From NCBI RefSeq assembly GCF_020080045.1, contig NZ_CP083451.1:744001-808000 (forward strand): a DNA stretch of 64,000 nucleotides, read 5' to 3'. The notes under the pieces are model-generated. The model searched no databases. It was not told where the DNA came from and worked only from the letters and a program-made list of their open reading frames with translations. The DNA is from Comamonas odontotermitis. GTDB taxonomy: Bacteria > Pseudomonadota > Gammaproteobacteria > Burkholderiales > Burkholderiaceae_C. A program made the position numbers and the translations under genes. Below are positions 1-64,000 of this stretch, in pieces (position 1 is the stretch's first letter; every line of letters starts with the position of its first letter).

Positions 1-140
1 AGCAATTGGGCGTAGAACTGCTTGGGCAGCGCGCTGCGGCTCATCAGGTCAGCCAGCACGCCCGGGGCAATCTTGCAGCCACAGCCGCCGCCATGGGACA
101 AGGAAGTGAGTCGAGGGGTCTGGGTGAGGTCGGTAGTCAT
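1..140 (-). CDS. selD: Selenide, water dikinase SelD (partial, N-terminus only)
   Basis: SelD uses ATP to turn selenide into selenophosphate, the selenium donor for SelA and for selenouridine synthesis in tRNA. Only the first 46 residues are present; the gene runs off the left edge. Residues 15-23 read SHGGGCGCK, the glycine-rich active-site loop, with C20 and K23 matching the catalytic Cys17 and Lys20 of E. coli SelD. C20 is encoded by TGT, so this SelD is the cysteine form and not itself a selenoprotein. The ATG is at 138-140 on the minus strand with no strong ribosome site. It is the fourth Sec gene in the window, with selA, selB and selC. It is transcribed divergently from yfiR, so any regulation is separate from the fdn-sel block. 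Confidence 0.9.
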
Positions 141-260
141 GGATCAGAGTCTGGCGGGCAGGAGGAGCTACCCCTATTATCGACAGCTTGCGCATTCCCT
201 GCGCCTTGATGGGGAGCAATTGCAACCAGCCGTGAGCAAGGGATTGGCGGTACAGCAATT

Positions 261-280
261 TTTACATTGCTAATTGTAAA
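261..280. promoter_or_regulatory. Short inverted repeat in the selD/yfiR divergent intergenic region
   Basis: TTTACA (261-266) and TGTAAA (275-280) form 6-bp arms around an 8-bp spacer in an AT-rich patch between the divergent selD and yfiR starts. It may be a regulator site or part of a promoter. The arms are short enough to occur by chance, so the call is weak. Nothing else was recognised between 141 and 356. Confidence 0.25.
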
Positions 281-356
281 TATATGGAAGAATGCCAGGG
301 GATTGACGGGGGAGATGCATGGCGCAATGTGTCTCCAGGCAGTTGTCACTGAAGTC

Positions 357-950
357 ATGGAGCTGTTGTTGTCATATTGGAGGCCAGGTCGAGGCAATCG
401 AACATGGTCCCGCCGCTTCAGCGGCTGGGCGTGGCTCTTTGCTGCCTGTTTAAGCTGGTCGGCGGTTGCGTCAGAGGCTACCGATGCAGAGGTAGCCGCT
501 GAAACCAATGTGCAAGCGGTAACGCGCACCGTGATCGGGATACTGGGCTATACGCGCTGGCCCCATGAAAGCGAAGAGTTGCGGCTGTGCGCAGTGGGCG
601 CCACGGAATATGGAGCAGGGTTGCTGCAAAGCTCCGGGCTGGCGGTCGCTGGTCGGCGTCTCAGTGTCAAACAGGTGGATTCCGCACAGCTGAAAGCCTC
701 CGAGTGCGATGGCCTCTATGTGGGAGACATGGGCGAGCAGCAGTGGCGCAAGCTGATGCAGCAAGAAAGCGGCCGCCCCCTGTTGACGATCAGTGAGCGC
801 AGTGCGCTGTGCCGCATCGGTGCCATGTTCTGCCTCAGCCGCCAAGGTGAAGGCCCGGGCTTTGAAGTCAATCTGGACTCGATTGCCCGCAGTGGCCTGC
901 GCATCAGTCCCAAGATACTGCAGCTGGCGCGGTCCAAGGCGGTGCCATGA
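357..950 (+). CDS. yfiR: YfiR-family periplasmic repressor of the YfiN diguanylate cyclase
   Basis: A DUF4154/YfiR-family protein. In Pseudomonas, YfiR is a periplasmic protein that binds the periplasmic domain of YfiN and holds it inactive; envelope or redox stress relieves this. Here an N-terminal hydrophobic stretch ends in SAVASEA, fitting a Sec signal peptide. The mature part carries the family's GYTRWP segment near its start, a C-terminal FEVNLDSIARSGLRISPKI-type segment and several cysteines. The start is uncertain: in-frame ATGs at 315, 327 and 357 are possible. I chose 357 (197 aa) because it best fits the usual length of about 190; a GGGGGAG tract at 308-314 would serve the ATG at 327. 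The stop overlaps the yfiN start by 4 bp (ATGA), so the two are translationally coupled. Confidence 0.82.
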   Translation: MELLLSYWRPGRGNRTWSRRFSGWAWLFAACLSWSAVASEATDAEVAAETNVQAVTRTVIGILGYTRWPHESEELRLCAVGATEYGAGLLQSSGLAVAGRRLSVKQVDSAQLKASECDGLYVGDMGEQQWRKLMQQESGRPLLTISERSALCRIGAMFCLSRQGEGPGFEVNLDSIARSGLRISPKILQLARSKAVP

Positions 951-2176
951 GCCTTTTCATGGACAGCCAGGCATCGTTGCACGCAGTGATCCGGCGGGCC
1001 CATCTGCGCATGGCCGCCATGGCCATCTCGCTGGCAGGCGTCCTGCTGCTCGTGGTCGGGGTGGTGGTGCTGCGTTTCTACCTGCTCAACAACTTGCAAT
1101 TGATGGCCCGATCTCTGGCCTATACGGTCGAAGCGTCGTTGGTGTTCAACGACCATGGCGAGGCCAGCAGGGTACTGGATCAATTGCTGCGAAACGAGGA
1201 TGTAGCCCGCAGCCAGGTGTTTGACGCCCAGGGGCAGGTATTTGTGCAGTGGAGTTCTGCCAAAACCAGCTCGGGTGGCACCGGTGAGTTGCTGGCGGCA
1301 GTCATGGGAATGCGCCCTGCCGAAGCGCCGGTGAGCCAGGATGGCAGGCAGATCGGGCGTGTGGTGCTCTACAGCGACGGCGCAGGGTTCATTCGATTTC
1401 TCAGCTCCGGCTTGGCGGTGCTGTTGCTGTGCGTGGGGGTCAGCGGATTTATCGGCATGCGCCAGTCACGCCGCATGCTGGCCGATATTGCCGAGCCGTT
1501 GCAGCAACTGGCCAGAGTGGCTCGCGCGGTGCGGCATGATCGATCCATGGGGCAACGCGTGCCTCCCGCCCGGATTGCGGAGCTGCATGAACTGGGCGAT
1601 GACTTCAATGCGCTGCTGTCTGAATTGCAAATGCGGCAGGAGCGGCTGCGGCAGCAGAACTCGCAATTGGAGCTGCAGGCATCGCGCGACGGCCTGACGG
1701 GGCTGGCCAATCGCTCACATTTCGAGCAGCGCCTTCAGCAGGCGCTGCTCGATGCGGAGGCCATGGGGCGCAAGCTCGCCGTACTTTTTATCGATAATGA
1801 CCGCTTCAAGCAGGTCAACGATATTCATGGCCATGCGGCCGGAGACGCGCTGCTCAGGGCGGTAGGGCTCCGCCTTCATTCCGTGGTGCGCGAGGCAGAC
1901 CTGGTTGCCAGGCTGGGCGGCGATGAATTTGCCATTCTGCTCTACCCCATTGGCGGCATGGCGGATGCCCAGGTGGTGGAGCACAAGATCCAGGAGGCGA
2001 TGCAGTGCCCTGTGGTGACCAGTAGCGGTGTAGCACTCAGGCCCTCCGTGAGCGTCGGTATTGCAGTCTTCCCGCAGCACGGGCAGGATATGGAGGAATT
2101 GATGGGCCACGCAGACCAAGCCATGTACGAAGCCAAGGTGGTACGCCATGCCGGAAGTGCTGCGAACAAGGAGTAA
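947..2176 (+). CDS. yfiN: YfiN/TpbB-type membrane diguanylate cyclase (HAMP-GGDEF)
   Basis: A 409-residue inner-membrane diguanylate cyclase that makes c-di-GMP from two GTP. Order of parts: a first membrane helix at about 20-46, a periplasmic PAS-like domain at about 50-140, a second helix at about 146-168, a HAMP linker, a coiled coil near 215-245 and a GGDEF domain to the end. The catalytic motif GGDEF is intact at residues 324-328. Five residues upstream lies READ, the RxxD form of a product-inhibition I-site. With yfiR before it (4-bp overlap) and yfiB 3 bp after it, this is the complete YfiBNR module. In Pseudomonas that module drives biofilm and small-colony phenotypes; the same role here is inferred. 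Confidence 0.9.
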   Translation: MSLFMDSQASLHAVIRRAHLRMAAMAISLAGVLLLVVGVVVLRFYLLNNLQLMARSLAYTVEASLVFNDHGEASRVLDQLLRNEDVARSQVFDAQGQVFVQWSSAKTSSGGTGELLAAVMGMRPAEAPVSQDGRQIGRVVLYSDGAGFIRFLSSGLAVLLLCVGVSGFIGMRQSRRMLADIAEPLQQLARVARAVRHDRSMGQRVPPARIAELHELGDDFNALLSELQMRQERLRQQNSQLELQASRDGLTGLANRSHFEQRLQQALLDAEAMGRKLAVLFIDNDRFKQVNDIHGHAAGDALLRAVGLRLHSVVREADLVARLGGDEFAILLYPIGGMADAQVVEHKIQEAMQCPVVTSSGVALRPSVSVGIAVFPQHGQDMEELMGHADQAMYEAKVVRHAGSAANKE

Positions 2177-2179
2177 ATA

Positions 2180-2704
2180 ATGGAGTGGAGCCAGAGAGCC
2201 GGGGAGAAGTCACGTATTGCCCATGGAATGCGTTGGGCCATGGCCATGGTATTGGCTGTGGTGCTGGCCGCGTGCCAGACTCCGCCACCGCCGCCAGTAC
2301 AGCAAAGCGGACTGACGGCGCAACAGCAACAGGTGCTGCGCAACCAGGGGTTCTCGGAAGGAGATCAAGGCTGGGAGTTGCAGATGTCCGGCAAGCTGCT
2401 TTTCGAGTTTGATTCTGCCGAGGTGGGCGAGGCTGCGCGCACCAAGGTCGTGGAGCTCGCGCGGGCCTTGCTGAAAGAGGGCATCGACCGGCTACGCGTG
2501 GAAGGCTATACCGACGACCGAGGCAGTGCGGCCTACAACCTGAAACTGTCATTGCGCAGAGCTCAGGCTGTGAGCGATGTGTTGGTAGAGGCTGGCATGC
2601 CCAGGCAGAACATCGAGGTCAAGGGGCTTGGCAATGCCTTGCCTGTCATATCGGGCAATGCCGCAGAAAATCGCCGTGTCGCCATTGTGGTGCCCTTGTT
2701 CTAG
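2180..2704 (+). CDS. yfiB: YfiB-like OmpA-family outer-membrane lipoprotein
   Basis: A 174-residue lipoprotein with a signal peptide ending in the lipobox LAAC (C32), a proline-rich linker and a C-terminal OmpA-like peptidoglycan-binding domain at about 68-174. The domain shows FEFDSAEV, the signature segment VEGYTDDRGS, and the conserved NRRVAIV near the end. In the Pseudomonas system YfiB sits in the outer membrane and sequesters YfiR, releasing YfiN. It is the last gene of yfiRNB, 3 bp after yfiN, which supports this role over that of a generic Pal homologue. The 17-residue region before the hydrophobic core is long, so translation might begin at the internal methionine M17. Confidence 0.88.
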   Translation: MEWSQRAGEKSRIAHGMRWAMAMVLAVVLAACQTPPPPPVQQSGLTAQQQQVLRNQGFSEGDQGWELQMSGKLLFEFDSAEVGEAARTKVVELARALLKEGIDRLRVEGYTDDRGSAAYNLKLSLRRAQAVSDVLVEAGMPRQNIEVKGLGNALPVISGNAAENRRVAIVVPLF

Positions 2705-2856
2705 ATGTGCAGCTGCCAAGGCACTTCTTCTTGATGCTGCGGCTTTACGAAGGCTCGGTGTTGGGGCGCAGGACTGTCCGTTGCGTGAGCGGAGTTGCTG
2801 CACCGCTTTCTGGCATGCAGGTGGTTTCAGCAGTTCTGTCATCCTGTAGGACGGGT

Positions 2857-3675
2857 ATGGGCAAGAGATGGAAAGCGCTGGCGCTGGTGCCCTGGGTTTT
2901 CTTGGTGGGCTGTACCCCGGCATCGAATCTGGATCACAAAGCGGATCGCACACAAAACCCTGCCAAGGACGCACGCTGGCTGACCTTGATCGTCAAGGCC
3001 GGGGACGGCATCGAGCCCCAGCCGGTCACGCTGGAATACGAATCAGAAAAATGCGAGGAGCCGAGGAGCTACGGCGTCGGTGGGCAGTCGCAAAGCGGCG
3101 TTGCCCTGATGCGGGCTTCTCACTACGAAAAGATCAGCCTTGATCGAGCGCCGGAGAACCATGTCTACAAGGCGCGCTTTGCGATCGATGCCGGAGGAAG
3201 CTGCCAGTGGAAGCTGGTGTCTCTGGAGACCTCGTTCAAATATCGGAGCCATCATCCCCTGGCCCAAGGCAAGGAAGCGATTTCGAACAGGGAGAAGTTC
3301 GCTTTCAGAAGTGAAAAGGACTCTGTTCGCACACCCAACGTGAGAGTCAATTTTGAGTATTTCCCAGTGGTTTATCTCCACGACCACCCATCGGAGAACA
3401 GGTTTCGGTTGCAGAAAAAGTCCATGTTCTTCCCGCCGAGTCTGGATCCGTCGGAGTCGGGGACCATGACCCTAGAGCCCAAGGTGTTTGGCGACATGGC
3501 GATGACGGTCGGCGAAGACCCCCAGAGCAGACGAAATTATGTCGTAGCCTATCCCGACGGCGCAAAGGGCACGAGCTGGTCCAGGGATGTAGTGGGAGTT
3601 GAGGACAAAAGAATGCAGTGCTTGCTCTCCCCTGCAAAACAGAATTGCGCCCGGTTCAGCCCTATAAAGCGCTGA
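2857..3675 (+). CDS. Hypothetical lipoprotein
   Basis: I do not recognise a family. The protein is 272 residues from the chosen ATG at 2857, which is preceded by an AGGA ribosome site. It begins with a short positive n-region (MGKRWK), a hydrophobic core and a lipobox FLVGC with C19, so it should be an outer- or inner-membrane lipoprotein. The reading frame is open upstream to 2707, but that version would place the signal peptide internally. The mature protein has several cysteines and no repeats or membrane helices. It follows yfiB by about 150 bp on the same strand and ends just before the convergent selC tRNA. A link to the yfi operon cannot be shown. Confidence 0.6.
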   Translation: MGKRWKALALVPWVFLVGCTPASNLDHKADRTQNPAKDARWLTLIVKAGDGIEPQPVTLEYESEKCEEPRSYGVGGQSQSGVALMRASHYEKISLDRAPENHVYKARFAIDAGGSCQWKLVSLETSFKYRSHHPLAQGKEAISNREKFAFRSEKDSVRTPNVRVNFEYFPVVYLHDHPSENRFRLQKKSMFFPPSLDPSESGTMTLEPKVFGDMAMTVGEDPQSRRNYVVAYPDGAKGTSWSRDVVGVEDKRMQCLLSPAKQNCARFSPIKR

Positions 3676-3698
3676 TACGTCTGTCGGAGTGCATGGGA

Positions 3699-3794
3699 TG
3701 GCGGAGGGCAGCTGGAGTCGAACCAACCCAGGAGTGGCTGACACCCCTCACCGGGTTTGAAGCCCGGCCGCACCACCGGGCACGATTGCCTTCC
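3699..3794 (-). tRNA. selC: tRNA-Sec (anticodon TCA), including encoded CCA
   Basis: On the minus strand the transcript starts GGAAGGCA and ends TGCCCTCC-G-CCA, an eight-pair acceptor stem as expected for bacterial tRNA-Sec; pair 4 is an A.C mismatch. The anticodon stem-loop reads GGGCTTCAAACCC, giving anticodon TCA, which reads UGA. A long variable arm follows and the T-loop segment GGTTCGACTCC is present. The discriminator base is G and CCA is encoded. Total length of 96 with CCA matches selC (95 in E. coli). It sits 160 bp downstream of selB on the same strand, consistent with use together with SelA, SelB and the UGA in fdnG. Confidence 0.95.
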
Positions 3795-3902
3795 ATCAGA
3801 AAGTGCGCCGATTGTAGCCATTCCCGTTGCCCGTTGAGCCGGAGTGGATCATGCCCCTCAAAATGGAGTCAGGCGTGGCATGCGGCGCCCCGAGGCGCAA
3901 AC

Positions 3903-3923
3903 GAAGTGCCTGTTCGGCACTTC
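3903..3923 (-). terminator. Hairpin between selB and selC (weak terminator candidate)
   Basis: GAAGTGCC (3903-3910) and GGCACTTC (3916-3923) form a perfect 8-bp stem with a 5-nt loop just downstream of the selB stop on the minus strand. It is followed only by CGTTTGCG, not a long U tract, so it is a weak terminator or a processing hairpin before selC. A second GC-rich dyad lies nearby at about 3879-3897. Confidence 0.35.
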
Positions 3924-3954
3924 TTCCAGGTCGCCTGTTCCCCTCGCAGACGTT

Positions 3955-5877
3955 TCATGGCTGGCTGGCCTGCCAGCGCACACCGGGGCGCAGCATGTGG
4001 GCGTCGCGCACACGGCGGGTGTAGCCCACGCGGTCGAAGAACTCGAGGATCTGGATGGCGCGCTTGCGCCCGAGGCCTGTTGCATCTCGAAAGGCCGCAG
4101 CCTCCACCGCGCCCCGCTCGGCCTGCAAGGCCAGATCGGCGACCAATGCGGCCAGAGCATCGGTTTGCTCGGCTGCATAAAAGAGATCCTTGACAACCTG
4201 AAACACCAAGCCTTGCCGGGCCAATTTCTTGAGCAGTTGGCGTACCATTTCCTCGCCACTGCCGTGGTCCCGCGCGAGATCGCGAATCCAGGGCGGATCG
4301 AAACGGCCAGCGCCAATGGCGGGCAGCAGGCGCTCGGCCAAGGCCTGTTCAGCATTGCTCAACTGCACGCTGTGGCCTGGCAGATGCAGCCATGCACCGG
4401 TGGTGCTGATGTGCTGTGCCTGCAGCAAAGCCTCAATGAGGCTGGTGTAGAGCGCGTCGTGCATGCCATGCTGCAGGCTGGGCAATGCCATGCGGCGAAG
4501 GCGCGCAGCGTTGATGCCGGGCTCATCGGGCGCCACGCTGTGAAAACGTTCCAGGGCCTCAAGCACCTGGGTCTGCAGCGTCAGCCAAGCCCCATTGCTC
4601 AGCAAGAGCGCATCGCCATCCGTGGTGGGAAGTACGATGGCTTGGGCGGGGACCGGCGGCTGCGCCAGGCCTGTCAGCCGCACCAACTGGGATCGGGCGA
4701 TGCCATAAGAGGCCTCGGCCAACAGTGGTGCAGTGTCATGGCTTGTGACCCAGTGCTCCAGTGCTGCAAGGAACGCCAGCCGTGCCTCACTGCGGCGCTT
4801 GCGCGCTGGCGCATACGGGTCCAGCACCGTGGCCCCTGCAATGGTGCGGCTGGCCTGGGCATTGCGGATGATGATGCGATCACCCGGTTGTACAACGGCC
4901 GGCGCATCCAGCACCAGCTGGGCCAGGCATTCGGCTTCAGGCGGCAGTTCGCCGTCTTGCAGCAGGGCCACATGGCCGGTGCAGTGCATGGTGCCCAGGT
5001 GCATATGCACGGGCGCCCAGGGTTTGAGCGCTGGCGCACCGGCCAGCAACTGCAGTCGCACGTCGATACGTTGGGTGGTGTGCAGCAGGCGTGCATCCAG
5101 CAGCCAGTCGCCGCGCGCGATATCTTCCTTGGCAATGCCTGCAAGGTTGAGCGCACAGCGCTGTCCGGCCACGCCCTGGTTGCTCGCCCGGTTCTGCGCG
5201 TGGATGCTGCGCACCCGCACTGTCTTTCCGGTGGCCGAATGCACCAGGCTGTCGCCCACGGCAGCACTGCCATTGAAAACCGTACCCGTGACCACGGTCC
5301 CCTGTCCTGCCAGGCTGAACACGCGGTCGACGGCCAGGCGAAACAGGCCTTGCTGCGCGCGCTGGGGCATGGCCTGTGCAACGGCGTGCAGGTGCTGGCG
5401 CAGCGCATGCACGCCCTGGTCGCCCGGCAGTGCAGCCGCAGTCTCGAAAACAGGGGCATTGGCGAGAGGGCCATCTGCGAGAAGCGCGCGTATCGCATCC
5501 TTTACTATCGTCATGCGCTCGGGTGTTACGCGATCAACCTTGGTGAGCGCGACAGTGCCTTGTCGGACACCCAGCAGCTGCAGAATTTCCAGATGTTCGC
5601 GTGTCTGCGGCATCACCCCGTCATCGGCCGCCACCACCAGGAGTGCGTGGTCGATGCCCACGGCGCCTGCGGCCATGGTGTGAATGAACTTCTCATGCCC
5701 TGGCACATCGATGATGCCCAGTACATCACCATTGGACAGGGGGGCGTAGGCATAACCCAGCTCGATGGAGATACCGCGCGCCTTCTCTTCCTTGAGGCGG
5801 TCGGTTTCCACGCCCGTCAAGGCGCGTACCAGGGTGGTTTTGCCATGGTCAATATGGCCTGCGGTTCCAATGATCAT
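3955..5877 (-). CDS. selB: Selenocysteine-specific elongation factor SelB
   Basis: A 640-residue EF-Tu-like GTPase that carries Sec-tRNA(Sec) and binds the mRNA SECIS hairpin so that UGA is read as selenocysteine. The G1 loop is GHIDHGKT (7-14), G3 is DVPGH (57-61) and G4 is TKVD near 112. Domains II and III follow, then a C-terminal region of winged helices (about 400-640) that in SelB proteins binds SECIS RNA; its end contains a segment with [18 protein letters not shown]. coli SelB is 614 residues, so the length is normal. It starts 37 nt after the selA stop and is followed by selC. Confidence 0.97.
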
Positions 5878-5883
5878 TTGGAA

Positions 5884-5925
5884 ATGCTCTGTTTTTTATA
5901 GCTCTTGGCGATTTTCAGACGGGCG
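5884..5925. repeat. AT-rich fragment resembling the dispersed intergenic repeat (selA-selB gap)
   Basis: The short selA-selB gap holds TTTTTTATAGCTCTTGGCGAT, resembling one half of the dispersed ATAGCT..GCGCTT element seen best at 50612 and 20308. No second arm is clear, so this is a fragment or a chance resemblance. Confidence 0.3.
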
Positions 5926-7327
5926 CCAGAATAAGTTTCTTCCAGTTGTCGATGAACGCGGCCTGGTCTGTGGCTTCAAGGCAGCGCAGATCCAGCCACA
6001 GGGCATCCTGGCGCAGGCGGCCAATGACCGGGCGTGGCAGCCGACGAAGCGCAGCTTCGAGCTGCTGCAGCAACTGGCCGGCGCGCCTGGGGTCTGCGGA
6101 GCGGATCACCAGGCCATGGCTGGGCAGGCTTTCCACAGGCAGCGCGCCGCTGCCGATCTGGCTGGACATGGCAGCCGGCTCCACCACATACGCGGTGCCC
6201 AGCGCGCTTTGCACAGGGGCTTGCAGAACTTCGGCCTGCTGCTGCATGTCGGATGCAGCGCGGGTGAACAGGCGCAAGGTGGTGAGGCGAAGGGCCAATT
6301 GCTCGGGGTGCAGGTACAGGCTCAGGGTGGGCTCCAGCGCGGCCAGCGTCAGCTTGCCTACGCGCAATGCACGTTTGAGCGGGTTCTTCTTGATCTGTGC
6401 AATCAGTGTCTTCTTGCCGACGATGATGCCCGCCTGTGGGCCACCCAGCAATTTGTCGCCGCTGAAGGTGACGATGTCGGCGCCGGCTTCGACGGTTTCT
6501 CGCACCGTCACCTCGTACGGCAAGCCCCAGGCCCGCATGTCGACCAAGGTGCCACTGCCCAGGTCCACGATCATTGGCAGTTGGTGGGTGTGTGCAATAT
6601 TCGCCACGGCGGCATCCGAAACAGACTTGGTGAACCCCGAGATGGCGTAGTTGCTGCAATGCACCTTCATCAGCGCCGCCGTCTGGCCGGAGATGGCTTC
6701 GGCATAGTCCTTTTCATGTGTGCGGTTGGTGGTGCCGACTTCGACCAGGGTGGCGCCCGCGCGCGTCATCACATCGGGGATACGGAAGGCGCCGCCAATC
6801 TCCACCAGTTCACCGCGGGAGACGATAACCTCCCTGTTCGATGCCAGAGTGGACAGCACCAGCAGCACCGCCGCTGCGTTGTTGTTGACGATGGTGGCGG
6901 CTTCCGCGCCGGTCAGGCGGCAGATCAGGTCCTCTACCAGATCGTCGCGGTCGCCGCGGCCCCCATCGGCCAGGTCATATTCCAGGTTGCTGGGTGTGGC
7001 CAGCGCCTGCACCACGGCGTCCATGGCCTCCTGCGGCAGCAGTGCGCGGCCTAGGTTGGTGTGCAGCACGGTTCCGGTCAGGTTGTAGACGGCCCGCAGG
7101 CGAGGGGCAAATAGCCGCTGCAGCGCATGCTCGGCAGCATCCAGCAGGGCGTCGGCACTGGGCGCGGTCTGGCTGTCCTTGGCTGCCAACCACTGGGCGC
7201 GAGCGTCTGCAAGCGCTGCGCGAATGGCATCGGTGCATTGCGTTTTGCCATAGTGCGCAAGCAGCCCGGCAGTACGGGGATGCTGCAGCAACTTGTCGAC
7301 GGAGGGCAGGTGAGAGGCAGTGCGCAT
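5915..7327 (-). CDS. selA: L-seryl-tRNA(Sec) selenium transferase SelA
   Basis: A PLP enzyme that converts Ser-tRNA(Sec) to Sec-tRNA(Sec) using selenophosphate. The 470-residue protein shows the family landmarks [16 protein letters not shown] in the N-terminal third, NNNAAAVLL, and the cofactor lysine K292 in [14 protein letters not shown] (Lys295 in E. coli SelA). I chose ATG 7327, beginning [15 protein letters not shown], because it aligns with the known N-terminus (E. coli 463 aa). An in-frame methionine at 7375 would place a strong terminator-like hairpin inside the coding region. The ribosome site is weak. It lies between fdhE and selB on the minus strand, separated from fdhE by that hairpin. 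Confidence 0.96.
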
Positions 7328-7340
7328 GGGTGAAACGTCT

Positions 7341-7379
7341 AAAAACGAAAAACGATGGTGCGGGTAAGCAACCATCGTT
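7341..7379 (-). terminator. Intrinsic terminator or attenuator between fdhE and selA
   Basis: On the minus strand AACGATGGT pairs with ACCATCGTT (9 bp, 11-nt loop; arms at 7371-7379 and 7351-7359), followed directly by TTTCGTTTTT. It lies after the fdhE stop (7445) and only 13 nt before the selA ATG. It could end the fdn transcript, attenuate selA, or both. Confidence 0.7.
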
Positions 7380-7444
7380 CTAGTATGGCATGGTGGCACG
7401 GCGCGCATCATTGCGCCTTGCCATCAGCAGCCGGCGGGCCGCCG

Positions 7445-8407
7445 TCAGTGCAGGTCGGGCACGGAAGCGCTGTCGTCCGCCTGGGGTTCCGCCACGGCAA
7501 CAAACAGCAACGGGTTGCCGCTGGCGCGCTGGAACCGGGTCTCTTCGCTCATCAGCAGATCGAGCATCAGGCTGGCCAGATCATCGGCCAGCGGCTCGGC
7601 CAACGGGTCCTTTTCCTGGTTGACGATCTTGCGGTAGCTGCCGCACGCGTCACAGGTTTCGGCGAGCACCACATCCTTGCCACCTTCCAGGCCCTGGTAG
7701 TGAATGCCTTTGGTCGATTCGCAGTGCGAGCACTTGACGCGCACCATATGCCATTCGGTGCTGCAGCAGCCGCAGTGCAGATAACGGTGACCGGCCATCT
7801 TGCCGCCAATGCGCACCACGCTGGCCACCGGCTCGGCGGCGCATACGGGGCAGATGGTGGCGGGATCGGTGTAGGGCACGTCGCCGGCCCGCAACTGGCT
7901 TGCGCGGCGGGCAAACACCACCTGCAGCGCGGCCATGGCAAAGGGGGCCATACCCACATCGCGTGCAGCCAATTCCTTGGTGAGCAGGCGCTTTGCCAGG
8001 GCGTTGCGCTCCTCGGCACTTGTTGCCTGCAGCTCTGCAATCAGTGGTTGCAGTGGCGCGGGCAGCCCGCCTGCGCCGGAGAGATCGGCCAGCATGCCAT
8101 CCAACACCTGGTGCCAGACGGGGTCGAGATGGTCTGCGGCCGGCAGCAGTGGCGACGAAAATTCCTGCGCCTGTGCAATGGCCGCTGCATCGGGCTCTGC
8201 CACACGCAAGTTCTGCACGGCGCGGTGCTGGGCCTGCACCAGACTGGCGATGAAGTTCAGGTAGTCGGCAATCGGGTTGCCTTCGGCCAGCTGGCGGATG
8301 CGATTGGCGCGTTCCAGAAACAGGCTGCTGGTATCGGGCAGCAGCACGCGCGGAAAGCTGGTGTGGTCCAGCGACTCGATCTCGCCGGGTTGAAGAATGC
8401 GTTGCAT
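7445..8407 (-). CDS. fdhE: Formate dehydrogenase accessory protein FdhE
   Basis: A 320-residue cytoplasmic protein needed for formate dehydrogenase activity in E. coli, where it binds the Tat-exported catalytic subunit and has a rubredoxin-like iron site. The C-terminal half has the expected paired cysteine knuckles: CPVC near 190, HCGCC and CSHC near 220-235 and CDACG near 260. Length matches the family (E. coli 309 aa). It follows fdnI on the minus strand, with a 10-bp inverted repeat in the 101-nt gap, and precedes the hairpin before selA. Its place inside the fdn-sel block supports the assignment. Confidence 0.95.
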   Translation of the reverse strand: MQRILQPGEIESLDHTSFPRVLLPDTSSLFLERANRIRQLAEGNPIADYLNFIASLVQAQHRAVQNLRVAEPDAAAIAQAQEFSSPLLPAADHLDPVWHQVLDGMLADLSGAGGLPAPLQPLIAELQATSAEERNALAKRLLTKELAARDVGMAPFAMAALQVVFARRASQLRAGDVPYTDPATICPVCAAEPVASVVRIGGKMAGHRYLHCGCCSTEWHMVRVKCSHCESTKGIHYQGLEGGKDVVLAETCDACGSYRKIVNQEKDPLAEPLADDLASLMLDLLMSEETRFQRASGNPLLFVAVAEPQADDSASVPDLH

Positions 8408-8429
8408 ACGGGGATTTTCTCAAGTATCA

Positions 8430-8460
8430 ACGCCGATAGACCTGGTAGGGCTATCGGCGT
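8430..8460 (-). other. Perfect 10-bp inverted repeat between fdnI and fdhE (no U tract)
   Basis: ACGCCGATAG (8430-8439) and CTATCGGCGT (8451-8460) form a perfect 10-bp stem with an 11-nt loop. On the minus strand it is followed by TGATACTTGAG, so it is not a standard intrinsic terminator. It may protect the 3' end of fdnGHI mRNA after processing or lower fdhE expression. Confidence 0.6.
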
Positions 8461-8508
8461 CTTTGGAGGGCCGGGGTGAGGCCAAAGCCTCTGCCGGCAA
8501 GGGCTGGC

Positions 8509-9135
8509 TCAGTCCTTCTCGCCCGTCATGCGGCGGTACCACAGCGGGTGGTGGAACCGGGCCCAGGCGCGGGTCACGGTACCACGTGTCATGGCGCGGA
8601 TGGTGCCCTTGGTCCAGATGGCAGCGTAGATGTGCGCAATGATGAGTCCGATCAGGCCGAAAGCCGAGATGGCATGGATCAGGCTGGCGGCACGCACCAC
8701 GTTCACAGGCAGATTCCACCAGGCACGCCACATCAGCACGCCGGTGACGACGAGGCCGAGCATGCACAGCACCAGCATCCAGAACAGCACCTTCTGGCCG
8801 CCGTTGTACTTTTCAGCGGGTGGGATCTTGTCATGCTCACCCTTGACGAGGGCCGGCACATTCTTGAGCCACTCCACATCGCGCTCCTTGATGATGTTCA
8901 GCTGCCAGAAGCGGAAGAACATCAGCAGGAAGCCAAAGGCCATGACCAGGCCGATGTAGGGGTGCAGAATGCGCGTCCAGGGCCCGCCGCCAAACAGGTT
9001 CGTCATGAAGAAGAACGACGGGTGGAAGAACGCCAGACCGGACAGCGCCAGCAGCACAAAGCTGATGGCAACAACCCAGTGGTTGGCACGCTCCGCAGCG
9101 CTGTAGCGTTGGATGTCTCGGTTGGTGCGGCTCAT
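8509..9135 (-). CDS. fdnI: Formate dehydrogenase gamma subunit, cytochrome b556
   Basis: A 208-residue inner-membrane cytochrome b that takes electrons from the FeS subunit and passes them to quinone. Four hydrophobic helices are visible, at about 18-45, 50-75, 110-135 and 150-175, with histidines suitable for haem ligation, including those in [10 protein letters not shown] and [10 protein letters not shown] and in IIAHIYAA. Size matches FdnI/FdoI of E. coli (about 211-217 aa). Its ATG overlaps the end of fdnH by 4 bp, showing translational coupling. FdnI and FdoI cannot be separated from sequence alone. Confidence 0.94.
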
Positions 9136-10061
9136 CGTCCTGCCTCCTTGTGGTTGTCGGCATCGGCCTTGCGGGCCTCTTCCTCCTCCAGCTCCTCGGG
9201 CACTTCAAGCGGACCCTTGGTGATGTAGTGGAAGAAGCTGCCGACTGCTGCGGCGCCCAATGCGGCCAGTGCCAGCGGCTTGGCCACGCCTTTCCACAGG
9301 CTGACCATGGGGCTGATCTTGGGATCGTCGGGCAGGCCGTGGTAGAGCGATGGCTGGTCTGCATGGTGCAGCACATACATCACATGCGTGCCGCCCACGC
9401 CTTGCGGATCGTACAGGCCAGCCTTGGCAAAACCGCGTTCCTTCAGGTCGGCGATCCGCTCGTCGGCGCGCTCCTGCATGCCCTGCTTGGTGCCGAACAT
9501 GATGGCGCCCGTGGGGCAGGTCTTGACGCAGGCTGGCTCCTGGCCCACCGCAACGCGGTCAGAGCACAGCGTGCACTTGTAGGCCTTGTGGTCCTTTTGC
9601 GAGATGCGAGGAATGTTGAACGGGCAGCCGGTGACGCAGTAGCCGCAGCCCACGCAGTTTTCCTCCTGGAAATCCACGATGCCGTTGGCGTATTGCACGA
9701 TCGCGCCGGGCGAAGGGCAGGCCTTCAGGCAACCTGGGTCTTCGCAGTGCATGCAGCCGTCCTTGCGGATCAGCCATTCCAGATTGCCGGTGGCCTCGTT
9801 CTCGTATTCGGAGAACCGCATCACGGTCCACGAGTTGGCGCTCAGGTCGGTCGGGTTGTCATACACCCCGGCCGCAGCGGTGCCCACGTCGTCACGCAGA
9901 TCGTTCCACTCCATGCAGGCGGTCTGGCAGGCTTTGCAGCCGATGCACTTGGAGACATCGATCAGCTTGGCCACCTCGCCGCCATGCGCGTCGCGCACGC
10001 TGGGCGATGGGGTGGTGGTAGCGGAGCGGCGCTTGATATCCAATGATTGTAGAGATGACAT
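9132..10061 (-). CDS. fdnH: Formate dehydrogenase beta subunit, four [4Fe-4S] ferredoxin-type
   Basis: A 309-residue electron-transfer subunit linking the catalytic subunit to cytochrome b. Four cysteine groups are visible: [11 protein letters not shown] near 38, [14 protein letters not shown] near 100, [12 protein letters not shown] near 135 and CTLC..ACVKTCP near 160-185. A single hydrophobic helix near 255-275 ([18 protein letters not shown]) would anchor it in the membrane, as in FdnH/FdoH. It starts 9 nt after the fdnG stop and overlaps fdnI by 4 bp. The C-terminal tail after the helix is acidic and lysine-poor, ending in [12 protein letters not shown]. Confidence 0.95.
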
Positions 10062-10070
10062 CGCTGCTCC

Positions 10071-13000
10071 TTAGACCTTCTCGACCTTCACCAGGAAGGT
10101 CTTGAACTCGGGCGTGTTGCTGTTACCGTCGCCCACGAACGGGGTGAGGGTATTGGCCAGGAAGCCCGGCTTGGTCAGGCCCTTGAAGCCCCAGTGGATG
10201 GGAATACCCACGTGGTGCACCGTCTTGCCTTCAATCTGCATGGGCTTGATGCGCTTGGTAACCACTGCCGCTGCCTTGATGTAGCCGCGCTTGGAGCTGA
10301 CCTTCACCATGGAGCCGGTGGTGATGCCGATCTCCTTGGCCAGGGCTTCGCCGATCTCGACGAACTGCTCTGGCTGGATGATGGAGTTCAGCAGCGCATG
10401 CTTGGTCCAGTAGTGGAAATGCTCGGTCAGGCGGTACGTGGTGCCCACGTGCGGGAACTCCGAAGCCTTGCCGAAGGTTTCCCAGATGGCCGGGAAGACA
10501 CGGGCTGCCGGGTTGCTGACGGCCTTGTCGTTCTTCGGGTACATCGGGTTGTAGCCCAGCGGATTGTCGAACGCCTCGTAGTGCGTCGGGAACGGTCCTT
10601 CGTTCATGCCCTTGCGCGCAAAGAAGCGCGCCACCCCTTCGGGGTTCATGATGAACGGGCCGGTACCGGCCTCCGGCTTGATCGCCACGCCATAGTCGGG
10701 CACATCCGCGCCACCCCAGGCCTTGCCGTTCCATTTGACCAGCATGCGGTTGGGGTTGAAAGGCTTGCCTTCCAGGTCGGCAGACGCTCGGTTGTACAGC
10801 ACCCGGCGGTTGGCCGGCCAGGCCCAGGCCCAGTTCAGCGTGTTACCGATACCGGTGGGGTCGCTGTTGTCGCGGCGGCCCATCTGGTTGCCCGCTTCCG
10901 TCCAGCAGCCGGTGTAAATCCAGCAGCCGCTCATGGTGGTGCCGTCGTCACGCAGCTCGCCAAAGCCCGACAGCTGCTGGCCTGCAGGGCGCAGCACTTT
11001 GCCATCGGCATCGGTCAGGTCGGCCAGTGCGCGGCCGTTGTACTCCTTGGCCAGCTCTTCCGAAGACGGATGGGCTGGCTGGGCGTAGGGCCACCACAGG
11101 TTGACGATCGGGTCGGGGAACTTGCCGCCGTCCTTCTGGTAGGCAGCCTTCATGCGCAGGTGCAGTGCCGACATGATGGCGACGTCGGTCTTGGCTTCTC
11201 CAGGAGGCTCCGACGCCTTCCAGTGCCACTGCAGCACACGCGACGAACTCACGACCGCGCCATCCTCTTCTGCGAAGCAGGTGGTGGGCAGGCGGAACAC
11301 CTCGGTCTGTACCGATGCCGTGTCGATGTCGTTGTACTCGCCGTAGTTCTTCCAGAACTCCGAAGTCTCGGTGGCCAGCGGATCCATGATGACCAGGAAC
11401 TTCAGCTTGGCCAGGCCCGCACGGGTGCGGTCCTTGTTCGACAACGCCGCCAGCGGGTTGAAGCCCTGGGCGATGTAGCCGTTGACCTTGCCTTCGTTCA
11501 TCAGCTCGAAGATCTGCAGCATGTCGTACTGCTTGTCGAGCTTGGGCAGGTAGTCATAGGCCCAGTTGTTGTCCTTGGTGGCCGCAGGGCCCCACAAGGC
11601 CTTCATCAGGCTGACGTGGAACTTGGGGTAGTTCTGCCAGTAGCTCATCTGGTTGGCGCGCAAAGGCTTTTGCGTGCGTGCTTCGATGTACTTCTGGTAG
11701 TCCTGCTCGCCCTGGTTCGCCAAGGTCAGGTAGCCAGGCAGTGCGTTGGACAGCAGGCCCAGGTCGGTCAGGCCCTGGATGTTGGAGTGGCCGCGCAGCG
11801 CGTTCATGCCGCCGCCTGCAACACCGATATTGCCCAGCAGCAACTGCACCATGGCGCCGGTACGCAGAATCTGCGCGCCGATCGAGTGCTGTGTCCAGCC
11901 GAGGGCGTACAGAATGGTCGCAGCGCGGCCAGCCTGTGCGGTGGATGCGAGCTTTTCGCACACGTGCAGGAACTTGTCCTTGGGCGTGCCGCAGGCGCTC
12001 TCCACTTTCTCAGGCGTGTAGCTGGCGTAATGGCGTTTGAGCCACTGGTAGACGCAACGCGGGTGCTGCAGGCTCGGGTCGGTCTTGACGTAGCCGTCCT
12101 CGCCCAGCTCGTAATCCCAGCTGGCCTTGTCGTAGGTGCGCTTTTCGGGGTTGTAGCCCGAGAAGATGCCTTCGTCGAACGCGAAATCCTCACGCACGAT
12201 GAAGGTGAAGTCCGTGTAATTGCGCACGTACTCGTGGTGGATCTTGTCGTTCGTCAGCAGGTAGTTGATCACACCGCCGAGGAAAACAATGTCCGAACCT
12301 GAACGGATAGGGGCGTAGAAATCCGCCACCGAAGCCGAACGGTTGAAGCGCGGGTCGACTACCATGAAGTGAGCCTTGTTGTGCTCCTTCGCCTCGGTCA
12401 CCCATTTGAAGCCGCAGGGGTGGGCTTCAGCGGCATTGCCGCCCATGATCAAAATAACGTCCGCGTTCTTGATGTCGACCCAATGGTTCGTCATCGCTCC
12501 ACGGCCAAACGTCGGGGCAAGACCTGCCACCGTCGGGCCGTGTCAGACACGGGCTTGGTTATCGAACGCCAACATGCCCCATGAGCGGGCCACTTTGTAG
12601 GTGATGTATCCGGCTTCGTTGCTGGCAGCCGATGCGGCCAGCATGCCGGTCGTCGTCCAGCGGTTCACCGTCAGACCGTCATCGGTCTTCTCCAGAAAGT
12701 TCGCGTCGCGGTCTTCCTTGATCAGCTTGGTGATGCGGGTCAGCGCCTCGTCCCACGACAGGCGCTTCCACTCGTTGGAGCCGGGCGCACGGTATTCGGG
12801 GTAGAGCAGGCGGTTGGGGCTCTTGACGATGTCGAGCAGCGATGCACCCTTGGGGCATAGCGTGCCGCGGTTGACCGGATGGTCCGGATCACCTTCGACG
12901 TGCATGATCGACAGCTTGGCATTCTTGCCACCGTCGCCAAGGGAATACATCAAAATACCGCAGCCGACAGAACAGTAGGTACACGTCTGGCGTGTCACCG

Positions 13001-13133
13001 TGCTGCCGACCAGTTTGTACTGGCGGACTTCAGCCAAGGCGGTGGCGGGCGAGAAGCCCATCACGGCCAAGCTGGATCCTGCCAGGGTAGAGCCAGTCAC
13101 TTTCATGAACTGGCGCCTGGAGAATTGCACCAT
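10071..13133 (-). CDS. fdnG: Selenocysteine-containing formate dehydrogenase alpha subunit (in-frame TGA = Sec197)
   Basis: A 1020-residue molybdopterin catalytic subunit oxidising formate to CO2 in the periplasm. ATG 13133 follows AAAGGA and gives a Tat signal peptide with SRRQFMK at residues 5-11. A [4Fe-4S] site begins CTYCSVGCG, with CPKGAS further on. The frame is interrupted by TGA at 12543-12545, codon 197, in the context NQARV-U-HGPTV; this matches Sec196 of E. coli FdnG, and the frame is open on both sides with family-like sequence. A SECIS hairpin lies immediately 3' of the TGA, and selA, selB and selC are downstream. Annotation that treats TGA as stop would wrongly split it into a 196-residue fragment and an 819-residue fragment. 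The frame is open upstream to 13184 via TTG, but that start lacks a ribosome site. Confidence 0.96.
12500..12545 (-). promoter_or_regulatory. Bacterial SECIS element with its UGA (selenocysteine insertion)
   Basis: TGA at 12543-12545 is followed by an RNA hairpin. The outer stem CACGGCC/GGCCGTG (12536-12542 with 12500-12506) is 7 perfect pairs. The apical stem is GGCA/TGCC around the loop GGTCT, the same loop sequence as in the E. coli fdhF and fdnG SECIS elements that SelB binds. The coding sequence around it (HGPTVAGLAPTFGRG) is also conserved protein, so the hairpin is embedded in codons. Confidence 0.92.
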
Positions 13134-13276
13134 GGGTTGTCCTTTCAATGAAGGATGCTTGTTTTTACTGGGATCGCAACCCAAATTGTAGACCGCTAGT
13201 TCTAAAAAACCTCAATAGTCGGCCATTGGCGCATTGCCAGACATTTGACGGAGGGGTAAAGGTCTTCGTTGATGCT

Positions 13277-13299
13277 TATTGATTTGGTAAAAATCAATA
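13277..13299. promoter_or_regulatory. Operator-like palindrome between divergent fdnG and the NlpC gene
   Basis: TATTGATTT (13277-13285) and AAATCAATA (13291-13299) form perfect 9-bp arms around GGTAA. The site is 144 bp upstream of the fdnG ATG and 41 bp upstream of the NlpC/P60 start. It contains TTGAT and ATCAA, but 9 bp apart, whereas an FNR box needs 4. It could be a site for a LysR-type or other dimeric regulator of the formate dehydrogenase operon. Confidence 0.55.
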
Positions 13300-13339
13300 T
13301 GATTCACAAGCTTGCGAAAAACAGTGAATAATATGCTTC

Positions 13340-13963
13340 ATGAATACGATGCACTTCGTCACTGCATTCCGCACTTTGAAACCAGAGGATGAGCCCGCTT
13401 CTGCGTCCGCTGCCATGCGTCGGCGCATGCTGCTGCTCGGGGTGCCGGCGGCAGTGCTGCTGGCAGGTTGCGCCTCCAGACCGGCATCCAACGGCTCGCA
13501 GGCGTCGGCAGATCCAACGCGCCGCAGGCCGGCGGGCGCTCCGGATGGCGGTGTGGTGCCCATCAACCTGGGCCTGAGCGGCGAGTTGCGCGACACCCTG
13601 TATGCGCGTGTGATGATGGTGGTCAATACCCCCTACACCTACGGCGGCAACACCCCTGAGGGTGGCTTTGACTGCAGCGGCCTGATCCAGTATGCGATGG
13701 CTGGCATCACCACCCGCAAGCTGCCCCGCACCACATCGCAGTGGGCGGGGGTGAGCGCGCCGATTGACCGCAGCGATCTGCAACGCGGCGATTTCGTTTT
13801 CTTCAACACCCTGGGCGGGCGCTATTCGCACATGGGCATCTATGCGGGCAGCAACCAGTTCGTGCACGCGCCATCGAGCGGTGGCGTGGTCCGAACGGTC
13901 AGCATGACCAACCCCTACTTTGCCAAGCGCTTTACCGAGGCCCGGACGGTGTTTGACGCCTAA
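13340..13963 (+). CDS. NlpC/P60-family cell-wall hydrolase, lipoprotein
   Basis: A 207-residue putative DL-endopeptidase of the Spr/NlpC type acting on peptidoglycan. A hydrophobic segment ends in the lipobox LLAGC (C44), then a linker, then the NlpC/P60 domain at about 85-205. The catalytic triad is visible: C112 in GGFDCSGL, a histidine in YSHMGIY and a second polar histidine in FVHAPSS. The long n-region suggests that the true start may be the ATG at 13415, which would give C19; neither start has a strong ribosome site. Its stop overlaps the stop of the convergent DUF6314-like gene by 4 bp. It is divergent from fdnG across a 206-bp region. Confidence 0.88.
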   Translation: MNTMHFVTAFRTLKPEDEPASASAAMRRRMLLLGVPAAVLLAGCASRPASNGSQASADPTRRRPAGAPDGGVVPINLGLSGELRDTLYARVMMVVNTPYTYGGNTPEGGFDCSGLIQYAMAGITTRKLPRTTSQWAGVSAPIDRSDLQRGDFVFFNTLGGRYSHMGIYAGSNQFVHAPSSGGVVRTVSMTNPYFAKRFTEARTVFDA

Positions 13964-14499
13964 TGCTCCTTTGGGCTCGCGTCGCCGCGGAGCAAGCGGC
14001 GGTAGCGCGTATGCAGCAGGTAGTGCTTGTACGGCCCTTCGATGCGGGTGTGCAGGTCGAAATGCGTATCGTCCAATAGCACATAGCGGCCGTCGTAGCG
14101 ATCCAGATTGCACAGGTGGGTTTGCACCGGCGTCAGCGCCCGTTGGCGTGGGTCGTAGCGGTAACGCTGGTAGGGCTGCCCGGCCTGCAGGCCGTCTGCA
14201 AAATCAACCTGCACGGTGTCGCCATCCATCCGGTAGTCGAAGCGCCGGGTGAAGGAAAGCGGCCGCTCCCCGGTCACCAGGCGCAACTGTCCACTCTCTT
14301 GGTAGTGCAGCTGGTTGGCATCGCCCGGCTGAAACAGGGCCTCGCCCTCGGCTTCCCCAATGGCGAGCGCATCCAGGCCCTGCATGGTGCGTGTGAAGCA
14401 CCATGGACCACTGAAATAGCGCAAGAGCGCTGCCTGCAGGTCTTCCGCTGCATCCGGCAAGCGCGGAGCGGCCTCCCTCACAGCTTCAGCGCCAGGCAT
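13960..14499 (-). CDS. DUF6314-like protein
   Basis: A 179-residue cytoplasmic protein with no known function. It resembles the DUF6314 family in having an N-terminal YFSGPWCFTRTM segment, a central GERPLSFTRRFDYR and a C-terminal DRYDGRYVLLDDTHFDLHTR. These proteins are thought to be small beta-barrel-like proteins; I infer that only from composition. ATG 14499 lies inside the end of the upstream DUF1266-like gene (14-bp overlap), so the two are coupled. The frame is open upstream to 14574, but that would overlap the neighbour by 89 bp. It is the last gene of a four-gene overlapping operon. Confidence 0.65.
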   Translation of the reverse strand: MPGAEAVREAAPRLPDAAEDLQAALLRYFSGPWCFTRTMQGLDALAIGEAEGEALFQPGDANQLHYQESGQLRLVTGERPLSFTRRFDYRMDGDTVQVDFADGLQAGQPYQRYRYDPRQRALTPVQTHLCNLDRYDGRYVLLDDTHFDLHTRIEGPYKHYLLHTRYRRLLRGDASPKEH

Positions 14500-15151
14500 A
14501 GGCGCACCACGGGTGGGCAGGGTCGAGCAGCCACTGGTGCAGCTCGTCGCTGCTGATGGCCCGCCCCATGGCATCGGCCCGGCCCCTGGCTACCCATTGC
14601 GCACGGCCTTGTGCATAGGCCTGGCCATAATCCTGCCAGCTGGCAAAGCAGTCGCGGGCGCGGGCGGCGTTCAATTGCAAAAGCTGCCACTGCTGGTCGG
14701 CTGGCAGCCAGCCCAGCATGGCGGCGGTACGCACAAAAAAGCTGATGCGTGCGCACGCAAAGGCCATGGCTGCGCGCGGGTCGTCGCCGGGCTGCAGTTT
14801 GTCGAGGTCAAAGCACCACCAGCGCGTGCGCAGCAGATCGGGCAGTTGCTGGCGCACGCTGGCGTTGTCCAGGTCGGTGCGCAGGCCAAATTCGTGCAGT
14901 GCCATGGGGCGCAGCGATGCGGCCAGGCCATCGGTGGGCTCGGGCATGTCGCTGTCGGCAAAGCCGCCCTTGATGGCGTGAAAGGCCATGGGGTGCGCCA
15001 GCGCCAGGGCCCAGTTGTGCTCCGGTGCCAACTGGTAGGTTTTTTGCAGGCTGCTGCTGCGTGGTGCGCTGCTGCCGAACTGGCGGCTGAAGGCCTGGAT
15101 GCACTTCCACACCAGCCACACGGCCACGACCAGAATCGTGAGCTGGATCAT
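14486..15151 (-). CDS. DUF1266-like protein with N-terminal membrane anchor
   Basis: A 221-residue protein beginning MIQLTILVVAVWLVW, a likely single membrane helix, followed by a soluble domain. The domain resembles DUF1266 (E. coli YbeR/YbeU type), with SLRPMALHEFGLRTDLDN, WWCFDLDKL, AFACARISFFVRTAAMLG and a C-terminal tryptophan-rich end. The function of DUF1266 is not established. ATG 15151 overlaps the stop of the upstream PcfJ-like gene by 4 bp, so the start is set by coupling; the frame continues upstream but only in anti-correlated sequence. It overlaps the DUF6314-like gene by 14 bp. The membrane anchor makes it the candidate membrane component of this operon. Confidence 0.65.
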   Translation of the reverse strand: MIQLTILVVAVWLVWKCIQAFSRQFGSSAPRSSSLQKTYQLAPEHNWALALAHPMAFHAIKGGFADSDMPEPTDGLAASLRPMALHEFGLRTDLDNASVRQQLPDLLRTRWWCFDLDKLQPGDDPRAAMAFACARISFFVRTAAMLGWLPADQQWQLLQLNAARARDCFASWQDYGQAYAQGRAQWVARGRADAMGRAISSDELHQWLLDPAHPWCAYAWR

Positions 15152-16281
15152 GGTGTTGTCACCTTCGCTGCAGGCACTGGCTTGCCTGCCTGCTGCAAGG
15201 CATAGGCCAGTGCGGGGCTGATGGCATGGCCCGCCAGAACGCTGCTGTCGCGTGCGGCGGCCAGCCATTGCACCAGAGGCGTGGGCTGGTGCAGGTGCTG
15301 TAGCAGGCCGGGCTGGCGCTGCCACAGCTGCAGTTGGTCGGATTCCTGCGTCAGCGCTTCGACCTCATGCCAGCGGGAAGCCACCCGTACCAGGCGCATG
15401 CCCAGTGCATCGTCGGGCGTGTCGTCGCTGGTCGGCAGCTGGTTCAGAAAGCCGAGTACATCGGCGCGGTAGCGGTCGATTGGCGGCCGGTTCTGCTTGC
15501 CCTTGATCTGGTCGATGCGCAGGCGGCCATCGTCCTGTACCCAGGCGCTGATGGTGATGCGGGGCTGCTGCAGGCCGGTGCGGTAGCTGAAGATGCGCAT
15601 GCGGCCCTGCTCGCAGCTTTCGGCGTAGTGTTCACCATAGCCGCCTGTCAGCAGGCGACGGTTGGCAAACTGGCCCAGGCAATGGCGCATCATCTGGCTC
15701 TCGTAGGCCATTTCTTCGCGCAAGGCAGCGCCTGAGGGCAGCAGCTCGACAAACTCTCCATTGCTGCCTTGCCACAGCGGTGTTACCGCTTGCGGGTTGT
15801 GGCTGCGCCAACCTGCCAGTTGCCGGGTTTCGAACGCACGGTGCTCCTGCTCCCAGCGCTCCAGGGCCTGAGGGCAGTTGATGCGCATGAGTTTGCCTTC
15901 CAGCGATGTGCCCACGCGCGAATGCAGAAATTCCAGCAGCCGTGTCTCCAGCGCCAGGATGGCATCGCTCTCGGGGTTGATCCACCACAGCGCGGGTTCG
16001 GCGCCATCCCTGTGGGAGGCGGCAGCGCGTGCCACAACGGCCATGGCCCAGGCGGGAGGGCCGTTGCGGTAGCGCTGCTGCAGGTCATCGGTGGTGTAGA
16101 GGGGCTGCACGGCAGGCGGCGGGGCCAGCAGGTTGCCCACCACGTAGCGGTAGAAGTGGTTTTGCAGCCAGGTGGCAATCTCGTTGCTGTCGCCCCGTTG
16201 CTGGCTGCGTTCGGTAATGCGAATCTTGATCTCGGGCGCGTTGACCACGTTGCGCGCCAGGTACGTTGCCTGGTGGCTCAT
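15148..16281 (-). CDS. PcfJ-like domain protein
   Basis: A 377-residue protein whose central region (about 180-285) resembles the PcfJ-like family: MMRHCLGQF, YAESCEQGRMRIFSYR, a PRITISAWV strand and IDQIKGKQNRPP followed by an FLNQL segment. The pattern of a His-Cys pair, a second Cys and QIKGKxN is typical of that family; PcfJ is named from an enterococcal conjugative plasmid, but chromosomal copies are common and of unknown role. The ATG at 16281 is 4 nt after the TPR gene stop, and the 3' end overlaps the DUF1266-like start by 4 bp. The frame is open upstream to 16566 as a shadow of the TPR gene. The function is unknown. Confidence 0.6.
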   Translation of the reverse strand: MSHQATYLARNVVNAPEIKIRITERSQQRGDSNEIATWLQNHFYRYVVGNLLAPPPAVQPLYTTDDLQQRYRNGPPAWAMAVVARAAASHRDGAEPALWWINPESDAILALETRLLEFLHSRVGTSLEGKLMRINCPQALERWEQEHRAFETRQLAGWRSHNPQAVTPLWQGSNGEFVELLPSGAALREEMAYESQMMRHCLGQFANRRLLTGGYGEHYAESCEQGRMRIFSYRTGLQQPRITISAWVQDDGRLRIDQIKGKQNRPPIDRYRADVLGFLNQLPTSDDTPDDALGMRLVRVASRWHEVEALTQESDQLQLWQRQPGLLQHLHQPTPLVQWLAAARDSSVLAGHAISPALAYALQQAGKPVPAAKVTTP

Positions 16282-16285
16282 GGCG

Positions 16286-18601
16286 TTACCAGAACTTCCA
16301 CCAGGGCTTGCTGCTGGCTGCGGCGCTGCTGCCCGTGCCTTTGCCCAGCTTGGGGGCCAGCTCGGCAATGCTGTCTTCCAGGCGCTTGCGCTCGTCGGGG
16401 TGGCTGTCTTCGGAAAAGCGCTGCGCGTCCTGGTAGATCTGCATGGCTTCCTGCCGTGTTCCAGATGTCTGCATGGCATCGCCTGCCCGGCGCAGCAGGT
16501 AGGCGTTCTTGCGCTCGCGCAGTTCGGGCAGCAGGGCCTGCAGGCGCGGCAGCACCTCGGCGCCATGGGTGTCCGAGTAGTAGTCGAGCTGGTTGAGCAG
16601 GCTGCTCAAGTAGTCGTGGCGGGACTCGCGCTGGTCGTCATCGTCCAGCGCATTCCACCATTCGTCCAGGCGCTCCAGCCAGATGCTGTTTTCCACGTTG
16701 CGGCTCTGCTGGTAGAGCGCATAGGCCACCTTGGGAAAGTAGTCGGACGGGCTGTGCCGGCTGTAGCCATTCTCCCGGCTGTAGTGCCACAGCTGCTCGC
16801 CTGCGGCGATGATCTGGGGGTAGTTGTCGGTATCGATGTAGGTGGAGAGGATGCCGTTGTAATGCTCGGCAAACGGGCTGGTGGCGATGCCCTTGGCGTG
16901 CAGGGCCAGCGCAGCGTCGTAGTTTTCGTCGTTGTAGCGGTACTTGATGGCCAGGTTGTTGCACAGCATCGAGTAGTCGTGGATGTCGCCATCCTTGTAG
17001 CTGCCCTGGCCGGTGGCAAACCAGTGCTCAAAACGCGCCTGACCGGCTTCGTAGTAGTGCTTGGTCCAGCGCAGCAGCTCGTCATAGGGCCAGTCGCCGG
17101 GCAGGGCGTCGCCGGCAATGTTCAGGGCTTCCTTCAGCGGCCAGTCGTCGTCCATGCGCACGCCCATGGCGTAGTTCCAACTGCCTGCGTCGGTGCGGAT
17201 GTAGGGCGTTTTCAGCGCCGCCTGCAGGCCCATGCTGCGCGCGCGTGCGATGAACAGCCGGTACGTCAGCTCGCCATTGGCGTACTGGGGCAGCTCGCTC
17301 AGCGCTTCCAGCAACGGCAGCGCTTCGGCATGGCGGTCGGCTTCGAACAGGTGGTTGCCTTGCAGCAGGCGCCAGAGTGGATGGTTGGGCGTTTGCTGCT
17401 GCACGATGGCGCCATAGTGCGCAAAGGCCTCCTCGGGCTCCATGCCTTCGGGCAGAAACTCTGTCAGCTCGGCCTCGCTGCTGGCGGCCATCAGGGTCAG
17501 GGCCCAGTAGGGGGCGCCCGCCGATTCGCCCAGGTGGGCGAGTGCCTGTCGGCAGCCTGCTTCGCGCGATGTGCCACGGCTGTGCAGCGCGCTTTCGAAC
17601 GCCATGTGCGCGGCCTCGGGCAGACGGCCCGCCTGCACCAGCCACTCGATCAAGCTGGCGCTCATGGCGTCGTCGCTGTCCTGCACCAGCGCAAAGCGGC
17701 CTTCCAGGCCTTTGGCAATGGCGGCATCGAGCTGGCCCTGGCGGTACAGACTGTGCGCATGCAGGCGCGCCAGTTGGGCCAGGGTGTCGCGTCGGGTGCC
17801 GGGTGAGGCATCGGCGGGCAGGCTCGCCAGGGTCCATTCGCTGTAGGAGGCCACGGTATCGGGCGCCAGGGAGATGATGTCATCGGCCAGGCGCAGCCAG
17901 TCGTTGGTGTCGATGTCCTGCCCGGCTCCAGGCTGCTGCAGCTTGGCGAAGGCGTAGTGGCCGAAATCGCGCGCCGATGTGGGGTTGCCTTTGGCCGCTT
18001 CGATGGCGCCCAGGCGGGTGGCAAGGACGGCGTCGTCCCAGGCGCGGTAGCTCGCGCGCTCGGCCTGCTGGCTTTTGTACTGGTGCTGTTTGCGGAAGAT
18101 CTGCTCCTGCAGATCGAAAGCCTGGGCCTGCTGCGCATGGCGGGCGAGAAAGCCCCAGGCACGGTCGGGATCGCCCTGCGCGCCCCATTGGTCTACGGCC
18201 TGCATGGCATGGCGCACCACGCTGTGGTACTGCTCGCGCGGCAGTTCGCGGATGTCTTCGGCCGCATCGGCCTGCATCATGCCCATGGTGACTGCGGCGT
18301 CACGCTGGGCGGTGTGGCTCAGGTCGCCGAGCAGGCGCTCCTGGTGCTGCTGCACGGCGGCCAGGGCGCGTGCAGGCTGGCCGCTCATCGACCACAGGCG
18401 GTAGATGCGTCGCAACTGGTCGAGGTCGTCGGGCTGCATGGCCTGCTGGCCCAGGCGCTCGCTGGCAGCCGTCTGGCGCGCAGGCCATTCAAGCGGCTGG
18501 GCTTCGTCGTCATCGCTGTCGAAAATGGTTTCCACATGGTCGAGATAGGCATCGAGCGCATCGCCGTGCAATGCGGTGGAAGGATCGGCAACGGAAGCCA
18601 T
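16286..18601 (-). CDS. Large TPR-like repeat protein
   Basis: A 771-residue, alpha-helical protein with many TPR-like pairs, for example RLWSMSGQPARALAAVQQH, AIEAAKGNPTSARDFGHYA, ARLHAHSLYRQGQLDAAIA and RRAGDAMQTSGTRQEAMQ. The N-terminus is acidic (IFDSDDDEAQ) and the C-terminus ends KPWWKFW, a tail seen on several uncharacterised cytoplasmic proteins. There is no signal peptide or membrane helix. ATG 18601 was chosen; the frame is open 16 codons further up. It is the first and largest gene of the operon TPR, PcfJ-like, DUF1266-like, DUF6314-like, with gaps or overlaps of 14 bp or less throughout. It probably serves as a scaffold; the pathway is unknown. Confidence 0.65.
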   Translation of the reverse strand: MASVADPSTALHGDALDAYLDHVETIFDSDDDEAQPLEWPARQTAASERLGQQAMQPDDLDQLRRIYRLWSMSGQPARALAAVQQHQERLLGDLSHTAQRDAAVTMGMMQADAAEDIRELPREQYHSVVRHAMQAVDQWGAQGDPDRAWGFLARHAQQAQAFDLQEQIFRKQHQYKSQQAERASYRAWDDAVLATRLGAIEAAKGNPTSARDFGHYAFAKLQQPGAGQDIDTNDWLRLADDIISLAPDTVASYSEWTLASLPADASPGTRRDTLAQLARLHAHSLYRQGQLDAAIAKGLEGRFALVQDSDDAMSASLIEWLVQAGRLPEAAHMAFESALHSRGTSREAGCRQALAHLGESAGAPYWALTLMAASSEAELTEFLPEGMEPEEAFAHYGAIVQQQTPNHPLWRLLQGNHLFEADRHAEALPLLEALSELPQYANGELTYRLFIARARSMGLQAALKTPYIRTDAGSWNYAMGVRMDDDWPLKEALNIAGDALPGDWPYDELLRWTKHYYEAGQARFEHWFATGQGSYKDGDIHDYSMLCNNLAIKYRYNDENYDAALALHAKGIATSPFAEHYNGILSTYIDTDNYPQIIAAGEQLWHYSRENGYSRHSPSDYFPKVAYALYQQSRNVENSIWLERLDEWWNALDDDDQRESRHDYLSSLLNQLDYYSDTHGAEVLPRLQALLPELRERKNAYLLRRAGDAMQTSGTRQEAMQIYQDAQRFSEDSHPDERKRLEDSIAELAPKLGKGTGSSAAASSKPWWKFW

Positions 18602-18883
18602 GGTGCAAGCTCGCTTTCTGTGGAGTGTCTCTCTGTGCGAAGCCCACATGCTACCGACCCTGGCCCGGCTTCCGGCAGGGTAACCGCCAGGCGCCTGCTG
18701 GATTTGAGGTGAAAGACGGTCGCCGCGCTTGTCTGTTGAGCGTTTGTAGCTATTAAAAGATGAGTATTCTTGTTTTCGTTATTTGTAATAAATTGTTGAT
18801 TCTTCTGTGCATGAGGCGATGGTCATCGAGCCACGGAGCCACCAGCCCGCTGCAAACGCGCCCATCCGAAGCAGTGCAACAAT
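18602..18883. other. Intergenic region upstream of the TPR operon
   Basis: About 280 bp without a gene. The central part (about 18745-18810) is markedly AT-rich compared with its surroundings and probably carries the promoter of the minus-strand TPR operon, but I could not pick a convincing -35/-10 pair. No palindrome, RNA gene or small coding frame was recognised. Confidence 0.4.
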
Positions 18884-18908
18884 GAAAAAGCCGCCTGTGC
18901 AGGCGGCT
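18884..18908 (-). terminator. Intrinsic terminator downstream of miaB
   Basis: On the minus strand AGCCGCCTG and CAGGCGGCT form a 9-bp GC-rich stem, followed by TTTTTC, 25 nt after the miaB stop. Confidence 0.85.
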
Positions 18909-18932
18909 CGGGTCATGCTGTAGCGGAGCGCC

Positions 18933-20261
18933 TTACTGCGCAATCACCACTTCGCCGCGCAAGGTGTAGGCCATGGCTTCGGTGATCTTTACATCGACCA
19001 TCTGGCCAATCAGGCGGTCCTGGCCGGGGAAGTTGACCACGCGGTTGCATTCGGTGCGGCCCATCAGCTCGCCGTTGTCGCGCTTGGATTTGCCTTCCAC
19101 CAGGAGTCGCTGCACCGTGCCCAGGCGTTCTTCGCTGATTTCCTTGATGTTGTTGTTGATGACGGCTTGCAGCTCCTGCAGGCGGCGCAGCTTCACGTCG
19201 TAAGGCGTCTCGTCGGGCAGGTTGGCTGCAGGGGTGCCGGGGCGTGGGCTGAAGATGAAGCTGAAGCTGTTGTCAAAGCGCACATCGTGGATGAGCTTCA
19301 TCATCTTCTGGAAGTCTTCCTCCGTCTCGCCGGGGAAGCCCACGATGAAGTCGCTGCTCATGGCCAGATCGGGCCGGATGGCGCGCAGCTTGCGGATGGT
19401 GCTCTTGTATTCCATAGCGGTATAGCCGCGCTTCATCGCCATCAGGATCTTGTCCGAGCCGTGCTGCACGGGCAGGTGCAGGTGGCTGACCAGCTTGGGC
19501 AGCTTGGCATAGGCTTCGATCAGGCGCGGCGTGAATTCATTGGGGTGGCTCGTGGTGTAGCGAATGCGCTCGATACCGGGAATCTCCGACACGTATTCGA
19601 GCAGCAGCGCAAAGTCGGCGATCTCGGCCGTATCGCCCATCTTGCCCAGGTAGGCGTTCACGTTCTGGCCCAGCAGCGTGATCTCCTTCACGCCCTGGTC
19701 GGCCAGGCCAGCAACCTCGACCAGTACGTCCTCGAAGGGGCGGCTGACCTCCTCGCCCCGTGTATAGGGCACCACGCAGTAGCTGCAGTACTTGGAGCAG
19801 CCTTCCATGATTGATACAAAAGCCGATGCGCCTTCAACCCGGGCGGGCGGCAGGTGGTCGAACTTCTCGATCTCGGGGAAGGAGATGTCGACCTGCGGCT
19901 TGGCCTTGGCCTGGCGGGCGTTCAAAAGCTCGGGCAGGCGGTGCAGGGTCTGCGGGCCGAACACCACGTCCACATAGGGGGCGCGCTTGATGATCTCGTT
20001 GCCTTCCTGGCTGGCCACGCAGCCGCCCACGCCAATGAGCACACCCTTTTCCTTGAGGTGCTTGACGCGGCCGAGGTCGCTGAACACCTTCTCCTGCGCC
20101 TTCTCGCGCACCGAGCAGGTGTTGAACAGGATCAGGTCGGCTTGCTCCGGGTCGTCGGTGGGTTCGTACCCCTGGGCGGCGCCCAGTACGTCGGCCATCT
20201 TGTCCGAGTCGTACTCGTTCATCTGGCAGCCAAAGGTTTTGATGAAGACTTTTTTAGACAT
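18933..20261 (-). CDS. miaB: tRNA-2-methylthio-N6-dimethylallyladenosine synthase MiaB
   Basis: A 442-residue radical-SAM methylthiotransferase that adds the 2-methylthio group to i6A37 of tRNAs reading U-starting codons. The N-terminal UPF0004 domain has cysteines in [16 protein letters not shown] and GGCVAS for one [4Fe-4S] cluster. The radical-SAM motif CSKYCSYC lies near 155. A C-terminal TRAM domain ends the protein. ATG 20261 starts [13 protein letters not shown], the standard N-terminus; the frame is open 19 codons upstream but that sequence is not family-like. A terminator follows at 18884-18908. Confidence 0.97.
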
Positions 20262-20307
20262 GGTGCAAATCCATAGCGCCACGGCCTCGGCAGGCGAGGC
20301 TATGGTC

Positions 20308-20368
20308 AAAGCAGCCATTGGCGCTTATCCAGAAAGCGCCAGCAGCTATGAAAAGAGTAGTTTTTACT
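20308..20368. repeat. Dispersed imperfect-palindrome repeat upstream of miaB
   Basis: TGGCGCTT (20319-20326) and AAGCGCCA (20334-20341) form perfect 8-bp arms with a 7-nt loop, flanked by CAGCTATG and an AT-rich tail. It is one copy of the family also seen at 42241, 47451 and 50612. Confidence 0.6.
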
Positions 20369-20377
20369 GAGGCCTGT

Positions 20378-20815
20378 TTACCGGAACAGGCTGCTCCAGA
20401 AGCTGTTGTCGGCCCGGTCGCGCTTGAGCTGGGCTTCTGCGCCATTCAGGATCCAGGCAGCGTGCAGGCGGCCCGAGGCTTTTTCGATCACGTAGTTCAC
20501 GTTCAGCTCCTGGCCCTGCACGGTGCCGGGGCGGATCGTGGCGTTTTGCGGGTTGTAGAGCTTGAATGCCGGAGCCAGCAGGAGCTGCTTGCCATCGACC
20601 GTGGCCTGGCTGGCGCTGCTCACCACCAGGGTGCCGCGCAGGGCCTGCGGAGGAAAGGCGCGAACCTGGCCTTGCACAGGGGCGAAGGTGGCGGTCTGGG
20701 CTTGTGCGGGCACGGCGGCCAGCAATCCCAGGCCCAGGGTGAGAGCCGTTGCCATGGCGGCGGAGTGGCGGCGCAGGCGTGTCGTGTGTGGGGTTGGTGT
20801 TGTGCAGCGTTGCAT
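20378..20815 (-). CDS. Small secreted protein of unknown function
   Basis: A 145-residue protein with a clear Sec signal peptide (ALTLGLGLLAAVPAQA, cleavage near residue 39) and a mature domain of about 105 residues without cysteines. The mature part contains ALRGTLVVSSASQATVDG and RPGTVQGQELNVNYVIE, suggesting a beta-rich periplasmic protein. I do not recognise a family. It lies between miaB and the DMT transporter gene, with its own intergenic region on both sides, and shares no obvious operon. The n-region is long, and an internal ATG (M21) is an alternative start. Confidence 0.55.
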   Translation of the reverse strand: MQRCTTPTPHTTRLRRHSAAMATALTLGLGLLAAVPAQAQTATFAPVQGQVRAFPPQALRGTLVVSSASQATVDGKQLLLAPAFKLYNPQNATIRPGTVQGQELNVNYVIEKASGRLHAAWILNGAEAQLKRDRADNSFWSSLFR

Positions 20816-20904
20816 GGTGTATATCCAGGGGCTGAAGGCCGCATTCTACAAAAGGGCATGGTGCCAGAGTCCGGCGCTGGGGCTTGGCGTGCGGGGCCCT
20901 TTGT

Positions 20905-21786
20905 TTATGGCCGGGCGCCCTTGGTGGTGGCGATCAGGCCTGCCATCACCAGGGCCATGGCCGCCAGCAGGGCAGGCGAGGGCATGCGCTGGTACATAAC
21001 CAACTCCAGCGCGGCGGCGGTGACGGGCCCCAGGGTCTGGAATGCGATCACGAGCGATGCATCGAGGCGGCCCAGTGCCCACAGCAGGCAAAAATAGCCC
21101 AGCCCGCTCGACAGGCCGATGAAGACCACGTGCCCCCACTGCACCACAGAAAACACCGGCACCAGGGGCTGGCCCTGCAGCGCGCAGTACAGCGCCAGAA
21201 ACAACACCGCTGCGCCCATGGCAAGGTTGCTGGTGGGAAGCGCCGGATACCGCCGCATATAGGGGCCGTACAGAATGCTGGTGGCTGCCCCCACCAGGGT
21301 GGCCGCCAGCAGGGCCGCCATGCCAGAACGATCCAGCGTGCCGGCGCTGCCAGCGTGGCGCCCCGAGCCCATCAGCAAAACCGCCACCCCGCCCACGGCC
21401 AGCAGCACGCCAGCGAGTTTACGGAGGCTGAAGGATTCGCGCCCCGCGAGGGCCGCCAGGCACAGGGTGAACAGCGGCATGGTCGCAAACACCAGCGCGC
21501 AGGTCGATGCGGGCAGGCGTGCCAGCGCGTGGTTGAGCAAGAGAATCAGCACTGCAAACTGCGCTACGCCCAGCAGGGCAACGGCCAGCGCATCGCGGGC
21601 GCGGTACCGGGGCCAGGCTGCGATCAGGGCGGGGCCCGCCAGAATCGCCAGCCCGATGGCATAGCGCAGAAAGGCCAGGCTGGCGGGCGAGGCTGCGGGC
21701 GATACCGCGCTGGTGGACACCATGGCCGCCCCCACCAGCATGCCGGTGGTGGCTGCTGCCCACAGCGCGGGCTGGCGAGACTGCAT
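20905..21786 (-). CDS. EamA/DMT-family transporter
   Basis: A 293-residue inner-membrane protein with about ten hydrophobic helices arranged as two EamA repeats, as in drug/metabolite transporters such as RhaT- or YdcZ-type exporters. Landmarks are the first-half FLRYAIGLAIL and LALAGREsF-like connector, and the second-half FIGLSSGLGYFCLLWALGRLDAS. The substrate cannot be read from sequence. ATG 21786 lies 7 nt after the stop of the MarR-GNAT gene, so the two form an operon and the transporter is probably under that regulator. The frame extends upstream to 21948 but is shadowed by the neighbour. Confidence 0.85.
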   Translation of the reverse strand: MQSRQPALWAAATTGMLVGAAMVSTSAVSPAASPASLAFLRYAIGLAILAGPALIAAWPRYRARDALAVALLGVAQFAVLILLLNHALARLPASTCALVFATMPLFTLCLAALAGRESFSLRKLAGVLLAVGGVAVLLMGSGRHAGSAGTLDRSGMAALLAATLVGAATSILYGPYMRRYPALPTSNLAMGAAVLFLALYCALQGQPLVPVFSVVQWGHVVFIGLSSGLGYFCLLWALGRLDASLVIAFQTLGPVTAAALELVMYQRMPSPALLAAMALVMAGLIATTKGARP

Positions 21787-21793
21787 GTGCCGC

Positions 21794-22768
21794 CTAGGCG
21801 CCGTGCAGGCGGCGGGTGAACTGCTGCTCCACCACCTTGGAGCCCCATTGCTGGCCAGCTTCTTCATGCACCAGCGCAAAGCCAAAGGATTCGTAGAGCC
21901 TGCGCGCCGCATCCAGGCCCTGAAACGTCCACAGCTGCGTGCGCGCAAAGCCGCGCTGGTCGCAAAAGGCCATGGCCTGCGCCATCAGCTGGCGGCCCAC
22001 GCCACTGCCGCGGCAGCCGTCATCAAGAATGAACCAGCGCAGGTGGGCCTGGTTGTCGCCCAGGTCCTGGCCGTCAATGGCAACGGAGCCGACGATGCGG
22101 TCGTTCTGCACGGCGGTCCAGATCTGATTGCCCGGCTCGGCCAGGCGCCCGGCGAATTCGGCAACACCGGTGGCGACCTTGCTTTCAAAGAACTGGCCAA
22201 AGCCCCAATCCCGGGCGTAGAAGGCCGCATGCATCTCCGCCACGCGGCCAATCACGCCCGGCCGGTAGCCGCTGTGCACGGTGATGGCGCCGGTACTGGT
22301 GTTGGCCGTGGGCTGGCCTGCCTTGGCACCCAGCCGGTGCGCCTGCAGTGCCCCTGCATAGGCCGACAGCCCCTGGGCAACAGCTTGCTGCTGCGATGGG
22401 TTGAGCTGGGCCATGGCAGAGCGCACCTGCATCTGGCCATAGGCGTGGATGTCTGCCACCGTGCGGCTGCCGTGTGCGGTCAGCAGCAGTTGCTTGGCAC
22501 GCGCATCATCGGTACAGGGCTGCTCGTTCACTTCGCCGTTCTTTACGAGCTTGGCCACCATCCGGCTCACGCTGGATTTGTCCAGCCCCAGAAACTCCGC
22601 CAATTGCGCTGCCGTGATGCTGCCGCGCGCCTCAATCTCCAACAGGGCATGGACTGCCGATGCAGAATACTGGGTGGCCGCCAGCGTGCTGGCCATGAAG
22701 CCCAATTCCCGTACCATGCAGCGCGATGCTGCGCGGATGTCGTTGACCAAGGTCGCGTCTGCTGTCAT
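21794..22768 (-). CDS. MarR regulator fused to GNAT acetyltransferase
   Basis: A 324-residue two-domain protein. Residues about 1-150 are a MarR-type winged helix, with ITAAQLAEFLGLDKSSVSRMVAKLVKNG as helix-turn-helix and a wing with TDDARAKQLLLT. Residues about 165-320 are a GNAT N-acetyltransferase domain with the acetyl-CoA loop CRGSGVGRQL and ARRLYESFGF near the end. Such MarR-GNAT fusions exist but their ligands are poorly known. The ATG follows an AGGAG site. A 14-bp-arm inverted repeat sits 19-54 bp upstream, very likely its own operator. It is co-transcribed with the DMT transporter; acetylation of a small molecule that the transporter also handles is a reasonable inference only. Confidence 0.85.
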   Translation of the reverse strand: MTADATLVNDIRAASRCMVRELGFMASTLAATQYSASAVHALLEIEARGSITAAQLAEFLGLDKSSVSRMVAKLVKNGEVNEQPCTDDARAKQLLLTAHGSRTVADIHAYGQMQVRSAMAQLNPSQQQAVAQGLSAYAGALQAHRLGAKAGQPTANTSTGAITVHSGYRPGVIGRVAEMHAAFYARDWGFGQFFESKVATGVAEFAGRLAEPGNQIWTAVQNDRIVGSVAIDGQDLGDNQAHLRWFILDDGCRGSGVGRQLMAQAMAFCDQRGFARTQLWTFQGLDAARRLYESFGFALVHEEAGQQWGSKVVEQQFTRRLHGA

Positions 22769-22786
22769 ACGGATCTCCTGTAGATG

Positions 22787-22822
22787 GTTGCAATATACAA
22801 CTTTTAGGTTGTATGTTGCAAC
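22787..22822. promoter_or_regulatory. MarR-type operator upstream of the MarR-GNAT gene
   Basis: GTTGCAATATACAA (22787-22800) and TTGTATGTTGCAAC (22809-22822) are 14-bp inverted arms with 13 of 14 matched, around an 8-bp spacer. On the minus strand TTGCAA and TATATT lie 18 bp apart within it, so the site overlaps a plausible promoter. This fits autorepression by the MarR domain. Confidence 0.75.
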
Positions 22823-22940
22823 TTTTTTGAAGATCGATCACCGAGACAGATGGGCGAGGGCGGGTTTTTGGAGGGGCAGGGCGGAGGATGCCGCCTTGTC
22901 CACCTTTCCATTCCGTCGGTGAGTCCCGTCGCGCTGCCGT

Positions 22941-23789
22941 TTACGCGTCCAGACGATAGCTCGACACCGCCAGCCCGCCCATGAAAGCGTCTTCATGGTA
23001 CACCCGCACCGCTTGGTCGCCCTCGGCTGCGCCCACGGCCACCATCAGCGGGAGCAGATGCTCTTCGCGCGGGTGGGCCAGCCGGGCCGCAGGGGCAGTT
23101 TCCCAGTCGATCAGGCGCTGCGAGCGCTCGGCAGGGGTGCTGTCGAGCATGGTGTCGGCCAGCCAGTCATCAAAGGCTTTTGCTGGCGCGTGCGCTTGCG
23201 GGCCAAAGGCACGCAGGTTGTGGTACGAGAGGCCGCTGGCAATGATCAGCACATCCTCATCGCGCAAGGCCGCCAGTGCGCGGCCCAGCGCCAGATGCTC
23301 GGCGGGGTCGAGCCCGCGCCGCAGCGACAGCTGCACCACCGGCACATTCGCCTCCGGGTAGATGGCGCGCATTGGCGAGAACATGCCATGGTCGTAGCCA
23401 CGCTCGGCGTCTGCCTCGACCGCAATGCCCGCCTGCGCGAGCAGCCCTGCCACACGTTGCGCCAGTGCGGGTGAGCCGGGCGAGCGGTAATGGATCTGGT
23501 AGGTTTCGGGCGGAAAGCCGCCGTAGTCGTAGATCATGCCGGGCTGCGGCGTGGCCTGCACGGTGAAGGTGGGCTCTTCCCAGTGGGCCGACACCATCAG
23601 CACGGCCTTGGGCGTGCGGCCGATCTGGCGCGGCATGTCAGCCAGCGACGTGGCGAGGTTCGCATAGGCCGGAGCCATCTGCGGCATCCACGGCCAGGGG
23701 CCGCCGCCGTGCGAGATGAAGTACACGGGCAGCCGTTGGGGGTGCGCAGGGGCGGGAGAAACAGCGGGGGCAGTCACAGTGGTGGTCAT
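22941..23789 (-). CDS. ygiD: Class III extradiol dioxygenase, YgiD/DODA family
   Basis: A 282-residue non-haem iron or zinc protein of the LigB superfamily; E. coli YgiD cleaves 4,5 of DOPA-like catechols. Metal and catalytic histidines are visible in YFISHGGGP near 25, SAHWEEPT near 70, YDHGMFSPM near 130 and HPREEHLLPLMVA near 240. There is no signal peptide. It is divergent from a LysR regulator 88 bp away, a common arrangement for this family. The natural substrate is uncertain; a quinol or catechol is inferred. Confidence 0.88.
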   Translation of the reverse strand: MTTTVTAPAVSPAPAHPQRLPVYFISHGGGPWPWMPQMAPAYANLATSLADMPRQIGRTPKAVLMVSAHWEEPTFTVQATPQPGMIYDYGGFPPETYQIHYRSPGSPALAQRVAGLLAQAGIAVEADAERGYDHGMFSPMRAIYPEANVPVVQLSLRRGLDPAEHLALGRALAALRDEDVLIIASGLSYHNLRAFGPQAHAPAKAFDDWLADTMLDSTPAERSQRLIDWETAPAARLAHPREEHLLPLMVAVGAAEGDQAVRVYHEDAFMGGLAVSSYRLDA

Positions 23790-23860
23790 GGAAAAAACTC
23801 CTTGCCATGAATGTAGAGGTGCTTATCCAGGAAACCAAGAGCCTAAAATGCATGGATCAA

Positions 23861-23875
23861 TTTCTTGATAAGAAA
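23861..23875. promoter_or_regulatory. Small palindrome at the LysR gene start (ygiD/LysR intergenic region)
   Basis: TTTCTT-GAT-AAGAAA is a perfect 6-3-6 palindrome ending 2 nt before the LysR ATG, in the 88-bp region between divergent ygiD and LysR genes. LysR regulators often bind such shared regions and repress themselves. Confidence 0.35.
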
Positions 23876-23877
23876 CT

Positions 23878-24789
23878 ATGGACCAGCTCACCAGCATGCA
23901 AGTGTTCCGACAGGTGGTGGACAGCGGCAGTTTTGCGCTGGCCGCGCAGCGGCTCGATATCTCGGCGCCCATGGCCAGCAAGCATGTGGCTCAGCTGGAA
24001 AAGCGCCTGGGTGCACGCCTGCTCAACCGCAGCAGCCGCCACCTGAGCCTGACCGAAGCGGGCCAGCGCTGGTATGCGCAAAGCAGCCAGGCGCTGGAGA
24101 TGCTCGACGCCGCAGCGCAGGAAATCGGCCAGCACCACCAGGCGCCGCGCGGCCAGCTCAAGATCAGCGCGCCGGTGTGGTGTGCCACGCCCCGCATGGC
24201 CCAGATACTGGCGAGCTACCGTGCCCGCTACCCCGAGGTGCTGGTGGACATTCACCTCGACAACCACAAGATCGATCTGGCCACCGCAGGCTACGACATG
24301 GCCCTGCGCGCCGCCACCGAGCCCGCGCCGCACCTGATTGCCCGCCCGCTGTGCGAGGTGCCTTTCTACCTGGTGGCAGCGCCTGCCTACCTGCAGCGCA
24401 CGGGCCTTCCGCAGCAGCCCGCAGACCTGATGCGCCACGCCGCCGTGGTACCCAGCTATGTGGCCACGGGCCCTTTGCAACTGAGCCAGGGCGGGCGCAG
24501 CGTGCCCCTGCATCTGCCACCGGCACTGCTGTCCGATGATTCCAACCTGAGCCTGCACGCCGTGCGCGCGGGCATGGGCATCGGCTTTCTGCCCGGCTGG
24601 CTGGTGGATGCGGATGTGGCCCAGGGGCAACTGGTGCGCGTGCTGCCGCAATGGAGTGCGCTTACCGTGACCCTGTACGCGATCTACACCAGCCGCCGCT
24701 ACCTGGCACCCAAGGTGCGCAGTTTCATCGACTGGCTCTCGCAGGAGCTTGCCGGTGGTGGCGAAAGTTCACCGCCCGAAAAGGGCTGA
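23878..24789 (+). CDS. LysR-family transcriptional regulator divergent from ygiD
   Basis: A 303-residue LysR protein. The N-terminal winged helix includes FRQVVDSGSFALAAQRLDIS and ASKHVAQLEKRLGARLL, typical of the CrgA/DsdC-like branch with SAPMASKHV; the effector-binding domain covers about 90-295. The gene is divergent from ygiD and converges on uraD, 5 bp away. It probably controls ygiD; its effector is unknown. The tail GGGESSPPEKG is low-complexity. Confidence 0.92.
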   Translation: MDQLTSMQVFRQVVDSGSFALAAQRLDISAPMASKHVAQLEKRLGARLLNRSSRHLSLTEAGQRWYAQSSQALEMLDAAAQEIGQHHQAPRGQLKISAPVWCATPRMAQILASYRARYPEVLVDIHLDNHKIDLATAGYDMALRAATEPAPHLIARPLCEVPFYLVAAPAYLQRTGLPQQPADLMRHAAVVPSYVATGPLQLSQGGRSVPLHLPPALLSDDSNLSLHAVRAGMGIGFLPGWLVDADVAQGQLVRVLPQWSALTVTLYAIYTSRRYLAPKVRSFIDWLSQELAGGGESSPPEKG

Positions 24790-24794
24790 TGGAC

Positions 24795-25346
24795 TCACGC
24801 CGCCTGCAGGCTGCCCATGCGCACGCGCTGCGCCAGGCGCAGGCGGCTGATGAAGCCGATCTGGCGTAGGGCTTCGGCAAATTCTTGCTCGGTGTCGCGC
24901 TCGGTGCGTGAGGCCAACTCGGCAAAGAGGCCCATGCGTGTGTAGTGGCGCACGCAGGCAATGAATGGAAAGCCGTGGCGCGTGCGGTAGGTCTGGTTCA
25001 GTGTTGCCAGGCGCTCGCCCTGTTCCTTTTCCAGATCGCCCAGCCCGGCGCTTTGCTGCTCCAGCTGGGAGTCGCTGGTCAGCGTGCCGGAGCGTACCGC
25101 GCTGGCCGACAGCTCCGGGTGGCCGCAGAGAAAGCGCACCGCCTGCTCGCGCGGGCTGGCGTGCACGGCAGCCAGCATGGCGGCGTGCAATGCGTCAATG
25201 TCCGCAAACGGGCGCTGGCGCGCAGCAGACTCCGCAACCCAGGGGGCATATTCGAACACTTCGCCAAGCGCGGCCACGAAATCGCCGTGCGCCATGGTGT
25301 TGAGTTCGTCGAGCGAAGGGGTAGGGTGGGTGGAGGTGGTAGTCAT
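24795..25346 (-). CDS. uraD: OHCU decarboxylase (UraD)
   Basis: A 183-residue 2-oxo-4-hydroxy-4-carboxy-5-ureidoimidazoline decarboxylase, the last step from urate to S-allantoin. Family marks are the N-terminal FVAALGEVFEYAPWVAE, the active-site loop CGHPELSA, ending in an LxDLEKEQ-like helix, and HGFPFIACVRH. Length is normal. It lies 68 bp downstream of the LysR gene on the same strand, across the divergent region from the MFS transporter and HIU hydrolase genes, so the cluster is split between two transcripts. Confidence 0.93.
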   Translation of the reverse strand: MTTTSTHPTPSLDELNTMAHGDFVAALGEVFEYAPWVAESAARQRPFADIDALHAAMLAAVHASPREQAVRFLCGHPELSASAVRSGTLTSDSQLEQQSAGLGDLEKEQGERLATLNQTYRTRHGFPFIACVRHYTRMGLFAELASRTERDTEQEFAEALRQIGFISRLRLAQRVRMGSLQAA

Positions 25347-25414
25347 GGAGCCAGTGTAGAAAGCGCGTTTCCCGCCTCACAGTCCTGGCTTGTTATAGCC
25401 CGTATAGCATCCGG

Positions 25415-26347
25415 CTACGCCCGCTCTGCCAAGGCCTGCGATGCCTGGCCCAACAGGCCGCGCAGCCAGATATGGGAGGCATCGCGGTGCCGCGACGAAT
25501 GCCACAGCTGGTAGAAGCGCATGGTGCGGTTGCCCACCGGCAGCGGCAGCATGGCCAGGGGCAGGCGCCTGGCGTGGTAGGCGGCGAAGTGGCGGCTGGT
25601 GGTCAGCAGCAGGTCGGTACCCACCAGCAGATCGGGGGCCTGCGAGAAGTAGGTGCATTGCACGCGGCCGTCGCGGCTCACCCGCATGGTGCCCAGGCTC
25701 GATTCCACCACCCCGCGCTGGTCGGGCGAGTAGGGCGTGAACACCACATGCGCCGCCTGCAGGTAGCGCTCTGCCGTGAGCTCTTCCGGCGCGGCCAGCG
25801 GGTGGCTGGCATCCATGAGGCAGACCACCTCGTCCTCAATCAGCATGGAGATGTGCAGGTGCTCCGGCGGACTGGGCCAGTTGCCGATGACGATGTCCAC
25901 CTCGGCATTCTGCAGGGCCTGCTCGTAGTCGAAGTTCTGCCCCAGCGGAAGTATGGCAAGCCGCGCCCCGGGCGCCTGGGCGCGCATGAGCTGGACGACG
26001 CGCGCCATGAAGGGCGGCGCCAGGTAGTCGGGCGTGGCAATGGTAAAGCGCTGCTGTGTGGTCTCGGCAGCGAACTCCTTGCCCGAGGTGAGTAGCCCAT
26101 CGATCAGGCCCAGCGCAGCGCGCGCCTGCTCCACCGCCTGCAGCGCCCGCGCCGTGGGCACCATGCGGTTCTTGTCACGCACCAGCAGCGGATCGTTGAA
26201 GATGGCCCGCAGCCGCCGCAGCGCGGCACTGATGGCCGGTTGCGACTGGTTCAGCCGTATGGCGGCGCGCGACACACTCTTTTCATGGATCAATGTGCAT
26301 AGCACACGCAGCAGGTAGGTATCGAATGGATCTTCGCTGCGAGACAC
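25415..26347 (-). CDS. LysR-family regulator of the purine/urate cluster
   Basis: A 310-residue LysR protein with the helix-turn-helix VSRAAIRLNQSQPAISAALRR near 25-45 and an effector domain of the NodD/LinR-like branch (RFTIATPDYLAPPFM, DIVIGNWP). It is divergent from the MFS-HIUase-deaminase operon and upstream of uraD on its own strand. Two nested inverted repeats lie in the divergent region. Control of both flanking transcripts, probably by a purine intermediate, is inferred from position. Confidence 0.9.
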   Translation of the reverse strand: MSRSEDPFDTYLLRVLCTLIHEKSVSRAAIRLNQSQPAISAALRRLRAIFNDPLLVRDKNRMVPTARALQAVEQARAALGLIDGLLTSGKEFAAETTQQRFTIATPDYLAPPFMARVVQLMRAQAPGARLAILPLGQNFDYEQALQNAEVDIVIGNWPSPPEHLHISMLIEDEVVCLMDASHPLAAPEELTAERYLQAAHVVFTPYSPDQRGVVESSLGTMRVSRDGRVQCTYFSQAPDLLVGTDLLLTTSRHFAAYHARRLPLAMLPLPVGNRTMRFYQLWHSSRHRDASHIWLRGLLGQASQALAERA

Positions 26348-26361
26348 GTGTTTTCCCTATG

Positions 26362-26411
26362 AATATGCGTTTTGCTATGCGGCTCATAGCAGCTGGCTAG
26401 TTTCGCATATT
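26362..26411. promoter_or_regulatory. Nested inverted repeats in the LysR/MFS divergent promoter
   Basis: The inner repeat TGCTATG-CGGCT-CATAGCA (26373-26391) has perfect 7-bp arms. It is flanked by AATATGCG (26362-26369) and CGCATATT (26404-26411), perfect 8-bp arms. The pair lies 15-64 bp upstream of the LysR gene and 68-117 bp upstream of the MFS start. A LysR tetramer contacting two half-sites would fit. Confidence 0.6.
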
Positions 26412-26478
26412 GCCGCAAGCCGCGACCATGCAAGCGTTCGCAAACCCCAACTACAAATTCCCGAGACAAGGACTTGCA

Positions 26479-27822
26479 ATGAACGCTCAAAGTGTGCCCC
26501 TCAGTGGTGCGGCGTCCTCCATCGACGAGGTCGACGCCACCTATTCCAAGATCTCCTGGCGGCTGTTGCCCTTTCTGGGTGTGCTGTGGGTGCTGGCCTG
26601 GCTGGACCGCGTCAACATCGGTTTTGCCAAGCTGCAGATGCTCGATGACCTGAAGTTCAGCGAAGCCGTCTACGGCCTGGGCGCGGGCATCTTCTTCATC
26701 GGCTACTTCCTGTTCGAGGTGCCCTCCAACATGCTGCTGCAGAAGATCGGCGCCAAGAAGACGGTGATGCGCATCACCATCGGCTGGGGCATCATCTGCA
26801 TTCTGCAGGCCTGGGTGACGACGCCCACGCAGTTCTACATCCTGCGCTTTCTGCTGGGCGCCTTCGAGGCAGGGTTCTACCCCGGCGTCATCCTGTACCT
26901 GACCTACTGGTATCCATCGAAGCGCCGCGCCAAGGCGTTTGGCACCTTCATGTCGGCCTCGGCCATTGCCGGTGTGCTGGGCGGCCCGCTGGCGGGCGGC
27001 ATCATGACCTGGACGGCCGGTGCCCACGGCATGCACGGGTGGCAGTGGCTGTTCATCATCGAAGGCATTCCTTCGGTCCTGGCAGGTGTCGTGGCCTATT
27101 TCTACATGACCGACCGCCCCGAGCAGGCCAAGTGGCTGACCGACGCGGACCGCGCCATCGTACGCCAGCAGCTGGAGCTTGACCAGAAAGCCCAGGGCGA
27201 GCGCGACAGCGATTGGCGCACCCTGTTCGGCAACCCCATGGTGTGGCTGCTGATTGCCGTGTTCTTCTGCCTGCTGTGCGCCAATTCCACGCTGACCTTC
27301 TGGATGCCGACCGTCATTCGAGAAGCGGGCTTTACCACCCCCATGGAAGTGGGCTGGATCGCAGGCGCCGCCTATCTGCTGGGCGCTGCGGGCATGGTGC
27401 TCAATGGCCGCCATTCGGACCAGCGCGGCGAGGTGCGCTGGCATTTTGCGGGCTCGGCCCTGCTGGGCGCTGCCGGTATGCTGGCGCTCGCCATCACCAT
27501 GGGCATGGCCAGCATTCCGGTGGTGCTGGCGCTCACGGCCATGGTGCTGGCCCTCATCGGCACGATGAGCGCGATTCCCGTGTTCTGGCAGATGCCCAAC
27601 ATGCTGCTGAGCGGAGGCGCCGCAGCCGTGGGTGTGGCGCTGATCAATTCGGTGGCCAATCTGGCAGGTTTTGGCGCACCTTACCTGATGGGCCTGATCA
27701 AGACATCCACCGGCAAGGTGGCGCCGGGCTTGTACCTGGTGGCGATTGTGGAAGCGCTCGCAGCGGTTCTTGCCATTGCCTTCATTGCCCGCATGCAGCG
27801 CCGCAAAGGCCAGGGCCGCTGA
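26479..27822 (+). CDS. MFS transporter, anion:cation symporter type
   Basis: A 447-residue, twelve-helix transporter of the ACS branch of MFS, which includes tartrate, phthalate and allantoate carriers. Landmarks are AWLDRVNIGFAKLQM after helix 1, the loop YYPSKRRAKAFG-like YWYPSKRRAKA, and the second half starting near FGNPMVWLLI. ATG 26479 follows AAGGA; the frame is open to 26410 but without a ribosome site. It is the first gene of the operon MFS, exported HIU hydrolase homologue, HIU hydrolase, deaminase. Uptake of urate, allantoin or another purine product is inferred from the neighbours. Confidence 0.88.
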   Translation: MNAQSVPLSGAASSIDEVDATYSKISWRLLPFLGVLWVLAWLDRVNIGFAKLQMLDDLKFSEAVYGLGAGIFFIGYFLFEVPSNMLLQKIGAKKTVMRITIGWGIICILQAWVTTPTQFYILRFLLGAFEAGFYPGVILYLTYWYPSKRRAKAFGTFMSASAIAGVLGGPLAGGIMTWTAGAHGMHGWQWLFIIEGIPSVLAGVVAYFYMTDRPEQAKWLTDADRAIVRQQLELDQKAQGERDSDWRTLFGNPMVWLLIAVFFCLLCANSTLTFWMPTVIREAGFTTPMEVGWIAGAAYLLGAAGMVLNGRHSDQRGEVRWHFAGSALLGAAGMLALAITMGMASIPVVLALTAMVLALIGTMSAIPVFWQMPNMLLSGGAAAVGVALINSVANLAGFGAPYLMGLIKTSTGKVAPGLYLVAIVEALAAVLAIAFIARMQRRKGQGR

Positions 27823-27846
27823 GGCCGCACCCGAGGAGACCGGTTC

Positions 27847-28455
27847 ATGACCCAGACATTACATTCCTCCACGCCACAGTGCGCCCAGCCCCAGGGTGGC
27901 CTGCCCCAGGTTGGCCTGCCCCAGGTTGGCCTGCCCCAGGTTGGCCTGCCCCAGGCTCCGGCGCGCCGTCAGTTTGCCCTGGGTAGCCTTGCCTTGGGCG
28001 CCTCGGCCCTGGTGGCTGCGCGGGGTGCGTTGGCAGCCGATGCGCCTGCAGCGCCTGCTGCGCCCGCGCAGGGCACCGGCCCCATCGTGCTGCATGGTGC
28101 AAGCCCGCGGCTGACGGTGCACACCATCGACACCTACCACGGCATGGCCGCCACCGGCCTGCGCATCGATTTTTCGCGCTGGGATGGAGATGCTTATGTG
28201 CTGGTGCGCAGCTTCACCATCAACGCCAATGGCCGTGCTGATGAGCCGCTTTTGATCGACGACAGCTACCGCACCGGCCGCTACGAGCTGCTGCTGCATG
28301 TGGATGCGTATTTCGCAGCCAAGGGCGCCCAGTTGCCGCGGCCGCCGTTCCTCTCCAAGCTGCCGGTGCGCTTTCAGATCACCAATGCCGCAGAGCGCAT
28401 CCACCTGCCGATCCAGTTCGGCCCCTGGAGCTACACCTACTCGCGCGGCAGTTGA
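27847..28455 (+). CDS. Exported transthyretin-like protein / 5-hydroxyisourate hydrolase homologue
   Basis: A 202-residue protein of the HIU-hydrolase family. Residues 18-36 are four repeats of a GLPQV-type unit encoded by a 15-bp tandem DNA repeat. Then RRQFALGSLALGASAL (40-55) and ARGALAADA form a likely Tat signal peptide, and an alanine/proline linker follows. The enzyme domain (about 87-202) has VHTIDTYHGMAATGLR with the first catalytic histidine, NANGRADEPLL with the arginine, and IHLPI with the late histidine. It ends YTYSRGS, whereas the canonical C-terminus is YRGS, so one residue is inserted. Hydrolysis of 5-hydroxyisourate in the periplasm is possible but not shown. The start follows GAGGAG by 8 nt. 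Confidence 0.8.
   Translation: MTQTLHSSTPQCAQPQGGLPQVGLPQVGLPQVGLPQAPARRQFALGSLALGASALVAARGALAADAPAAPAAPAQGTGPIVLHGASPRLTVHTIDTYHGMAATGLRIDFSRWDGDAYVLVRSFTINANGRADEPLLIDDSYRTGRYELLLHVDAYFAAKGAQLPRPPFLSKLPVRFQITNAAERIHLPIQFGPWSYTYSRGS
27898..27957 (+). repeat. Four tandem copies of a 15-bp in-frame repeat
   Basis: GGCCTGCCCCAGGTT is repeated head to tail at 27898, 27913, 27928 and 27943; the last copy has one change near its end (GGCT). A partial copy precedes them. Each unit is a multiple of three, so copy-number change would alter the number of GLPQV units before the signal peptide without breaking the frame. Confidence 0.95.
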
Positions 28456-28489
28456 GCCGCCGCAACGCTACTTGATCGAAAGGAACGCC

Positions 28490-28825
28490 ATGGCAGGCAT
28501 CAGCACCCATGTACTCAACCTCACCACCGGCCGCCCCATCAGCGGCATGCGGGTGGAGTTGTATGACCTTGCGCACACCCCGGCGCAGCGCCTCACCAGC
28601 ACGCGAACCAACGCCGATGGCCGCACCGATGCGCCCATGATGGCAGCCGCCGCCGCGCGCACCGGTGATTTCGAGCTGCGCTTTTACGTTGGCGAGCATT
28701 TCAAGGAGCCCACGGCCCTGTCGGACGAGGTGCTGGTGCGCTTTTCCATCTTTGACGCGGCCCAGCACTACCACGTACCCATGCTGTGCTCGCCATGGTT
28801 CTTCAACACCTACCGAGGCAGCTGA
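28490..28825 (+). CDS. uraH: 5-hydroxyisourate hydrolase UraH
   Basis: A 111-residue cytoplasmic HIU hydrolase converting 5-hydroxyisourate to OHCU, the substrate of UraD. All conserved points are visible: STHVLNLTTGRPISGM with the first histidine, TNADGRTD with the arginine, HYHVPMLCSPW with the late histidine, and the exact C-terminus YRGS. The length equals the family norm. ATG 28490 follows AAAGGA; the frame is open further up only as a shadow of the previous gene. It follows the exported homologue by 34 nt and precedes the deaminase by 31 nt. Confidence 0.95.
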   Translation: MAGISTHVLNLTTGRPISGMRVELYDLAHTPAQRLTSTRTNADGRTDAPMMAAAAARTGDFELRFYVGEHFKEPTALSDEVLVRFSIFDAAQHYHVPMLCSPWFFNTYRGS

Positions 28826-28856
28826 TCCTTGTTTTTCCATCCGAGGGAATGATTTC

Positions 28857-29348
28857 ATGAGCAACGACCACAACAATGACACCGGCAAGTACCTGATCGA
28901 ATCCATACGACTGGCCATGGGCAACGTCAAGGGCCGCAAGCAGCCGACCTGGCCCTTTGGCGCCGTGCTGGTCAAGGACGGCCGGGTGCTGGCCCGGGCC
29001 GTGAACCAGGTGGACGAGCTGTGCGACCCGTCCGCCCACGCAGAAATGCAGGCGGTGCGCATGGCTGCCAAGGCCCAGGGCAACACCGATCTATCGGGCG
29101 CGGTGGTGTACGCCAGCGGCTACCCCTGTACCATGTGCTACACGGCCATGCTGCTGGCTGGCGTGAAGACGGTGTACTACGCCTACTCCAACGAAGACGG
29201 CGAGCCCTACGACCTGTCTGCCGCGCGCGGCTACGAGCAACTGGCCAAACCAGAGGGCGAGCGCGAGATGGCGCTGGTCAGCCACCGGGTGCGCGATGAG
29301 GGCGAAGACCTGTACGACGCGTGGCAGAAGGCCGTTTCTGCCGGCTGA
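28857..29348 (+). CDS. Guanine deaminase-type nucleobase deaminase
   Basis: A 163-residue zinc enzyme of the cytidine/deoxycytidylate deaminase fold. The zinc ligands are visible: SAHAEMQAV (His and catalytic Glu) and YPCTMC (two Cys). The overall layout (FGAVLVKDGRVLARAVN, DPSAHAE, then a long C-terminal part) resembles the small bacterial guanine deaminase of the Bacillus type. Guanine deamination to xanthine would feed urate formation and fits the operon, but cytosine or another amino-purine cannot be excluded. It is the last gene of the operon and is followed by a terminator at 29379. Confidence 0.82.
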   Translation: MSNDHNNDTGKYLIESIRLAMGNVKGRKQPTWPFGAVLVKDGRVLARAVNQVDELCDPSAHAEMQAVRMAAKAQGNTDLSGAVVYASGYPCTMCYTAMLLAGVKTVYYAYSNEDGEPYDLSAARGYEQLAKPEGEREMALVSHRVRDEGEDLYDAWQKAVSAG

Positions 29349-29378
29349 CCCTGTTCTGCAGATTGCCAGGCTCCTGTT

Positions 29379-29409
29379 GCCCCGCGTGCACCGCGCGCGG
29401 GGCTTTTTT
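29379..29409 (+). terminator. Intrinsic terminator after the purine operon
   Basis: GCCCCGCG (29379-29386) and CGCGGGGC (29396-29403) form an 8-bp stem followed by TTTTTT, 30 nt after the deaminase stop. Confidence 0.88.
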
Positions 29410-29427
29410 GTTGGCCCGCGCGCCGGG

Positions 29428-30093
29428 TCAGCCCGCGCGGCGGAAGGTCAGGTTGATCCGTTGCCCCGCCAGCAGCGGATGCGCCACGGGGCTCGCCCCG
29501 TCCTTGACCGGCATCACGCCGTGGTAGCGCATGCGGTCCTCGCCTCCCCACACCACCACGTCGCCATGCTGCAGCGGCAGCTTTTGCGTGGCATCGCCAC
29601 GCTCATGGCCTCCCCACAGAAAAATGGCGGGCAGGCCCAGCGAGACAGAGACGATCGGCTCGCTGGCATCGCCTTCGTCCTGGTGCAGCGTGAGGCGCGT
29701 GCCCACCGTGTAGCGGTTGATGAGGCAGGCATTGGGCGCAAAGGAGGGTAGCGCCGCTGCGTCGGCGGCCTGCGCGGCCAGTTCGATGAAGCTCGATGGC
29801 ATGGCAGGCCAGGGCTGGCCGCTCAGCGGATCGGCTTGCACATAGCGGTAGCCCTGGCGGTCGCTGTACCAGCCAAAATGGCCGCAATTGGTCATCGCCA
29901 CCTGCATGTGGCGCCCGCCGGGGGTGACGAGGTGACGGAACGGCGCCAGGCTGATGATGTGCGTCAATTCATCGAGGAGGGCCTGTTGCCAGCGCAGCGC
30001 AAAACCGCGCAGCACGCAGGCCTGCTTGCCGATGGCAATGCGCTCCCACGCTGGGCTGTCAATGGTGTCGTCAGTGCTGAACAGGTCTTGCAT
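29428..30093 (-). CDS. alkB: Alkylated DNA repair dioxygenase AlkB
   Basis: A 221-residue Fe(II)/2-oxoglutarate dioxygenase that removes 1-methyladenine and 3-methylcytosine from DNA by oxidative demethylation. The iron ligands appear in LTLHQDEGD (HxD, near 135) and in YHGVMPV; the 2-oxoglutarate arginines are in the C-terminal QRINLTFRRAG. The segment MTNCGHFGWYSD is also typical. It converges on the deaminase across the terminator and sits just downstream of ogt on the same strand, forming a small alkylation-repair pair. Confidence 0.95.
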   Translation of the reverse strand: MQDLFSTDDTIDSPAWERIAIGKQACVLRGFALRWQQALLDELTHIISLAPFRHLVTPGGRHMQVAMTNCGHFGWYSDRQGYRYVQADPLSGQPWPAMPSSFIELAAQAADAAALPSFAPNACLINRYTVGTRLTLHQDEGDASEPIVSVSLGLPAIFLWGGHERGDATQKLPLQHGDVVVWGGEDRMRYHGVMPVKDGASPVAHPLLAGQRINLTFRRAG

Positions 30094-30094
30094 T

Positions 30095-30160
30095 ACTATG
30101 ATTTTGATAGCGCTCTATGCCTATGGGGTGAAAGCTCTAGCGGTTTTGATCAGATCAGCT
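30095..30160. repeat. Possible diverged copy of the dispersed intergenic repeat (ogt-alkB gap)
   Basis: The 56-nt gap between ogt and alkB, together with the ogt 3' end, contains TTTTGATAGCGCTC and GAAAGCTCTAGCGGTTTTG, resembling the ATAGC..GCGCT arms of the dispersed element but without a good stem. The ogt stop lies inside it. Confidence 0.35.
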
Positions 30161-30746
30161 CTTTTTGCTGCGTCTGGGCGGCAAACCCCTCGGTGGCGAG
30201 CAAGGCATGCTTGCGCTCCAGCCCCCAGCGGTAGCCGGTGAGCGAGCCGTTCTTGCCAATCACCCGATGGCAGGGCACTAGTAGCGAGATTTCATTGGCG
30301 CCATTGGCCCGGCCCACGGCCCGCACCGCCTTGGGGTCACCCAGAAGCGTCGTCAGTTCGCTGTAGCTGCGGGTCTGGCCCGGCGGAATCTGGCACAGGG
30401 CCTGCCACACCTTCTGCTGGAACGCCGTGCCCCCCAGCACCAGGGGCACCTGCGCTGCCAGCGCAGGCGTCTGCAGCGCCGCTTGCACGGCCTGCGCCAG
30501 TGCGGCGAGGCCCGCGTCGTCGTGCACCAGGGCGGATTTGGGGTAGCACTGCGCCAGCTCTGCCACCAGGGGCGCTGCTTCGTCGCCAAAGTACAGCACG
30601 GCCAGGGGCGGCAGTCGCTGGCCAGGGGCGGTGGGCGCATCGCTGCGGGTAGCGATCAACACCAACCCCAGCGAACAGGGCACCACGCTGTAGTGCAACT
30701 GCGCTGGCGCGCGTGGCGGGGTAGGGAGCAGAGTGATGTGTTGCAT
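30150..30746 (-). CDS. ogt: Methylated-DNA-[protein]-cysteine S-methyltransferase
   Basis: A 198-residue suicide repair protein that transfers methyl groups from O6-methylguanine to its own cysteine. The active-site motif PCHRVIG is present near residue 156 and the DNA-binding helix-turn-helix GQTRSYSELTTLLGDPKAVRAVG precedes it. The N-terminal half is the poorly conserved RNase-H-like domain. Length suits Ogt or the C-terminal type of Ada; there is no Ada metal-binding domain. It lies upstream of alkB on the same strand. Confidence 0.93.
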   Translation of the reverse strand: MQHITLLPTPPRAPAQLHYSVVPCSLGLVLIATRSDAPTAPGQRLPPLAVLYFGDEAAPLVAELAQCYPKSALVHDDAGLAALAQAVQAALQTPALAAQVPLVLGGTAFQQKVWQALCQIPPGQTRSYSELTTLLGDPKAVRAVGRANGANEISLLVPCHRVIGKNGSLTGYRWGLERKHALLATEGFAAQTQQKELI

Positions 30747-30874
30747 GGCAAGCTTCCGTCAGATGGAATGCTTGCACTGTAACGCCGCAGCTTTTTCCGT
30801 GCCTCGACATTCTTGCGCTGCAATTGCTGGCGATCTGGTGGAGGCAGGCGGCGTTGCCGCGCAACACCAAAAGC

Positions 30875-30910
30875 AAAAGCCGCAGTGTTCTGTGCAAACA
30901 CTGCGGCTTT
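30875..30910 (-). terminator. Terminator downstream of the first tRNA(CAT)
   Basis: On the minus strand AAAGCCGCAGTGTT and AACACTGCGGCTTT form a 14-bp stem with a 7-nt loop, ending in a U-rich tail, 7 nt after the encoded CCA. Confidence 0.85.
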
Positions 30911-30916
30911 GTTGTC

Positions 30917-30993
30917 TGGTGGTCGTAGTGGGACTTGAACCTACGACATCAGCATTATGAATGCTGCGCTCTAACCAACTGAGCTATACGACC
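30917..30993 (-). tRNA. tRNA with anticodon CAT (elongator Met), copy 1, including CCA
   Basis: The minus-strand cloverleaf starts GGTCGTATAGCTCAG and ends CTACGACC-A-CCA. The acceptor stem pairs fully and the anticodon loop TTCATAA gives CAT. It lacks the initiator features (unpaired first base, three G-C pairs in the anticodon stem), so it is elongator tRNA-Met; an Ile2 tRNA with lysidine-modified CAT is the alternative. It is identical to copy 2 at 31171. Confidence 0.93.
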
Positions 30994-31129
30994 AGGAGGG
31001 CGCATTGTAGGGGCAAAGTCGGCACGCTGCGGCACAATTGCGCTCTTTTTCGCCACAGGTGCAGGGTGCACGCGCACGGCAAGGTACCAGCGAACGGCAT
31101 TTTTGAGGCCTGAAATGCATCTGCACAAA

Positions 31130-31164
31130 GAAAAACCGCAGTGCTCTTGCGAACACTGCGGTTT
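31130..31164 (-). terminator. Terminator downstream of the second tRNA(CAT)
   Basis: On the minus strand AAACCGCAGTG and CACTGCGGTTT form an 11-bp core stem followed by a U-rich tail. The sequence closely resembles the hairpin after copy 1, so the tRNA and its terminator were duplicated together. Confidence 0.82.
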
Positions 31165-31170
31165 GTTGTC

Positions 31171-31247
31171 TGGTGGTCGTAGTGGGACTTGAACCTACGA
31201 CATCAGCATTATGAATGCTGCGCTCTAACCAACTGAGCTATACGACC
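31171..31247 (-). tRNA. tRNA with anticodon CAT (elongator Met), copy 2, including CCA
   Basis: Identical in sequence to copy 1, 177 bp upstream of it in the direction of transcription, with the same anticodon loop TTCATAA, encoded CCA and a matching terminator hairpin. The two copies appear to be separate transcription units. Confidence 0.93.
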
Positions 31248-31267
31248 GGCAGAGCGCCATTATATAT

Positions 31268-31293
31268 CGAAATTTCAGCCCGAAGAAATTTCG
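31268..31293. promoter_or_regulatory. Inverted repeat upstream of the tRNA pair
   Basis: CGAAATTTC (31268-31276) and GAAATTTCG (31285-31293) are perfect 9-bp arms around an 8-nt spacer, 21 bp upstream of tRNA copy 2 and 220 bp upstream of the plus-strand binding-protein gene. It overlaps the expected tRNA promoter. Its function is unknown. Confidence 0.4.
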
Positions 31294-31410
31294 CGGCACT
31301 TTTGCAGGCAGCCGTATGGATCATCCATGCGGATTCGCATAGCCCCGGATATTCATCAATAACGACAAACCCGAGTGTGTAAAAGATCATGCGCGCATAT
31401 GTAATTTTTG

Positions 31411-31439
31411 TTGACAATATGTAGGCTTTTCCCAATAGT
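31411..31439 (+). promoter_or_regulatory. Sigma-70-like promoter of the binding-protein gene
   Basis: TTGACA (31411-31416), a 17-bp spacer and AATAGT (31434-31439) match the sigma-70 consensus at 6/6 and 4/6 positions, 74 bp upstream of the ABC-type binding-protein ATG. Confidence 0.5.
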
Positions 31440-31513
31440 GGCGCCTGCTTTATCGACCGCTGGGACGGAAATAGCCCACGGTTCCGCAAGAAACCACTCA
31501 AGGAGAAGGCGCC

Positions 31514-32674
31514 ATGCAGACGCCAGAAAAGAACAAGGTAGCCGGGCAGCGGCAATGGTCGCGCCGCCAGTGGCTCCAGACATCCGGGGCGCTGATTGCC
31601 GGCGCGCCGTACATTGCGCGCTCGCAGTCCGCACCCATTCGCGTGGCAGCCACCTTTGCCAACAGCGGTGTGGAAAAGCCCAACGGCCAAGGTCTGTTCC
31701 AGGGGGCGCAGGCCTGCTTCAATGCCATCAACCGCGCAGGCGGCATCAATGGCCGCCAGATTGAGCTGGTGATGGCAGACGACGAGTTCAACCCCGCCAA
31801 GGCCAAGGAAAACGCGGTCAAGTTCGCCTCGGATGCAGGCGTGGTGGCATTGCTGCATCCCCAGGGCACGCGCCAGACGGCCGAGGTGATGAGCGCCGTG
31901 CGCACGGTACCCATCGTGGGGCCCAACTCAGGCACCACTGCGCTGCACAAGCGCGGGGCGAACAATGTGTTCTGGGTGCGCACCAACTACGACGTGGAGC
32001 TGGAGCGCCTGGTGCGCTTTGCCGACACCCTCAATCTCAAGCAGATCGCCTTGGTCTATCCCAATGATCCGTTTGGCCTGTCGGTGCTCGATGGCTTCAA
32101 TGCGGCGCTTGCGCGGCGCAACATCAAGGCCGTGGGCATTGCCAGCACGCCCGGTACGGCCAGCCTCGAAGTCGGCCCTGCTGCCAAGGCGCTGGCTGCT
32201 GTGCCCGCGCAGGTGCTGATCATGAGTCTGGTGGGCACGCTCCCTGCCTTTCACGAGGCCTACCGCGCAGCGGGCGGCACGGCAATTTCGTTTGCACTGT
32301 CCCTGGGCGGCAGCGCTCCCAATCTGGCAGCCATGGCCAAGCAGCCCGAGCGGCCGATTTTCTCGGTGATCGTGCCGCCACCCAATGCGGAGCGGTTCGA
32401 GCTGGCACGCAGGTACCGCGCGGACATGCGCGCATCCAATTTCAGCGGCGATTCGCTGGTCAGCCTGGAGGGCTATGCCGATGCCCGGGTGCTGGCCGAA
32501 GGCATTCGCCGAGCGGGTGCAAGGATCGACCGCGACAGCGTGATGGCAGGTCTGGAAAGCATGAACGATTTCGACCTGGGCGGCCTGCGCATCCGCTACG
32601 GCAAGGACGCACGCGAGGGCAATACCTATACCGATATCGTGACAGTGGCGCAGAATGGCCAGATTCTGAGTTGA
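31514..32674 (+). CDS. Branched-chain-amino-acid-type ABC transporter substrate-binding protein
   Basis: A 386-residue periplasmic protein of the LivJ-like (type I) binding family. The N-terminus has a Tat-like signal with SRRQWLQTSGALIAG near 16-30. Two lobes follow, with IRVAATFANSGVEKPNGQGLFQGAQ, a GINGRQIELV strand and LVYPNDPFGLSVLDGF at the lobe junction. ATG 31514 follows AAGGAGAAGG. No permease or ATPase gene is next to it, so it is an orphan binding protein or a sensor partner; the substrate is unknown. A terminator follows at 32711. Confidence 0.88.
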   Translation: MQTPEKNKVAGQRQWSRRQWLQTSGALIAGAPYIARSQSAPIRVAATFANSGVEKPNGQGLFQGAQACFNAINRAGGINGRQIELVMADDEFNPAKAKENAVKFASDAGVVALLHPQGTRQTAEVMSAVRTVPIVGPNSGTTALHKRGANNVFWVRTNYDVELERLVRFADTLNLKQIALVYPNDPFGLSVLDGFNAALARRNIKAVGIASTPGTASLEVGPAAKALAAVPAQVLIMSLVGTLPAFHEAYRAAGGTAISFALSLGGSAPNLAAMAKQPERPIFSVIVPPPNAERFELARRYRADMRASNFSGDSLVSLEGYADARVLAEGIRRAGARIDRDSVMAGLESMNDFDLGGLRIRYGKDAREGNTYTDIVTVAQNGQILS

Positions 32675-32710
32675 GGACTGAGTTGAGGAGAGACGGAGTG
32701 AGGAGAAGCA

Positions 32711-32736
32711 AAAACGCCGCGTCATGCGGCGTTTTT
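32711..32736. terminator. Bidirectional terminator between convergent genes
   Basis: AAAACGCCGC and GCGGCGTTTTT flank a 5-nt loop, giving a stem with a U tract on either strand. It separates the binding-protein gene (plus) from the crotonase gene (minus). Confidence 0.85.
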
Positions 32737-32794
32737 CTTGGGAGTCTGCAAGGATGCCCGAGCGGCTATCGGTCGGTTGTCAGGCAGCTATCCA

Positions 32795-33574
32795 TCAACT
32801 GTGCGTGAACTTGGCGTCGCGCTTGTTCACGAAGGCATCCATGCCTTCCTTCTGGTCGTTGGTGGCAAACAGCGCGTGGAACAGGCGGCGCTCAAACATC
32901 ACGCCATCGTTGAGGCTGCCTTCGAAGGCGCGGTTGACCGATTCCTTGGCGGCCATTACGGCCAGCTGCGAGAAGCCGCTGATGATGATGGCCGCGCCCA
33001 GGGCTTCTTCCATCAGCTTGTCCAGCGGCACCACGCGGCTGACCAGGCTGGCGCGCTCGGCTTCTTCGGCATTCATCATGCGGCCGGTCAGGGTCATGTC
33101 CATGGCCTTGGCCTTGCCCACGGCACGCGGCAGGCGCTGCGTGCCGCCGGCGCCGGGAATCACGCCCAGCTTGATTTCGGGCTGGCCAAAGCGAGCGTTG
33201 TCGGCTGCGATGATGAAGTCGCACATCATGGCGAGCTCGCAGCCACCGCCTAGCGCATAGCCGGACACTGCTGCAATCACCGGCTTGCGGATGGAGCGGA
33301 TGGTTTCCCAGTTGCGGGTGATGTAGTCGCCGCCATAGGCGTCGGCAAAGCTGTACTTGGCCATGGCGCCGATGTCGGCACCTGCGGCAAATGCCTTTTC
33401 GCTGCCGGTGATGATCATGCAGCCAATGCGCTTGTCGGCGTCAAACTGCTTGAGCGCATCGCCCAGCTCGTTCATCAGCTGGTCGTTCAGCGCATTCAGT
33501 GCCTTGGGGCGGTTGAGCGTGATGACGCCGACCTTCTCGGCTTCGACACGCACTTCGATCATTTCATAGGCCAC
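32795..33574 (-). CDS. Enoyl-CoA hydratase (crotonase family)
   Basis: A 259-residue crotonase that hydrates trans-2-enoyl-CoA in fatty-acid or amino-acid breakdown. The oxyanion hole is in [11 protein letters not shown] near 65, and the two catalytic glutamates lie in [11 protein letters not shown] and PGAGGTQRL, as in true hydratases. GTG 33574 is the chosen start because AAGGAGA precedes it by 6 nt and the length equals the family norm. The ATG 12 nt further in is an alternative, and the frame is open to 33679 without a ribosome site. It is downstream of the M61 peptidase gene on the same strand. Confidence 0.93.
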
Positions 33575-33721
33575 GGTCTGTCTCCTTGGTTGGTCTGGCA
33601 CCAGCGGCCCGCTGGCACCTGCATAGTTCGTCAGGCATCCTACACCAAGCCCGCTGCTGCGGTGCAGCAGGTGGTGCAACTTGGCACATCAGGGTACCTG
33701 TTCAGTGAAAGCTGTCGCTGT

Positions 33722-35584
33722 CTAGCGCCCATCCAGCCAGCAGTTGACCGATTTCTCATCGGCGACAGAGAGTGTGACGGTATCTGCAGGTGTGGCGGTT
33801 TTTGTGGTGGGTTTGCGACCTTTTGTCGCTGCCTTTTCTGCCATTTTTGGAGCGGTGGCGGCAGGCAACTGCAGCGGCAGGCGCAGCAGGCGCTTGTCGC
33901 GGGCGACGAGGGCGAGCACTTGGCTGGCGTCTCCTGCGTAGAGCAGCAGGTCGTCGAGCTTGCCCAGCCGCCAGCCAGCCGCCTGGGCGGTGGCTTGCAC
34001 GGGCTCGATGCCAATCCATTCGTCACCGGCCATCATGCCGGCGGCTTCGGCGGGGCTGCCGCGCAGCACGACCTTGATGCCGATGCCGGCAGCGCCTTCG
34101 CTCACGCGCAGGCCCAGCTGCTGGGCGATCTGGGGTGTGTCGCCCTTGCATTGAACGCCGTGCGCTTGCAAAAGTGTAGCAACAGGCAGGTCAAATCTGC
34201 CATGCACCCAGGCGGCGATATCGGTGGTCCAACTGCGGGCTGTCAGGGTGTGCAGCACATCCAACAGGTCCTGCTCGCGCATCGGGCCGCCCTTGCATTG
34301 CTTGTAGAGCGCGCGCATCACCTGATCGAGCGTGGTGCTGCCTTCGCGGCGCAGGCTCAAGTCGAGGCACAGCGCCACCAGCGAGCCCTTGGTGTAGTAG
34401 CTGACGGTGGCGTTGGGCGTGTTTTCGTCCTGGCGGTAGTACTTGACCCAGGCGTCGTAGCTGGCCTCGGCCACGCTTTGCACATGGCGGCCGGGGGTCT
34501 GCAGCACCTGGTTGATGGTCTTGTTCAGGAGTTTCAGGTATTCGGCATTGTCCAGCAGGCCCGCGCGGCGCAGGATCAGGTCGTCGTAGTAGCTGGTAAA
34601 GCCTTCAAAGAACCACAGCAGCTCGGTGTAGTTCTCGCGCTCGTAGTCGTAGCTGGCCAGCTCGATGGGGCGCAGGCGCTTGACGTTCCAGGTATGGAAG
34701 TATTCATGGCTGATCAGGCCGAGCAAGGTGGTGTAGCCGCTGCCGGCCTTGTTGCCATCGGACGCCTGGCCCTTGCGCGGCAGGTCGCGTCGGCCGCAGA
34801 TGAGGGCTGTGGAGTTGCGGTGCTCCAGCCCGCCATAGTTGTCGTCCATCACATTGAGCATGAACACATAGCGCTCGAACGGCGGCTTGCCCTTGGGGTG
34901 CCACAGGCGGATTTCGGTCTCGCAGATCTTCTTGGTGTCGGCAATCAAGCGCTCGCCATCAAAGCTTGCCGCTGCGCCCGCCACCACAAAGCGGTGGGGC
35001 ACGCCGTGGGCGGTGAACTCCGCGCTCCAGAACGCGCCCATCTCTACCGGGCAGTCCACCAACTCGTCGTAGCTGGCAGCGTGGTAGCGGCCAAATCCGT
35101 TCTTGTGGGTCTTGATGGCAGTCAGACCGGTGACCACTTGCCAGCGCGGCTGGCTGGCGGGGGCTTCGATGTGCAGCACCTGCAGCCGCTGCTCGGCACC
35201 GTGCACGCGCACAAACACGCTGGTGCCGTTGAAAAAGCCGCGGCTCGCATCCAGCCACGCGGTGCGCACCGAGCTGTCGTAGGCGCAAATCTGGTAGCTC
35301 AGGGTAAGTGGCACGCCTGCGCTGGCGTCGATTTGCCAGGTGTTCTTGTTCTGCTGCACGGCATCGACCATCTGCCCGCCCTGGCTGGCCGTCATGTCCT
35401 GCAGGTTTTTGGAGAATTCGCGCACCAGGTAGCTGCCAGGTATCCACACTGGCAGCGATACGGTCTGCTGCGGCTGGGGCTCGGGAATATTGACCACCAC
35501 CTCGTACAGGTGGGCGTTCAGATCCACCGGCGTGATGGTGTACTGGATGGCATTGGCGGCTGCAACGGGAATGCTTTTTTTCAT
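33722..35584 (-). CDS. M61-family metallopeptidase with PDZ domain
   Basis: A 620-residue protein of the M61 (glycyl aminopeptidase-like) family. The zinc motif HEYFH lies in GLISHEYFHTWNVKRLRP near 290, with the third ligand in the downstream LWFFEGFTSYYDDL. An N-terminal beta domain with PVWIPGSYLVREFSKN and a C-terminal PDZ domain near 490-570 complete the layout. No signal peptide is seen, so it is probably cytoplasmic. ATG 35584 was chosen; the frame runs up to 35704 into noncoding sequence. The IS element lies 128 bp upstream of it. Confidence 0.9.
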   Translation of the reverse strand: MKKSIPVAAANAIQYTITPVDLNAHLYEVVVNIPEPQPQQTVSLPVWIPGSYLVREFSKNLQDMTASQGGQMVDAVQQNKNTWQIDASAGVPLTLSYQICAYDSSVRTAWLDASRGFFNGTSVFVRVHGAEQRLQVLHIEAPASQPRWQVVTGLTAIKTHKNGFGRYHAASYDELVDCPVEMGAFWSAEFTAHGVPHRFVVAGAAASFDGERLIADTKKICETEIRLWHPKGKPPFERYVFMLNVMDDNYGGLEHRNSTALICGRRDLPRKGQASDGNKAGSGYTTLLGLISHEYFHTWNVKRLRPIELASYDYERENYTELLWFFEGFTSYYDDLILRRAGLLDNAEYLKLLNKTINQVLQTPGRHVQSVAEASYDAWVKYYRQDENTPNATVSYYTKGSLVALCLDLSLRREGSTTLDQVMRALYKQCKGGPMREQDLLDVLHTLTARSWTTDIAAWVHGRFDLPVATLLQAHGVQCKGDTPQIAQQLGLRVSEGAAGIGIKVVLRGSPAEAAGMMAGDEWIGIEPVQATAQAAGWRLGKLDDLLLYAGDASQVLALVARDKRLLRLPLQLPAATAPKMAEKAATKGRKPTTKTATPADTVTLSVADEKSVNCWLDGR

Positions 35585-35711
35585 GGACTGGGCCGGATGG
35601 CTGAGAGTATTTGCGCAGTATAGGCAGGGTATGGGTGGGCCAAGGGGCGCCTGCCGCCTTCCCTTGTCGGGATGGTGCTTTTCATCTGGGGGCGGCGCGG
35701 CCATAAAAAAA

Positions 35712-36767
35712 GGCTATGTCTCCGTTAAGTGTTGAACTCTGCAGGCTTGCGCCCGGTCTAATTAACATCCATGTAGGACCGTTTGGAGACTTCAATGGAC
35801 TCACGCACCTTCGGATGGCTGCTCACTCGATTGCAGCACCTCACGCCCGAGCAACGCATGGCGATTGAGCGCGCGCTGCATCAGCAGTGCGGCCCTGAGC
35901 AAGCGCACGAGATCATCCAGTCTCGTCTGGAGGGCGACGCCCATCAATGTCCGCACTGCGCGGGCACCGAACTGTACCGCCATAGTCAGGCGCACGGCTT
36001 GCCGCGCTACCGTTGTGTGGCTTGCGGCAAGACCTTCAATGCACTGACGGGTACGCCCTTGGCACGCTTGAGACTCAAATCCAAGTGGCTGGACTATCTG
36101 CAATGCATGCTCCAATCCCAGACCATCCGGCAGGCGGCGCGCACCACCGGTGTGCATCGCAATACCAGCTTTCGCTGGCGTCACCGCTTCCTGCAATGGC
36201 TCAAGGATGACCGCCCCGCCCACCTGAGCGGTATTACCGAGGTCGATGAGACGTATCTGCTCGAATCCCACAAGGGGAGCGCTCGTTGAGGAGAGCCGCT
36301 CGCAGGCGCGGTGGATCGGCGAGCAAGCGGGGGCTGTCCAAGGAGCACGTGTGCGTGCTGATCGCACGTGATCGCATGGGTCAAACGCTGGATTTTGTGA
36401 CTGGCAATGGCTCGGTGAGCAAGGCACAGTTGCGTGAACATCTGCAGCCGGTGCTCTATGAGGACGCACTGCTGGTTAGCGACTCCAATGCGGCGTATCG
36501 CTACTTCGCGGCAGACGCCAGCATCACGCATGAAGCGGTCAACCTGTCCGCAGGGGTTCGCACCAGGGGCGCATTCCATGTGCAGAACGTCAATGCGTAT
36601 CACAGCCGCCTGCGCCAATGGCTCTACAGATTCCACGGTGTGGCCACCCGTTATCTGCCCAACTACCTGGGCTGGCGCCGCGCACTGGACGCCCATCGCC
36701 TGTCAACCCCGCAAGCCATGCTCCTCGCGGCTATCGGCGTTTTTCCACACTCAACGGAGACATAGCC
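35712..36767 (+). mobile_element. IS1595-like insertion sequence, 1056 bp
   Basis: Both ends begin GGCTATGTCTCCGTT reading inward (35712 onward, and reverse complement from 36767); over the terminal 25 bp they differ at only two positions. TAAAAAAA occurs directly outside each end (35704-35711 and 36768-36775), an 8-bp target duplication as expected for IS1595. The single transposase frame is broken by a frameshift. The element has landed in the U-tract of the dsbC terminator: removing it and one duplication rejoins TAAAAAAA to the terminator stem. The clean ends point to a recent insertion. Confidence 0.93.
35783..36765 (+). pseudogene. IS1595-like transposase, split by a -1 frameshift
   Basis: The first part (35783-36289, 168 aa) has a zinc ribbon (CPHC..CVAC near 54-77), a helix-turn-helix QAARTTGVHRNTSFRWRHRF and the first acidic motif of the DDE domain in ITEVDETYLLESHKG. 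The second part continues in the -1 frame to 36765 (about 160 aa) with VCVLIARDRMGQT, the second aspartate in LLVSDSNAAYRYF, and a terminal NAYHSRLRQWLYRFHGV..YLPNYLGW. Joining them at the AAGGGGAG tract around 36272 gives HKGERSLRRAARRRGG, which reads like an intact relative. One G lost from a G5 run would produce this; programmed -1 slippage cannot be excluded. Confidence 0.85.
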
Positions 36768-36768
36768 T

Positions 36769-36791
36769 AAAAAAAGGCCCCGCAGGGCCTT
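36769..36791 (-). terminator. Terminator of dsbC, interrupted by the insertion sequence
   Basis: On the minus strand AAGGCCC pairs with GGGCCTT around a 4-nt loop, followed by the seven-T tract that is also the IS target duplication. Confidence 0.75.
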
Positions 36792-36823
36792 GTTGTCGCA
36801 TGTTCTCCTGGCGGAGCACGTGC

Positions 36824-37537
36824 TTACTTGATGGTCTTCAAGCGTTTTTCCAGGTCTTCTGCACCAATGGCGCCGGGTACGCGCGAGCCGTCGGCAAAGA
36901 AGATCGTGGGCGTGCCGGTGATCTTGTACTTGCGGCCAAACTCCATGTTGCGCTGCAGGGCGGTCACGTCGCAGCTGGCAGCAGCAGCAGGGGCTTCGGT
37001 ACCCTTGAGCATGTGGCTGGCCCATTCCTTGGCGGAGTCTTTGGCGCACCAGATGTTGCGCGACTTTTCGACCGAATCGGGGCTCAGGATCGGGTAGAGG
37101 AAGGTGTAGACCGTCACGTCCTTGACGTTCTGCAGGTCCTTTTCAAAGCGCTTGCAGTAGCCGCAGTTCGGGTCTTCGAACACCGCAATCTTGCGCGAGC
37201 CATTGCCCTTGACGGTCTTGATCGCGTCCTTCAGGTTCAGGCTGTTGAAATCCACTGCCGTGAGCTTGTTGATGCGGTCTTCGGTGAGGTTGCGGTGGGC
37301 CTGGGTGTCGATCAGCTCGCCCTGGATCAGGTAGTTGCCCTTGGCATCGCTGTAGAACACATCGGTGCCAATGCGCACTTCGTACAGGCCTTGCATGGGT
37401 GTGGCGCTGACTTCCTCAATCTTCTGCAGCTGGGGAATGCGTTCTGCCAGGGTCTTGCGGATCACGTCTTCTTGCGCGCTGGCGCTGAAACTGGCCGCCA
37501 TGGCAGCACTGGCCAACACGGTAGAGAGAAATCGCAT
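36824..37537 (-). CDS. dsbC: Thiol:disulfide interchange protein DsbC
   Basis: A 237-residue periplasmic disulfide isomerase with a Sec signal peptide ending FSASA-Q. The N-terminal dimerisation domain spans about 22-85. The thioredoxin-like domain has the active site C125-G-Y-C128 in FEDPNCGYCKRFEKD and the cis-proline in ITGTPTIFFADGSRVPG. A second pair of cysteines (WCAKD, ASCDV) fits the structural disulfide. It is downstream of the UbiH-family gene on the same strand with a 75-bp gap. Confidence 0.95.
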   Translation of the reverse strand: MRFLSTVLASAAMAASFSASAQEDVIRKTLAERIPQLQKIEEVSATPMQGLYEVRIGTDVFYSDAKGNYLIQGELIDTQAHRNLTEDRINKLTAVDFNSLNLKDAIKTVKGNGSRKIAVFEDPNCGYCKRFEKDLQNVKDVTVYTFLYPILSPDSVEKSRNIWCAKDSAKEWASHMLKGTEAPAAAASCDVTALQRNMEFGRKYKITGTPTIFFADGSRVPGAIGAEDLEKRLKTIK

Positions 37538-37612
37538 GAGAGTCTTTCTGTAAGTTCAAACAATCCAAAGGCCCTGGTGAGCGGGCCAACCCAGGTTTGT
37601 ACCGCAAGGGCT

Positions 37613-38764
37613 CTAAAAGTTCACACCCATAGCCTGGCGGGTCACCCAGGCCTTGAGCGGGCCACTGCGCTCAAAGCCGCTCATGCCCCAGTTGCGCAGG
37701 TTGGCCAGTGGCAGTTCGGCCCGTGTAAACAATTGTTGGATACCGTCCATGGCCAGGCCAATGGGGGTGAGGCGTGCCTTGCGCTCACGTTCGTAGCGGC
37801 GCAGCAGGCGCAGATCGCCCAGGTGGCGCCAGCGGGCGTCTTCACCGGTCAGCAGCCGGGCAAGCGCTGCCACATCGGCCATGCCCAGGTTCAGGCCCTG
37901 GCCTGCCAGCGGGTGCACGGCATGGGCGCTGTCTCCGGCCAGCACCCAGCTGGCGGGCTCGCGCAGGGCGTCGCTGCCGGGCATGGGGCCGCACCATTGG
38001 CGCGCCACCGATTGCTGCAGCGGCCAGGCGGCGCGCTCGGCCACCACCGTCAGGCGCCCAAGCGCCCCCTGGCTGGCTGATTGCAGCGCATCGGCAAATT
38101 CGGCATCGGCCAGCGCCTTGAGGGCGGGTACCTGCTTTTCGGGCAGCGACCAGACCACGGCGACTTCGCTGGCGCCCACACCGCCCAGCGGCAAGAAGGC
38201 GAGAATGTCGCCTGCTGGCGAGAACCACTGGCGCGCGGCCTGGCCGTGCGGCACCTCGCACTGAACGCGGGTGGCAATGGCCGTCTGGTGGTAGGGCATG
38301 GTGGCAAATTCAACGCCAAACTCCTCGCGGGTGCGGCTGTGCCTGCCTTCGCACACCACCGTGAGGCTGGCGTTCACCGGGCTTGCCACCACTTCCACCA
38401 TGGGCTGGTAGCGCACGGCGGCGGCGAGCTGGGCTTCCAGCGCGGGTACATCCACAATCCAGTTGAGGGCATCGACGCCCTGGCGCTCGGCTTCGAAATG
38501 CACTTCGCCGCCCGCGTCGCCATACACATCCATGCGGGTGACGGGGGTGGCGTAGGCGTTTTCGGGCCAGCTGCGCACCGATTGCAGCACTTCGCGCGAG
38601 AGCTGGTTGAGCGCATAGGCCCGCACATCGCCATGGCCGCTGTTGCCGGGGGAGGGGGCGGTATCGACCAGCGCCACACGCATGCGCTCGCGCGCCAGCA
38701 GCAAGGCCAGAGTGCGACCCACAATGCCGGCGCCGCGAATACAAACATCGAATTCAGAAGCCAT
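37613..38764 (-). CDS. UbiH/UbiF/VisC-family FAD-dependent hydroxylase
   Basis: A 383-residue flavoprotein monooxygenase of the ubiquinone-ring hydroxylase family. The dinucleotide-binding motif is CIRGAGIVGRTLAL at about 7-20; the first glycine position of GxGxxG is replaced by arginine-glycine-alanine. The second FAD motif is VLAGDSAHAVHPLAGQGLNLG near 285. Which ring position it hydroxylates cannot be told from sequence, so no specific ubi symbol is given. ATG 38764 gives the family-like start MASEFDVCI. It is divergent from the MOSC gene and upstream of dsbC. Confidence 0.88.
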   Translation of the reverse strand: MASEFDVCIRGAGIVGRTLALLLARERMRVALVDTAPSPGNSGHGDVRAYALNQLSREVLQSVRSWPENAYATPVTRMDVYGDAGGEVHFEAERQGVDALNWIVDVPALEAQLAAAVRYQPMVEVVASPVNASLTVVCEGRHSRTREEFGVEFATMPYHQTAIATRVQCEVPHGQAARQWFSPAGDILAFLPLGGVGASEVAVVWSLPEKQVPALKALADAEFADALQSASQGALGRLTVVAERAAWPLQQSVARQWCGPMPGSDALREPASWVLAGDSAHAVHPLAGQGLNLGMADVAALARLLTGEDARWRHLGDLRLLRRYERERKARLTPIGLAMDGIQQLFTRAELPLANLRNWGMSGFERSGPLKAWVTRQAMGVNF

Positions 38765-38848
38765 AGGCGGACTATTGTAGTAGGCGTGGAGCGCGGGGCA
38801 TTTACTCGTTACAGTGTGGTTTGCCAAGAATCAAACAAGAGTACGACC

Positions 38849-39730
38849 ATGGTAGACACTGATTTCTTCGACGTGACCGGCCAGATTGGCCAGTTGTGGA
38901 TTTTCCCGATCAAGTCCTGCGCGGGCATTGCGGTGCAAAGTGCGCGCCTGCTGCCGACCGGTCTGGAGCACGACCGTGCCTTCATGCTGGTGGATGCGCG
39001 TGGCGAATTCATCACGCAGCGCGAAATCGCCCGCATGGTGCTGGTGCAGCCTGCGATCGAAGGTGGCGTGATGACGGTGACGGCCCCCGGCATGGAGCCC
39101 TTGACTGTGGACATGGCGTTCACCGGCCCCGAGCGCAGCGTGCGCGTGTGGGACGACCACGTGCCCGCGCTGCAGGCGCCAGACGCCATCAACGCCTGGT
39201 TCAGCCAGTTTCTGCAGAAGGAATGCGCACTGGTGCGCATGGCGCCGCAGGCGCAGCGCCTGGCCAGCAAGAAGTGGACGCGCGGCGCCGATGCGCCCAC
39301 GCAGTTTGCTGATGGTTATCCGATCCTCGTGGTCAGCCAGGCCTCGGTGGATGAGCTGAACGACCGGTTGACGCAGGGCGGCCACAGCGCGGTGGCGGCA
39401 CACCGCTTTCGCGCCAACATCGTGGTGCAGGGCTTCCAGTCGCACGACGAAGACCGCATCGAGGCGCTGGCGGTGCACCAGGGCAATGCAGACAGCCGCC
39501 AGTGGCTGGATTTGCCGCTGGTCAAGCCCTGCGCGCGCTGCCCCATTCCCGATATCGACCCGGCCACATCGCAAAGCGGCACGAGCGTGACCGACACCCT
39601 GCAGACCTACCGCCACGACGACCGGCTCGATGGCGCCGTCACCTTTGGCATGAACGCCATCGTGCCTGCGGGCGCAGGCGGCCTGCTGCGGGTGGGCGAC
39701 CGGGTCGGCGGCGCGCTGCAGTTTGATTGA
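38849..39730 (+). CDS. MOSC-domain protein (YcbX/mARC-like)
   Basis: A 293-residue protein with an N-terminal MOSC beta-barrel domain (IGQLWIFPIKSCAGIAVQSARLL, LEHDRAFMLVDARG) and a C-terminal MOSC domain containing RFRANIVV and the conserved cysteine in VKPCARCPIPDID. Members bind molybdenum cofactor and reduce N-hydroxylated compounds, or act in sulfuration. Unlike E. coli YcbX there is no C-terminal ferredoxin domain, so it would need a separate electron donor. ATG 38849 was chosen because upstream frame sequence is an antisense shadow of the UbiH gene. Confidence 0.87.
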   Translation: MVDTDFFDVTGQIGQLWIFPIKSCAGIAVQSARLLPTGLEHDRAFMLVDARGEFITQREIARMVLVQPAIEGGVMTVTAPGMEPLTVDMAFTGPERSVRVWDDHVPALQAPDAINAWFSQFLQKECALVRMAPQAQRLASKKWTRGADAPTQFADGYPILVVSQASVDELNDRLTQGGHSAVAAHRFRANIVVQGFQSHDEDRIEALAVHQGNADSRQWLDLPLVKPCARCPIPDIDPATSQSGTSVTDTLQTYRHDDRLDGAVTFGMNAIVPAGAGGLLRVGDRVGGALQFD

Positions 39731-39743
39731 GCAACGGATTTAG

Positions 39744-39800
39744 TGAAAAAAACAGCTGCAGCGGCCAGAGGGTGAGCGCCTGCCGCTATTGTTTTTGAAT
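39744..39800. repeat. Possible diverged copy of the dispersed intergenic repeat (MOSC-ychF gap)
   Basis: AAACAGCTGCAGCGG and CCGCTATTGTTTTTG lie about 25 nt apart in the MOSC-ychF gap, resembling the dispersed ATAGC-type element in composition and arm order. Confidence 0.35.
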
Positions 39801-39917
39801 TGCTGCCGCCTGCGCTGCGGGTGGCGGTGAAGCGTCTGAATATGCCCCAGTACCGCCCGCAAAACCGCTTCGGCTTAAAATGCCGGGTTTGTCCGAAAGA
39901 ATAGAGAAAGCACTGCC

Positions 39918-41012
39918 ATGAGCCTCAAATGCGGCATCGTCGGTTTGCCAAACGTTGGCAAGTCCACCCTTTTTAATGCGTTGACCAAGGCTGGAATTGC
40001 CGCCGAGAACTATCCTTTCTGCACCATCGAACCCAATACTGGCGTGGTGGAAGTGCCCGACCCGCGCCTGGACGAGCTCTCGAAGATCGTCGAGCCCGAG
40101 CGTGTCGTTCCCGCCATCGTCGAGTTTGTGGACATTGCAGGCCTAGTGGCTGGCGCCTCCAAGGGCGAAGGCCTGGGCAACCAGTTTCTGGCCCACATCC
40201 GCGAAACCGACGCGATCGTGAACGTGGTGCGCTGCTTTGAAGACCCCAACGTGATCCACGTGGCCAACAAGGTCGACCCGATTGCCGATATCGAAGTCAT
40301 CCAGACCGAGCTGTGCCTGGCAGACCTTGCCACCGTCGAAAAAGCGCTCAACCGCTACAGCAAGGCAGCCAAGTCGGGCAACGACAAGGAAGCGGCCAAG
40401 CTGGTCTCGCTGCTCACGCCCATCCAGGCTGTGCTCAACGAAGGCAAGCCTGCCCGCATCGTGCCCGTGTCCAAAGAGGACGCGCCCCTGCTCAAGCAGT
40501 TCTGCCTGATCACCGCCAAGCCTGCCATGTTTGTGGGCAACGTCAGCGAAGACGGTTTTGAGAACAACCCGCTGCTCGACAGCCTCAAAGCCTACGCCGA
40601 AGCCCAGGGCGCGCCCGTGGTGGCGATCTGCGCCAAGATCGAGGCCGAAATGTCGGAAATGAGCGACGAAGACCGCGACATGTTCCTCGAAGAAATGGGC
40701 CTGGAAGAGCCCGGCCTCAACCGCCTGATCCGCGCGGGCTTCAAGCTGCTGGGCCTGCAGACCTACTTCACCGCCGGTGTGAAGGAAGTGCGCGCCTGGA
40801 CCGTGCCCGTGGGCGCCACCGCCCCGCAGGCTGCTGGCGTGATCCACGGCGACTTCGAGCGCGGCTTCATCCGTGCGCAGACCATCTCGTTTGACGACTA
40901 TATCCAGTACAAGGGCGAGCAAGGCGCCAAGGAAGCGGGCAAGATGCGCGCCGAAGGCAAGGAATACATCGTCAAGGACGGCGATGTGCTGAACTTCCTG
41001 TTCAATGTTTGA
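39918..41012 (+). CDS. ychF: Ribosome-associated ATPase YchF (OBG family)
   Basis: A 364-residue TRAFAC P-loop protein that binds ribosomes and hydrolyses ATP in preference to GTP. Motifs: [15 protein letters not shown] (Walker A, 8-22), [22 protein letters not shown] (G3 region), the [11 protein letters not shown] segment, and a C-terminal TGS-like domain with [14 protein letters not shown] and a final [15 protein letters not shown]. The length equals the E. coli protein (363 aa). A terminator follows at 41074. Confidence 0.97.
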
Positions 41013-41073
41013 TTGACCCCGTTGTTGGATTGCCAGCGTGTTGCCCATGCGCTGGCAGCGCAAAAACTGCCCG

Positions 41074-41103
41074 AGCCCGCTGCATTGCCAGCGGGCTTTT
41101 TTG
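41074..41103 (+). terminator. Intrinsic terminator after ychF
   Basis: AGCCCGCTG (41074-41082) and CAGCGGGCT (41089-41097) form a 9-bp stem followed by TTTTTTG. Confidence 0.9.
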
Positions 41104-41272
41104 TTGCCGGATAGCGCGGCGCAATGCCGCTGCAAGCCGTTATAAGATAGCCGGTAATCGCGCGCAGCGGAGCCTGATCGCAACCTCCGCGACCTCTGCG
41201 CCATCGCGCGGTCCGAGCCATCCCAACGAATTCCTCAGAAAGTATTGCCTGGTGACCCCATCCGCCGCCGCC

Positions 41273-42238
41273 ATGAATGCCGTTGCCCCCACTGCGCCAA
41301 GCGCTGCCGAGCGCGAGCAGCATTCGGTGCAGGCCGATCTGGTGGCAGTGCTGGTGGCGGTGACGGGCGGCGAGCCGCGCATCCTGACCACGCATGGCGG
41401 TGACGCCCTGCCTGCGGGGCCGTTCACCGCCAACCACCGCTCGCTGCAGGCCAGTCTGCGGGCCTGGGTGGAGACGCAAACCCACCACCCGCTGGGCTTT
41501 GTCGAGCAACTCTATACCTTTGCCGACCGCGACCGCTCGCAGGAGGTGGGCATGCGCGCCATCTCCATCAGCTACCTGGCGCTGACGCGCGAGCTGGATG
41601 ACGCGGGGGATGCCCAGCCGGGCTGGCAGGACTGGTACCGCTATTTCCCCTGGGAGGACTGGCGCAGCGGCGCGCCCGACATTCTCAGCCAGTGCATTGC
41701 GCCCGCCTTGCGCGCATGGAGTAATGATGCTCCTGAAAATATAGCTAAAAGCGCGCGATGGGAGCGCGCCAGCGTCACTTTTGGCCTGGAGGGCAGCGAT
41801 TGGAACGAAGAACTGGTGCTGCAGCGCTACGAACTGCTTTTTGAAGCTGGCCTGGTGGCCGAAGCCTGGCGCGACGGCGTGGCCGCCCCCGCAGGCCGCC
41901 AACTGCTGGGTGCCGCCATGCGCAACGACCACCGCCGCATTCTGGCCACTGGCATGGCGCGCCTGCGGGCCAAGATCAAGTACCGCCCCGTGGTTTTCGA
42001 GCTGATGGCGGACAGCTTTTCGCTGCTGCAACTGCAGCAGACCGTGGAGGCCCTGGCCGGGCGCAGCCTGCACAAGCAGAACTTTCGCCGTTTGATCGAG
42101 CAGCAGGCCCTGGTGGAAGACACCGGCCACATGAGCACGGTGGGCGCGGGCCGGCCCGCCAAACTGTTCCGCTTTCGTCGCAATGTGCTGATGGAGCGGG
42201 CCATTGCCGGAAACAAGCTGCCTCTAGCGCGCAGCTGA
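41273..42238 (+). CDS. Nudix-like winged-helix regulator of NAD biosynthesis (NadQ/NrtR type)
   Basis: A 321-residue protein with an N-terminal Nudix-like domain and a C-terminal winged helix, as in NrtR and NadQ regulators of NAD genes. The family segment SLRAWVETQTHHPLGFVEQLYTFADRDR is clear, but the Nudix box lacks its catalytic glutamates, so it should sense ligand without hydrolysis. The C-terminus has KYRPVVFELMADSFSLLQLQQTVEALAGRSLHKQNFRRLIE and the AGRPAKLFRFR wing. nadC follows, with a strong operator-like palindrome in between. I chose the ATG at 41273; a GTG at 41252 is an alternative. A repeat-like AT-rich patch (41729-41755) lies within the coding region. Confidence 0.8.
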   Translation: MNAVAPTAPSAAEREQHSVQADLVAVLVAVTGGEPRILTTHGGDALPAGPFTANHRSLQASLRAWVETQTHHPLGFVEQLYTFADRDRSQEVGMRAISISYLALTRELDDAGDAQPGWQDWYRYFPWEDWRSGAPDILSQCIAPALRAWSNDAPENIAKSARWERASVTFGLEGSDWNEELVLQRYELLFEAGLVAEAWRDGVAAPAGRQLLGAAMRNDHRRILATGMARLRAKIKYRPVVFELMADSFSLLQLQQTVEALAGRSLHKQNFRRLIEQQALVEDTGHMSTVGAGRPAKLFRFRRNVLMERAIAGNKLPLARS

Positions 42239-42240
42239 TC

Positions 42241-42310
42241 ACTATTTTTATTCAAAAAAGATAGCTTCTAGCGCATGCTGGTTGGCATCTGAAGCCATAT
42301 TTCACTGCAT
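42241..42310. repeat. Dispersed imperfect-palindrome repeat between the NAD regulator and nadC
   Basis: AAAAAAGATAGCTTCTAGCGCATGC followed by TTGGCATCTGAAGCCATATTTC shows the family's ATAGCTTCTAGCGC arm and a decayed partner arm, directly after the regulator's stop codon. Confidence 0.5.
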
Positions 42311-42414
42311 TTTTTTGCACCTGCGCTGCAGGCAGGTGCTGTAGATGCGCGCCTGCAGTTGCCAAAACGGTCTTCCGCAGGGTATGGGTTCGGATGCGCC
42401 CCAAGGGACAAGCC

Positions 42415-42447
42415 TTGACAATATTTATGCTCATATTTAGCATAAAT
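42415..42447 (+). promoter_or_regulatory. nadC promoter overlapped by a 25-bp palindromic operator
   Basis: TTGACA (42415-42420), a 17-bp spacer and TAGCAT (42438-42443) form a plausible sigma-70 promoter 61 bp upstream of nadC. Perfect 9-bp arms ATTTATGCT (42423-42431) and AGCATAAAT (42439-42447) around CATATTT cover the spacer and the -10 box. This fits repression by the Nudix-like NAD regulator encoded just upstream. Confidence 0.75.
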
Positions 42448-42503
42448 GAATGCGCAACGAACAAGGCTCGTTCCGTCCCTTTTTTACCCTTTAAATACTC
42501 AAA

Positions 42504-43373
42504 ATGAGCATTAATAAGACAGCAGCACTGCCCGTACCTCCCTTGCCTGATGTGATGCTGGAGCCGATGGTGCGCATGGCCCTGCTCGAAGACCTGGGCC
42601 GCGCTGGCGATCTGACGACCGACACCATTGTGCCCGCCGACGCCAAGGACAGCCTGCGCCTCGTGGCGCGGCAGGAGGGCGTATTGGCGGGGCTGGATCT
42701 GGCGCGGCTGGCCTTTCATCTGCTCGACAGTGGCCTTGTGTTCGAGCCGCTATGCGGCGACGGCACGGTGCTGGCGCCGGGCCAGGAGATCGCCCGCATC
42801 AGCGGCAAGAGCCGCGCCATTCTGACGGCCGAGCGCACGGCGCTGAACTATCTGTGCCACCTGAGCGGCGTGGCCAGCGCTACCTATTCGATTGCCCAGG
42901 CCATTCGGCCCTACGGCACGCGGGTCACCTGCACGCGCAAGACCATGCCGGGCCTGCGCGCGCTGCAGAAATACGCGGTGCGCGTGGGTGGCGGCAGCAA
43001 CCACCGCTTCGGTCTGGACGACGCCGTGCTCATCAAGGACAACCACATTGCCCTGGCAGGCGATGTGGCCACCGCCGTGGGCCGCGCGCGGGCGGGCGTG
43101 GGCCACATGGTGAAGATCGAGCTGGAAGTGGACACGCTCGCGCAGCTGGAATCCGCCCTGCAACTGAGCGTTGACGTGGTGCTGTTGGACAACATGGACC
43201 TGGAGACGCTGCGCACGGCTGTGGCCATGTGCAAAGGCAAGGCGGTGACCGAGGCCTCGGGCCGCATCACGCCCGAGACCGCGCCGCATGTGGCCGCAAC
43301 CGGGGTGGACCAGATCGCCGTGGGCTGGCTGACGCACAGCGCCAAGGTGCTGGATATCGGCCTCGACGCCTGA
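42504..43373 (+). CDS. nadC: Quinolinate phosphoribosyltransferase (decarboxylating) NadC
   Basis: A 289-residue enzyme making nicotinate mononucleotide from quinolinate and PRPP in de novo NAD synthesis. Family motifs: ALLEDLGRAGDLTT near 30, ISGKSRAILTAERTALNYLCHLSGVAS, TCTRKTMPGLRALQKYAVRVGGGSNHR carrying phosphate-binding Arg, Lys and His, LIKDNHIAL, and EASGRITPETAP. ATG 42504 gives the normal length. nadA and nadB are not in the window. The palindrome over its promoter and the regulator upstream suggest control by NAD status. Confidence 0.96.
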   Translation: MSINKTAALPVPPLPDVMLEPMVRMALLEDLGRAGDLTTDTIVPADAKDSLRLVARQEGVLAGLDLARLAFHLLDSGLVFEPLCGDGTVLAPGQEIARISGKSRAILTAERTALNYLCHLSGVASATYSIAQAIRPYGTRVTCTRKTMPGLRALQKYAVRVGGGSNHRFGLDDAVLIKDNHIALAGDVATAVGRARAGVGHMVKIELEVDTLAQLESALQLSVDVVLLDNMDLETLRTAVAMCKGKAVTEASGRITPETAPHVAATGVDQIAVGWLTHSAKVLDIGLDA

Positions 43374-43416
43374 ACCTGCCGCAGCGCAGCACACCAACCT
43401 TGCAAGGAGGCGCACC

Positions 43417-44409
43417 ATGCCCCGATTTCCCAAACGCATTTCCTGGTGGTGGGCCGCAGCCGCCACGGCGGCCTGCATGGCCGCAGGCCTGTGGCTGGGC
43501 GGCAGCACCATGGCGGCGGCCCGTTTTGACCGGCCGATCACCATCGTCGTGACCTTTCCGCCCGGTGGGGGCACCGATCTGCTGGCACGCAAGCTGGGCG
43601 CCGCCCTGCAGCAGCGCATTGGCCAGAGCGTGGTGGTGGAAAACCGGCCCGGTGCCAGCGGCAACATTGGCGCACGCCATGTGGCCGAAGCGGCGGGCGA
43701 CGGCGCCACATTGTTGATGGTGAACAGCTCGTTTGCCATCAACCCGGCGGTCTACCAGCAGCTCGATTTTGACCCGCGACAAGATTTCAAGGCGGTATTC
43801 AACGTGGGCACGATTGCCTCGGTGCTGGTGGTGCCGCAGGCAAGCGCGCTGCACAGCCTGGCCGATGCGCGGGCCGCTGCGCAAGTGCAGGATCTGCCGT
43901 TTGCATCGTGCGGCAACGGCACGCCGCAGCACATGGCTGGCGAAATGCTGGCGCAGGCCGCGCAAGTGCATTTGCAGCATGTGCCCTACAAGGGCTGCGG
44001 GCCAGCCATCACGGCGATTGCGGCAGGCCAGGTGCCCCTGGGCGTGGTGACGGCCAGCAGCGCCGCGCCGCTGATCGAAGCGGGCCGCGTGCGGGCCATT
44101 GCCATCACCGCGCCTCAGCGCCTTGCGCAGTGGCCGCTGGTGCCCACGGTGGCCGAGCAAGGCGTGGCCGGGTTTGCCGTGGAGCAGTGGCACGGCCTGC
44201 TCGCGCCCGCCGCTACTGGCGATGCCCTGGTGCAGCGCATGCACGCCGTGCTCGCGCAGATTCTGGCGGAGCCCGCCATGCGGCAATCGCTGCGGGAGCA
44301 GGGCTATACGCCGGTGCAGCAAAGCGCGGCGCAGTTTGGCCAGGTCATCGCGGCCGATATCGACCGCTATGGTGCTGTGGCACGGCAGTTGGGCTTGCGG
44401 GTGGATTAG
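43417..44409 (+). CDS. Bug-family (tripartite tricarboxylate) periplasmic binding protein
   Basis: A 330-residue extracytoplasmic binding protein of the Bug/TctC family, greatly expanded in Burkholderiales. The signal peptide ends near 34 (STMAAA-RF). The mature protein has PITIVVTFPPGGGTDLLARKLG, VVVENRPGASGNIGARHVAEA and HVPYKGCGPAITAIAAGQVPLG, the ligand-binding loops of the family. No tctAB membrane genes are adjacent, so it is an orphan, as most Bug genes are. An AAGGAGG site precedes the ATG. The ligand is not predictable. Confidence 0.92.
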   Translation: MPRFPKRISWWWAAAATAACMAAGLWLGGSTMAAARFDRPITIVVTFPPGGGTDLLARKLGAALQQRIGQSVVVENRPGASGNIGARHVAEAAGDGATLLMVNSSFAINPAVYQQLDFDPRQDFKAVFNVGTIASVLVVPQASALHSLADARAAAQVQDLPFASCGNGTPQHMAGEMLAQAAQVHLQHVPYKGCGPAITAIAAGQVPLGVVTASSAAPLIEAGRVRAIAITAPQRLAQWPLVPTVAEQGVAGFAVEQWHGLLAPAATGDALVQRMHAVLAQILAEPAMRQSLREQGYTPVQQSAAQFGQVIAADIDRYGAVARQLGLRVD

Positions 44410-44563
44410 GCGGGCGTTGACGCGGAAGGCCTTTGTGGCGGGACGGTTCGGCATCGCCATTCCCCGCCCTACGCCAGGAATGTGTCATCCGTATGGCATG
44501 TGGGTGGCATCTGAGTGGAGGGGCTGGCGCTGTTGCTGTTTGGTGCCATGCGTCTGCAGACGC

Positions 44564-44592
44564 TGCAGAAACCTGTACGCGCTCCCTATAAT
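44564..44592 (+). promoter_or_regulatory. Possible promoter of the beta-barrel-like protein gene
   Basis: A perfect -10 box TATAAT (44587-44592) lies 99 bp upstream of the ATG at 44692, with a weak TGCAGA (44564-44569) 17 bp before it. The -35 match is poor (3/6). Nothing else was recognised between 44410 and 44691. Confidence 0.4.
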
Positions 44593-44691
44593 CCGCGCCA
44601 AATCAATCAAGGAATCACGCGTGCGGCGCGGTGCGTGACTGGTGGGCGGACGGGCCGGGCACGCTGGCTGCAGATGCGCGAAGGAGTTTGT

Positions 44692-45393
44692 ATGCGTTGG
44701 ATCCCCTGGATGCATGGCCTGGTGGCTGCTGTGTGCGCCGCCCCGTTGATGGCCCATGCGGCCCGCCCGATGAACACGGACGATGCGCGGGTGGTGGATG
44801 ACAAGTCGTGCCAGCTGGAGAGCTGGGCCAAGCGCACCGATGGCCGTACCGAGCTGTGGGCGCAGCCCGCCTGCAACTTCACAGGTAACCTGGAGGTGAC
44901 GCTGGGCGGCGCGTGGACGCGCGAGGATGGTGGCACGCGGCGCAGTGCGCAATTGATCCAGGGCAAGACCCTGTTCAAACCGCTGGAAACCAATGGCTGG
45001 GGCTATGGCTTGGCCGCTGGTGTGTCGCGCGATCCGCGCCCGGGTTCGGGTGGCGGCCACGATACCTATGCCTATGTGCCTGTCAGCTTTTCGTTTGCCG
45101 ACGACAAGCTGGTGCTGCACACCAATGTGGGCTGGCTGCGGGAGCAGGGCACGCACAACAACCGCCTCACCTGGGGCCTGGGCTCCGAGACGCAGCTGTC
45201 GGGCAGCAACTGGCTGGTGGCAGAGACCTACCGCCAGGGCGTGGGCAAGCCGTATTACCAGGTGGGCCTGCGCCACTGGCTGGTGCCCGACCGGGTGCAG
45301 GTGGACGCCACCTACGGCAACCGCTTTGGCGGCGAGGGCGGCCACTGGGTCTCCATCGGCCTGCGCCTGCTTTCGCCGAAGTTTCTGCCCTGA
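44692..45393 (+). CDS. Secreted, probably outer-membrane beta-rich protein of unknown function
   Basis: A 233-residue protein with a Sec signal peptide (LVAAVCAAPLMAHA-A, cleavage near 23). The mature part alternates polar and aromatic residues in short strands (GNLEVTLGGAWTRED, GWGYGLAAGVSRDPRPG, LVLHTNVGWLREQG, RVQVDATYGNRFGG) and ends in WVSIGLRLL, the pattern of a small outer-membrane barrel. I do not recognise a named family. ATG 44692 follows AAGGAG; the frame is open to 44515 but without a ribosome site. It is immediately convergent with the yqaA-like gene. Confidence 0.65.
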   Translation: MRWIPWMHGLVAAVCAAPLMAHAARPMNTDDARVVDDKSCQLESWAKRTDGRTELWAQPACNFTGNLEVTLGGAWTREDGGTRRSAQLIQGKTLFKPLETNGWGYGLAAGVSRDPRPGSGGGHDTYAYVPVSFSFADDKLVLHTNVGWLREQGTHNNRLTWGLGSETQLSGSNWLVAETYRQGVGKPYYQVGLRHWLVPDRVQVDATYGNRFGGEGGHWVSIGLRLLSPKFLP

Positions 45394-45948
45394 TCAGCCA
45401 GTGAGCGAGCCTGCGGGCCAGAAGTGCAGGATGGTGGCGGTCATGACGAGGTAGCGCAGGAATTTGCCGATGGCCATATAGAAGACGCAGGGCCAGAACG
45501 GCAGGCGCAGCCAGCCTGCAACGGCGCAGATCGGATCGCCCACCACCGGCAGCCAGCTCAGCAGGCAGGCCTTGGCGCCAAACTTGCGCAGCCAGACGCG
45601 CGCCATGCGCTGGTGGCGGCTGCGCTGATGCGGGGCTTGGGCGGACGCGCCGTCGTCACCCACTTGCACGGGGTTGTTCGCATGGCGCAGGCTGCGCGCC
45701 TTGCGCCATGCCTTGTGTGCCAGCATGCCGGTCCACCAGCTGATGGCGCCACCCAGGGTGTTGCCCGCCGTCGCCACCAGAATGGCCTGCCAGAACAGAT
45801 CGGGGTTGAGCTGCAGCAGGCCCGCCACGGCAGGCTCGGACCCCAGCGGCAGCAGCGTTGCCGATACCAGCGCCACGATAAAGACGGTGCTGAGTCCGAA
45901 CTGGGGCAGGGCCAGCCATTGCAGCAGTTGATGCATCCACACTTCCAT
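45394..45948 (-). CDS. YqaA-type DedA/SNARE-associated membrane protein
   Basis: A 184-residue inner-membrane protein of the DedA/VTT superfamily. Landmarks are FIVALVSATLLPLGSEPAVAGLL near the N-terminus, ILVATAGNTLGGAISWWTG and the later LLSWLPVVGDPICAVAGWLRLP, with a charged insertion (about 92-120) between halves. DedA-type proteins are linked to lipid flipping and membrane homeostasis; the precise role of YqaA is not known. Its stop abuts the stop of the previous convergent gene with no gap. Confidence 0.87.
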   Translation of the reverse strand: MEVWMHQLLQWLALPQFGLSTVFIVALVSATLLPLGSEPAVAGLLQLNPDLFWQAILVATAGNTLGGAISWWTGMLAHKAWRKARSLRHANNPVQVGDDGASAQAPHQRSRHQRMARVWLRKFGAKACLLSWLPVVGDPICAVAGWLRLPFWPCVFYMAIGKFLRYLVMTATILHFWPAGSLTG

Positions 45949-46054
45949 GCGCGCCAGTGTAGCCCGCAGCTCTGGCGTGAGGGCTTTTCATGCTACCGAG
46001 GTCCTGCAACGAAAAAATAACAGGACGAATACGGTGTCAACCGGGTTGATTTGG

Positions 46055-46083
46055 TGCTTGCTGATTTTTTGAGCAGGTACAAT
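46055..46083 (+). promoter_or_regulatory. Possible promoter of dusB-fis
   Basis: TACAAT (46078-46083) is a good -10 box 68 bp upstream of dusB; the sequence 17 bp before it (TGCTTG) is a poor -35. The following CGCTC is a GC-rich discriminator, a feature of the growth-rate-controlled fis promoter in E. coli. The call rests mainly on the -10. Confidence 0.35.
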
Positions 46084-46151
46084 CGCTCTCTTCCCCAAAC
46101 CATTCAAGCTACGGCGCCCCTGTTTTTGGAGCGCGCTTTTGTCTTTTCCCC

Positions 46152-47219
46152 ATGTCCGTGCGCATCGGTTCCTATCAATTGGCCAACAACGTGTTTGTGG
46201 CACCCATGGCGGGTGTGACGGACCGGCCCTTCCGCCAGCTGTGCAAGGCGCTGGGGGCAGGCTATGCGGTCAGCGAGATGGTGACGAGCCGCAAGGACCT
46301 GTGGGACAGCTTGAAGACCAGCCGCCGCGCCAACCACGCGGGCGAGCCGGGGCCGATCTCGGTGCAGATCGCTGGCACCGATGCGCTCATGATGGCCGAG
46401 GCGGCGGTCTACAACATCGAGCGCGGCGCGCAGATCATCGACATCAACATGGGTTGCCCGGCCAAGAAGGTGTGCAACAAATGGGCGGGCTCGGCGCTGA
46501 TGCAGAACGAGCCGCTGGCGGTGGAGATCGCCGCCGCGGTGGTGGAGGCGGCAGCGCCGTTCAAGGTGCCTGTCACCCTCAAGATGCGCACCGGCTGGAG
46601 CGATGAGCACAGGAACGCCATCACGCTGGCGCAGCAGTTCGAGCAGGTCGGCATCCAGATGCTGACTGTGCATGGCCGCACGCGCGAGCAGGGCTACAAA
46701 GGTTTTGCCGAGTACGACACGATCCGCGCCGTCAAGGCGGCCGTGGGCGTGCCCGTGGTGGCCAATGGCGACATCACCAGCCCCGAAAAGGCGCGCGATG
46801 TGCTCGCCTACACCGGTGCGGATGCCGTGATGGTGGGGCGGGCTGCCCAGGGGCGGCCCTGGATTTTTCGGGAAATCGTGCACTTTCTGCAGACGGGCGA
46901 GCACCTGGCACCGCCCTTGGTGGCCGAGCTGCGCAGGCACCTGCTGGCGCACCTGCAGCACCACTATGCGCTGTACGGCGAGAGCACAGGTGTGCGCTCT
47001 GCGCGCAAGCACATCGCATGGTATGTGCGCGATCTGCCCGGAGGGGACGCGTTTCGGCGCGAGATGAATCTAATAGAGAACAGCGCTGCGCAATGGCAGG
47101 CGGTGGCCGATTATCTGGATGCCCTGGGGCAGCAGATGGATCGCCTGCCTGTCAGTGCGGCAGCGCCAGTGGCCGGCGAGGGAGCCGATGCCCCAGCAAC
47201 AACGAGTGATTGTGTATGA
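46152..47219 (+). CDS. dusB: tRNA-dihydrouridine synthase DusB
   Basis: A 355-residue FMN enzyme reducing a uridine in the tRNA D-loop to dihydrouridine (U17 in E. coli). It shows VFVAPMAGVTDRPFRQLCK at the N-terminus, IDINMGCPAKKVCNKWAGSAL with the catalytic cysteine, HGRTREQGYKG, and VVANGDITSPEKA..GADAVMVGRAAQGRPWIF. The C-terminal tail is longer and alanine-rich compared with E. coli (321 aa). It overlaps fis by 4 bp, the conserved dusB-fis operon. Confidence 0.96.
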   Translation: MSVRIGSYQLANNVFVAPMAGVTDRPFRQLCKALGAGYAVSEMVTSRKDLWDSLKTSRRANHAGEPGPISVQIAGTDALMMAEAAVYNIERGAQIIDINMGCPAKKVCNKWAGSALMQNEPLAVEIAAAVVEAAAPFKVPVTLKMRTGWSDEHRNAITLAQQFEQVGIQMLTVHGRTREQGYKGFAEYDTIRAVKAAVGVPVVANGDITSPEKARDVLAYTGADAVMVGRAAQGRPWIFREIVHFLQTGEHLAPPLVAELRRHLLAHLQHHYALYGESTGVRSARKHIAWYVRDLPGGDAFRREMNLIENSAAQWQAVADYLDALGQQMDRLPVSAAAPVAGEGADAPATTSDCV

Positions 47220-47449
47220 GCAAGACGACGATTGAGCAGTCCGTGCGCGAAAGCCTGCAGACGTATTTTCATGATCTGGAAGGCGAAGTGCCGGACCGCG
47301 TGTACGAGATGGTGGTGCGCATGGTGGAGCGCCCCATGCTGGAAGTGGTGATGAACCACGCAGACAACAACCAGTCGCGCGCGGCCGAATGGCTGGGCCT
47401 GAACCGCAACACCCTGCGCAAGAAGCTGGTTGAGCACAAGATGCTTTGA
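47216..47449 (+). CDS. fis: Nucleoid-associated regulator Fis
   Basis: A 77-residue DNA-bending protein. The C-terminal helix-turn-helix MNHADNNQSRAAEWLGLNRNTLRKKL is typical of Fis, as is the preceding PMLEVVM helix. It is shorter than E. coli Fis (98 aa), as in other betaproteobacteria, where the N-terminal beta-hairpin arm is reduced. ATG 47216 overlaps the dusB stop (ATGA). A GTG two codons earlier is possible. Confidence 0.94.
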   Translation: MSKTTIEQSVRESLQTYFHDLEGEVPDRVYEMVVRMVERPMLEVVMNHADNNQSRAAEWLGLNRNTLRKKLVEHKML

Positions 47450-47450
47450 A

Positions 47451-47510
47451 ATCTATCAAATTTATAGCGGCTTGCGCAATCAGTGCAAGCGCTAGAGCCT
47501 GTTTTTATCT
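47451..47510. repeat. Dispersed imperfect-palindrome repeat in the fis-purH gap
   Basis: GCTTGC (47470-47475) and GCAAGC (47485-47490) form the core stem, with TTTATAGC on the left and GCTAGAGCCTGTTTTTA on the right. It fills most of the 75-bp gap between fis and purH. Confidence 0.5.
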
Positions 47511-47524
47511 ATAGAGTGATTGCC

Positions 47525-49123
47525 ATGAAAGCACTGATTTCCGTTTCTGACAAGACCGGCATTGTGGAGTTTGCGCAGGCGCTGCACGGCCTGGGCGTGC
47601 AACTGCTGTCCACCGGCGGCACGGCCAAGCTGCTGGCGGGTGTGGGCCTGCCGGTGACCGAGGTGGCTGAGGTGACCCAGTTCCCCGAGATGCTGGATGG
47701 CCGCGTCAAGACCCTGCACCCCAAGGTGCATGGCGGTCTGCTGGCGCGCCGCGAGTTGCCCGAGCACATGGCAGCCCTGAAGGAACATGGCATCGAGACC
47801 ATCGATCTGCTGGTGGTGAACCTCTATCCGTTCGAGGCCACTGTGGCCAAGGCAGGCTGCACGCTGGCCGACGCCATCGAGAACATCGACATTGGTGGCC
47901 CGGCCATGGTGCGCTCTGCCGCCAAGAACTGGAAGGATGTGGGCGTGGTCACGGCTGCCGACCAGTACGACGCCGTGCTGGCTGAGTTGAAGGGCACGGG
48001 TAAGCTGTCCGACAAGCTGCGCTTTGCGCTGTCCGTGGCTGCCTTCAACCGCATCGCCCAGTACGATGGTGCGATCAGCGATTACTTGTCGAGCGTCAAG
48101 TTTGAAGAAGAGAAGCTGAGCGAAGCATATGTGCCCGAGCGCGCACTGTTCGCTGGCCAGAGCAATGGCCACTTCATCAAGGTGCAGGATCTGCGCTACG
48201 GCGAAAACAGCCACCAGCAGGCGGCGCTGTACCGCGACCTGTATCCCGCCCCCGGCTCGCTGGTGACCGGCGTGCAGTTGCAGGGCAAGGAGCTCTCTTA
48301 CAACAACATCGCCGACGCCGATGCGGCCTGGGAATGCGTCAAGAGCTTTGACGTGCCCGCCTGCGTGATCGTCAAGCACGCCAACCCCTGCGGCGTGGCC
48401 ATCGGCAAGGATGCGCACGAAGCCTATGCCAAGGCCTTCCAGACCGACCCCACCAGTGCGTTTGGCGGCATCATCGCCTTCAACCGCACTGTGGACAAGG
48501 CTGCGGCCGAAGCCGTCTCCAAGCAGTTCGTTGAAGTGCTGATGGCGCCTGACTTCAGCGCCGAGGCGCTGGAAATCTTCAAGGCCAAGGTCAATGTGCG
48601 GCTGATGAAGATCGCCTTGCCCGCCGGCGGCGAGCGCGCCTGGGACCAGGGCCGCAACGCCGTCGAATCCAAGCGCGTGGGCTCGGGCCTGCTGCTGCAG
48701 ACCGCAGACAACCATGAACTGCAGCTGGCCGAGCTGAAGGTGGTGACCGTCAAACAGCCCACCCCTGAAGAGCTGAACGACCTGCTGTTCGCCTGGAAGG
48801 TGGCCAAGTACGTCAAGTCCAACGCCATCGTGTTCTGCAAGAACGGCATGACCATGGGCGTGGGCGCGGGCCAGATGTCGCGCCTGGATTCGGCACGCAT
48901 CGCCTCTATCAAGGCCGATGCCGCCAAGCTGTCGCTGCAGAACACCGTGGTGGCGAGCGATGCCTTCTTCCCGTTCCGCGACGGCCTGGATGTGGTGGTG
49001 GATGCGGGCGCAACCTGTGTGGCCCAGCCCGGCGGCTCCATGCGCGACCAGGAAGTGATCGACGCCGCCAATGAGCGCGGCGTGGCCATGGTGTTCACCG
49101 GCGTGCGCCACTTCCGGCATTGA
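47525..49123 (+). CDS. purH: Bifunctional AICAR transformylase/IMP cyclohydrolase PurH
   Basis: A 532-residue enzyme doing the last two steps of IMP synthesis. The N-terminal IMP cyclohydrolase domain has [26 protein letters not shown] and the [16 protein letters not shown] loop. The C-terminal transformylase domain has [26 protein letters not shown] with the catalytic Lys and His, and [10 protein letters not shown], ending in GVRHFRH. ATG 47525 begins [12 protein letters not shown], the normal start; the frame is open to 47483 in repeat-derived sequence. Confidence 0.97.
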
Positions 49124-49199
49124 TTGATCGTGCGCCGCTGGGCGGTCTTCCTGATGGAGGGCTGCCTCGTGGCGGTTCGGCGTATCAATTGAGGAAGCC

Positions 49200-49664
49200 A
49201 TGAGCGATACACGAGAAGAGAGAGACGAACAGCCCCGCCGCTCGCGCTGGTGGGGCGTGGTGATTGTGGGTTTTGCGCTGGTGGTGGGGCTGGGGATGTT
49301 CAACATCGGGCGCCTGATCCTGCGGCCCAAGGCGGAGGTGGTGGCGGTCGAGCAAACCATTGCGGCCAGCCCTGCTCTGCAGCGGGGGCGCGATCTGGTG
49401 ACGAAAAGCAGTGACTGCATGCGTTGCCACACCATGGATCTGGATGTGGTGGGCCCTGGTTTCATGACCATTGCCAAACGCTACGGCGACCGGCCCGACG
49501 GGGTTCAGTACCTGGCGGGCAAGATCCGCGAGGGCAGCGTGGGGGAGTGGGGCCGTGTGGTGATGCCCCGCCACCCGCAGATCACGCAGGAGCAGGCCGA
49601 GTTGATGGCCGGCTGGTTGATGGCGCTCAAGCCATCAGCCAAGCCGGAGGCTGGCAAGCCTTGA
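49200..49664 (+). CDS. Membrane-anchored class I cytochrome c
   Basis: A 154-residue protein with an N-terminal membrane helix (VVIVGFALVVGLGMFNIG, about 20-37) and a C-terminal cytochrome c domain. The haem motif CMRCH lies near 75 in SSDCMRCHTMDLDVVGPGF, and the probable distal methionine is in VVMPRHPQITQEQA. The layout resembles cytochrome c551/c552-type electron carriers anchored to the inner membrane. It follows purH by 76 bp and has its own ribosome site (GAGGAAG) and terminator. The redox partner is unknown. Confidence 0.88.
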   Translation: MSDTREERDEQPRRSRWWGVVIVGFALVVGLGMFNIGRLILRPKAEVVAVEQTIAASPALQRGRDLVTKSSDCMRCHTMDLDVVGPGFMTIAKRYGDRPDGVQYLAGKIREGSVGEWGRVVMPRHPQITQEQAELMAGWLMALKPSAKPEAGKP

Positions 49665-49685
49665 GACCCCCGATCCCGCCCACAG

Positions 49686-49709
49686 GCCCGCAAGATGCGG
49701 GCTTTTTTT
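49686..49709 (+). terminator. Intrinsic terminator after the cytochrome c gene
   Basis: GCCCGCA (49686-49692) and TGCGGGC (49696-49702) form a 7-bp stem followed by seven T residues. Confidence 0.9.
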
Positions 49710-49854
49710 CTGCGTGCCGGTCCATGCAGGCAGCAATGCCCGTACGGCATGGCTGAAAAGCCTGTACTTTTGTAAAGCAAATCTGCGATACTGCGGCGCA
49801 CAAGGGGGCAACGATCGGTGCCCCCTGCAACGCAGAGAAACCGAAGGAGGACGC

Positions 49855-50565
49855 ATGAACTTTCCCGAATACGCCGGCCACGGCGGTGGAGTGCCCGAGG
49901 CGCAGACCCGCGGCCAATTTATCAAGGCTGCCTACAGCTATCTGGCTGTTGCCGTGCTGCTGTTTGCCGTACTGTCGTTTGGCCTGTATGCGAGCGGCGC
50001 ATCGTTTGCCATGCTCAAGATGCTGGGCGCCAGCAAGTGGGCCTGGCTGGGTGTGATGGGTGCATTCATGGTGGTGGGCTGGCTTGCCACCAATGCGGCT
50101 GACAATTCCGAGAGCAACAGCGTGCAGATGCTGGCGCTGGGTGGCTATGTGGTCGCAGAGTCGCTGATTTTTGCGCCGATGCTGGCCATGGCAAGCATCA
50201 TCGCTCCCGGCGCCATTCAGGCAGCAGCCATCGCCACCCTGGCCTTGGTGGCGGGCCTGACCTTCACCGCTTTCACCAGCAAGACCGATTTCTCCTTCCT
50301 GGGCGGTTTTCTGAAGATTGGCGGCCTGGTGGCGATTGGCGTCATCATCGCGGGCGTGCTGTTCGGCTTCAAGCTGGGCGTGTGGTTCTCCGGCGCCATG
50401 GTCCTGTTCGCTGGCGCCTGCGTGCTGTATGACACCTCGCAGATCATCCACCACTACCCCGCAGACCGTCCTGCAGGCGCTGCATTGCACCTGTTCGCAT
50501 CGGTGGCGCTGCTGTTCTGGTACGTGCTGCGCCTGATCATGTCCCTCACCGGCAACGACGACTGA
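49855..50565 (+). CDS. Bax inhibitor-1 family (YccA/YbhL-like) membrane protein
   Basis: A 236-residue inner-membrane protein with seven hydrophobic helices, of the BI-1/TMBIM superfamily. The N-terminus is soluble (about 1-24), then helices follow, with the conserved aspartates in CVLYDTSQIIHHY between helices 6 and 7. E. coli YccA of this superfamily modulates FtsH; others conduct calcium. ATG 49855 is preceded by GAAGGAGG at ideal spacing; the upstream frame (to 49714) is noncoding. A terminator follows. Confidence 0.9.
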   Translation: MNFPEYAGHGGGVPEAQTRGQFIKAAYSYLAVAVLLFAVLSFGLYASGASFAMLKMLGASKWAWLGVMGAFMVVGWLATNAADNSESNSVQMLALGGYVVAESLIFAPMLAMASIIAPGAIQAAAIATLALVAGLTFTAFTSKTDFSFLGGFLKIGGLVAIGVIIAGVLFGFKLGVWFSGAMVLFAGACVLYDTSQIIHHYPADRPAGAALHLFASVALLFWYVLRLIMSLTGNDD

Positions 50566-50585
50566 GCGGCGTTTTCCCCATGAAC

Positions 50586-50610
50586 AAAGCCCCGGCATGC
50601 CGGGGCTTTT
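50586..50610 (+). terminator. Intrinsic terminator after the BI-1 gene
   Basis: AAAGCCCCGGC and GCCGGGGCTTTT form an almost loopless GC-rich stem with a U tract, 20 nt after the stop; it can work on both strands. Confidence 0.9.
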
Positions 50611-50611
50611 G

Positions 50612-50666
50612 TTTTAAGAGCTATTGGCGCTTGCCAGAAAAGCGCCAAGGCCAGATTTTTATAGTG
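50612..50666. repeat. Dispersed imperfect-palindrome repeat at the hemL 3' end
   Basis: TTGGCGCTT (50624-50632) and AAGCGCCAA (50640-50648) are perfect 9-bp arms with a 7-nt loop, flanked by AGAGCTA and CCAGATTTTTATAG. The hemL stop codon (50659-50661) lies in its AT-rich tail. This is the best-preserved copy in the window. Confidence 0.65.
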
Positions 50667-51957
50667 TCTTGAACACTTCGCGGGCGGCTTCCACCGTCGA
50701 TGCGATGTCCGCATCGGTGTGCGCGCTGCTGACAAAGCCGGCTTCGTACAGCGCGGGCGCAAAGTAGTGGCCGCGCTCTAGCATGCCGTGGAAGAATTTG
50801 TTGAACAGCGGCTTGTCGCTCTTCATCACCGCGTCGTAGTTGCTGGGCAGCTCGGGCAGCAGGAAGAAGCCGAACAGGCCGCCCTGGTGGTCCACGCAGA
50901 AAGGAACGCCGGCGGCATCGGCTTCGGCCTTGATACCGGCCATCAGCTTGCCGGTCTGGGCGTGCAGGCGGTCATGAAAGCCCGGCTGGCTGATCAGCTC
51001 CAGCGTCTTGAGGCCGCAGGCCGTGGCAATTGGGTTGCCTGAGAGGGTGCCTGCCTGGTAGACCGGGCCCAGGGGCGAGAGTTTTTCCATGATTTCGCGG
51101 CGCGCGCCGAAGGCGGCCATCGGCATGCCGCCGCCGATCACCTTGCCCATGACCGTGATATCAGGCCGGAAGCCGGGGATCTGCTGCGCGTAGATGCTTT
51201 GCGCGCCGCCTAATGCCACGCGGAAGCCCGTCATCACCTCGTCGTAGATCATCAGCGCGCCGTGTGCGTCGCACAACTGGCGGATGCGCAGGGTGAATTC
51301 GGGCGTGGCGCGCACGAAATTCATGTTGCCCGCAATCGGCTCCATCATCACGCAGGCAATCTGGCCCTCATACTTGGCAAAGGCCTCTTCGAGCTGGGCG
51401 ATGTCGTTGTATTCCAGTACGACGGTGTCCTGCACCACCTCGGCCGGCACACCGGCCGACGACGAGGCGCCAAAGGTGGCCAGGCCCGAGCCCGCCTTGA
51501 CGAGCAGCGCATCGGCGTGGCCGTGGTAGCAGCCGTTGAACTTGATGAGCTTGTTGCGGCCGGTGTAACCCCGCGCCAGGCGGATGGCACTCATGCCGGC
51601 TTCGGTGCCGGAGCTGACCAGGCGCACCATGTCCATCGACGGAATGAGCTTGAGAATGGCCTCGGACAGCGCCACTTCGCGCTCGGTCGGGGCGCCGAAG
51701 GAGAAACCATCCAGCAGGGCGGCCTGCACGGCCTGCACTACATCGGCCTGGCCATGGCCCAGGATCATCGGCCCCCAGGAGCCGATGTAGTCCACATACT
51801 GTTTGCCGTTGGCATCCCACAGGTAGGCGCCTTGGGCGCGTGCAATGAAGGGCGGGGTACCGCCCACGGCATTGAAGGCGCGCACGGGCGAGTTGACGCC
51901 GCCGGGAATCACCTGGCGTGCGCGTTCAAACAATTGGGCGTTTTTATCGATGGTCAT
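50659..51957 (-). CDS. hemL: Glutamate-1-semialdehyde 2,1-aminomutase HemL
   Basis: A 432-residue PLP enzyme forming 5-aminolevulinate for haem synthesis. Motifs: [11 protein letters not shown] near the N-terminus, [56 protein letters not shown] and the PLP lysine in [21 protein letters not shown]. Its length equals the E. coli protein (426 aa). It is downstream of the ThiD-like gene on the same strand (165-bp gap), an arrangement common in Burkholderiales. The terminal codons lie in a dispersed repeat. Confidence 0.97.
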
Positions 51958-52122
51958 AGCGGGTCAGAGGAGAGTTCGCCGCTGATTGTCGGCCAACCAG
52001 CGGAGAGGGGCTGTCAAACCGGGGGTACCGCAGCGGGATGCATTGTTTTACCCCCGGCGGGGTGACGGCAACAGACGCCACCCGATGCCAACAGATGACA
52101 TCAGGTGGTAACAATCAGACAA

Positions 52123-53028
52123 TCAGGTCGCGCTGGCAGCGTCGTCCGGGTCCGCGTCTTCGTCATCATCGGCATGTACCCAGAACAGGCGATCCGGAAT
52201 CGTCTTGCCCATGCCGGGGCGCAAGCCCCCTTCCAGGCATTTGTCGAGGTAGGTCATCGCTTCTGCCGTGGCGTCGCTCAATGGGACTTCGGTGGCCAGG
52301 AGGGCGGTCAGCGCGGCGCTCAGGGTGTCGCCAGCGCCCAGGTACTCGGTTTCGAACAGCTCGAATTCGCCGCTGCCGTAGATGGTGTCGGAGGAAGCCA
52401 GCACGTTTTCCACATGCTGGTCCTTGCGGGGAATGCCGGTAACCAGCACAAAGGGCACCCCGTGTTCGGCGGCGGCCCGGGCAATGTCACGCGGCGTGGG
52501 CGGGTGCTCGGAGGTGCGCTCCGGCAGCAGCCAGCGCCACAGCAAGCCATAGGCGCCCACCAGCACGGTCACCTGGGGCAGCAGCAGCTCTTCATAGGCA
52601 TCCAGGTAATCCTCGATCAGCGCGCCATCCCACCAGGCCATGCTGGAGACATAGGCAACCACCGGAATATCCGGATAGTCATTGGTCACTTCTGCGCAAA
52701 CCCGCACATTTCCTATCGATCCTAGAAAACCGATCTTGATGGCGCGGATGGGGATGTCCTGCAGAACCGTCTGGGCCTGATGTTGCACTGCATCATCAGG
52801 CAGCGCGTAGAAATCGAGGGTATCGAGGGTGTCGCGCACCAGGGTGCCCGTCGCCACGGTGCAGGGGTGCCCTCCCATGGAGGCTACGGCGAGGCTGTCG
52901 CCGTTGATGCCGCCAGCGCCAATCGGGTCGTTGGCGTTGACGCACAGGATGCTGACGGTGTCGATGGAGGCGGCGAGGGTGCTGTCACTGGCGCTGGATT
53001 CGGGCACAGATGTCAAAGGAGATGTCAT
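52123..53028 (-). CDS. ThiD-like hydroxymethylpyrimidine/phosphomethylpyrimidine kinase
   Basis: A 301-residue ribokinase-fold kinase related to ThiD, PdxK and PdxY. The N-terminal SILCVNANDPIGAGGINGD aligns with the substrate loop and the C-terminal YLGAGDTLSAALTALLA carries the anion hole and catalytic aspartate. Canonical ThiD has a cysteine form (GTGCTLS) there, so GAGD is closer to pyridoxal kinases, and the substrate may differ. The C-terminal end is very acidic (HADDDEDADPDDAASAT). It precedes hemL on the minus strand and is divergent from the pil operon across 290 bp. Confidence 0.8.
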   Translation of the reverse strand: MTSPLTSVPESSASDSTLAASIDTVSILCVNANDPIGAGGINGDSLAVASMGGHPCTVATGTLVRDTLDTLDFYALPDDAVQHQAQTVLQDIPIRAIKIGFLGSIGNVRVCAEVTNDYPDIPVVAYVSSMAWWDGALIEDYLDAYEELLLPQVTVLVGAYGLLWRWLLPERTSEHPPTPRDIARAAAEHGVPFVLVTGIPRKDQHVENVLASSDTIYGSGEFELFETEYLGAGDTLSAALTALLATEVPLSDATAEAMTYLDKCLEGGLRPGMGKTIPDRLFWVHADDDEDADPDDAASAT

Positions 53029-53076
53029 AGGTCAATAGGGTATGGCACAGTGCCGCAAGAACCACAACCAACCGTG

Positions 53077-53128
53077 TTGAAAAGCTACAATCGTTGCATT
53101 CTATTTAAAGGCTATGTAAGCTTTTCAA
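53077..53128. promoter_or_regulatory. Long-spaced inverted repeat in the ThiD-like/pilG intergenic region
   Basis: TTGAAAAGCT (53077-53086) and AGCTTTTCAA (53119-53128) are perfect 10-bp arms 32 bp apart, in the 290-bp divergent region. The AT-rich spacer holds TACAAT and TATTTAAA segments that may be promoter parts. A regulator binding both arms, or an RNA hairpin in either leader, is possible. Confidence 0.5.
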
Positions 53129-53210
53129 GATTAAGAGCAGGGGCGACGGGTCCAGTGTACGCGTTGTGGTGCAAAATGCGCCAAAACGGGCGCCGTTCCG
53201 TCGAAAGAAA

Positions 53211-53228
53211 AATCGCATACATGCGATT
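53211..53228. promoter_or_regulatory. 18-bp palindrome upstream of pilG
   Basis: AATCGCAT-AC-ATGCGATT is a perfect 8-2-8 palindrome ending 90 bp upstream of the pilG start. It is a good candidate site for a dimeric regulator of the type IV pilus chemosensory operon. Confidence 0.5.
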
Positions 53229-53318
53229 CACATTTATGCGAGCCGGGTGGGAGGGGTGTTGTCAGCCTTCGCTGCCGTGTGCATTTGCATTTCACACTTT
53301 AGGTGAGGAGAGTGGCCG

Positions 53319-53705
53319 GTGACAGCATCCGCAGAAAATTTCAAGGTCCTGGTGGTTGACGACAGCAACACCATTCGCCGCAGTGCCGAGATATTCCTCA
53401 AGCAGGGTGGCTATGAAGTGCTGCTGGCGGAAGACGGCTTTGATGCACTCTCCAAGATCAACGATTTCAAGCCGGACATGGTGTTTTGCGACATCCTGAT
53501 GCCCAAGCTGGATGGCTACCAGACCTGCGCCATCGTCAAGCGCAATGAATCCTTTGCCTCCACGCCTGTGGTCATGCTGTCGTCCAAGGACGGCGTGTTC
53601 GACAAGGCCCGGGGCCGCATGGTGGGTTGCGAAGACTATCTCACCAAACCATTTACCAAAGACCAATTGCTGGAAACCGTCGGGCGCTTCGTCGCTGTGC
53701 GGTAA
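53319..53705 (+). CDS. pilG: Twitching-motility response regulator PilG
   Basis: A 128-residue single-domain receiver of the Chp chemosensory system. It shows KVLVVDDSNTIRRSAEIFL with the acidic pocket, the phospho-acceptor aspartate in MVFCDILMPKLDGYQ near 58, and the KPF switch lysine in DYLTKPFTKDQ. In Pseudomonas PilG promotes pilus extension via the PilB motor. The start is GTG 53319, with GAGGAG 8 nt upstream. It is the first gene of pilGHIJL, 9 nt before pilH. Confidence 0.93.
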   Translation: MTASAENFKVLVVDDSNTIRRSAEIFLKQGGYEVLLAEDGFDALSKINDFKPDMVFCDILMPKLDGYQTCAIVKRNESFASTPVVMLSSKDGVFDKARGRMVGCEDYLTKPFTKDQLLETVGRFVAVR

Positions 53706-53714
53706 GGAGGGGCT

Positions 53715-54080
53715 GTGCCTATTCAAAAAGTTTTAATCGTCGACGACTCCAAAACCGAGTTGATGTTCCTGAGCGACCTGTTGATGCGCCACGGCATGGT
53801 GGTGCGCACGGCCCAGAACTCGGATGAGGCGATGCAGCGCCTGGCAGAAGAGCGCCCTGACCTGATCCTGATGGATGTGGTCATGCCCGGGCAAAATGGC
53901 TTCCAGCTCACGCGCTCGATCACGCGCAACCCGGACTACGCGGACATTCCGATCATCATGTGCACCAGCAAGAACCAGGAAACCGACCGCGTCTGGGGCA
54001 TGCGCCAGGGCGCACGCGGCTACGTGACCAAACCGGTGGACCCGGCCGAGCTCAAGGCCAAGATCGAGGCATTGGGTTAA
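53715..54080 (+). CDS. pilH: Twitching-motility response regulator PilH
   Basis: A 121-residue single-domain receiver. It shows KVLIVDDSKTELMFLSDLL, the phospho-acceptor in LILMDVVMPGQNGFQ near 53 and the switch lysine in YVTKPVDPAELKAKI. In Pseudomonas PilH opposes PilG and promotes retraction or acts as a phosphate sink. It starts with GTG 53715, nine nt after pilG, with AAGGAGG before it, and pilI starts 3 nt after its stop. Confidence 0.93.
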   Translation: MPIQKVLIVDDSKTELMFLSDLLMRHGMVVRTAQNSDEAMQRLAEERPDLILMDVVMPGQNGFQLTRSITRNPDYADIPIIMCTSKNQETDRVWGMRQGARGYVTKPVDPAELKAKIEALG

Positions 54081-54083
54081 GGC

Positions 54084-54611
54084 ATGACACAACGCGAAGA
54101 CCTACGGGATTTGCAGGCCCGCCTGGCAGATCGCCTGAGCCAGGCGCGTACACAGACCGCTGTGGGAGCGTCGTGGCTGGCCGTCAAGATCAGCAACAGG
54201 AATTTTCTGCTACCCCTGAGCCAGTCTGGCGAAGTGGTAGGCTGGAGCGGCGTCGAGCCGGTTCCCTACACCAAGCCCTGGATGCTGGGAGTCACCAGCA
54301 TCCGGGGCATTTTATTGACCGTGGTCGACCTCGCGCGCATGCTGGGCCTGCCCGTTGCGCGCAGCGAACAGGTATTTGCAGAGGCCTCGGTCGTGGCACT
54401 CAATCCCATGATGGGGGTCAATGCGGCGCTGTTCGTGGAGGACCTGGGAGGTCTGCGGGGCATTGCCGATTTCCAGCATTCCAGCGATGCGGCTCCCGAT
54501 GCGCCTGAGTTCTTTGGCGCCCTCTATACGACGACCACCGGCGAACAATGGCAGGAGTTGAATCTGCAGCTGTTGGCCAATGCCCCCGATTTTCTCGATA
54601 TCACGGCATAG
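54084..54611 (+). CDS. pilI: CheW-like coupling protein PilI
   Basis: A 175-residue CheW-domain adaptor linking the receptor PilJ to the kinase PilL. The CheW fold is visible in TAVGASWLAVKISNRNFLLPLSQSGEVVGW, PYTKPWMLGVTSIRGILLTVVDLARMLGL and VVALNPMMGVNAALFVEDL. It sits between pilH (3-nt gap) and pilJ (39-nt gap), the usual order. Confidence 0.93.
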   Translation: MTQREDLRDLQARLADRLSQARTQTAVGASWLAVKISNRNFLLPLSQSGEVVGWSGVEPVPYTKPWMLGVTSIRGILLTVVDLARMLGLPVARSEQVFAEASVVALNPMMGVNAALFVEDLGGLRGIADFQHSSDAAPDAPEFFGALYTTTTGEQWQELNLQLLANAPDFLDITA

Positions 54612-54650
54612 CGCAGAACGCCTGCCACCCTCTGACCATAACCACTCTGT

Positions 54651-56912
54651 ATGTTTAGCAAACTATTCAAACGCAAAGAAGATGCGGCAGCGCCAGAACC
54701 CGGTGTCAGCATTTTCCCGGATGGCGACCAGGTCATGCTGTCCGAAGGCTCCACCGGTGATGCTGTTGCGGCTCCCTCTGAGTCGACATTGGCCACCAGC
54801 AATGCATACATGGAGCAATTGGTCGAGGGCAACGTGAGCGGTGATGATCCGATCACCCTGCCCGTATTGGGAACCGCTCCGGCGTCCAAGCACCAGAAAA
54901 CCCTGCTGGCGATCGTGATCGGCGGCCTGGTGGTGTTCTTTGCGCTGGCAGTGTGGGCGATTCTTCAGTCGCGCACGGTGACGGGGCAGTTGTCTGCCAC
55001 CGGCCAGGCGCTGACCCAGTCCCAACGTCTGGCCAAGGCCGTGGGCCAGGCGCTCAATGGCCATGAGCAATCCTTTGCCGATGTGGCCGAGAGCTCGACC
55101 GTTCTCAAACAGAACGTGCTGGGCCTGAAGTCCGGCGATGACGAACTGGGCATCAAGGCCTTGTCGGACTCGTATGCCGAAACGCTCGATCCTCTGGTGG
55201 AGGATGCCAACCGCACGGCTGCCAAGAGCGATGTGATCATCAAGCAAAAGGATGCGCTCATCTCGATGAGCAAGGCCTTGCAGGCCATCCACAGAAACAC
55301 GCAGAACCTGCTGGAGTTGAGCGAAGCCGTCGTCAGCCTGAAGCTGCAACAGGGCGCGCCCACTGCAGAAATCGCTGCAGCCAGCCAGTTGACCATGCTG
55401 ACCCAGCGTATTGCCAAGTCCTCCAGCGATTTCCAGTCTGGCGCCGGCGCCAGTGCGGAAGCCGTTTTCCTGCTGGGCAAGGATCTGAACACCTTCAAGG
55501 AACTGGTGGGCGGCTTGCTCAATGGCAGCAGCGAACTGCGCCTGGGTGCTGCCCGTGATGGTGCAGTGCGCGAAAAGCTGCAGGCACTCAGCGCTCAGTA
55601 CGAGACAACCCTGAAAGACGGCTCGGCCGTTCTGGGCAACCTCAAGGGCATTTCGGAAGCCCGCGAGGCCGAAGTGTCGATCCAGTCGGCCAGTGAGCCG
55701 ATGCGCCAGCGCCTCAATACCCTGCAGGCGGATCTGAACAGCGGCTCCAACCGGGTCTGGTTGTACCTGGTCGGCATTGTGCTGGCTGCTCTGCTGGTGG
55801 GCCTGGGAGGCTGGGGCCTCGTGCGTCTGCAGCTGATTGATTCTGCCAACCGCCGCCGCGCTGCAGAAATCCTGCAGCAGGATGCGACCCGCCAGGAGCA
55901 GGAAGCCAAGCGACTGAACGATGCCAACCAGGCGGCCATTCTGCGTCTGATGAACGAATTGCAATCGGTGGCTGAAGGTGACCTGACGCAGGAAGCTACC
56001 GTGACGGAAGACATCACGGGCGCCATCGCCGACTCCGTGAACTACACCGTGGAAGAGTTGCGCATGCTGGTGGGCAGCGTGCAGAACACGGCGACCCGGG
56101 TGGCGCACACCACCTCGACCGTGGATTCCACGTCGACCGAGCTGCTGGCCGCCTCGACCGAGCAACTGCGCGAGATTCGTGAAACCGGCAAGTCCATTCT
56201 GGACATGGCAACGCGTATTAACCAGGTGTCGTCGCAGGCGCAGGAATCGGCTGCGGTGGCGCGTCAATCGCTGTTGGCTGCTGAATCGGGTTTGAAGGCG
56301 GTGGAAAACTCCATCGGCGGCATGAACTCCATCCGTGACCAGATTCAGGACACTTCCAAGCGCATCAAGCGCCTGGGTGAGTCTTCGCAGGAAATTGGCG
56401 AAATCACGGACCTGATTTCGGACATTACCGAGCAGACCAACGTTCTGGCGCTCAATGCCGCCATTCAGGCTGCGTCGGCCGGTGAAGCGGGCCGGGGCTT
56501 CTCGGTGGTGGCCGAAGAAGTGCAGCGTCTGGCGGAGCGCTCTGCCGACGCAACGCGCCAGATCTCGGTGCTGGTGAAGGCGATTCAGACCGACACGCAG
56601 GACGCCGTGGCCGCTATGGAGCGCTCCACCCAGGGTGTGGTGGAGGGTGCACGTCTGTCTGACAGCGCGGGTACGGCACTGGCCGAGATTGACCGTGTGT
56701 CGCGCCGCCTGGCAGAGCTGATCTTGCAGATTTCCCGCTCGGCATCGGATGAAGCCGTGCAGGCCAATGAAGTGGCCGAGAATATCCAGCACATTTTTGC
56801 AGTGACGGAGCAGACCAGTGATGGCACCCGCACTACGGCGCAGCAGGTGCGCGAACTGTCGCAGATGGCTGAGGAGCTGCGTCAGTCCGTGGCGCGATTC
56901 AAGATTGCTTGA
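54651..56912 (+). CDS. pilJ: Methyl-accepting chemotaxis protein PilJ
   Basis: A 753-residue chemoreceptor for the Chp system. A cytoplasmic N-terminal tail of about 80 residues precedes the first membrane helix ([21 protein letters not shown], near 85-105). A periplasmic region with PilJ-type helices reaches to about 360; the second helix is [20 protein letters not shown]. The HAMP and signalling domain follow, with the hairpin tip [38 protein letters not shown]. The N-terminal tail is longer than that of Pseudomonas PilJ (682 aa). No CheR or CheB homologue is encoded here, so adaptation would need distant genes. Confidence 0.94.
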
Positions 56913-56956
56913 CCGCGCCTGTTGTTCATTTTTGACCCGCAATCGGGGACTGTTGC

Positions 56957-59900
56957 ATGTCTATGGCTATCGAAAATAAAGCGGAAAACGCAGTGCAAAC
57001 AGAAGAGAGGGATCTTGGGCCATTGGCGTGGATCAGTGATGAGGTTCGCCGCTCGCTGGAATCCATGGTCAAGGCGCTCAATCGCTATGTTCGTGATGTA
57101 GAGGTCGCCAAGGCCTCCGATCTGGAGGCCATTGATTCCACGGGCATCCGTATTGCTCGGCAGAACCTGCACCAGGTGCAGGGCGCTCTGCAGATGGTGG
57201 GTGTGGAGCAGCCGGCGCAGCTGGTCGGTCTGATGGAGACAGCTGCCCAGCGTTTCGCGCAAAAGCCGCACCTGTGCACCGAAAAGGCGGTTGCGCTGAT
57301 GGAGCGCTCTTCGTTTGCGCTGCTGGAATACCTGGGCCATGTGCTCAAGGGCCGAGCCGTGCCGTTTGTGGCACTGTTTCCTCAGTACAAGGAAATGCAG
57401 GAACTGGTGGGGCAGGACCGTGTGCACCCTGCTGACCTTTGGCATGGAGATGCGAGCCAGCAGGAGCCGCAGACCGAGGCCGTTGCGCCACTGGCCCTGG
57501 ATCGCGGTGCCCGTGAGCGCCTGGATGCAGGCATGCTCCACATCATCAAATCAGCGGACACCAACGCTGCCCGCGATTTGACGGCGGTGTGCCTGGGCAT
57601 TGCGCAAGGGCAGTCGAAAGCACCACTGCGTCTGTTCTGGAAGGTTGCATCGGGCTTTTTTGATGGCTTGGCACACAAGCTGCTGGTGCCTGACCTGTAT
57701 GTCAAACGCTCGGCATCGCGCGTCATCATGCAGTTTGCCCTGCAGGCCAAAGGCAGTTCTGATGTAGATCAGGCCTTGCTGCATGAACTCAATTTCTTCT
57801 GCGCAGTAGCGCAAGGCGCTGATGAGTCCCAGGCCAGAATCCTGCAGGCGGTGCGCGCAGGCCTGCAAGGCGGCGACCTGCAGGGTGTCAACTACACGCA
57901 GGAACGTTTTGGGCTGTTTGACCCGGCGGTGCTGGCGCAGGCGCGCAAGCGCATCGAGTCGGCCGCCGAGCTGTGGTCTTCGCTGGCAGATGGCGACCGT
58001 TACAAGATCAAGCCCGTGGCGGATCAGTTCCACCTGATCCGTGAATCCCTGCACAAGCTGCATGTCGGCGCTGATGAACTGGGCGCGGCGCTGGGCCGCG
58101 TTGCCGAGCGCTTGCAGGCGACGAGCACGGTGCCTTCGGCGCCGCTGTCCATGGAGGTGGCAACCTCCATCCTGTACCTGCAGGCCAATCTGGAATCGCT
58201 GGACGTCAAGCCGGTGCTGATGCGCGAGCGGGCGAGCCGGCTGGCACAGCGCCTGGACCACGTGCTCTCCGGTGCGGCGCCCGAGCCGCTGGAGCCCTGG
58301 GTGGAAGAGCTGTACCGCAAGGTCAGCGACCACCAGACGATGGGCAGTGTGGTGGATGAGCTGCGCTCGACCCTGGCCGAAGTCGAAAAGCACCTTGACC
58401 AGTATTTCCGCAATCCGGAGGATGTGTCGATGCTGGGCTCGGTCACGGGCTCCATGTCGCAGATGCGTGGGGTTTTGTCGGTGCTGGGCCTCGATCAGGC
58501 CGCCGCTGCCACCCAGCATTTCCGCTCTGTGGTCGAGCAGCTGGCTGTGGGCCAGATTGCCGACGAAGACAAGCCAGCTGTTTTTGAAAAGCTGGGCAAC
58601 AGCCTGGGCGCGCTAGGCTTCCTGCTCGACATGCTGGGTTACCAGCGCACCTTGGCCCGCAAGCTGTTCCTGTTTGATGCGGCAAGCGGTGAATTGCGCA
58701 TCGTCATGGGTTCCCAAAAGGCCGGCCACGTCGCACAACCATCGGTGCCTGCAGTCTCCGCGGCGAGAGACGACGATTCGGTGCATTTTGCGCCGACCAT
58801 TCCAGCGCCGCTGTTTGACCTGACCCCTGCACCCCCCGCTGCACCCGCCGTTCTGGCCCCGGATCTGCAGATGTTTGCACCAGCAGTACAGGCCATACCT
58901 GCTGCTCCTGTGCAGCAGGAGGAGCTGGATGACGAGCTGCTTGGCATCTTCCTGGAAGAGGCGCAGACCGTGGTGCAGACAGGCGGGCAGGCCTTGCAGG
59001 CGCTGCGCCGCGATTCCACCGATACGGAAGCGCTGACCACATTGCGCCGGGCCTTCCACACGCTCAAGGGCAGCTCCCGCATGGTGGGGCTGATGCAGTT
59101 TGGCGAAGCCGCCTGGTCCATGGAGCAGGTGCTCAACACCTGGCTGGCGGAACACAGGCCCGTGAATGGCGCGTTGCTCGCACTGAGCACCGAGGCCCTG
59201 CATGGATTTGGCCGTTGGGCGGAAGACATTGGCGCCGAGCGAAACTCTACCTGGAACCCCGACATCTTCCGCATCTCTGCCGATGCCATGCGTCTGGACG
59301 GTACCCATATTCCGTTAGTCACGCCAGCGCAAGCCGGTGATGCAACTGTGGCCGAGGCCGAGGATTCGCAGCCGCAAGAGCTTCGCTCCGACATGGCTGC
59401 TGCCGATCCGGAGCAGACCATGGTGCTGCCGCTGGAGTTGCCTGAACTGTCGCTGGACAGCGCTTTCGAAGCCAACCAGGAACTCGACGCAGAGGTAGCG
59501 GCAGAGGGCGCGAGCGAAGCTGCGCAGGATGCACAGTCAGCTTTCGATCGGGAAGCGCTGGACGCCGCCACGGCGAAGCCCCAGGAGCCCGCTTCGCCTC
59601 TGGAGTGGCCGCTGGAAGGCCTTGACTTGAATCTGGAGCCTGCAGTCGATGCACCAGACCTTGCAGTCCCCCATCATGATGTGGTGTCTGCATCGGCCCC
59701 TGAAAGTGCCGAAGAGGTCGATTTCGCTGAGTTTGCGCAGGCCATGGCAGCAGAGCAGGCACCGCCGGTGGCTGAAGCCCCGCAAGAGCCGCAGGATTTG
59801 CAGGACTCTGGCGTCGGCTTTGTGTCCATGGACGAGAGCATCGAGTTTGTCGATGCGCCGCCTGTGGTCGCTGCCCCGGAAAAGCTGCCCCTGGATCTGC

Positions 59901-62900
59901 CATCGCTGGAGCTGGGCAGTTTTGCCGCGCTCACGACCCCGGCGGCAGAGCCTGCCACGGCCATCGAAGAAGCGGTCGTTGCTGCAGAACCGCAGAGCAA
60001 CGCAGTCGTTGAATCCAGCGAAGAAACAGTGAACGTGCTGGGTGTCAGCACGGCGCTCTTCAATGTATACCTCGCAGAAGCAGAGGAGTGGTCCCACAGC
60101 CTGGAGAAGGTGCTGTACACCTGGGCGCAGAATCCCAGCCGGCATTTCCCCGACGATGCCATCGCCTACGCCCATTCGCTGGCTGGCAGTTCGTCCACCG
60201 TGGGTTTCCATTCGCTGTCGGAGCTGGGGCGTGCGCTGGAGCATGCATTGGCGCATGTGCAAAATGCATCGCAGCCCGAAGTCGCCTGGCTCAATACCTT
60301 CCAGGCGGCAGGCTCCGAGATCCGCAAGCTGCTGCACCAGGTGGCCGCTGGTTTTGTCAAACCTGCCAACGACATCGTGCTCAAGGATCTGCATGGCATC
60401 GCCAACCAGGAGATCGATTCCGCGCTGCATCCACCCTATGAAATGCAGGACAGCCCGGCCAGCGATCTGGCCGAACTGTCAGAGGTGGAGCCCGCCGCCC
60501 ATGCACCAGCGCCGCTGATCGGCGAGGTGCGGCCTGCGATGGGCCTGGTCATGGACGACTCGATGGACGTTCATGACGTCATCGATCCCGACCTGTTCCT
60601 GATATTTGAAGAAGAAGCCCAGGAGTTGCTGCCAAGGCTGGGCACGGCGCTGCGCGAGTGGTCCGCAGATCCGAACTATCTGCCTCCGCGCGGAGAGGTG
60701 CTGCGCCACCTGCACACGCTCAAGGGCAGCGCGCGCCTTGCCGGAGCCATGCGTCTGGGCGAAATGTCGCACCGCATGGAATCCGAGGTCGAAGACATCG
60801 GTACGGAGAATCTGACCACGCAGGACATTGAAGCCTTGCTGGCTCGCTACGATGGCCTGCAGCACGAATTTGTCGGTCTGCAGCAGCGCGGCAACCAGGT
60901 GCTGGCCGAAGGTACCTTGCCGCAGCATGCAGCGCCTGCCTCCGACATGAGCGCCGTGGTGGCGGAAGTCGTCGCCAGCGCGCCTGCACCGCAAGACGAA
61001 GAGTCCGAAGCTCTGGCGAGCGAGCCGTCTGCAGACGCGGGCCAGGGCGTGCACCACAAGCCGCTGGTATTGCGGATGGCCCCTGTGCGTGTGGCGGCCG
61101 GGCAGTCGGTACGCGTGCGCTCCCAGCTGCTGGACCGGCTGGTGAACGAGGCCGGTGAGGTGCTGATTGCCCGCTCCCGCCTGGACATGCGTCTGTCCAA
61201 CATCCGTTCGTCGATCAAGGACATGTCGGCCAACCTGGAGCGTTTGCGCAGTCTGCTGCGTGACGTGGAAGTGCAGGCCGAGTCGCAGATGCAGTCGCGC
61301 ATGGCGCAGGCCAAGGATACGGACTCGGGCTTCGATCCACTGGAGTTTGACCGCTTCACCCGCGTGCAGGAACTCACCCGCATGATGGCCGAATCGGTCA
61401 ATGACGTGGGTACCGTGCAGCGCAACCTGCAGCGCACTGCCGAAGGGGCAGAAGACGATCTGATCGCCCAGGGGCGTCAGGCCCGCGAGCTGCAGCGCGA
61501 TCTGCTGCGCACGCGCATGGTGGAGTTCGACTCGATTTCCGAGCGGCTGTATGCCATCGTGCGGCAGATTTCCAAGGAGCTGGGCAAGCAGGTCAAGCTG
61601 GACATTGCCGGTGGTGCGATTGAAATCGACCGCGGCGTGCTCGATCGTGTGACGCCTGCCTTCGAACACTTGCTGCGCAACAGCGTGGCCCACGGCATTG
61701 AGTCGCCCGAGCTGCGCAAGCGCCAGGGCAAGCCGGCCATCGGTACCATCACGGTTGATGTGAAGCAGGAAGGCAACGACATTGCGGTCTCCTTCAAGGA
61801 CGATGGCGCAGGTCTGCAACTTGAAAAGATCCGCCAGAAGGCTGTGCAGCAGGGCCTGGTCACCGTGGAAGAAGCGGTCGATGTGCAAAAGGCGGCGCAA
61901 CTGATCTTCGCGCCCGGCTTCTCCACGGCGGCATCGGTGTCCGACATTTCGGGCCGCGGCATCGGCATGGATGTGGTGCGCACCGAGATCCAGTCGCTGG
62001 GTGGCCATATCGTCACCACATCGGACCAGGGCCGTGGCACCACCTTCCAGATGGTGATGCCCTTGACCACGGCGGTGACGCAGGTGGTGATGATGCGTGC
62101 TGGCAGCATCAAGTTTGGCGTGCCGGCCAACCTGGTGGAGTATGTCCGCCGGGTATCGCAGGACACGATAGACCAGGGCCATTCCAGCGGCGTCTACCAG
62201 GACAACGCCGACGCACTGCCGTACTACTATGCCGGCGCACTGCTGCAAGGCGATCTGCGCAGCACCGAAGTGCCGGAAAAGACCAGTGCGGTGGTCATCC
62301 TGCGCTCGGCCGCCAAGCGCGTGGCGGTGCATGTGGACGAAGTGCTGGGCAACCAGGAAGTGGTGGTGAAGAACCTCGGGCCGCAACTGGCGCGTCTGCC
62401 GGGTCTCGCGGGCATGTCGGTACTGGCATCGGGCGCGATCGTGCTGATCTACAACCCCGTGGCGCTGTACACCGTGTATGGCGACCAGGTGGCAGAGCGC
62501 ATCGCCAAGGCTGCAGTCCATCCTGAAGTGGCCAAGGCGCCAGTGCGGGCGCTGGCAGAGCAGGTGGTGCAGACGCCTCTGGTGCTGGTGGTGGACGACT
62601 CGATCACCGTGCGCCGCGTGACGCAGCGCCTGCTGCAGCGCGAAGGCTACCGGGTGGCTCTGGCCGCCGATGGCCTGCAGGCCCTGGATCGGCTGCGGGA
62701 AGAGCGGCCTGTCATGGTGCTGTCCGACATCGAAATGCCGCGCATGGATGGCTTCGAGTTGGTGCGCGAGATTCGCGCCGATGACGCGCTCAAGGACCTG
62801 CCCGTGGTGATGATCACATCACGCATTGCCGACAAGCACCGCGAGCACGCGGCCAGCCTGGGCGTTGACCACTACCTGGGCAAGCCCTACGCCGACGAAG

Positions 62901-62989
62901 TGCTGCTGTCATTGGTACGCCAGTATGTGCTCGACAGTGAAATCAAGGCCGCCGATGCTGCAGAAGGCTCAGCCCACCACGGTGGCTGA
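56957..62989 (+). CDS. pilL: Hybrid chemotaxis kinase PilL/ChpA with multiple phosphotransfer domains
   Basis: A 2010-residue CheA-type hybrid kinase. Phosphotransfer-like sites seen: H72 in LHQVQGALQMVG (lysine replaced by Q), S501 in SMSQMRGVLSVLG (Ser in place of His), H701 in FHTLKGSSRMVG, H1073 in AHSLAGSSSTVG and H1253 in LHTLKGSARLAG; H701 and H1253 are canonical. Acidic alanine/proline linkers separate them. Then come the dimerisation region (about 1395-1530), the ATPase with N1575 in LLRNSVAHGIE, D1616 in DDGAGL and GRGIGMDVV, a CheW domain (about 1710-1850) and a C-terminal receiver with D1924. It phosphorylates PilG and PilH. Pseudomonas ChpA has more Xpt domains (2472 aa). Confidence 0.94.
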   Translation: MSMAIENKAENAVQTEERDLGPLAWISDEVRRSLESMVKALNRYVRDVEVAKASDLEAIDSTGIRIARQNLHQVQGALQMVGVEQPAQLVGLMETAAQRFAQKPHLCTEKAVALMERSSFALLEYLGHVLKGRAVPFVALFPQYKEMQELVGQDRVHPADLWHGDASQQEPQTEAVAPLALDRGARERLDAGMLHIIKSADTNAARDLTAVCLGIAQGQSKAPLRLFWKVASGFFDGLAHKLLVPDLYVKRSASRVIMQFALQAKGSSDVDQALLHELNFFCAVAQGADESQARILQAVRAGLQGGDLQGVNYTQERFGLFDPAVLAQARKRIESAAELWSSLADGDRYKIKPVADQFHLIRESLHKLHVGADELGAALGRVAERLQATSTVPSAPLSMEVATSILYLQANLESLDVKPVLMRERASRLAQRLDHVLSGAAPEPLEPWVEELYRKVSDHQTMGSVVDELRSTLAEVEKHLDQYFRNPEDVSMLGSVTGSMSQMRGVLSVLGLDQAAAATQHFRSVVEQLAVGQIADEDKPAVFEKLGNSLGALGFLLDMLGYQRTLARKLFLFDAASGELRIVMGSQKAGHVAQPSVPAVSAARDDDSVHFAPTIPAPLFDLTPAPPAAPAVLAPDLQMFAPAVQAIPAAPVQQEELDDELLGIFLEEAQTVVQTGGQALQALRRDSTDTEALTTLRRAFHTLKGSSRMVGLMQFGEAAWSMEQVLNTWLAEHRPVNGALLALSTEALHGFGRWAEDIGAERNSTWNPDIFRISADAMRLDGTHIPLVTPAQAGDATVAEAEDSQPQELRSDMAAADPEQTMVLPLELPELSLDSAFEANQELDAEVAAEGASEAAQDAQSAFDREALDAATAKPQEPASPLEWPLEGLDLNLEPAVDAPDLAVPHHDVVSASAPESAEEVDFAEFAQAMAAEQAPPVAEAPQEPQDLQDSGVGFVSMDESIEFVDAPPVVAAPEKLPLDLPSLELGSFAALTTPAAEPATAIEEAVVAAEPQSNAVVESSEETVNVLGVSTALFNVYLAEAEEWSHSLEKVLYTWAQNPSRHFPDDAIAYAHSLAGSSSTVGFHSLSELGRALEHALAHVQNASQPEVAWLNTFQAAGSEIRKLLHQVAAGFVKPANDIVLKDLHGIANQEIDSALHPPYEMQDSPASDLAELSEVEPAAHAPAPLIGEVRPAMGLVMDDSMDVHDVIDPDLFLIFEEEAQELLPRLGTALREWSADPNYLPPRGEVLRHLHTLKGSARLAGAMRLGEMSHRMESEVEDIGTENLTTQDIEALLARYDGLQHEFVGLQQRGNQVLAEGTLPQHAAPASDMSAVVAEVVASAPAPQDEESEALASEPSADAGQGVHHKPLVLRMAPVRVAAGQSVRVRSQLLDRLVNEAGEVLIARSRLDMRLSNIRSSIKDMSANLERLRSLLRDVEVQAESQMQSRMAQAKDTDSGFDPLEFDRFTRVQELTRMMAESVNDVGTVQRNLQRTAEGAEDDLIAQGRQARELQRDLLRTRMVEFDSISERLYAIVRQISKELGKQVKLDIAGGAIEIDRGVLDRVTPAFEHLLRNSVAHGIESPELRKRQGKPAIGTITVDVKQEGNDIAVSFKDDGAGLQLEKIRQKAVQQGLVTVEEAVDVQKAAQLIFAPGFSTAASVSDISGRGIGMDVVRTEIQSLGGHIVTTSDQGRGTTFQMVMPLTTAVTQVVMMRAGSIKFGVPANLVEYVRRVSQDTIDQGHSSGVYQDNADALPYYYAGALLQGDLRSTEVPEKTSAVVILRSAAKRVAVHVDEVLGNQEVVVKNLGPQLARLPGLAGMSVLASGAIVLIYNPVALYTVYGDQVAERIAKAAVHPEVAKAPVRALAEQVVQTPLVLVVDDSITVRRVTQRLLQREGYRVALAADGLQALDRLREERPVMVLSDIEMPRMDGFELVREIRADDALKDLPVVMITSRIADKHREHAASLGVDHYLGKPYADEVLLSLVRQYVLDSEIKAADAAEGSAHHGG

Positions 62990-63020
62990 CGGTGCCTTCC
63001 GAGGCTGACGCCATCCACAG

Positions 63021-63047
63021 GGGCCGCAGCAATGCGGCCCTTTTTTT
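63021..63047 (+). terminator. Intrinsic terminator after pilL
   Basis: GGGCCGCA and TGCGGCCC form an 8-bp stem with a 4-nt loop, followed by seven T residues, 32 nt after the pilL stop. Confidence 0.92.
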
Positions 63048-63140
63048 GGGCCATCCGCTCCTGGGCGCGGTTGGGCGGGGCTTCGTCAGTGGTGGTAGCA
63101 CCGTTCGGGCAGATCGGACCGGGGGCAGAGAGCTTGCCGC

Positions 63141-63168
63141 TTCAGGGCCGACGGCCTGCCCGTACAAT
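63141..63168 (+). promoter_or_regulatory. Promoter of yqgE-ruvX, possibly giving a leaderless mRNA
   Basis: TACAAT (63163-63168) lies only 6 bp before the yqgE ATG at 63175, with a weak TTCAGG 16 bp upstream of it. Transcription from this -10 would begin at or next to the start codon. No Shine-Dalgarno sequence is seen. Confidence 0.4.
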
Positions 63169-63174
63169 GGCGGC

Positions 63175-63783
63175 ATGAGCGCCGAGACCGAGACTTCCGA
63201 GACCCTGAACCTGACACACCATTTCCTGATTGCCATGCCTGGCATGCAGGATGAGATGTTCAACCGCAGTGTGGTCTATGTCTGCGAGCACAGCGACAAG
63301 GGGGCACTGGGCATCATCATCAACAAGCCCTCGGATATCACCATGGGAAAATTATTCGACAAGGTGGATCTGCTGCTGCGCCGTGATGATCTGCACCAGG
63401 AGCCGGTGTTCCAGGGCGGGCCGGTGCATACCGAACGCGGTTTTGTGCTGCATGACCGTATCGTGCTGGACGCCAGCGCGGGCGATGAATCGGCTTACGC
63501 TTCCACCCTGACGATCCCCGGCGGGCTGGAGATGACCACCTCGAGGGACGTACTGGAAGCCTTGTCCACGGGAGCCGGCCCCCGGCGCGTGCTCGTGTCG
63601 CTGGGCTATTCGTCATGGGGTGAGGGCCAACTGGAGTCCGAGATCACCGAGAACGCCTGGTTGACGGTGAATGCCGACACCCAGGTCATCTTCGATACAC
63701 CGATTGACCAGCGCTATGACACGGCGCTGGGCCTGCTGGGCATTCAGCCCTGGGCGCTGTCGGCTGCGGCGGGGCGCGCATGA
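63175..63783 (+). CDS. UPF0301 protein YqgE (AlgH family)
   Basis: A 202-residue protein of the UPF0301/AlgH family, found widely in proteobacteria beside ruvX; its molecular function is not established. Family segments: LTHHFLIAMPGMQDEMFNRSVVYVCEH at the start, GALGIIINKPSDITMGKLF, VFQGGPVHTERGFVLH, and LGYSSWGEGQLESEITENAWLTV. The ATG at 63175 is chosen from family alignment; the frame upstream to 62992 is noncoding. Its stop overlaps the ruvX start by 4 bp, the conserved pairing. Confidence 0.93.
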   Translation: MSAETETSETLNLTHHFLIAMPGMQDEMFNRSVVYVCEHSDKGALGIIINKPSDITMGKLFDKVDLLLRRDDLHQEPVFQGGPVHTERGFVLHDRIVLDASAGDESAYASTLTIPGGLEMTTSRDVLEALSTGAGPRRVLVSLGYSSWGEGQLESEITENAWLTVNADTQVIFDTPIDQRYDTALGLLGIQPWALSAAAGRA

Positions 63784-64000
63784 GCGACGCCGCCAGCCTG
63801 GCTGCAGCCCGGCAGATGCAGAGCTTTATCGCCTTTGACTACGGAATGAAGCGCACGGGAGCTGCTTACGGTACCCGCATGCTTGGCACGGCGCGGCCGC
63901 TGCCCACCATCCAGGCGGAAGGCAAGGCGCGTTTTACCCCCATGGAAAGCCTGATCCGCCAGTGGCAGCCCGACGCGTTGGTGGTGGGTGTGCCTTACCA
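63780..64000 (+). CDS. ruvX: Putative Holliday-junction resolvase RuvX/YqgF (partial)
   Basis: The first 73 residues of an RNase-H-fold nuclease, cut by the right edge. It shows FIAFDYGMKRTGAAYG, with the catalytic aspartate of the first strand, and PDALVVGVPY, the second family segment. Members act in 16S rRNA 5'-end maturation or Holliday-junction resolution. ATG 63780 overlaps the yqgE stop (ATGA). Confidence 0.92.
   Translation, partial: MSDAASLAAARQMQSFIAFDYGMKRTGAAYGTRMLGTARPLPTIQAEGKARFTPMESLIRQWQPDALVVGVPY

Follow-up and report, generated by a model that had tools for sequence, protein, structure and literature searches.

The region analysed is a 64,000-nucleotide window of DNA from Comamonas odontotermitis, and by the window we mean that whole stretch. 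On its minus strand lies fdnG (10071..13133), which encodes a formate dehydrogenase-N alpha subunit of 1020 residues, residue 197 being specified by a lone UGA (12543..12545), and was assigned with the family model TIGR01553 and the solved sequence 1kqf_A. Downstream of fdnG on the same strand follow genes for an fdnH-like iron-sulphur beta subunit (9132..10061; TIGR01582, 470.6 bits against a cut-off of 334.7, and PF09163), an fdnI-like cytochrome b gamma subunit (8509..9135; TIGR01583, 189.5 bits, cut-off 115.85, and PF01292) and the formate dehydrogenase accessory protein FdhE (7445..8407; TIGR01562, 273.2 bits, cut-off 187.65). The gamma subunit scores under the cut-offs of the narrower models NF007924 and NF007558, as does FdhE with the narrower model NF002925. 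Divergent from fdnG, a gene for an NlpC/P60 cell-wall peptidase was recognized by family search on the plus strand (13340-13963), and two adjacent tRNA-Met genes with equal scores are found farther away on the minus strand (30917-30993 and 31171-31247).

Gene order then continues on the minus strand with selA, encoding selenocysteine synthase (5915..7411; TIGR00474, 592.9 bits, cut-off 267.9), selB, encoding the selenocysteine-specific elongation factor (3955..5877; TIGR00475, 481 bits, cut-off 242.25), and selC, the selenocysteine tRNA with anticodon TCA (3699..3794), which was detected by ARAGORN and by RF01852 at 74.4 bits against a gathering score of 47. The profile match of SelA starts at residue 33 and the true start of selA may be further in. 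SelB contains the C-terminal winged-helix domains PF25461, PF09106, PF21214 and PF09107, which we take to be the part of the protein that binds the hairpin, and selC is the only one of 13 RF01852 matches in the genome that exceeds the cut-off. The gene for selenophosphate synthase, selD, extends over the window's left boundary, with its 5' end at 1..113 on the minus strand and the rest to the left (G000:C1:743187-744113); it scores 430.1 bits with TIGR00476 (cut-off 125), and its frame has Cys, and no stop, in the motif HGGGCGCK. All of selA, selB, selC and selD, which together define the selenocysteine-decoding trait, are present over their cut-offs, and the decoding kit shares with its target a span of roughly 14 kb, measured between selD and the fdnG start. 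Between selD and selC the plus strand (267-3675) carries several genes, which by eye we presume to encode a YfiR-type protein, a GGDEF cyclase and an OmpA-like lipoprotein, the last gene in this group coding for an unassigned protein.

The TGA at 12543-12545 is present in the sequence, and translation with table 11 divides fdnG at this codon, as an earlier note on this DNA had said, into an upstream piece of 196 codons that runs from the ATG at 13133 to 12546 and an 819-residue frame (12530-10071) in the open reading frame list. The GTG at which that second frame begins is codon 202 of fdnG and is located within the hairpin described below; this start is an artefact and there is no separate gene, with 823 sense codons following the UGA. 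If the TGA is counted as one residue, U197, there is no frameshift and the open frame extends over 1020 residues. The two halves also continue one family as had been claimed, with the 196-residue piece covering positions 2-194 of the TIGR01553 profile and the 819-residue piece positions 201-1009. Read through its one TGA, fdnG scores 1464.4 bits with this model against a curated cut-off of 814.2, and the C-terminal piece alone scores 1179.7 bits. The coordinates under which the earlier note filed the gene (12500-13133) do contain the UGA but take in just the 5' part of the gene. Correct annotation is of importance here, as table 11 cuts fdnG into two false pieces or could suggest a pseudogene.

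The solved sequence 1kqf, the nitrate-inducible formate dehydrogenase of E. coli (FdnG), is the top match among 24 solved sequences at E up to 1e-30, with 1545 bits over residues 4-1019, so the alignment to FdnG that had been proposed as a check gives a full-length result. In this alignment the UGA falls on the X of 1kqf_A within NQARV-X-HGPTVA, which is the known selenocysteine position, as had been asserted. The translation UHGP corresponds to the metal-ligating motif UHxP, with the residue at the position where members of the family carry Sec or Cys; the motif UHxP is given in a published account (PMC13188914). No second alpha subunit over the TIGR01553 cut-off was found in the genome, where the best of six other matches reaches 111.4 bits, and at three other genomic loci (L128-L130) a regular-expression search aimed at the active-site residue produced nothing usable. 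Near the N-terminus of FdnG is the sequence SRRQFMK, which we assume to be a twin-arginine-like signal.

The UGA is accompanied by a bacterial SECIS element of the family SECIS_3 (RF01989; 12490..12548, minus strand). The 59 bases from 12548 to 12490, starting one codon ahead of the UGA, match the model over its full length (positions 1-59) at 85.3 bits against a gathering score of 63, with an E value of 7.2e-19 over the 64-kb window. With the UGA at its 5' end and a score above the gathering threshold, the hairpin belongs among bacterial SECIS elements, and the covariance scan that had been suggested for it thus came out in its favor. A genome-wide search at E up to 0.001 yielded no second SECIS_3, the fdnG element being the sole match. 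Folding of 12500-12545, in which the folded part occupies 12500-12542, gives the 7-bp outer stem (CACGGCC/GGCCGUG) and the apical loop (5 nt, GGUCU) that had been read from the sequence, at -24.4 kcal/mol. Dinucleotide shuffles fold equally well in 3/200 cases for the 46-nt piece, 5/200 for the 59-nt piece and 11/200 for 81 nt (z of -3.0, -2.3 and -1.8, respectively), while a wider piece of 117 nt shows no advantage over its shuffles (34/200, z -0.94). The thermodynamic excess of the hairpin is therefore moderate and folding energy alone is modest evidence. Energy is a weak test here because the hairpin of E. coli fdnG itself fails to stand out by this measure, with 39/200 of its shuffles folding equally well. 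What takes the hairpin beyond chance is not folding energy but the SECIS_3 family match together with a freeze of silent sites.

This freeze was measured in 80 sequences, comprising the window's own gene and 79 of 80 relatives of fdnG, which were the best 80 of 592 confirmed matches and show 72-100% identity in the best segment. The relative left out of the count, a Comamonas denitrificans gene (strain MM2021_4; L062), has a second in-frame stop, TAG. That extra stop is near the N-terminus and the match to the gene starts at residue 20; the copy is either decayed or an assembly error. Among codons with at least four synonyms, those of positions 198-212 have a mean entropy of 0.14 bits (13 codons) compared with 1.12 elsewhere in fdnG (323 codons). 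The Mann-Whitney p value of 3.8e-9 for this contrast overstates its significance because the relatives are kin, and hence not independent, and were chosen as best matches to the query. For example, GCA, GGT and CTT in the hairpin each occur in 80/80 sequences, against gene-wide shares of 12%, 13% and 5%. Synonymous choice is nearly frozen in the hairpin and free across most of fdnG.

Pairing was counted in all 19 distinct UGA-bearing 59-mers from the fetched loci, E. coli included. Of 304 cells, 97.0% are paired in the hairpin structure, as opposed to 25-53% after shifting the partner by 1 to 3 columns, and the nine unpaired cells are all in the outer helix, five of them at pair 8-48. In the upper stem two pairs are changed on both sides, in five cells (shuffle means 0.5 and 0.5), a count of doubly changed pairs that is reached by 35/500 shuffles; two doubly changed pairs, in two cells, are also obtained with the +3 shift. 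As for pair types, their number is unremarkable and is reached by 147/500 shuffles.

All 80 of these best relatives have TGA at the UGA position, and they come from Comamonas, Ideonella, Acidovorax, Delftia, Burkholderia, Achromobacter, Pandoraea, Caballeronia, Luteimonas and other genera. The nearest named neighbour is Comamonas odontotermitis, with 100% identity in the best segment, in keeping with an origin of the window in that species or a close relative. The window's 59-base element is exactly identical in 21 of the 80. In a wider survey of 100 whole genomes SECIS_3 was matched in 58 and exceeded the cut-off in 57, the matches being distributed over 49/53 genomes of the genus (its own included), 1/7 from other genera of the family and 8/40 from elsewhere in the order. 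The four genomes of the genus that lack a match (G005, G010, G014 and G024) have listed completeness of 85, 85, 85 and 59%. The genomes G032, G040 and G008, all from the genus, contain second fdnG-like copies (L044, L045 and L046) with TGA and a SECIS_3 over the cut-off; these copies have one common 59-mer, the upper stem of which differs by compensatory pairs. Sub-cut-off SECIS_3 matches, at 28 to 46 bits, number 11 and are in other genomes. A Cys codon, TGC or TGT, replaces TGA in 10/10 of those that were fetched, the eleventh (in G042, 28.4 bits) being a partial match at a contig end that was left out of the codon check. Nine of these Cys copies, from the genus, read QARLCHGPTV, and one (L037), from another family of the order, reads QARVCHGPTV.

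We interpret the locus as a complete fdnGHI-type respiratory formate dehydrogenase operon with a selenocysteine kit, in which UGA 197 is, on this sequence evidence, almost certainly read as selenocysteine. A single stop interrupting the frame in a table 11 translation would also be seen if fdnG were a pseudogene, through nonsense mutation or sequencing error. Such an origin is vanishingly improbable and we reject it, as the identical UGA occurs in 80/80 relatives (the best 80 of 592), all of which would need to share the error, while the silent sites of the hairpin are frozen and the decoding genes adjoin fdnG. It is also extremely improbable that the UGA is decoded as some other residue, by a near-cognate tRNA or a different kind of recoding, given that the genome has a selenocysteine tRNA with anticodon TCA, a SECIS_3 hairpin and a SelB that includes the C-terminal domains, and given that the ten copies from other genomes have Cys at the UGA position, as exchange between Sec and Cys predicts.

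Decoding of UGA by SelB competes with termination, a fact that speaks for the UGA as a selenium-dependent switch that mostly stops translation when selenium is scarce, with the hairpin being chiefly regulatory. We consider such a function very unlikely. The product of termination would be the 196-residue piece, in which family search detects the iron-sulphur domain and only the beginning of the molybdopterin domain, and nothing about this piece suggests an independent use; moreover, switching would be a side effect that leaves the identity of the element the same. The SECIS_3 element, the four sel genes and the constancy of the UGA in those best 80 of 592 matches argue for the claim of the earlier note that the enzyme is a selenoprotein and not the product of a pseudogene.

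With UGA 197 read as selenocysteine, and beyond the codon, hairpin, gene set, conservation and constraint that are observed directly, the course of events can be proposed by analogy with E. coli. SelC would be charged through SelA using selenophosphate from SelD, and the resulting selenocysteyl-tRNA would be carried by SelB, which is presumably also the reader of the hairpin in the fdnG mRNA. At a ribosome that has reached UGA 197, SelB with its selenocysteyl-tRNA would bind the hairpin just downstream and selenocysteine would be inserted. Selenocysteine 197 would then ligate the active-site metal of an enzyme expected to oxidize formate at the periplasmic face, with electrons from formate reaching the quinone pool by way of the beta and gamma subunits. 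All three steps, namely the insertion of selenocysteine, the ligation of the metal and the flow of electrons, are inferred from E. coli, and UGA read as Sec in fdnG is an ordinary, textbook case with a mechanism that is already known.

Comparison with E. coli FdnG (1kqf) shows the same family over the full length, at the 1545 bits given above, and a UGA at the same place. The SECIS_3 of E. coli fdnG (strain 214-4) scores 84.3 bits, nearly equal to the 85.3 bits found here; the two hairpins have GUCU in the loop in common but differ at several positions. The 201 bases around the UGA are matched in 5375/5426 E. coli genomes. Unlike in E. coli, the operon is here followed by fdhE-selA-selB-selC, genes which in E. 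coli we understand to lie elsewhere than the fdn operon. FdnG orthologues from Comamonas, Ideonella, Acidovorax, Delftia, Burkholderia, Achromobacter and other genera, in which codon and hairpin were compared closely, show no relevant difference. In contrast, the Cys-type copies in other genomes of the genus (L034-L036 and L038-L043) have the same motif, QARLCHGPTV, with TGC in place of the TGA, and their SECIS_3 scores of 38 to 46 bits are below the cut-off of 63. According to PMC13188914, the SECIS elements of the three E. coli formate dehydrogenases are the best characterised in bacteria, and formate dehydrogenase is the bacterial selenoprotein family with the widest distribution. Among the titles retrieved on selenocysteine, formate dehydrogenase and Comamonas, none is about the fdnG of this window.

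Nearly fixed silent sites are also seen outside of the hairpin, at window positions 12456-12497 and 12546-12551 (codons 213-226 and 195-196), and reach to about codon 224. In the 80 sequences codons 195-196 and 212-224 are nearly fixed silently, and some of the codons kept are minority choices in the gene, such as CGT at 195 (76/80; gene-wide share 18%), GGA at 212 (69/80; 5%) and CAT at 217 (75/80; 31%). The mRNA around the SECIS may hold a second signal, for example one for ribosome pausing or SelB release, a proposal that we regard as doubtful. Shared descent of the 80 sequences counts against it, as does the stretch downstream of the hairpin, which folds no better than shuffles (53/200). 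Additionally, codons 196 and 212-215 are already inside the 59-nt Rfam model, and codons 216 and 220-223 are favorites of fdnG anyway, at 74-87%.
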